Shown: positions 1-21,829 of the stretch, one piece after another
How positions within the stretch are numbered: position 1 is the first letter of the stretch
Layout: every line of letters starts with the position of its first letter
IMG/VR virus record: IMGVR_UViG_3300021425_002565
Coordinates: 1 to 21,829 of that record
DNA: 21,829 bases
Strand: one strand, 5' to 3'
Origin: a virus
Made by a program: the position numbers and the translations under genes
The notes under the pieces: model-generated
Seen by the model: only the letters and a program-made list of their open reading frames with translations
Told to the model about the DNA's origin: nothing
Databases searched by the model: none

Positions 1-262
1 CTTTGATGTTGCCCATGATTGTAGCAAGGGCATTGCGATCAGAAATCTTAGTCTTGTCCTGAAGTTCTTTAAGAACATACTGCTCGTTCTTATTGCATCC
101 AGGACACTTCCATTCTTTTTCTACAACTTCTAACTTAATTGCATTTTCTTTGTAGACACTTACATCAACAGGAGGTGGATTTTTTATTTCATCAATTGCT
201 GGATAAGCACAAGCAGCAATAGGAATTGTAAAAAGGGATATGATGGATAATCTTTTAAGCAT
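1..262 (-). CDS. Exported lipoprotein-like protein, N-terminal part; possible tail lysozyme (partial)
   Basis: The ATG at 262 opens a frame that runs off the window after 87 codons. Residues 1-17 form a signal peptide: a basic start (MLKR), a hydrophobic core and the lipobox-like IAAC, with Cys18 as the likely lipidated residue. A CPGC pair follows near residue 53. The last visible part, RNALATIMGNIK, resembles the start of phage tail lysozyme / peptidoglycan-cleaving domains, where a GN..ES motif carries the catalytic Glu; that Glu lies outside the window. The role in lysis or wall penetration is therefore inference from a short match. The gene is preceded by its own promoter and a structured leader, and is separated from the peroxiredoxin gene by a terminator, so it is an independent unit. 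Confidence 0.7.
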   Translation of the reverse strand, partial: MLKRLSIISLFTIPIAACAYPAIDEIKNPPPVDVSVYKENAIKLEVVEKEWKCPGCNKNEQYVLKELQDKTKISDRNALATIMGNIK

Positions 263-350
263 TTAATTAACAGAATTCAACATCCCAATAAAAGGGGGGT
301 ATACCCAACCTCTCAGTGGGCACCTTCCTGGGCTCTAATTGGTACATCAC
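263..350 (-). promoter_or_regulatory. Candidate structured 5' leader of the lipoprotein-like gene
   Basis: About 88 nt lie between the predicted transcription start and the ATG at 262. Read on the minus strand, a CCAAU near the 5' end can pair with AUUGG near the 3' end. Inside are CCCA/UGGG and a GGGUAUACCC palindrome, a GC-rich island in AT-rich DNA. There is no clear Shine-Dalgarno motif next to the ATG. Structured RNAs such as the wcaG and PhotoRC motifs are known from cyanophages, but I cannot match this one to a family by eye. Confidence 0.4.
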
Positions 351-356
351 TTTCTC

Positions 357-385
357 ATAATAATAGAATATTTATGATTTGTCAA
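357..385 (-). promoter_or_regulatory. sigma70-type promoter overlapping a late-promoter-like motif
   Basis: Minus strand: TTGACA (380-385), a 17-nt spacer, and TATTAT (357-362), which differs from TATAAT at one base. The spacer contains CATAAATA (369-376), close to the T4-type late promoter TATAAATA, so the lipoprotein-like gene may have both early and late expression. The late motif is short and less certain. Confidence 0.65.
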
Positions 386-420
386 ATAAGACTGAAAAAT
401 TTTACCACGATTAATGCATA

Positions 421-445
421 AAAAAAGAGGTCTATGACCTCCTTT
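421..445 (-). terminator. Intrinsic terminator after the peroxiredoxin gene
   Basis: Minus strand: GAGGTC, loop ATA, GACCTC, then a T run (positions 426 down to 421). The 6-bp stem is perfect and can be extended through flanking A/T pairs. It lies about 30 nt after the stop codon of the peroxiredoxin gene. Confidence 0.85.
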
Positions 446-471
446 AGATTATAATAGATTTTTAGAAAATA

Positions 472-1089
472 TTATCCTTCTTCAGTCCCAAGAAACATTT
501 GCTTTTTAAGAGTTTCAAGTTTTAGTATAGTATCAATTTGGTTTTCATCAGGATCAAAAACATTTCTTGGAACTTCTTTTAGATATGAAAGAATTTTTTC
601 TGGTTTTGACTTCTCATATGGATCTTGCTCACAATTATCACCTTTACCAGATTCACCAAATAAGACTTCAATTGTCTCGGAACTAATAACCATAGCATAT
701 CTCCAGGATCTAATTCCAAATCCAAGATTTGTCTTAAAAACGTTCATTCCAAGTTGTCTGGTAAAAAATCCATTACCATCAGGGAGAAACTTTACTTTTT
801 TTACTCCCAAACTATCTCTCCATGCATTCATAACAAATGCATCATTTACACTAACACAATATACTTCATCAACTCCAGCTGCAATTAAATCATCATAAGC
901 TGCTTCATAATCTGGAACTTGACTTGTAGTACATGTCGGGGTAAAAGCACCAGGCAATCCAAATACAACTACTCTTTTTTGATGAAAAAGATCTCTTGTA
1001 GTTTTTTCTACGAATTCCCCGTTCTCACGACAGATAAATCTGCAAAGAGGTAGAGCAAAATCAGTTTGAATTAATTCGTTATTTTCCAT
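472..1089 (-). CDS. Peroxiredoxin, Prx5/PrxII-like
   Basis: A 205-aa thiol peroxidase that would reduce hydrogen peroxide or alkyl hydroperoxides. The family signature PGAFTPTC is at residues 46-53, with peroxidatic Cys53 and its Thr50 and Pro51. The conserved Arg is in RSWRYAMVI (Arg130). Cys153, in the C-terminal part, could act as a resolving cysteine but is not diagnostic. Length is close to bacterial Prx5 proteins, with a C-terminal extension of about 45 residues. It follows the hli genes, whose products deal with excess light, so a role against photo-oxidative damage in the infected cell is a reasonable inference. A TATAAATA late-type motif lies just upstream, and a terminator follows. 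Confidence 0.88.
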   Translation of the reverse strand: MENNELIQTDFALPLCRFICRENGEFVEKTTRDLFHQKRVVVFGLPGAFTPTCTTSQVPDYEAAYDDLIAAGVDEVYCVSVNDAFVMNAWRDSLGVKKVKFLPDGNGFFTRQLGMNVFKTNLGFGIRSWRYAMVISSETIEVLFGESGKGDNCEQDPYEKSKPEKILSYLKEVPRNVFDPDENQIDTILKLETLKKQMFLGTEEG

Positions 1090-1128
1090 ACACTTGACAG
1101 ATATTAATATTAAATATTGTTGTAAGTT

Positions 1129-1136
1129 TATTTATA
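1129..1136 (-). promoter_or_regulatory. T4-type late promoter motif before peroxiredoxin
   Basis: Minus strand TATAAATA, an exact match to the T4 late promoter core, lies directly after the stop codon of the upstream hli and 40 nt before the peroxiredoxin ATG at 1089. No sigma70 -35/-10 pair is visible here. In AT-rich DNA an 8-mer alone is modest evidence; position in the intergenic gap strengthens it. Confidence 0.5.
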
Positions 1137-1256
1137 TCACCAAATACCAGGAATCAACTGGCCAGTGGTGAGATATGCACCTACACCAGCAACGAAACCG
1201 ATCATTGCAAGACGTGCGTTGAGGATCTCTGCCTCAGGGGTAAAAAGTTTTTTCAT
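1137..1256 (-). CDS. hli: High-light-inducible protein, short form (39 aa)
   Basis: A 39-aa single-span thylakoid membrane protein of the Hlip / chlorophyll a/b-binding family. The signature ExxNARLAMIG (residues 10-20) holds the chlorophyll-ligating Glu and Asn and the helix-packing Arg, followed by a Gly/Ala-rich membrane helix. In cyanobacteria Hlips bind chlorophyll and carotenoid and quench excess energy at photosystem II; phage copies are thought to protect photosynthesis during infection. A strong Shine-Dalgarno, AAGGAG, precedes the ATG by 6 nt. It is the third gene of the hli / 28-aa / hli group, starting 11 nt after the stop of the 28-aa gene. Confidence 0.9.
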   Translation of the reverse strand: MKKLFTPEAEILNARLAMIGFVAGVGAYLTTGQLIPGIW

Positions 1257-1267
1257 TGTTTTTCTCC

Positions 1268-1354
1268 TTAGTAAGTTTCAGAAAGTTGGTTAACGGAGTG
1301 TGCCAGTAAAACGAAGAAGGCAACACTAGTGATTGTAAAAATAAATTCAGTCAT
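1268..1354 (-). CDS. 28-aa single-span membrane protein between two hli genes
   Basis: The ATG at 1354 overlaps the TGA of the upstream hli (TGATG), a translational-coupling arrangement. The peptide is one membrane helix (about residues 4-19: FIFTITSVAFFVLLA) with a short polar tail ending NQLSETY. The size and layout recall the very small photosystem and cytochrome b6f subunits, but I could not match it to a known Psb, Psa or Pet subunit. Function is unknown. Position between two Hlips suggests a role at the thylakoid membrane. Confidence 0.6.
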   Translation of the reverse strand: MTEFIFTITSVAFFVLLAHSVNQLSETY

Positions 1355-1557
1355 CAGAAGATTCCGAAGAAGAGCTTATCAGTGAAAGCATAAGAAAAAG
1401 CCCCAGCAATAATGCCGAGCATTGCCCAACGTCCATTGTACATCTCTGTAGTTTGCATAGGAGTCAGAAGACCCTTACGACTATATTCTTGGTAAACCAT
1501 CTGAGGCTCTTTTGCCCACATGTTCTGCTGACCAAATTCATTCTTTGTTACTGTCAT
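1354..1557 (-). CDS. hli: High-light-inducible protein, long form (67 aa)
   Basis: A 67-aa Hlip with a soluble N-terminal part of about 35 residues, then the signature TEMYNGRWAMLG (residues 37-48; chlorophyll-ligand Glu38 and Asn41, plus Arg43) and a C-terminal membrane helix. It is first in the photoprotection group and is read from a perfect sigma70 promoter ending about 20-25 nt before the ATG. The leader is short, lacks a clear Shine-Dalgarno and has a run of eight A residues before the ATG. Its stop codon overlaps the start of the 28-aa gene. Confidence 0.92.
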   Translation of the reverse strand: MTVTKNEFGQQNMWAKEPQMVYQEYSRKGLLTPMQTTEMYNGRWAMLGIIAGAFSYAFTDKLFFGIF

Positions 1558-1582
1558 AATTTTTTTTGTAAAGATTTACAAC

Positions 1583-1611
1583 ATTATATAGTAAATATTA
1601 AATTCTGTCAA
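1583..1611 (-). promoter_or_regulatory. Perfect consensus sigma70 promoter of the hli group
   Basis: Minus strand TTGACA (1606-1611), a 17-nt spacer and TATAAT (1583-1588): both hexamers and the spacing match the bacterial consensus. The stop codon TGA of the upstream glycosyltransferase gene is contained within TTGACA, so the promoter starts exactly where the glycan block ends. The first transcribed bases include a TTGTAAA/TTTACAA inverted repeat. Confidence 0.88.
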
Positions 1612-2402
1612 GATTTCATTTGTGTGGGTTCAGTAACTCTTCCCAAATAAGGATCATAATTTACAAGATCAGCAAGAGTTGTTTTGGATCCAGAAGTTTC
1701 CCAATAATTCCATTGAGACTTATAGTTTTGTTTATGAAATACATCAACATGATCTGGATGAATACTTGATCCCAATTCAGTTCTATAGAGCAATAGTGGA
1801 ATAGCATAGGTATTCCCAGCATTATATAACAAATCATCTGCGACTGGACGTGGTTTTACTCCATTATCTAATTTGTACTTATCAGGACCTTTAACATGAA
1901 ACTTCACAAGCTTCTCTGCATAGTGACGATTCATAATATAACATGCTGTGGAAAAGTCATTTACAAAACGTTTATGGAGTCTAACATGTATATCACCAGT
2001 ACAAATGATAGAAATTTGAACACAATCCCAATCATAAGGAAGACGAGAATAAAAATCTCTCCATGCAAAAGGCCAAAACCTTACAAGATCTAGGCTACAA
2101 TCATCCTCCATGAATACTGCATATGGAGAATCAGATGTATCCAACCAATGCTTAATTGCCTTTAAATGAGAAGTTGTGCATCCTATTTCACTAGGAGTCA
2201 TTTTTTCTGGATAACGACCCTTAAGTATATCACTTAGATCGTCTTCCCTACCATCATAAGCAGAGATACGAGTATAGTTTTCAATCTCCCAGTACTTAAA
2301 CTGGTTTTCCATATACTCTTTTCTTTCTGGTTGTCCATCAAGATTAAGATAATAGACTGGTCCAAACCCTTGCAATTTAAATGCTGACTTATTCTTATCC
2401 AT
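1608..2402 (-). CDS. Glycosyltransferase family 25-like (LPS-type)
   Basis: A 264-aa GT-A-fold sugar transferase resembling family 25 enzymes that add galactose or other sugars in lipopolysaccharide or to protein. The N-terminal block YYLNLDGQPERK (17-28), the EIGCTTSHL block (72-80) and the metal/nucleotide-sugar motif FMEDD (97-101) are in the family's order and spacing. The ATG at 2402 overlaps the end of the fucosyltransferase-like gene by 8 bp. It is the last gene of the glycan block. The acceptor cannot be told from sequence. Confidence 0.82.
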   Translation of the reverse strand: MDKNKSAFKLQGFGPVYYLNLDGQPERKEYMENQFKYWEIENYTRISAYDGREDDLSDILKGRYPEKMTPSEIGCTTSHLKAIKHWLDTSDSPYAVFMEDDCSLDLVRFWPFAWRDFYSRLPYDWDCVQISIICTGDIHVRLHKRFVNDFSTACYIMNRHYAEKLVKFHVKGPDKYKLDNGVKPRPVADDLLYNAGNTYAIPLLLYRTELGSSIHPDHVDVFHKQNYKSQWNYWETSGSKTTLADLVNYDPYLGRVTEPTQMKS

Positions 2403-3186
2403 AAATCTTTTGTAATAGTAAAGACGTCTTCAAAAATGAACTAGGTGAATTTACCATAATATTTGTTTTAGAAAGTATTGTCAAGTCAATTAATGCATCC
2501 ATTACACTCTCTTGAGTCCTTTCAATATTTTCACACCATCCAAGATTTTCATTTTGTCTTTGAACATAATGTTCTTTTCTACGAATAATTACATTCTCAA
2601 GTTTATTAAATTTCTTTTCTATACTTGGATCATCCGACAATACAAAAAACTTTTGTTCTGATTGTTCAGAAATCCATTTATATTCTTTATCAAATTTGGG
2701 AATATAAGTATTAAAATCAGTTGCTCTTAAATGGACTCCAATAGTAAATGCATTTATCGAATGCCGTTTAGCAAACATTTCAGAAAAATTTCTAATATTA
2801 TCAATAAATTTTAGTTCTCTTCCAGTATCAATATATTGGGTTTCATCCATCCACTGAGGAATCCAATTATTATTATAAAGATATTCCCCACAATCAGATA
2901 ATGGAAGACTATTAATATCTTCAAAAGAATTGATATTATAATTCTTCTTTCCGACAATAAAATCTTCATGCATCATTAAAATGCAATTAGAAAATTCAGT
3001 TAATGGTTTATCAATTACATCTATTTTATTAGAAAAAATCTTATCAAATGGTAATCGACAAGAAGAAGTATTTCTCCAATTAATAATTGGTGTCATGTTA
3101 TGATATTTTGCAACAGTCAGTCCACCGAGCAAAGTTCCGTATCGATTACCAAAACCACCATCACAATAGATGTAAAGAATTCTCAT
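2395..3186 (-). CDS. Fucosyltransferase-like protein (GT-B, HxRxxD type)
   Basis: A 263-aa protein. An N-terminal glycine-rich segment with a GNR motif (GGFGNRYG, 10-17), the central motif VHLRATD (151-157), then FVLSDD (181-186) and a C-terminal DLTILSKT....NSPSSF region match the layout of GDP-fucose-dependent transferases (the NodZ / O-fucosyltransferase / GT11 superfamily), in which the HxR motif binds GDP-fucose. The exact family is uncertain and it is clearly different from the GT11 enzyme at 9447-10235. Its start overlaps the upstream methyltransferase stop by 4 nt (ATGA). With Gmd in the same block, GDP-fucose or a related GDP-deoxyhexose is the likely donor. Confidence 0.62.
   Translation of the reverse strand: MRILYIYCDGGFGNRYGTLLGGLTVAKYHNMTPIINWRNTSSCRLPFDKIFSNKIDVIDKPLTEFSNCILMMHEDFIVGKKNYNINSFEDINSLPLSDCGEYLYNNNWIPQWMDETQYIDTGRELKFIDNIRNFSEMFAKRHSINAFTIGVHLRATDFNTYIPKFDKEYKWISEQSEQKFFVLSDDPSIEKKFNKLENVIIRRKEHYVQRQNENLGWCENIERTQESVMDALIDLTILSKTNIMVNSPSSFLKTSLLLQKIYG
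2456..2484 (-). promoter_or_regulatory. Candidate internal promoter inside the fucosyltransferase-like gene
   Basis: Minus strand TTGACA (2479-2484), a 17-nt spacer and TATTAT (2456-2461). It lies in the last 30 codons of the gene and about 50 nt before the GT25 gene. The match is as good as that of the other promoters, but the bases also encode protein, so chance is possible. Confidence 0.45.
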
Positions 3187-3770
3187 ACTACAACTACCAA
3201 TCTATCATCAGACTTTTTACCAAGATCACATTCTACCATATGAACTTCTCTATCGGGATAAATTCCTAAAATAAAATCTTTAAGATCATTGGCATTTTCC
3301 GCAGTCTGAACATCTTCACAAATATAAATTCCACCATCATTTAGATATGGGAAATAATTTTCAAAATTTTTCATCTGTTGAGTAAGTTGATGATTAGCAT
3401 CATCAATAATAATATCAAACCCCAAATCTTGCAAATGACCCTCAATTAAAGTTGGATTTTCACAATCAAAATTGAATAGAGTAATTCTCTCATGACTATT
3501 AACATCTTCCATTACAGCATCACCATCTACTGGTTCAAACTGATAATGCCATTGTCCATCTGGTTGAGAAAAATCTTCTACACCATATATGTGGGAATTT
3601 TCAAAGTAGTGCTCCCACATTTTGAGTGATCCACCAAACAAAACACCAATCTCAAGAACGTTTAGTTTTTCGGTTCTACGATCAGAAAAAGTACTTTCAT
3701 ACCAAGGAACATAACCATGAGCAGTTCCTTTATCAGTCTTAAATTTTGTATGAATATCAGTTAGCTTCAT
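3183..3770 (-). CDS. Class I SAM-dependent methyltransferase
   Basis: About 195 aa from the ATG at 3770; a longer frame starts at a TTG (3776), but the ATG is preferred. The SAM-binding motif I is VLEIGVLFGGSLKMW, with an acidic-strand segment YGVEDF after it. Motif FDIIIDDANHQ is characteristic of sugar and macrolide O-methyltransferases of the TylF/MycF-like type, where the Asp-Asp pair and His bind metal or act in catalysis. It overlaps the flanking genes by 14 and 4 nt and sits among sugar transferases. O-methylation of a sugar is the best guess; the substrate is unknown. Confidence 0.75.
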   Translation of the reverse strand: MKLTDIHTKFKTDKGTAHGYVPWYESTFSDRRTEKLNVLEIGVLFGGSLKMWEHYFENSHIYGVEDFSQPDGQWHYQFEPVDGDAVMEDVNSHERITLFNFDCENPTLIEGHLQDLGFDIIIDDANHQLTQQMKNFENYFPYLNDGGIYICEDVQTAENANDLKDFILGIYPDREVHMVECDLGKKSDDRLVVVV

Positions 3771-4557
3771 ATTCAAGTCTCCATTGATCGTAAGTTTTTT
3801 CGTCTAAGTATTTACCAATATCAAAATCAGTATTAGTTTTATTATTTACTGACATAACTCTCTTTTCAAAGTTTACCACAGGATTGTCTTTTGTAGATCC
3901 ATTACTCTTAAAATGGACAGAAAGAGTATTATCTGTCAATTCTTGATCGGCACAAACCTGAAGTTCTGGAAGATAACCAATCTTTGCTTCAGTATTTTCC
4001 TGTAAGGTCAAATTAAGTGCAGGAGTTTCATGTGGAAATGGTGTCCCATTAACAGCAAATTCTTCCATCTTGGCAATCCAATTTTTAACAAATTTTTTAC
4101 CAAGACTATGATTATTAATGATTAAAAAGCTTGCAATTTCACTAATAAAAATACCATCAGCACGAGTGTGTCCACCAGTATTCATAGTAGTTACTTGAAT
4201 ATCATAGTTTGTATCAATAACTTCTGATAGATCTTTTAAAACACATACATCACTATCAATCATAATTAATGGATGTTCAAAAGAAATATTATACAAAAGT
4301 TTTTTAAGCATCCTAGTTTTTTGTTGGGTTGCCTTTACCCATCCTTCAGAATGAACACCAGAATATTCATCGGCAATATTTGTATCAAGAATTGATACCT
4401 TTTGTTTATTCTTTAGTTTGTTTCGATATTCACCCAATCCACATTCTGCAATGTATATTCGATCAAGATTTTTACAATTTTCAATTGCAGAACTACTTAA
4501 AACATCAACAAAAGGATAATAAGACTTATTTGCAGTGGTAAAAATGCTATATTCCAT
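3757..4557 (-). CDS. Glycosyltransferase, GT-A fold (GT8-like)
   Basis: 266 aa from the ATG at 4557, which starts 2 nt after the TGA of the upstream gene; a TTG nine bases earlier would add three residues. The N-terminal YSIFTTAN..Y strand/loop and the DxD-type motif MIDSDVCVLKDL (99-110), preceded by a KTRMLKKLL helix, resemble family 8 and other nucleotide-diphospho-sugar transferases. DSD would hold the metal and sugar nucleotide. Family assignment is approximate. It lies between two methyltransferase genes, which fits assembly of a methylated glycan. Confidence 0.68.
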   Translation of the reverse strand: MEYSIFTTANKSYYPFVDVLSSSAIENCKNLDRIYIAECGLGEYRNKLKNKQKVSILDTNIADEYSGVHSEGWVKATQQKTRMLKKLLYNISFEHPLIMIDSDVCVLKDLSEVIDTNYDIQVTTMNTGGHTRADGIFISEIASFLIINNHSLGKKFVKNWIAKMEEFAVNGTPFPHETPALNLTLQENTEAKIGYLPELQVCADQELTDNTLSVHFKSNGSTKDNPVVNFEKRVMSVNNKTNTDFDIGKYLDEKTYDQWRLEYEAN

Positions 4558-4559
4558 AA

Positions 4560-5105
4560 TCAACAATAAGCAACAATAACATCATTTTCAACATGACCAT
4601 CCTCATATGCAATAAAATATGATTTATTGATGGCAGTAATTTGCTCATAGATTGCACTCTCATCAATCGTGTTACCCCATGTACTTGCTTTATCACCAAA
4701 GAGTCTACGATCATCAATTAAAAGTGTATGTGTTTTAAACTGACTCTTAGAAATTATATCAAGTTCAAATGGTAATGGACATTTATATTCACCTATAGGT
4801 GCTCCATCATTATCCCAATGTGCATCCAACCAAAATGTTGCAGATCCTTCTAAATTAGTAACGATATCTTCAAACACGTCAAAAGTATCACCTTCGATAA
4901 GTTCAACCCTTCCTTCTTCAATTTCTTTAGCAAATCTCTCACTATTTGCTACAACACGTTCAGGATCAATTTCAATACTAATAACTTTTTTAAATCCACA
5001 CTCAAGGGCAACTGCTACACCATCACCCCATAATGTTCCCGTTTCTATAAAAATATCATTCTTCTTATGCTTTAGAAGAACTTCTTTAGATAATGTTGAA
5101 GACAT
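4560..5105 (-). CDS. SAM-dependent methyltransferase-like protein
   Basis: 181 aa from the ATG at 5105, which overlaps the TGA of the amidotransferase gene (TGATG). Motif I appears as IFIETGTLWGDGVAVAL, followed by the acidic strand end ISIEIDPERV. FWLDAHWDNDGAP with a downstream CPLPFELDII is the second conserved block of a methyltransferase group common in viral and bacterial glycan clusters. It is short and lacks extra domains. The substrate is unknown, and no close similarity to the other methyltransferase at 3183-3770 is apparent, so the two likely modify different positions. Confidence 0.68.
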   Translation of the reverse strand: MSSTLSKEVLLKHKKNDIFIETGTLWGDGVAVALECGFKKVISIEIDPERVVANSERFAKEIEEGRVELIEGDTFDVFEDIVTNLEGSATFWLDAHWDNDGAPIGEYKCPLPFELDIISKSQFKTHTLLIDDRRLFGDKASTWGNTIDESAIYEQITAINKSYFIAYEDGHVENDVIVAYC

Positions 5106-6430
5106 CAAAAACCTCTCTTAATATTTTTTTCAAATGGATAGTTTGATCTAGTCAGGTACTCATCAAGCACAGACTTATACTTTGAATTTTTTAACGTATG
5201 AGTCAGTGACAAGAATTCTTGTACCACATATTTATCAAGATAGGGATAACGTGTTTCTATGCCATAAGATCCAGCAACATACTCTTCCTTTGCCAGATAT
5301 GAAACCATAGTGCTTCCGTAGAATGATGCCCATGGAAAAATAGTTGCTAGATCTTCAGGAAATAGTCCACCAAAATTACTATGGGCAAACTTCTTTTCAC
5401 CACCAAACCCATAGTCAGAAAAGATTTCATCAGATCCAGAACCAGAAAGATAAATCTTATGACCATCTTTGCGAGCATTATCACAAATCATTGAAAGACC
5501 ACAAGAACCATTATCATCCTGCAATCTACGATCAAATTCATTGTAGTTACTACTAGAAGAGTAAATACGATACTTAAATTCTTCTACATTTTTATTAATA
5601 TAATCTCTATATTCCCAACGTTTATCTTGCAAATATTCTCCACAAGAATTGGTATTAAACATTTCAAATCTTTTCTTGAGAATATCTTGATTCTCATTGC
5701 CAATCACTGAATATGCCTTATAGGGAATATTTTGCTTATTTAACTCACAAGCAATTCCACCACTATCATATCCACTAGAAAGTCCAATGAATACTTTCTC
5801 ACGAATATTATTGGTTCGTTTAATTATAGAGTTCTCAAATGCTTTAATCCATCCATCAAAGGAATCATTAAATTGATTTAGAACAAACTCATAAGTTGCA
5901 ATCTTATTAATAAATTTCTTAGTCTCCAGATTAAAAGTAATGATTGTATTAGCATCTTGCTTTATTACTTTTTTAAATCCAAGAGATTTAACTGCAGATT
6001 CATAACTAGCGACACCAATCTTATCACCCTCAATCGCATACCATAGGGGTTTTGTGGCAAAAGGATCAGTTACTAAATGCAGAAGGTTGTTTTTGAAATC
6101 TGCGAGAACGATTGCATATTCACCATCAAGTGCTACAAATCCACGTTCACCAAATTTTTTATATGTTGGGATAATACATTCTCCATCAGATTTATAATCA
6201 CCAAAATCATTGTAATTATAGACCTGTCCATTGTACACACAAACGATTTCATCGTCATTATCTACAAATGGTTGTAAGGTAAAATCTCCAGTGATAGATA
6301 AAATATTGTGAGCAATAGTATACTCATTAACTTGAATACTGTTTGTGGAATCTGGTCCACGAAACTTCATATAATGATTTGTATAATCAAAATCATTAAC
6401 TACTTTATTTGTAAAAAGAAAACTACACAT
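5105..6430 (-). CDS. Asparagine synthetase-like glutamine amidotransferase
   Basis: 441 aa with the two-domain AsnB layout. The class II glutaminase domain has catalytic Cys2 (needs Met removal), RGPD (24-27), NGQVYNY (67-73) and SDGE (81-84). The synthetase domain has an ATP-pyrophosphatase loop, SSGYDS (218-223), a slight variant of SGGxDS, then SGSGSDEIF and ETRYPYLDKYVV, matching SGEGADELF and E.R.PFLD in AsnB. It would take ammonia from glutamine and amidate an adenylated carboxylate. At 441 aa it is shorter than AsnB (about 550). Inside a sugar cluster with a sugar dehydrogenase, conversion of a uronic acid to a uronamide is a plausible alternative to asparagine synthesis. Its start overlaps the upstream TAA by one base. 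Confidence 0.85.
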   Translation of the reverse strand: MCSFLFTNKVVNDFDYTNHYMKFRGPDSTNSIQVNEYTIAHNILSITGDFTLQPFVDNDDEIVCVYNGQVYNYNDFGDYKSDGECIIPTYKKFGERGFVALDGEYAIVLADFKNNLLHLVTDPFATKPLWYAIEGDKIGVASYESAVKSLGFKKVIKQDANTIITFNLETKKFINKIATYEFVLNQFNDSFDGWIKAFENSIIKRTNNIREKVFIGLSSGYDSGGIACELNKQNIPYKAYSVIGNENQDILKKRFEMFNTNSCGEYLQDKRWEYRDYINKNVEEFKYRIYSSSSNYNEFDRRLQDDNGSCGLSMICDNARKDGHKIYLSGSGSDEIFSDYGFGGEKKFAHSNFGGLFPEDLATIFPWASFYGSTMVSYLAKEEYVAGSYGIETRYPYLDKYVVQEFLSLTHTLKNSKYKSVLDEYLTRSNYPFEKNIKRGF

Positions 6431-7113
6431 TAACCCCGTCTACTATGATGAGAATTCACTACTTGTGGCATAAACTTATTTCCACGGATTGTATTAGCTC
6501 TGCCAGGAATAATACTTGGTTTAATTCCAAGTTGATAACAAACAAAAGGAAAACTAATTTGGTCTCTTGAGGAGAACATGCATATTTGCTCCCACCACAT
6601 CAAACCAAGTTGTTGGGTTCTTTTGTTATTTCTTTGAATTCTAACAGGTAACTCATACAAACCATTATGCTCAGGATACTGCATATCCCTATAAAAGTCA
6701 AGTTGATCATCTATTAAATTAGGATAATCAAATCCAATACTCTTTACAAGATTTCCTTCCTCATAAACACAATCTCTTTCTGGATGCTTAAATACTGCAA
6801 TATCAGATGATTTTAAATATTCGTCAATTATTTTTTCAGGATCTTCCTCAAGAATATGAGTAGAATCTAACCAAATATAATAATCAAATCCAGGTAAAAC
6901 TAAATGTGGAAGAACTTTATATAATTTTGCTTCTCTTCTATTTCTATACTTTAAATCATTAGAAAAACTAGTATATTCATGTCTATTCCATAAATCAGCA
7001 ACATGAACCTCTTGTGGTTCAACAAAGGCATGAAACTCAGCCTTATGCATCCATTTCTCTGGACTGATTAATTTGTTTGTTCCGATTGATGATGTTAATA
7101 CTGCAATTTTCAT
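6430..7113 (-). CDS. TOD1/MUCI70-type (DUF616) glycosyltransferase-like protein
   Basis: 227 aa. The block RREAKLYKVLPHLVLPGFDYYIWLDS (60-84) and then FKHPERDCVYEE (108-119), followed by a C-terminal WWEQICMFSSRDQISFPFV, matches the TOD1/MUCI70 glycosyltransferase-like family, previously DUF616, best studied in plant pectin and mucilage formation and also found in bacteria. WLDS would be the DxD-equivalent. It starts 2 nt after the upstream TAA. Catalysis has not been shown for most family members, so donor and acceptor are open. Confidence 0.75.
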   Translation of the reverse strand: MKIAVLTSSIGTNKLISPEKWMHKAEFHAFVEPQEVHVADLWNRHEYTSFSNDLKYRNRREAKLYKVLPHLVLPGFDYYIWLDSTHILEEDPEKIIDEYLKSSDIAVFKHPERDCVYEEGNLVKSIGFDYPNLIDDQLDFYRDMQYPEHNGLYELPVRIQRNNKRTQQLGLMWWEQICMFSSRDQISFPFVCYQLGIKPSIIPGRANTIRGNKFMPQVVNSHHSRRG

Positions 7114-7115
7114 TA

Positions 7116-7883
7116 TTAAGAATTGCGATGCTTTTGATTTAGTTCACGCATAAATTTGATTAGTGGACTTTGACTAAACTTTTCAAGTTCATAATTATCT
7201 TTGTCAAGACAGTGACTGCTCCATCCAAATTTACCATCACTACCAGGAACTTGAGAATGTGATCGGCCGATTCTATCATCAAGTCCTACCATTTCAGCAA
7301 ATTCTTCATAAGTAGACTCGCATCCCTGCTGCTTATGAGCAAGATACATTTCATTAAAGAAAGTTACTCTCAAAGCAAGAAATGCATTCTCTGAATATTT
7401 TACCATAGCAGCAGTTCGAATATCAGTAACTCGAATAGTTTTAACAAACTCTAAACGATCTGAAAAAATGTCGGCAACTTTATTTGCTGCATCAGTATCT
7501 CCACCAATGATAAAGAACTTTTGTTCTTGAAACATCTTAATTGGATTTGTTTTATTAAGATATTCTGGACTATGAAGAATCCTAATGTTCGAATACTTTG
7601 TCGCAACGTCATAATAAAATTGAGGAGATGCTGTTGATTTACAACAAACGGGTGTTCCCTCAAGCATGTTTTCGTTGAGAGTATTTAATACAGAATCTAA
7701 TAGAGCAAAACCCTCAGCTTTAGGTGTATCTACAGAAACAAATACTGCATCAAACTCTTGATTCTTATAGTCTTCAATCCTATTATTATTAAACTTAGGA
7801 TCAATAATTACCTTCTCATCATCGTTAAAAATAGATGCTACAGCAGATCCTACAAAACCAAATCCAACAATTAATACTTTCAT
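7116..7883 (-). CDS. UDP-glucose/GDP-mannose dehydrogenase-like protein, C-terminally short
   Basis: 255 aa. The Rossmann NAD site is GFGFVG (7-12). Next come HSPEYL (Glu107), KYSENAFLALRVTFFNE (Lys162, Asn166) and the catalytic thiol motif HCLDKD (Cys225, Asp229), equivalent to GG.C.PKD. All residues for the two-step oxidation of a sugar nucleotide to a uronic acid are therefore present. It stops soon after this motif and lacks the usual C-terminal UDP-sugar-binding domain (family about 390-450 aa). That suggests an unusual substrate mode or a partner protein. The gene abuts its neighbour exactly (TGA then ATG). Confidence 0.85.
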   Translation of the reverse strand: MKVLIVGFGFVGSAVASIFNDDEKVIIDPKFNNNRIEDYKNQEFDAVFVSVDTPKAEGFALLDSVLNTLNENMLEGTPVCCKSTASPQFYYDVATKYSNIRILHSPEYLNKTNPIKMFQEQKFFIIGGDTDAANKVADIFSDRLEFVKTIRVTDIRTAAMVKYSENAFLALRVTFFNEMYLAHKQQGCESTYEEFAEMVGLDDRIGRSHSQVPGSDGKFGWSSHCLDKDNYELEKFSQSPLIKFMRELNQKHRNS

Positions 7884-8711
7884 TCAATCACTCCCAATAC
7901 GTTTCAAATAATACTTTTGATTTCTAATATATTTACCAAGTTCCTCAGAGGACATTTTTTGAATTTTTTCCCACTCAGCATTATTCCCTTTCATATGTGG
8001 ATTGTTTACCCATGAGTTAGGAGTTCTTGCATGTTCTAAATGGTATACCCAATCAGGAACTCTGCCAACTTTATACCCAAGAGTTTTAAATCTATGATAT
8101 CTTTCCACATCTTCAGGAGCATATGCAACAAAGTTTTCGTTCTCCATTCCACCTTCAATGTAAACATCTCTATTAAAGAACTGACAGAACCCATACTTAG
8201 ACATATAGACCTTTGATTTTTTTCTTAAAAGATTAAAATCAAAATCATTTGTCAAGAAATCACTTACCAATTCATCATCAGCAAATACTTGATACTGCCA
8301 GTTTCCATCACCATAAGGATATATTACATCAGCATGTCCATTGTTAATGATATCATAAGAATGCTTATATGTCTCCTTGGGTAAAAGAATATCACAATCA
8401 TAATTGACAACTACTTTAGTAGTTGATCTCATAATCATATCATTCAGAACTCTCTGACGATGGAATGATGGTGAGTTTGATTGTTCAAAAATGTGATCGA
8501 GACCTTCTACCCTACCATCAAGAAACTCTGTAATCTGTGGCAGAGCACTTTCCGCAAACACAGACTCAGAATCAACTTCATGAACAATTACATTTGTTTT
8601 AAAGTTTGCAAGGATGTAACACAAACTTGTAATTACATTTCTCAATCTATCATCAGATTCTAATCTGATTGGGACAATAAAAGTTGCATTAGATAAATCA
8701 ATCTTTTTCAT
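7884..8711 (-). CDS. Glycosyltransferase, GT-A fold with galactosyltransferase-like C-terminus
   Basis: 275 aa from the ATG at 8711, one base after the upstream TAA; a TTG at 8753 would extend it by 14 residues into the upstream gene and is less likely. The N-terminal ATFIVPIR strand is typical of family 2 enzymes. The DxD motif is YDCDILLP (104-111). A GGMENENF...PEDVERYHR segment in the last third resembles the C-terminal galactosyltransferase region (Glu-Asp pair near the active site). A WVYHLEH motif follows. The product linkage cannot be told. Confidence 0.78.
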   Translation of the reverse strand: MKKIDLSNATFIVPIRLESDDRLRNVITSLCYILANFKTNVIVHEVDSESVFAESALPQITEFLDGRVEGLDHIFEQSNSPSFHRQRVLNDMIMRSTTKVVVNYDCDILLPKETYKHSYDIINNGHADVIYPYGDGNWQYQVFADDELVSDFLTNDFDFNLLRKKSKVYMSKYGFCQFFNRDVYIEGGMENENFVAYAPEDVERYHRFKTLGYKVGRVPDWVYHLEHARTPNSWVNNPHMKGNNAEWEKIQKMSSEELGKYIRNQKYYLKRIGSD

Positions 8712-8712
8712 T

Positions 8713-9450
8713 TTAGTATGTGTTGTTTTTATTTTTCTCCAGAACGTAATCAAGTTCTTCCTTATTTACAATCCAAGATCCTTCAGGGTGATCAAACCTA
8801 TAATTGTAATCAACATTGGAAGAACTAATTCTATTGGGATGTTCACGATTAGCAATTAGATAGTCTTGGATCAATCCAGGAGATCCATTCTCGCAACGCA
8901 TACGATGATAGAAATCGGTATCCATCAATAGTTTTAATTTTGAATCAAATCTAACAAATTTATCCGTCCTAAAAGAAACACAAGAAGGAGAACCAAGAAG
9001 ATTTCTACCCTCCAACATCATATCAGTCCTACGAGGAACCATTGGTCTTACAAAATTTTTCCCGTCAGAAGTATGTTTAAATCCATTAAATAACCAATTA
9101 CAATCAGTAGAATCAAATGTCCTCACAATTAATTCAAAAGCATTTTCATTGATGAATAGGTCATCAGAAAAAATTAACTTAGTATACTGACCAGAACACA
9201 TCTCAACTGCTGAGTTTGTATTTGCTGGTCCATTGCCACGATTCTCTTCATTTTTAAAGTACTGAATGGTAAAGTCCTGTGAATACTCTTCACATACTTC
9301 TAGTATAGAATCATCTTTAGAGTGGTCCGAAATACAAACCTCAAAGTTTTTAAAAGTCTGCCTTTCAATACTAGTAAAAAGTTCTCTAAGATAGTCAGGA
9401 CCAACTCCACCCATTTCATATGTGGGAATGGCAATCGATAAATCAATCAT
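8713..9450 (-). CDS. Family 2 glycosyltransferase
   Basis: 245 aa from the ATG at 9450, which forms an ATGA overlap with the upstream stop; an ATG at 9462 would add four residues. The start LSIAIPTYE is the classic GT2 first strand. SDHSKDDS (41-48) corresponds to the first conserved Asp of the nucleotide site and KLIFSDD (91-97) to the DxD metal site. It also has the GT2 feature ENRGNGPANTN before the DxD. GT2 enzymes invert stereochemistry and use UDP- or GDP-sugars. It sits between the GT11 fucosyltransferase and another GT-A enzyme. Confidence 0.85.
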   Translation of the reverse strand: MIDLSIAIPTYEMGGVGPDYLRELFTSIERQTFKNFEVCISDHSKDDSILEVCEEYSQDFTIQYFKNEENRGNGPANTNSAVEMCSGQYTKLIFSDDLFINENAFELIVRTFDSTDCNWLFNGFKHTSDGKNFVRPMVPRRTDMMLEGRNLLGSPSCVSFRTDKFVRFDSKLKLLMDTDFYHRMRCENGSPGLIQDYLIANREHPNRISSSNVDYNYRFDHPEGSWIVNKEELDYVLEKNKNNTY

Positions 9451-10235
9451 AGTTTTACCCATCTCTCAGGAATAATATCACGAGTATCATTCTTAGAAGT
9501 ATATCCACCATCACCAAACCATTGAGAAGGTGCAATTACAGTTCCTCGATTTGCTAACCAAGCACCCCACCATGAGAAAGAAGAGTTAGCAATAATGAAA
9601 TCATTGCACATAGAAATTAGGCACATATCATAACGATTATCATTACCCTCAGCAATCATAAAACGATCAGATTCAAAAAGTTCTTGCTGCTTACACCACT
9701 CGGGATCATCAGAGAATACAATTACATCACGATCTTCATCAAACTTTGATAGTGCCTCTTGATAATATTCAAGGCTACAAGGTGGATGATCATTTGCCTT
9801 AGAAACATAATCTGTCCTACGAACATGAAGTGCAATAGGATTGTTTACTTGTTCAATAAAACCTTGGCAGGTCTCTACAATAAAATCTTTAAACTCAAAG
9901 TCTTCACGAATACTATCTGCAATATGTTCAAAGTATTTTTCAGTTTGAAAGTATCCAAACAAACAAACTTGATCTGGACAATTATCTACATATGTCTGAT
10001 CATAATGAAACTGCTTCTCTTGATAATATTGTGGATTTAATTGATATCCACGATTTTTATTATGGGGAAGTTTAAAAGTTTCAAATAATTGATGATCCTT
10101 CCATTCATCCTCAAAGTTAGATTGAGGAATAGCAAAATCATATCCATGCTTCTCTGCAATTCCTCTCAATGCCGCATATTGAAACATTTGATTTCCAAGT
10201 CTACCATGTTGCCCAAGATGATTAAAACCGATCAT
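9447..10235 (-). CDS. Alpha-1,2-fucosyltransferase family protein (GT11)
   Basis: 262 aa with all family 11 blocks in order: GRLGNQMFQYA (11-21), HVRRTDYV (137-144, Arg contacts GDP-fucose), VFSDDPEW (173-180), and the C-terminal NSSFSWWGAWL (217-227). Length is slightly under FutC-type enzymes (about 290). It would transfer fucose from GDP-fucose in alpha-1,2 linkage onto a galactose-like acceptor; the strong motif conservation suggests a working enzyme. It shares a 4-nt ATGA overlap with its upstream neighbour. GDP-mannose 4,6-dehydratase in the same block supplies the route to the donor. Confidence 0.92.
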   Translation of the reverse strand: MIGFNHLGQHGRLGNQMFQYAALRGIAEKHGYDFAIPQSNFEDEWKDHQLFETFKLPHNKNRGYQLNPQYYQEKQFHYDQTYVDNCPDQVCLFGYFQTEKYFEHIADSIREDFEFKDFIVETCQGFIEQVNNPIALHVRRTDYVSKANDHPPCSLEYYQEALSKFDEDRDVIVFSDDPEWCKQQELFESDRFMIAEGNDNRYDMCLISMCNDFIIANSSFSWWGAWLANRGTVIAPSQWFGDGGYTSKNDTRDIIPERWVKL

Positions 10236-11101
10236 AAGAATTTCAAAATAGTATTTACTCTATTAATAAAGGTGTGATTTTCTTTTACAAATAACATTGC
10301 TTCTCTGATATTAATTTCTTCATTCATGTCAGCATGTAAAAGATTTTGGTATAAAGTATCTGGTGTTCCACCAAATGCTACATAATCACCAAATGCTCTT
10401 TTTACAAAAGGTGAATTAGTTCCAGTAATTCTACCATAACTAATATTTTTAAATATTCTACATGGAATATATCCACATTGCAAGTGGTGATCACTCCTAA
10501 AATCTGGACATAAGAATGATGTCCTAACCATTTCAAAGTTTTCTTCAAATGAAGCATTTTGAGTAAAAACTTTGAATTCTACACTATTCTTTTGATATAA
10601 GATATTTGCAAAATTCTGTGCCCACCATGGACCTTGCTCATAAAGCATTCCAATATAATTTAATGACTTATTTGATAAACTAAATTTTGCTGGATTATTT
10701 TCATCAATTTCATGAGGAAGAAGATCAGTTCCCCATGTCTGATAAAGAGTCCTTGTTGATTTATCCCAGTAAGCAAGATCTTCTACTTTCTCATAAATCT
10801 CCAAACTAGGAAGATAATTTCCAAGTTTTAAAATATTTTCATAAGGTATACCAGCATTAGTGAAATACTTTGTATCAATATGATGAGTAATATACTTACA
10901 ATCTTTTCTTAAAGGCATTCCATTCTTTACAAAATTTTCTGTAAAGAAAATAGAATTACTGAAATCATATTGATTCAAATCATCTCTCGAATCAATCCAG
11001 TAAACTTCATGACCAAGATACTCAAATGCTTTAAAATAAGAAGCATGAATATAACTATGAGTGTGTTCGTGAAGTTTATGTCCCCAAATATAAATTTTCA
11101 T
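10232..11101 (-). CDS. Glycosyltransferase-like protein, probable GT-B fold
   Basis: 289 aa. The N-terminus MKIYIWGHKLHEHTHSYIHA with AFEYLGHEVYWID looks like the first Rossmann domain of GT-B enzymes, with the usual (F/L)..LGHEV strand. The C-terminal GYIPCRIFKNISYGRITGTNS segment resembles the donor-binding region in which P.R.FE..A.G is conserved. No DxD is needed in this fold. No family can be given. It overlaps both neighbours by 4 nt and belongs to the glycan block by position. Confidence 0.6.
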   Translation of the reverse strand: MKIYIWGHKLHEHTHSYIHASYFKAFEYLGHEVYWIDSRDDLNQYDFSNSIFFTENFVKNGMPLRKDCKYITHHIDTKYFTNAGIPYENILKLGNYLPSLEIYEKVEDLAYWDKSTRTLYQTWGTDLLPHEIDENNPAKFSLSNKSLNYIGMLYEQGPWWAQNFANILYQKNSVEFKVFTQNASFEENFEMVRTSFLCPDFRSDHHLQCGYIPCRIFKNISYGRITGTNSPFVKRAFGDYVAFGGTPDTLYQNLLHADMNEEINIREAMLFVKENHTFINRVNTILKFL

Positions 11102-11949
11102 GATAACATCCTCAATTGTGGATTAGATGCCTTACGTCCAATATCAAGAATAGATAGAATCTGCCCTTCTTCTTCTAGAATTAGTTCATCTACTTTATTC
11201 CAATCTTCAGTATACTTAATTATTTTGCCATCCCCAAATGCCCTATCACTTCTCTTTGCAGTAGGAGAAACACCAACCCAAAAATGATTATCTACATGGG
11301 AAAATCCACGAACCCATCCACCAAGTTTTTTTACAAATCCACCAGTAGACCTTACACATCCTTCTTTAGAACTTAGAGTATAAATTTCTCCATTATACTT
11401 CCAAAGATCATGACATTGAATTCCCATATTACTATAAATTTGACTCACTGGTTTACCAATATCATCAAACTCAAGAATATAACTTCCATTATCCCAATTG
11501 TGGGCAAGTATATACAATTTATCTTCGGTGGCATAAATTGTATTTAAATGATGACTATCTCTGTAAGAACAATTTTTTCTTGGAGGAATTGGTTGCCAAC
11601 GATCCCAAGTTTCCCCATCATAAATTCCAATGTAATCACCATAGCTAGATGTACAAAGAAGTTTTCCTCTCCAGAATCCAATACCATGAAGATCTTGAAG
11701 TTTAAATTCTTCTGGTTGAATAATTGCTTCTGCTCTTAGCTTATTATCTAAGATAACAATGTCACCATTCTCTTGCTCAGGAGAAATAAAATTATTGGTA
11801 TTAGAGGGATCACTATTCCGACAAGCAACATAATACTTACCAAAATGTTTTGCTAGACCATAATAAAGACCTTTACCACGATCTACTGGAGTAATTACAT
11901 TATCCTCACGGACATACAATATCGACTTTGTAGTTGAAACTAAAAACAT
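11098..11949 (-). CDS. Beta-propeller-like protein of unknown function
   Basis: 283 aa without an enzyme signature that I can recognise. The sequence is made of repeated short-strand units with the pattern hydrophobic strand, DLHGIGFW / SHHLNTIY / CHDLWKYNGEIYTL / FSHVDNHFWVGVS, each followed by a polar turn, which suggests a propeller of about five or six blades. His-Asp-Leu or His-His pairs recur at equivalent places (DLHG, DSHH, CHDL, SHVD). Similar propeller proteins (for example DUF4915-like) occur near glycan genes. It may bind a sugar or scaffold a complex. It is translationally coupled to the GT-B gene by an ATGA overlap. Confidence 0.55.
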   Translation of the reverse strand: MFLVSTTKSILYVREDNVITPVDRGKGLYYGLAKHFGKYYVACRNSDPSNTNNFISPEQENGDIVILDNKLRAEAIIQPEEFKLQDLHGIGFWRGKLLCTSSYGDYIGIYDGETWDRWQPIPPRKNCSYRDSHHLNTIYATEDKLYILAHNWDNGSYILEFDDIGKPVSQIYSNMGIQCHDLWKYNGEIYTLSSKEGCVRSTGGFVKKLGGWVRGFSHVDNHFWVGVSPTAKRSDRAFGDGKIIKYTEDWNKVDELILEEEGQILSILDIGRKASNPQLRMLS

Positions 11950-11982
11950 TTTTTATATCTACTCCCTCTAAGTTCAATTGAA

Positions 11983-12017
11983 ATTGTAGATCCTAAAAGA
12001 CTATTGCAATCTACAAT
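11983..12017 (-). promoter_or_regulatory. 9-bp inverted repeat between gmd and the propeller gene
   Basis: On the minus strand ATTGTAGAT and ATCTACAAT are perfectly complementary, separated by 17 nt. The repeat lies in the 81-nt gap between the gmd stop (12031) and the next ATG (11949), the largest gap in the glycan block. It is followed by TTTC rather than a long T run, so it is a weak terminator or an RNA-stabilising hairpin. Which one is not clear. Confidence 0.5.
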
Positions 12018-12030
12018 AAAAAATATAAAA

Positions 12031-13038
12031 TTATTGTCCATAAATGCACATGTCCTCAATCAATTCATCAAAAGTAATTTCAGGTTCCCATCCAAGTTTT
12101 TCTTTTGCTTTAGTCGAATCTCCAAGTAAAGTTTCGACTTCAGTAGGACGATAATATTTAGGATCTACCGCAATGATTGTCTTTTTGGTATACTTATCCA
12201 TACCAATCTCATCATTACCTTCACCATACCATTCGATATTCATACCAAAATATGGTGCAACTTTCTCAACAAACTGACGAACTGAATATTGTTTACCAGT
12301 AGCAATTACAAAATCATCAGGTTCATCTTGCTGAAGCATTAGCCACATAGCACGAACATAATCCTTTGCATGACCCCAATCTCGTTTTGCATCTAGATTT
12401 CCTAGGTATAGAACCTTTTGCTCTCCAACAGAAATGCGTGATAGACCTCTAGTAATCTTACGAGTTACAAAAGTCTCACCACGACGAGGGGATTCATGAT
12501 TAAATAAGATCCCTGTACAAGCATACATTCCATATGCTTCACGATAATTTTTAGTTATCCAATAAGAATATACCTTTGCACATCCATAAGGAGATCGTGG
12601 GTAAAAGGGTGTAGTCTCAGTCTGAGGAGTCTCTTGAACCAGTCCATACATCTCAGAAGTGGATGCCTGATAGATACGACACTTCTTCTCCATGCCAAGA
12701 ATGCGAACTGCCTCAAGAATACGAAGTGTTCCTAGTCCATCCACATTGCCAGTATACTCAGGCATCTCAAAAGATACCTTTACATGACTTTGTGCTGCAA
12801 GATTATAAATCTCATCAGGTTGAGTTTGCTGAATAATGTGAATAATATTTGCAGAATCTGTTAGATCCCCATAATGCAATTTTAAGTTATTATGGTTGTA
12901 AATATGATCGATTCTAGAAGTATTAATAAGAGATGCTCTCCGAACAATACCATGAACAACATAACCCTTATCTAAAAGCAACTCTGCAAGATAAGATCCA
13001 TCTTGTCCAGTAATACCAGTAATTAATGCAACTTTCAT
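12031..13038 (-). CDS. gmd: GDP-mannose 4,6-dehydratase
   Basis: 335 aa from the ATG at 13038, which has a GAGG Shine-Dalgarno 6 nt upstream and gives the usual family start; another ATG at 13050 adds four residues. The NADP site is [11 protein letters not shown] (7-17). The short-chain dehydrogenase catalytic set is Thr127 and Glu129 in STSEMYG, and Tyr151/Lys155 in PRSPYGCAK. The [14 protein letters not shown] segment (185-198) fits the GDP-mannose and tetramer interface region. It converts GDP-mannose to GDP-4-keto-6-deoxymannose, precursor of GDP-fucose, GDP-rhamnose and others. No fucose synthase (wcaG/fcl) is seen in this window, so the next step must be encoded elsewhere or by the host. 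Confidence 0.95.
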
Positions 13039-13051
13039 TCTATTCCTCATA

Positions 13052-13657
13052 TTAGTGATCAGTATAACCTACATTAAATGTAAATGTCAATCTCATATCC
13101 TTTCGTTCTTTATCTGGAATAACTTCATGCACTAACCAAGGTGGAAATAATATTACATCACCATTAGTCACTTCTAGTTTGTGCATATCTCTATAGAAAT
13201 CTGACATTATTTCTCCAACTTCAGGAGGAGTACATATTTTCATATACTTGTGAGCATTGTGAAAAGTAGTTGGAGATGCTCCTCTGCTGTAATAGATTCC
13301 AGACCAATAAGTACTAGTAGCACCTGCACCATTAATATGTTCATGCGGTTCTTGCCCCTGATTATCATGATAAATGTTGTACCAAAAAGATTCTAAGTAT
13401 ATAGAATTTGAAAGTTCCAATCTAGATAAAACTTTTTTAATATCGATAAGTAAATTATCTTTTAAAGAATCCCTAGTTTTAGAATCAATAAATGGATCAT
13501 CATCACCTATATTTGGAAAAGATGTATTAAGCGAAACTTCCCAACCACTGGGAATTCGTTCTTGCCTCTCAATGGTTGGGAAGTTGTAATTATTATGCTT
13601 ACTAAACTTAAACTTAATAACAGGGACAGAAAATAAAGGAATCAATTCAATTGACAT
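13052..13657 (-). CDS. Putative 2OG-Fe(II) oxygenase (cupin-like, TIGR02466-type)
   Basis: 201 aa. The C-terminal half shows [20 protein letters not shown] (iron ligands likely His105 and/or His107), then [14 protein letters not shown] (His177) and [10 protein letters not shown] (Arg189 for 2-oxoglutarate), the pattern of the TIGR02466-type oxygenases common in marine phages. The N-terminal half lacks a recognisable motif. The substrate is unknown; other members may hydroxylate protein or small metabolites. It lies just upstream of gmd, and gmd may have its own promoter within the last codons of this gene. It starts 6 nt after the stop of the 82-aa gene. Confidence 0.75.
13061..13090 (-). promoter_or_regulatory. 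Candidate promoter of gmd inside the preceding gene
   Basis: Minus strand TTGACA (13085-13090), an 18-nt spacer and TATACT (13061-13066). Initiation would fall near 13054, leaving a leader of about 15 nt that includes the GAGG ribosome site of gmd. The spacing differs by one from the other sites, and the bases also encode the conserved end of the oxygenase. Confidence 0.5.
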
Positions 13658-13663
13658 AAGTCA

Positions 13664-13912
13664 TCAAGAAAGTTGTGCAATCAGTGCCTCAAGTCTTGCT
13701 TCTAGTGCTTTAATCTTAGTAATAGCATCTGTTCCTTTTTTAGCAGCAAGTGGGGGAAGACCTGATGGATCTACTTTAGCAGATGCTCCACCACCTTGGC
13801 AAGGGGTATGTGCCTTTGATTCTAGTGCTTGAAGTCTTGTTTCAACTTCTGTGTCATACTGAGACATATATGCACCACTTTCAGAAGTTGCTACTCTTTT
13901 AGTTCTTGACAT
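13664..13912 (-). CDS. 82-aa protein with two heptad-rich segments
   Basis: Unrecognised by function. The N-terminus is basic (MSRTKRVATSE), followed by a short helix YDTEVETRLQALESKAH (about 19-35), a Gly/Pro-rich linker (CQGGGASAK..PSGLPPL) and a C-terminal helix ITKIKALEARLEALIAQL (about 64-81) with leucines at heptad spacing. Two short coiled-coil segments joined by a flexible linker suggest an oligomerising small protein; a virion or assembly role is possible but not shown. It is the first gene after the strong terminator at 13951-13982, and no clear promoter is visible in front of it. Confidence 0.72.
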   Translation of the reverse strand: MSRTKRVATSESGAYMSQYDTEVETRLQALESKAHTPCQGGGASAKVDPSGLPPLAAKKGTDAITKIKALEARLEALIAQLS

Positions 13913-13950
13913 TTTTTAATTTGAAGTGAACGTCATTTAATATTTAGAAT

Positions 13951-13982
13951 AAAAAAGGAGGGAATAATTTCCCCCCCTTTTT
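13951..13982 (-). terminator. Strong intrinsic terminator, possibly bidirectional
   Basis: Minus strand: an A5-G7 arm pairs through G-C and two G-U pairs with CCCTCC followed by T6, with a short AT loop. It closes the transcript that carries the tRNA-region and small genes and separates it from the glycan block. The plus strand also gives a G-rich hairpin followed by a T run. Confidence 0.82.
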
Positions 13983-14135
13983 GCAGGCTCGCCACCAATT
14001 TTGATTACGAGAAAATTAGAAACTCGGCGGGAGTTGCCTCCATCCGCACCAACGGCATTTTAGAGATGCCGTAAACTCATAAGGGGTCATATTTGACTCC
14101 ACCAGTACTTTTAAAGTCTCTCCGTGACTAAAGAA
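13983..14135 (-). other. Hairpin-rich stretch between the 70-aa gene and the terminator
   Basis: This 153-nt gap contains AACTC/GAGTT (14021-14035), a perfect 7-bp ACGGCAT/ATGCCGT hairpin with a 7-nt loop (14052-14072), a GTCA/TGAC hairpin around 14087-14098, and an AGTC/GACT pairing near 14118-14132, followed by the terminator. Such density of short hairpins is unlike the rest of the window and suggests a structured 3' RNA. A 24-codon reading frame overlaps it. Confidence 0.4.
14016..14090 (-). CDS. Possible 24-aa CxxC micropeptide
   Basis: The ATG at 14090 is preceded by a GGTGGAG ribosome site at 6-nt spacing. The peptide has one CRWC motif within KCRWCGWRQLPP, reminiscent of half a zinc site. 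The frame coincides with the hairpins of the surrounding structured stretch, so it may be either a real micro-gene or a chance frame inside an RNA element. Confidence 0.3.
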   Translation of the reverse strand: MTPYEFTASLKCRWCGWRQLPPSF

Positions 14136-14408
14136 TTAATTAGACATTCGTTCAATATCTTCCTCAAGTTGACGCAATACACCATCTAGAGTATATGCTC
14201 CAGTTGCTTGTTTGCGACGTTCCATTTCTTCTTCAATCTTTTGGGTGATTGAAGCGTGACGACGATGTTCAGATGGATGCATCATCATCTTTTTAGTTTC
14301 ACTCATGCAAAACTGAAGTTGCATCAGTTCAATGTCATCAAATTCCATTTTAATAATATAAAGAACGAGGGGGGATTCCGACCAGGGTTTTTAAAGACTC
14401 TCCATGTC
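14095..14408. repeat. Pair of about 35-bp imperfect direct repeats flanking the 70-aa gene
   Basis: Copy A is 14374-14408 and copy B is 14095-14128. On the minus strand both share the pattern GGAGAG-CTTTAAAA followed by CTGGT, GGA and TC, with about five to eight differences and one gap. Copy A covers the last codons and stop of the 94-aa gene; copy B lies after the stop of the 70-aa gene. The 70-aa gene lies entirely between them. Confidence 0.6.
14136..14348 (-). CDS. 70-aa hypothetical protein
   Basis: No known family was recognised. The sequence is mostly helical and charged: a methionine-rich N-terminal helix (DIELMQLQFCMSETKKMMMH), a basic HRRHAS turn and a long acidic/basic helix IEEEMERRKQ...LRQLEEDIERMS. 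A single Cys14 is present. It lies between the two copies of the 35-bp imperfect repeat and has no obvious Shine-Dalgarno. Cysteine, histidine and charge do not form a metal motif. Confidence 0.68.
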   Translation of the reverse strand: MEFDDIELMQLQFCMSETKKMMMHPSEHRRHASITQKIEEEMERRKQATGAYTLDGVLRQLEEDIERMSN

Positions 14409-14675
14409 TTCATCATCTTTTACATAGCACGGAACACGATCTGGATCTAACCATTTAGCATATTCAGAGTCTTCAATAGCAAGAAGCATTTGATCTCCAT
14501 TATCAAACAAATAAACATCAGAGTACTTTTTAGTATACTCGTTTGCTTTTTGCATACGGAAATCGGGATTTCCATTCAATTGAATATGTCCTTTTTGAAC
14601 AAACCTATAAGGAAATCGTTCATGAATAATAATAGTCTTTGTTGAAGCAACAGACTTAGGATCCAGATCGTTCAT
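14391..14675 (-). CDS. 94-aa hypothetical protein
   Basis: No family was recognised. It has a beta-rich first half (TIIIHERFPYRFVQKGHIQL) and an alpha/beta second half with a long acidic tail, ending DDEDMESL. No signal peptide, membrane segment or metal motif is seen. The ATG at 14675 overlaps the previous gene's TGA (ATGA), so the two are co-translated from the promoter at 14911-14939. Its last codons lie in copy A of the direct repeat. Confidence 0.72.
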   Translation of the reverse strand: MNDLDPKSVASTKTIIIHERFPYRFVQKGHIQLNGNPDFRMQKANEYTKKYSDVYLFDNGDQMLLAIEDSEYAKWLDPDRVPCYVKDDEDMESL

Positions 14676-14887
14676 GCTACCTCAACGGACTCAAGATCAT
14701 TATAGAGATTTTCCATTAGAATATCATAATCATCTAGAGGATCTCCAGAAAACACAACTCCTTCATTTTCATAATAACGCCGAACTTTTTTAAAAAGTTT
14801 AGGATTTTTTACATCTAGAAAAATTTCACCATTTGCAGCAGAACGAAGAGTTTGAACATCCTTCTTAAACTTAGCCGTGATAGTCAT
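14672..14887 (-). CDS. 71-aa hypothetical protein
   Basis: No family was recognised. The layout is short basic N-terminus (MTITAKFKKDVQTL), a NGEIFLDVKNPKLFKKVRRYYENEG segment that may form a helix-strand unit, and an acidic C-terminal helix. It is first in a two-gene unit with the 94-aa gene, transcribed from the promoter at 14911-14939 with a predicted leader of about 17 nt and no clear ribosome site. Confidence 0.72.
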   Translation of the reverse strand: MTITAKFKKDVQTLRSAANGEIFLDVKNPKLFKKVRRYYENEGVVFSGDPLDDYDILMENLYNDLESVEVA

Positions 14888-14910
14888 TGGTCTTTGTAAA
14901 TTACTCAGAA

Positions 14911-14939
14911 AGTATACTGGAAAAGGAGTTGTTTGTCAA
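14911..14939 (-). promoter_or_regulatory. sigma70-type promoter between tRNA(CAU) and the 71-aa gene
   Basis: Minus strand TTGACA (14934-14939), a 17-nt spacer and TATACT (14911-14916). The -35 box lies 7 nt beyond the 3' end of the tRNA. Initiation near 14904 gives a short leader for the 71-aa gene. Confidence 0.8.
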
Positions 14940-14945
14940 CTCCGA

Positions 14946-15018
14946 TGCTCCTTGTGAGGATCGAACTCACCTCAGCCGAATTATGAGTTCGGTGCATTCA
15001 CCAGATTGCTAAAGGAGC
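14946..15018 (-). tRNA. tRNA with CAU anticodon (Met or lysidine-type Ile)
   Basis: 73 nt, including the discriminator A. The acceptor stem is GCTCCTT/AAGGAGC. The anticodon arm is CCGAA-CTCATAA-TTCGG, giving CAU, and the T arm is GTGAG-TTCGATC-CTCAC. CCA is not encoded. CAU can be elongator Met or, after lysidine modification, Ile for AUA codons; in AT-rich phages the second is common. Sequence alone does not separate them. Confidence 0.88.
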
Positions 15019-15030
15019 AGAAAAGGATCT

Positions 15031-15147
15031 TTATGACCCCTGTTCATGACTATGATACCACATTAGGTATTCTTCATCATAGTCGTATTGTGCCAGTTCA
15101 GGTTCTGGTTCTTTCGTATTCTCAGAAATTTCTTCAGAAGGTTCCAT
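15031..15147 (-). CDS. 38-aa acidic protein
   Basis: A short but clean frame from the ATG at 15147, starting 6 nt after the stop of the oxygenase gene. It is very acidic (Glu, Asp) with a Pro-Glu stretch and a YDYDEEYLMWYHSHE segment. No Cys and no family was recognised. It fits the compact, coupled layout of neighbouring small genes, but its short length keeps confidence moderate. No clear ribosome site is seen. Confidence 0.55.
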   Translation of the reverse strand: MEPSEEISENTKEPEPELAQYDYDEEYLMWYHSHEQGS

Positions 15148-15153
15148 ATTCGT

Positions 15154-15735
15154 TTAAACAAGTTTTGGTCCTAACATCCATGCGACAAGGGATATTCTTT
15201 TTCCTTTAGTTACCTTAGTCACTCTATGTGGAGTTCTTGAGTCAAAGATAATGAGTGTTCCCTTCTTTTTAGGAGCAACAATTAAATTATTATGATAATC
15301 AATAAACTCAAGATCACCTCCTTCATAATCATCGGGATCACTAACTAGCATAGTTGCACTTAACTTTCTAGTTAACTTTTCATCAGTCGCTGTGCCATAA
15401 TCAGAATGCCACGTATAATGATCACCTTCTTCATATTTTGTAATTTGGATAGATTCTAAAAGACTTAGATTATATTCCCATATGTACATATTTACCATAT
15501 TAAAGAAATGTGCAAATACTCCAGTAATCCAACTATCATTATATATCCAACTAGTTTTAGAATTTCTCAGTTCTACAAACTTCCCACTAGATTCTGTGGT
15601 TCCAATCTTTGCTTCAGCATAGGAAACTTCATTTGATGAGATTTCTTCTATCATTAAATCTACAACTTTTTCTGGTATGATCTGTTCATAAATTATTGGG
15701 GAACGAGCAATATTATGATTACTATTCTGATTCAT
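15154..15735 (-). CDS. 2OG-Fe(II) oxygenase, PKHD / prolyl-4-hydroxylase type
   Basis: 193 aa. The iron triad and co-substrate site are clear: His110-x-Asp112 in YTWHSDYG, His170 in FDSRTPHRV, and Arg180 in GKRISLVAWMLGP for 2-oxoglutarate. YEGGDLEF (137-144) is the conserved jelly-roll segment, and LSATMLVSDP is the strand before it. The pattern matches Fe(II)/2OG dioxygenases common in cyanophages. The substrate is unknown. It follows the tRNA-Pro gene and precedes the 38-aa frame and tRNA(CAU); the ATG at 15735 has no strong ribosome site. Confidence 0.88.
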   Translation of the reverse strand: MNQNSNHNIARSPIIYEQIIPEKVVDLMIEEISSNEVSYAEAKIGTTESSGKFVELRNSKTSWIYNDSWITGVFAHFFNMVNMYIWEYNLSLLESIQITKYEEGDHYTWHSDYGTATDEKLTRKLSATMLVSDPDDYEGGDLEFIDYHNNLIVAPKKKGTLIIFDSRTPHRVTKVTKGKRISLVAWMLGPKLV

Positions 15736-15774
15736 ATCTAAAAAATTTTAAAATTCTTATGCCAATAAGGCAAG

Positions 15775-15848
15775 TCGGGATGACAGGATTCGAACCTGCG
15801 GCCCTCTGCTCCCAAAGCAGATGCGCTACCAAACTGCGCTACATCCCG
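15775..15848 (-). tRNA. tRNA-Pro (UGG anticodon)
   Basis: 74 nt, including the discriminator A. The acceptor stem is CGGGATG/CATCCCG, a tRNA-Pro hallmark. The anticodon arm is TCTGC-TTTGGGA-GCAGA (UGG, reads CCA). The T loop is TTCGAAT. CCA is not encoded. Its own promoter lies immediately upstream. Confidence 0.95.
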
Positions 15849-15858
15849 TAGTGTGTTT

Positions 15859-15887
15859 ATTATAATTAATTTTGACTATTCTGTCAA
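15859..15887 (-). promoter_or_regulatory. Perfect consensus sigma70 promoter of tRNA-Pro
   Basis: Minus strand TTGACA (15882-15887), a 17-nt spacer and TATAAT (15859-15864). Initiation near 15852 is only about 4 nt from the tRNA 5' end. The -35 box lies within the last codons of the 40-aa gene (Leu-Thr). Confidence 0.88.
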
Positions 15888-15998
15888 TCCCTCTTCATCA
15901 TCATATAGAGAACATGGTTCTTCAAAAAGTTCTAACATTTTATATTCTAAAACTTTTTGATTCAATTCTTTAAAATCTTCATCAGTTAAAGTATTCAT
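15876..15998 (-). CDS. 40-aa acidic helical protein
   Basis: ATG at 15998, ending in TAG. The peptide is largely helical (LTDEDFKELNQKVLEYKMLELFEE) with an acidic tail YDDEEGLTE. No family was recognised. Its last codons carry the -35 box of the tRNA-Pro promoter. It is the last small gene in the stretch after the zinc-ribbon gene and has no clear ribosome site; it is probably real but short. Confidence 0.55.
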   Translation of the reverse strand: MNTLTDEDFKELNQKVLEYKMLELFEEPCSLYDDEEGLTE

Positions 15999-16021
15999 TT
16001 AAAATATCTAAAACTTTATTA

Positions 16022-16053
16022 AGTGCTTAATAATGACTACCATATAAAGCACT
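16022..16053 (-). other. 7-bp inverted repeat after the zinc-ribbon gene
   Basis: AGTGCTT and AAGCACT are perfect complements separated by 18 nt, in the 113-nt gap 15999-16111 that otherwise holds only AT-rich DNA. On the minus strand it is followed by TAATAAAG, so it is not a classical terminator; it may be a weak transcript end or an mRNA hairpin. Confidence 0.35.
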
Positions 16054-16111
16054 CTTAAATTTATATATATTCTTTCTTTTATATCGGATTTTGATAAAAC
16101 TTCTTTAGACT

Positions 16112-16327
16112 TTAGATATTTCCATTTTCTAAATCTTCCAATCGTTTTTTCCAAGTATCACCTATTTCAGATCCTTTCTTTGGATTAATACAGGTATTGT
16201 CTCCAAGTTTATTACAAACCAATCCTGCAAGATCATCTTCATTTCCTTTCTTTTGAGTGCCAATCCAATAGTGCTGACCATTAATCCATGTTGCCCCGCA
16301 CTTTGGACATGTTTTAGTTCCTTCCAT
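16112..16327 (-). CDS. 71-aa zinc-ribbon-like protein
   Basis: N-terminal CPKCGATW (Cys8, Cys11) is followed by two more Cys (VCNKL and NTCINP), about 27 and 35 residues later, enough for one four-Cys zinc site, though the second pair is spaced wider than in a classical ribbon. The C-terminal half is a charged helix. Function is unknown. It starts within the end of the preceding membrane-protein gene (14-nt overlap), so the two are coupled. Confidence 0.7.
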   Translation of the reverse strand: MEGTKTCPKCGATWINGQHYWIGTQKKGNEDDLAGLVCNKLGDNTCINPKKGSEIGDTWKKRLEDLENGNI

Positions 16328-16523
16328 TGAAATCGCTCCAGTCTCTTGGTGGAATTCCTAATTCTTTTTCTAGTTTTCTTTTCATGAACCACATTCTCAC
16401 TTTTACAATTTCATATCGAATTGATAATTCAATATATCGAACAAGTCTTAAAGTTGATTCGTATCCACCAATTGCTACTGCAGCAATAAAAACAATGAGG
16501 AGAACATATGTATAATAAAACAC
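16314..16523 (-). CDS. 69-aa small membrane protein (GTG start)
   Basis: One N-terminal membrane helix (YYTYVLLIVFIAAVAIGGY, about 3-21), then a basic/aromatic amphipathic region (RLVRYIELSIRYEIVKVRMWFMKRKLEKEL) and a short PPRDWSDF tail. It starts with GTG in a TAGTG overlap with the upstream zinc-ribbon gene; no in-frame ATG is better placed. Function is unknown. Position between two zinc-ribbon-like genes makes the three a small operon. Confidence 0.6.
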   Translation of the reverse strand: MFYYTYVLLIVFIAAVAIGGYESTLRLVRYIELSIRYEIVKVRMWFMKRKLEKELGIPPRDWSDFNGRN

Positions 16524-16771
16524 TATCTAACCTCAAAATCAAGTTTACGAACCTTTCTTTTTCTGCGGTTCTCTTGATATTCTAAGTCAGATTTTGATAA
16601 AGTATTGGCATTTTTAATACCTGTTTCATTTTTAGTTATTAAAACGTAACTTAAATCTTTTGCAGTAACCTTATCGTCCTTTAAAATCATTTGGTTTTGA
16701 CAACCACAGCACTGAGTCTTACTAGTGCTGGTCAATTCTACGTTACAAATTTTGCATCTTACGGATATCAT
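16523..16771 (-). CDS. 82-aa zinc-ribbon-like protein with CxxC and CCGC
   Basis: MISVRCKICNVELTSTSKTQ starts with a CxxC knuckle (Cys6, Cys9), followed 11 residues later by CCGC (21-24), forming one four-Cys zinc ribbon. A basic C-terminal part (ENRRKRKVRK) could bind nucleic acid. Short ribbons of this type are common in T4-like cyanophages; none has a proven role that I can cite. An AAGGAG site lies 10 nt before the ATG. It follows tRNA-Gly, so it is probably read on the same transcript. Confidence 0.75.
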   Translation of the reverse strand: MISVRCKICNVELTSTSKTQCCGCQNQMILKDDKVTAKDLSYVLITKNETGIKNANTLSKSDLEYQENRRKRKVRKLDFEVR

Positions 16772-16844
16772 TTTTCATAATCTCCTTAATATTTTCACAA
16801 CCAATTCATTATTTAGTAAAATAAAGTATAAAATTAATATTAAG

Positions 16845-16916
16845 AGCGGGTGATCGGACTCGAACCGACGACATCTAACTTGGAAGGATAGCGTTCTACC
16901 ACTGAACTACACCCGC
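16845..16916 (-). tRNA. tRNA-Gly (UCC anticodon)
   Basis: 72 nt, including the discriminator. The acceptor stem is GCGGGTG/CACCCGC; the anticodon loop CTTCCAA gives UCC (reads GGA). The anticodon stem CTATC/GTTAG has one T-T mismatch. The T arm is GTCGG-TTCGAGT-CCGAT. It follows tRNA-Thr after a 4-nt spacer, so they are processed from one transcript. Confidence 0.92.
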
Positions 16917-16920
16917 AAGG

Positions 16921-16994
16921 AGCCAAATAACAGACTTGAACTGTTGACCTTTGCTTTACAAAAGCACTGCTCTATCCAACTGAGCTAATCTGGC
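16921..16994 (-). tRNA. tRNA-Thr (UGU anticodon)
   Basis: 74 nt. The acceptor stem is GCCAGAT/ATTTGGC with one G-U pair. The D arm is GCTC-AGTTGGATA-GAGC. The anticodon loop TTTGTAA gives UGU (reads ACA), with one mismatch at the base of the anticodon stem. CCA is not encoded. Confidence 0.92.
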
Positions 16995-16998
16995 ATAA

Positions 16999-17039
16999 AG
17001 GGTGGAAGGTACTCCCACTCGCATAAATGCGTCCACCCT
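16999..17039 (-). other. Structured spacer between tRNA-Asn and tRNA-Thr
   Basis: The 46-nt gap holds a perfect 8-bp stem, AGGGTGGA/TCCACCCT (16999-17006 with 17032-17039). An inner CGCAT-AA-ATGCG stem (17020-17031) lies inside it. It is not a complete tRNA. Placed between two tRNAs on one precursor, it may guide RNA processing or be a small stable RNA. Confidence 0.55.
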
Positions 17040-17040
17040 A

Positions 17041-17112
17041 CTCCCCCACCTCGATTCGAACGAGGAACCTTAGAGTTAACAGCTCTCTGCTCTGCCGTTG
17101 AGCTATAGGGGA
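17041..17112 (-). tRNA. tRNA-Asn (GUU anticodon)
   Basis: 72 nt. The acceptor stem is TCCCCTA/TGGGGGA with discriminator G. The anticodon loop CTGTTAA gives GUU. The T arm is CCTCG-TTCGAAT-CGAGG. The 58-aa gene's TAA ends at the base immediately before the tRNA's first base. Confidence 0.94.
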
Positions 17113-17289
17113 TTACAGGGGTTTAATACCCTGTTCCTTACAAAGTTTGAAGTAGAGTTTATAATACCTCTGCTTCATCTCGGCAAGGATTTTATTGTCC
17201 TCTTCAAAACCCAACTTCTTGGTATGGGCATAACACCCTTCAAGTTCTCCAATGAGTATTAAAACTTTTATTGGATTGATTGGGTCCAT
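17113..17289 (-). CDS. 58-aa helical protein in the tRNA cluster
   Basis: ATG at 17289. It has a hydrophobic N-terminal helix (IKVLILIGELEGCYAHTKKLG) and a C-terminal basic/aromatic helix (EMKQRYYKLYFKLCKEQGIKPL), which suggests a two-helix hairpin, with Cys19 and Cys50. No family was recognised. The stop codon abuts tRNA-Asn, and tRNA-Arg lies 17 nt upstream, so mRNA and tRNA share one transcript, probably started at the promoter before tRNA-Arg. No clear ribosome site. Confidence 0.65.
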   Translation of the reverse strand: MDPINPIKVLILIGELEGCYAHTKKLGFEEDNKILAEMKQRYYKLYFKLCKEQGIKPL

Positions 17290-17305
17290 AATGAAAGAAG
17301 GACAA

Positions 17306-17379
17306 CGACTCAGGAGGGACTTGAACCCCCGACCAACTGCTTAGAAGGCAGATGCTCTATCCAACTGAGCTACTGAGTC
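17306..17379 (-). tRNA. tRNA-Arg (UCU anticodon)
   Basis: 74 nt. The acceptor stem is GACTCAG/CTGAGTC with discriminator G. The anticodon arm is CTGC-CTTCTAA-GCAG (UCU, reads AGA). The T arm contains TTCAAGT. A promoter lies directly in front of it. Confidence 0.95.
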
Positions 17380-17387
17380 ATGGGACA

Positions 17388-17416
17388 ATCATACCAAAGA
17401 CTGGTTGAATTGTCAA
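17388..17416 (-). promoter_or_regulatory. sigma70-type promoter of tRNA-Arg
   Basis: Minus strand TTGACA (17411-17416), a 17-nt spacer and TATGAT (17388-17393). TTGACA starts at the base directly after the tRNA-Ser discriminator. The predicted start is within about 2 nt of the tRNA-Arg 5' end. Confidence 0.83.
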
Positions 17417-17503
17417 CGGAGAGTTAGAGATTCGAACTCTAGAAGAGGTTGCCCCCTTACAGCATTTCCAGTGCTGCTCCTTAAACCACTCGGACAACTC
17501 TCC
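17417..17503 (-). tRNA. tRNA-Ser (GGA anticodon)
   Basis: 87 nt with a long variable arm, as expected for class II tRNA. The acceptor stem is GGAGAGT/ACTCTCC. The anticodon arm is AGCA-CTGGAAA-TGCT (GGA, reads UCC and UCU). The T loop is TTCGAAT. Discriminator G is the serine identity base. CCA is not encoded. Confidence 0.95.
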
Positions 17504-17514
17504 TGGACCTGTAT

Positions 17515-17543
17515 ATTATAGAATACTTAGTCGAGTCTGTCAA
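17515..17543 (-). promoter_or_regulatory. Perfect consensus sigma70 promoter of tRNA-Ser
   Basis: Minus strand TTGACA (17538-17543), a 17-nt spacer and TATAAT (17515-17520). The -35 box lies in the last codons of the 55-aa gene. The predicted start is about 5 nt from the tRNA. Confidence 0.88.
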
Positions 17544-17694
17544 GGTAAAGAAGATCAATTTCATCAGAATCCAACCACTCTCGAAACTCTCTTGCAATTG
17601 CTGCGGCATCATCCATATTCAAGGTTTCGTCCATAAGACGTTCTTTTACCCATTCAATTGAATATGAAAGTGAGTTAATTACTTCTGATTCCAT
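17527..17694 (-). CDS. 55-aa acidic helical protein
   Basis: ATG at 17694. The sequence is helical and acidic, with VINSLSYSIEWVKERLMDE and IAREFREWLDSDEIDLLYLDRLD. No family was recognised. It has its own promoter (17715-17743), a leader of about 14 nt without a strong ribosome site, and its end carries the promoter of tRNA-Ser. It does not overlap another gene. Confidence 0.68.
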   Translation of the reverse strand: MESEVINSLSYSIEWVKERLMDETLNMDDAAAIAREFREWLDSDEIDLLYLDRLD

Positions 17695-17714
17695 TACTCG
17701 TTTGCGACTTAATT

Positions 17715-17743
17715 ATCATAACACTCAGATTATTCATTGTCAA
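17715..17743 (-). promoter_or_regulatory. sigma70-type promoter of the 55-aa gene
   Basis: Minus strand TTGACA (17738-17743), a 17-nt spacer and TATGAT (17715-17720). The -35 box lies over the last codons of the upstream oxygenase-like gene (Leu-Asp-Asn-Glu-stop). Confidence 0.8.
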
Positions 17744-18434
17744 GTATATAACCAAATCTCATCATAATCCTTGGATTTTCTCTTGTATAATGCTTATCAA
17801 TAATTGGTTGATGAAAGCACTGTGCGTTATAAAAAATAGCTTCATTATAATTATACTCAATATTAAAAATATTATCTAGAATACCATTATTAGTTTTTTC
17901 ATTGATATTATTATAATCTATACCAGCACAATACTCATAACATTCATCCATCATTTCTTCGGTATCTGCAACTACATTCCCATAAAAAGACCAAAAACCA
18001 GTCTTAACTGGACGTTTATTTAGATTTACAAGTCCAATAATACTTGTTGTCATTTTAATATCTGGTGGTGGATCAGTATGAGGTAGAAAACAATTATTAC
18101 TTACTAAACTTTTTATATTCGCATCTATACAAATATTATTCCAATAAAAATAAAAAAACTCAACTTCAGTTCGTTTATATTGTACTTCATCTCCAATATC
18201 TAATATCTCATTCGCAATATCATTTCCAGTCCAATAAGGAATTTTTAAAGACATAATTCCTGGTTTTGCGTTTCCACAAGATTCCCACTTTGATAAAAGT
18301 GATTGGAAATCAACCATACTATCAGGATCTTGAAATATATTTTTTACATAAGTGACTTCATCGTTGTACTCAATTATTTCTGCATTTGGATTAAGTCTCG
18401 AACAATATTTGTATAAGTTATCAAGTGTTTTCAT
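17730..18434 (-). CDS. 2OG-Fe(II) oxygenase-like protein (DUF6445-like)
   Basis: 234 aa. The iron-binding pattern is LPHTDPPPD (His119, Asp121), then the distal FYNAQCFHQPIID (His208) and a basic residue after it in RENPRIMMRFGYI (Arg222 or Arg226 for 2-oxoglutarate). SIIGLVNLN and TGFWSFYGN resemble the jelly-roll strands between them. It is the third oxygenase-like protein of the window and is not close to the other two. Metal-site reading is good; the family name is tentative and the substrate unknown. The ATG at 18434 lies 14 nt inside the end of the preceding nuclease gene. Confidence 0.65.
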   Translation of the reverse strand: MKTLDNLYKYCSRLNPNAEIIEYNDEVTYVKNIFQDPDSMVDFQSLLSKWESCGNAKPGIMSLKIPYWTGNDIANEILDIGDEVQYKRTEVEFFYFYWNNICIDANIKSLVSNNCFLPHTDPPPDIKMTTSIIGLVNLNKRPVKTGFWSFYGNVVADTEEMMDECYEYCAGIDYNNINEKTNNGILDNIFNIEYNYNEAIFYNAQCFHQPIIDKHYTRENPRIMMRFGYILDNE

Positions 18435-18861
18435 AATAATCTTTTTTAAAATATCTATTTAATATATTTGAATTATAAAAAGCAGGTTCTCCAGTATCAA
18501 GGGATTCTGTGAGTACATTGTTGAAAAATAATTGTCTCGTTTCTTCAAAGTTAGTTTTTCCTTTTGTTTTATGCAAAGAAAGAATAATTCTAGTAAAATT
18601 TTCTTTACCACATTTTTCAATATCTTCCTTTAGTTCTGGACAAGACCCATAATAGTTTTTCCAATCTGATTCCGATTTTACTTTTCGTTTTTTTCCTTTT
18701 GGAGTTCTAAACGACCAAAAATATTTTCTACCAATGTATTGTCGTTTGTTGGACTTATTGGTAATGAGATAAACAAAACCGAAGTAGTCCCCAATATCAT
18801 CACTGGTAAAAGCAACTTCATTATATATCCAGGGGTTTTCATAATCAATATCTATACTCAT
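18421..18861 (-). CDS. GIY-YIG-like nuclease, putative homing endonuclease
   Basis: 146 aa from the ATG at 18861; a TTG one codon earlier is the alternative. It has a GIY-like first strand, FGFVYLITN (27-35), and the YIG strand QYIGRKYF (41-48), with the conserved Arg45. A basic loop (GKKRKVKSES) and WKNYYGSCPELKEDI then resemble endonucleases found beside many T4-like phage genes. The catalytic Glu usually lies in the helix after the YIG strand; candidates are in the ESDWKNYY stretch or further on. It lies between nrdB and the tRNA region, a common position for mobile nucleases that cut rival phage alleles. Activity is inferred. Confidence 0.72.
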   Translation of the reverse strand: MSIDIDYENPWIYNEVAFTSDDIGDYFGFVYLITNKSNKRQYIGRKYFWSFRTPKGKKRKVKSESDWKNYYGSCPELKEDIEKCGKENFTRIILSLHKTKGKTNFEETRQLFFNNVLTESLDTGEPAFYNSNILNRYFKKDYYENT

Positions 18862-19006
18862 CAATTATATCAAATACCTTGTTTAGGTATTTATGTGCTA
18901 GTCCTCTAGCTTCAGATCCATACTTATGCTCTTCCCAGTATAAATCATTTTTAAGTTTTTCCAACCTAGTTTTAATTTCTGCTACAGATATTTCGTTACG
19001 TGGCAT
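18845..19006 (-). CDS. 53-aa helical protein directly after the nrd terminator
   Basis: ATG at 19006. Two amphipathic helices are visible: ISVAEIKTRLEKLKNDLYWEEHKYG and RGLAHKYLNKVFDIIDEYRY. No family was recognised. The start codon lies at the end of the T run of the nrdB terminator, and the end of the gene overlaps the nuclease start by 17 nt. No separate promoter is visible, so expression probably depends on read-through. Confidence 0.68.
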   Translation of the reverse strand: MPRNEISVAEIKTRLEKLKNDLYWEEHKYGSEARGLAHKYLNKVFDIIDEYRY

Positions 19007-19031
19007 AAAAAATGGGGAGTTCTACCTCCCC
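19007..19031 (-). terminator. Intrinsic terminator after nrdB
   Basis: Minus strand GGGGAG, loop GTAGAA, CTCCCC, then ATTTTTTA. The 6-bp stem is perfect and strong. The T run ends at the first base before the ATG of the 53-aa gene. Confidence 0.88.
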
Positions 19032-19062
19032 TATGTATAAAGTTTTTATATTCAGTTTTAAA

Positions 19063-20193
19063 TTATAGTTTAAATCCAGAGAATGTATCGGACTTTACAT
19101 CCTGTTTAATACCACCAACTACATAAGACTCTACTTCTGTCTCCTGTGGTGCCACTTGAAGACCTTTGGAAGAAATCCAGTGTTCGGTCCATGGTAGTGG
19201 ATTAGACTTAGCAGAAATGTCATAGACAGGTTTAAGACCAATTGCCTTCATACGACGATTAGCAATCCATTCAACATATTGCTGAAGAAGTTTATCGTTC
19301 AATCCAATCATAGATCCATCTTTGAACAGATATTCTGCCCATCTCTTTTCTTCATTTACAGCATTATCGAATAATGCATAAGTCCATTCTTCTTCTTCCT
19401 TAGCAATCTCTTTCATATCTGGATCATCACCAGACTTCCACTTATTCAGGATATTTTGAGTGATTCCTAAATGTTGGTTTTCGTCTCTTGCGATGAGAGA
19501 GACAATTTTAGCACTTCCTTCCATGAGTTTGAGTTCACCAAAGGCGAAAGAACAAGCAAAACTAACGTAAAACCGAATACCTTCAAGAACATTAACATTT
19601 GCGATTGCTCTATAGAGTTTTCTTTTAACATCTTTGATTTCCCATTGAGATGTAGGTGAACTGCGGAAATCTTCTTTCCACATATTTCCAGTGCCCCATA
19701 GTTGAGCACTATTGATGAAATCATCATATGCCTGCGTAACACTCTTAGAACGTTCTAGAATACGATCATCCGTGACAATCTTATCAAACACCTCAGAGGG
19801 GTCTGAATAAACGTTTTTGATGATATATGTGTAAGAACGTGAGTGAATCATTTCCATGAAACCCCATACTTCCATACATGCTTCCAACTCAGGAAGAGAG
19901 CAGTATGGAATAAATGCCATTCCAGGTCCACGTCCCTGAACAGAATCAAGCATAATCTGATACTTCAGATTAGAAGTATAGATATGCTTCTGCTCAGGAC
20001 TTAGAGTATGGTAATCACCACGATCTTTCTGAAGAGACACCTCTTCGGGTCTCCAGAAGTATCCTAATTGTTGAGTAGTTAATTTATCGAAAATAGGATA
20101 TTTGTATGAATCATATCTCTGGACTCCCAGAGGTTTACCGAAGAACATCGGTTGCTTTTTAGTATCTACATTTTCCGTATTAAATACGGTCAT
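19063..20193 (-). CDS. nrdB: Ribonucleotide reductase class Ia, beta subunit
   Basis: 376 aa from the ATG at 20193, which gives MTVFNTENVD, the same N-terminal layout as T4 NrdB; a GTG at 20241 would extend it by 16 residues and overlap nrdA. The diiron site is complete: Asp83, Glu114, His117, Glu204, Glu238 and His241. The radical Tyr121 is in HSRSYTYI. It makes the tyrosyl radical that NrdA uses to reduce ribonucleotides. The C-terminal tail, which docks on NrdA, ends SDTFSGFKL. It lies 28 nt after nrdA and is followed by a terminator, so the two form one operon. Confidence 0.96.
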   Translation of the reverse strand: MTVFNTENVDTKKQPMFFGKPLGVQRYDSYKYPIFDKLTTQQLGYFWRPEEVSLQKDRGDYHTLSPEQKHIYTSNLKYQIMLDSVQGRGPGMAFIPYCSLPELEACMEVWGFMEMIHSRSYTYIIKNVYSDPSEVFDKIVTDDRILERSKSVTQAYDDFINSAQLWGTGNMWKEDFRSSPTSQWEIKDVKRKLYRAIANVNVLEGIRFYVSFACSFAFGELKLMEGSAKIVSLIARDENQHLGITQNILNKWKSGDDPDMKEIAKEEEEWTYALFDNAVNEEKRWAEYLFKDGSMIGLNDKLLQQYVEWIANRRMKAIGLKPVYDISAKSNPLPWTEHWISSKGLQVAPQETEVESYVVGGIKQDVKSDTFSGFKL

Positions 20194-20221
20194 TCCATCA
20201 ATTTTATTTTCTTCTGAAAGT

Positions 20222-21829
20222 TTAAACTGCACAGGATTCACACTCTCCCTCCTCGGCTTGACTTAGTTCTTCTAGTAATGAATTCAACTTGGATTTATTA
20301 TCATCAGTGACCTCATCGGTCTTATTATCATATGTATTTTGATAGTATGAAGTTTTCCACCCATACTTATATGTAGTTAATAGATCATTTGCCATGACTG
20401 AAACTGGAACTTCATTATCTGGATAGTTTTCTGGATTATAACTCCAATTACCAGATATGGCTTGATCAAAGAATTTTTGCATTACAGACACTACATGTAT
20501 GTACCCTTTATTGTTAGGCATTTCCCACAAAAGGGTATAATTATTCTTCAAGGAAGAATACTGCGGAACAACCTGCTTAAGAGGTCCTTTCTTGGACTTC
20601 TTAATGGACAGGAAGTCACGAGGTGGTTCGATTCCGTTTGTTGCGTTTGACACAACGGAACTGCTCTCTGATGGCATTTGTGCGGACAATGTTGAGTGCC
20701 GTAGACCATGGGTGGTGATAGATGTTCTAAGACTTTCCCAATCATGAACTAACTCCTGAGTGGTGATCTCATCAACATCCGTCTTGTATGTATCAATTGG
20801 CAAAATACCATCTGCATACTTAGTACGTGAGAAATATTCACATGCACCTTTCTCTTTAGCAAGTTGATTAGATGCTTTCAATAGATAGTATTGGAAAGAC
20901 TCAGAGAGTCCATGAACTGCATCCCATGCTTCTTGGGAATCGTAATTATAACCCAACTTAGCAAGATAGTGAGCAAGTCCGATAAACCCAATTCCAAGAG
21001 ACCTACGTGCCTTTGTAGCAACCTCTGCGGCAATGATAGGATACTTTTGATAGTCAATAAGTTCTTCAAGACCACGGACAGAAAGATCACAAAGATTTTC
21101 AAGTTCAGAGTCAGACTTTACTTTACCAACATTAATGGCAGAGAGAATACACAAAGCAATCTCACCTTCACCATCAATGTGTTGAAGAGGATCTGTAGGA
21201 AGTGTAATCTCTTGACACAGGTTACTCATATAAACCTTGTCTTTGAATGACGAGTGCTCATTGCAGTGGTCGATGTTCATGATATAAACACGACCTGTCT
21301 CTGCTCTCTCCTTCAGGAGGTCCAAAATGAGTTCTTGAGCTCCAATAGTCTTTCTTGGAACAGATGGAGCTCGTTCATAAGCCACGTATAACTCGTCAAA
21401 TCCAGGATTACCAAAAGCATCATACAGACCAGGAACGTCGTGCGGACTGAAGAGGGAGATTTCTCCGTTCTGAATGAAACGTTCATAGAAGAGTTTACTG
21501 ATTTGAATAGAGTAGTCTAACTTACGAACTCGGTTATCCTCGGTTCCTTTATTATTTTTTAAAACTAGAATGTCTTCGATTTCTTGGTGCCAGATGGGGA
21601 AGTGGACAGTTGCTGATCCACCTCGGATGCCATTTTGAGTGCAACATCTGACAGTTGCTTCAAACTTTTTGAGGAAAGGGATAACACCTGTGTGCTGAAC
21701 TTCTCCGCCTCTGATTTTGCTGTTGATGCCACGGATGCGACCTGCGTTGATACCGATGCCCGCCCTTTGTGCAACATATCTGCCGATAGCCATATCAGAA
21801 CTAAAGATGCTATCGAGGGTGTCATCAAC
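20222..21829 (-). CDS. nrdA: Ribonucleotide reductase class Ia, alpha subunit (C-terminal part, partial)
   Basis: The reading frame is open to the window edge (about 535 codons here), so the N-terminal third, including the ATP-cone and the first active-site Cys, is outside. The first in-window residues (VDDTLDSIFSSDMAIGRY) follow on from that missing Cys. Present are the active-site loop NLCQE (thiyl Cys and Glu of the NxCxE motif), EIALCILSAIN (second redox Cys), the Tyr-Tyr pair YYQNTYD for radical transfer, and the C-terminal CESCAV tail that exchanges disulfides with thioredoxin or glutaredoxin. The catalytic subunit reduces NDPs to dNDPs. The ATG at 21793 is internal, not the start. Confidence 0.97.
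   Translation of the reverse strand, partial: VDDTLDSIFSSDMAIGRYVAQRAGIGINAGRIRGINSKIRGGEVQHTGVIPFLKKFEATVRCCTQNGIRGGSATVHFPIWHQEIEDILVLKNNKGTEDNRVRKLDYSIQISKLFYERFIQNGEISLFSPHDVPGLYDAFGNPGFDELYVAYERAPSVPRKTIGAQELILDLLKERAETGRVYIMNIDHCNEHSSFKDKVYMSNLCQEITLPTDPLQHIDGEGEIALCILSAINVGKVKSDSELENLCDLSVRGLEELIDYQKYPIIAAEVATKARRSLGIGFIGLAHYLAKLGYNYDSQEAWDAVHGLSESFQYYLLKASNQLAKEKGACEYFSRTKYADGILPIDTYKTDVDEITTQELVHDWESLRTSITTHGLRHSTLSAQMPSESSSVVSNATNGIEPPRDFLSIKKSKKGPLKQVVPQYSSLKNNYTLLWEMPNNKGYIHVVSVMQKFFDQAISGNWSYNPENYPDNEVPVSVMANDLLTTYKYGWKTSYYQNTYDNKTDEVTDDNKSKLNSLLEELSQAEEGECESCAV

Follow-up and report, generated by a model that had tools for sequence, protein, structure and literature searches.

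Does a cyanophage carry its own route to uronamide sugars, in which a nucleotide-sugar 6-dehydrogenase supplies a uronic acid and an AsnB-like amidotransferase turns its carboxylate into an amide? The question is raised by two genes in a virus record of 21.8 kb, the whole of which was analysed and is called the window here. Among annotated records, Synechococcus phage S-SCSM1 (Kyanoviridae) is the closest, with matches at 81% identity that span 67% of the window; the window is a cyanophage fragment related to S-SCSM1. The minus strand carries a glycan cluster that includes a clear GDP-mannose 4,6-dehydratase and, as the preliminary description of this DNA had noted, several glycosyltransferases and methyltransferases (Table 1). 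An alpha-1,2-fucosyltransferase is named for the S-SCSM1 glycan cluster in the paper on that phage. Both reading frames on which the earlier proposal was built are present, and their tight spacing is confirmed: the AsnB-like gene, one glycosyltransferase gene and the dehydrogenase gene form a three-gene block with overlapping or nearly overlapping junctions of the TAATG type.

Table 1. Genes of the glycan cluster in the window, with the basis of each assignment.
Feature	Coordinates	Strand	Basis
GT25 glycosyltransferase	1608..2402	-	Pfam PF01755
NodZ / O-FucT-like fucosyltransferase	2395..3186	-	PF10250 marginal, below cut-off; S-SCSM1 annotation
Methyltransf_24-like methyltransferase	3183..3776	-	phrog_21658; Pfam marginal
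Methyltransferase-like protein, downstream of the AsnB-like gene	4560..5108	-	S-SCSM1 homologue is annotated as a methyltransferase; NCBIfam matches weak
AsnB-like amidotransferase, 441 aa	5105..6430	-	Pfam GATase_7, GATase_6 and Asn_synthase above cut-off
GT116-type (TOD1/MUCI70, PF04765) glycosyltransferase, 227 aa	6430..7113	-	Pfam 67.4 bits, cut-off 21.4
Mini-UGDH, 255 aa, N-terminal and central domains only	7116..7883	-	Pfam PF03721 and PF00984, without PF03720
Glycosyltransferase-like protein	7884..8753	-	Weak Glycos_transf_2; synteny with S-SCSM1
GT2 glycosyltransferase	8713..9462	-	Pfam PF00535
Alpha-1,2-fucosyltransferase-like glycosyltransferase	9447..10235	-	phrog_2644 glycosyltransferase; S-SCSM1 paper
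GDP-mannose 4,6-dehydratase	12031..13050	-	TIGR01472, 578 bits, above cut-off

The AsnB-like protein begins MCSF, which places a Cys at the second residue as in class II glutaminases, and consists of an N-terminal glutaminase domain followed by a shortened ATP-dependent synthetase domain. Its best general model is the asparagine synthetase B equivalog TIGR01536, yet the score of 120.3 bits lies below the cut-off of 267.1. WbpS, an amidotransferase named in the preliminary description, and WbqG have been placed in TIGR03108 (PMC7468200). Against this WbpS-type model (eps_aminotran_1) the phage protein reaches 62.2 bits, with a cut-off of 816.9, and WbpS-type membership is not upheld. What it shares with WbpS and WbqG is the AsnB superfamily, the pairing of a class II glutaminase with an ATP-dependent synthetase, a setting within a glycan cluster and a proposed amidation of a sugar carboxylate; it differs in its length (~440 aa versus 628 model positions), its variant motifs and its GT116 partner gene. 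An AlphaFold model (pLDDT 86.8) finds human ASNS and E. coli AsnB as the best PDB folds, followed by beta-lactam synthetase and the TsnB9 hydroxyamidotransferase. Fold, domain order and the N-terminal Cys are common to the phage protein and E. coli AsnB, whereas identity over the structural alignment is only ~17-20% and the C-terminus is ~100 residues shorter.

An alignment scan of viral contigs matched 149 stretches; 141 proved to be AsnB relatives, and 80 of these were retained. A further scan, of bacterial genomes, contributed five loci. Among 74 distinct full-length sequences used for motif analysis, Cys2 is invariant (74/74), and the positions equivalent to Asn74-Gly75 and Asp98 (E. coli AsnB numbering) are retained. 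The SGGLDS loop, in contrast, mostly reads SSGYDS, the Arg49 position is Leu or Ile in 72 of the 74, and the Glu348 position is Ser, Gln or Met in most. Because the Arg49 and Glu348 positions are changed, both the use of glutamine and the reaction itself may differ. Judged by sequence, the protein belongs to a separate viral and bacterial subfamily that keeps most glutaminase essentials but has altered motifs. We note that the AsnB-like gene is broken into separate reading frames in two contigs (L155:10163-11098 and L156:10163-11098), and that an apparent GT116-AsnB fusion in L132 was set aside as an artefact, its junction codon being ambiguous and reading X. A deazaguanine cluster of Achromobacter phage Motura contains a short AsnB-like gene (L096:4953-6233), flanked by queC and a gene for tRNA-guanine transglycosylase.

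The other gene, described earlier as a nucleotide-sugar 6-dehydrogenase, bears out that assignment in part. The NAD-binding N-terminal domain (PF03721, 36 bits, cut-off 27) and the central domain (PF00984, 45.3 bits, cut-off 25.4) of UDP-glucose dehydrogenases (UGDHs) are present, but PF03720, the UDP-binding domain of the C-terminus, is missing from both the protein and the entire window. We refer to this incomplete enzyme as mini-UGDH. No reading frame just downstream prolongs it, and PF03720 is likewise absent from 24 other virus records (20 IMG/VR records, the complete S-SCSM1 genome and three further), while the same search was positive in 14 of 14 control genomes; a separate C-terminal domain encoded elsewhere in the phages was thus looked for with these searches and not found. 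The viral relatives that we retrieved are nearly all 254-282 aa long, the exception being the L023 dehydrogenase (339-360 aa), which is extended at both ends. Since PF03720 is missing across the virus records and the relatives are nearly all short, their sequences identify the dehydrogenase as a viral family of short enzymes rather than a locally truncated gene. Annotation at the superfamily level masks this domain-reduced nature. Full-length UGDHs also occur in phages, for example in Listeria phage LIS04 (1329 bases).

Structural comparison with UGDH, one of the checks suggested at the outset, agrees with the domain content. The AlphaFold model of mini-UGDH (pLDDT 92.5) has UGDHs as its best solved folds, with TM scores of ~0.8 by query and ~0.45-0.55 by target, and aligns to about half of the full-length structures. 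Residues C225, K228, D229, K162 and N166 are invariant in 29 aligned sequences and align with E. coli Ugd; C225 is the catalytic-type Cys of a C-x-x-K-D motif. E107 and R204, likewise of catalytic type, are invariant too, and the Arg of the DxRIG motif is kept. Mini-UGDH therefore resembles Ugd in its two domains, its catalytic-type Cys, Lys, Asn and Asp and its fold, but differs in lacking the C-terminal NDP-binding domain (255 aa versus ~390-490), in substitution of the Glu of the Ugd LRE motif, and in an extra loop, HxQVPGxDG...HC, which is invariant in the family and absent from E. coli Ugd. Many relatives sit in T4-like replication blocks, and the family is consequently not tied to glycan clusters; in L024:4922-5710, L050:10001-10768 and L057:10001-10789 the gene lies in such replication/transcription blocks with no glycan genes around it. 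The short dehydrogenases at L169:11327-12100 and L175:6398-7177 form another, divergent group, which is without the HxQVPG...HC loop. Second PF00984 matches in the L050, L057, L058, L068 and L091 contigs are weak, mostly to small replication-block proteins, and were taken as chance.

Do the two genes form a pair? They are found together in other viral loci, including the independent contig L162, so the earlier concern that they might never co-occur elsewhere does not apply. As a set two-gene pathway, however, they fail. Of the 68 distinct AsnB relatives whose flanks reach 1.5 kb or more, nine have a mini-UGDH gene within 3 kb and 11 have one anywhere in the locus, whereas 52 have a GT116-type gene in the locus, 40 of them within 100 bp (no GT116 gene was detected near the other 16). 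Mini-UGDH is missing from the locus in 46 of the 52 AsnB relatives with linked GT116. Viewed from 57 distinct GT116 genes, six have both UGDH and AsnB, four UGDH only, 38 AsnB only and nine neither; the UGDH-AsnB association given GT116 is not positive (Fisher odds ratio 0.36, p=0.21), in a set of loci gathered through searches for the AsnB, GT116 and UGDH genes and hence not a random sample. S-SCSM1 has a glycan cluster of identical gene order, with AsnB and GT116 proteins 85% and 78% identical to those of the window, but no PF00984 protein is encoded anywhere in its complete genome of 228,827 bases. These counts rule out a fixed AsnB/UGDH pair: it is the GT116 gene that steadily accompanies AsnB, and the dehydrogenase has the look of an optional extra.

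Wherever this cluster contains a mini-UGDH gene, that gene is immediately upstream of GT116. A quick GT116 tree shows four switches between presence and absence for the dehydrogenase and two for AsnB. The dehydrogenases of the window and L016 are 80% identical, compared with 57% for AsnB and 50% for GT116, and the dehydrogenase therefore seems to have moved independently of the other two genes. In the bacterial AsnB loci a GT116-type gene is nearby in four of five, three of these being weak or partial matches, and mini-UGDH in none. Prochlorococcus AG-347-J19 has AsnB and GT116 together with a full-length dehydrogenase elsewhere in its genome; the AsnB subfamily is rare in its family (3 of 251 genomes at E <= 1e-50).

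The product of the gene between AsnB and mini-UGDH belongs to PF04765 (CAZy GT116), of which the confirmed member RGGAT1/MUCI70 is a galacturonosyltransferase, the one GT116 enzyme with a characterised activity and a plant protein (PMC10576798, PMC11062476, PMC11765706). The phage protein, at 227 aa, scores above the PF04765 cut-off but is distant from RGGAT1/MUCI70 and covers only about half of the profile. Uronic acid transfer is therefore a reasonable prediction, although, with one plant enzyme characterised, the donor assignment is a family-level guess. The GT116/AsnB linkage provides a testable prediction of donor and substrate for the bacterial and viral GT116 group.

A further link to uronic acids comes from L162 (373-4238), an independent and unrelated viral contig with consecutive genes for a mini-UGDH, a UDP-GlcA-4-epimerase-like protein, a glycosyltransferase and an AsnB-like protein. 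Mini-UGDH also adjoins an epimerase gene in cyanophage C48C1. The nearest solved structures of these epimerases include the 6zl6 series and MoeE5, which we take to be UDP-glucuronate 4-epimerases and from which the label derives. Neither the window nor the S-SCSM1 locus yielded a UDP-GlcA epimerase. The slot directly after GT116, held by AsnB in other phages, is occupied in L197:6675-7439, L191:6675-7436 and L193:6675-7169 by a TupA-like ATP-grasp gene, of a family known from teichuronopeptide synthesis. In L169 a TupA-like gene lies beside AsnB and mini-UGDH. A Methyltransf_24 gene follows GT116 in several loci without AsnB (e.g., L018:4462-5040), and of the 15 loci in which GT116 stands alone, 12 have a Methyltransf_24 homologue. 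NeuB homologues are found only in GT116 loci without AsnB and in none of the AsnB loci, and nonulosonic acid was discarded as an AsnB substrate for this reason.

We propose, at a probability of roughly 45%, that the three genes serve as a module for glycan decoration centred on the GT116-type enzyme, which would add a uronic acid residue to a phage-directed glycan. The AsnB-like enzyme, using glutamine (or ammonia) and ATP, would then probably convert a sugar carboxylate to the amide, yielding a uronamide, either at the nucleotide-sugar stage or after assembly of the glycan. Where present, mini-UGDH would boost the supply of nucleotide uronic acid, provided that the two-domain enzyme is active, and phages without it would draw on the host pool. 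The original uronamide route thus changes shape: the non-canonical AsnB, the GT116 neighbour and the L162 gene order agree with it, while the fixed pair, a dehydrogenase with its NDP-sugar domain and closeness to the WbpS model do not stand. Uronamide formation by the phage module is plausible and partly supported by these sequences, and the idea survives mainly through the GT116 linkage and contig L162.

The AsnB-like enzyme might instead act on another carboxylate or linked group of the glycan (an amino acid, a nonulosonic acid or other acid), with the dehydrogenase unrelated. The absence of the dehydrogenase from most AsnB loci fits this, as does the presence of phage AsnB-like proteins in other pathways, such as the Motura setting, but uronic acids are favoured by the steady GT116 linkage and by the order of genes in L162, and the NeuB distribution argues against nonulosonic acid, leaving this reading somewhat doubtful. 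It is unlikely that mini-UGDH is not a nucleotide-sugar dehydrogenase at all but acts on another substrate without the C-terminal domain, its position in the cluster being incidental. The missing PF03720, the family-specific loop with the replaced LRE Glu, and the replication-block relatives without glycan genes would all suit such an enzyme; the invariant UGDH-type Cys, Lys, Asn, Asp and DxRIG Arg, the UGDH folds and the adjoining epimerase-like genes speak for the dehydrogenase.

The chemistry of the AsnB-like enzyme could also depart from the proposed amidation. Like beta-lactam synthetase, it might activate a carboxylate with ATP and form a bond other than a glutamine-derived amide, as the next-best folds and the replaced Arg49 would allow; with Cys2 invariant and the Asn74-Gly75 and Asp98 positions kept, we consider this highly unlikely. 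That it is an ordinary asparagine synthetase, supplying asparagine during infection, can scarcely be right: TIGR01536 as the best general model and asparagine synthetases as the best folds are outweighed by the score below cut-off, the SSGYDS loop, the replaced Arg49 and Glu348, the shortened C-terminus and the location within glycan clusters, and the true asparagine synthetase that would have undone the earlier proposal is not what we find.

The glycan-decoration module may be taken further, to a modular uronamide route of cyanophages in which a minimal two-domain UGDH would make the nucleotide uronic acid, GT116 would transfer it and a new AsnB subfamily would amidate it, the slot after the glycosyltransferase being a carboxyl-capping position filled alternatively by a TupA-like ATP-grasp enzyme or a methyltransferase; as a whole, this extension is quite unlikely. 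If phages do alter surface glycans by means of acidic sugars in amidated form, negative charge would be removed, and recognition by other phages or grazers could change. Superfamily names also conceal two groups that the analysis brings out, an AsnB subfamily of viruses and a family of dehydrogenases with reduced domain content.

Two minor observations concern the rest of the cluster. The protein at 11098-11949 has no confident family match, only a weak one to DUF4915, and is annotated in S-SCSM1 as coatomer subunit alpha. The marginal PF10250 protein (2395-3186) occurs in the window alongside the clear PF04765 protein (6430-7113), a pairing that mirrors, possibly by coincidence, that of GT106 and GT116, the enzyme families of the plant RG-I backbone.
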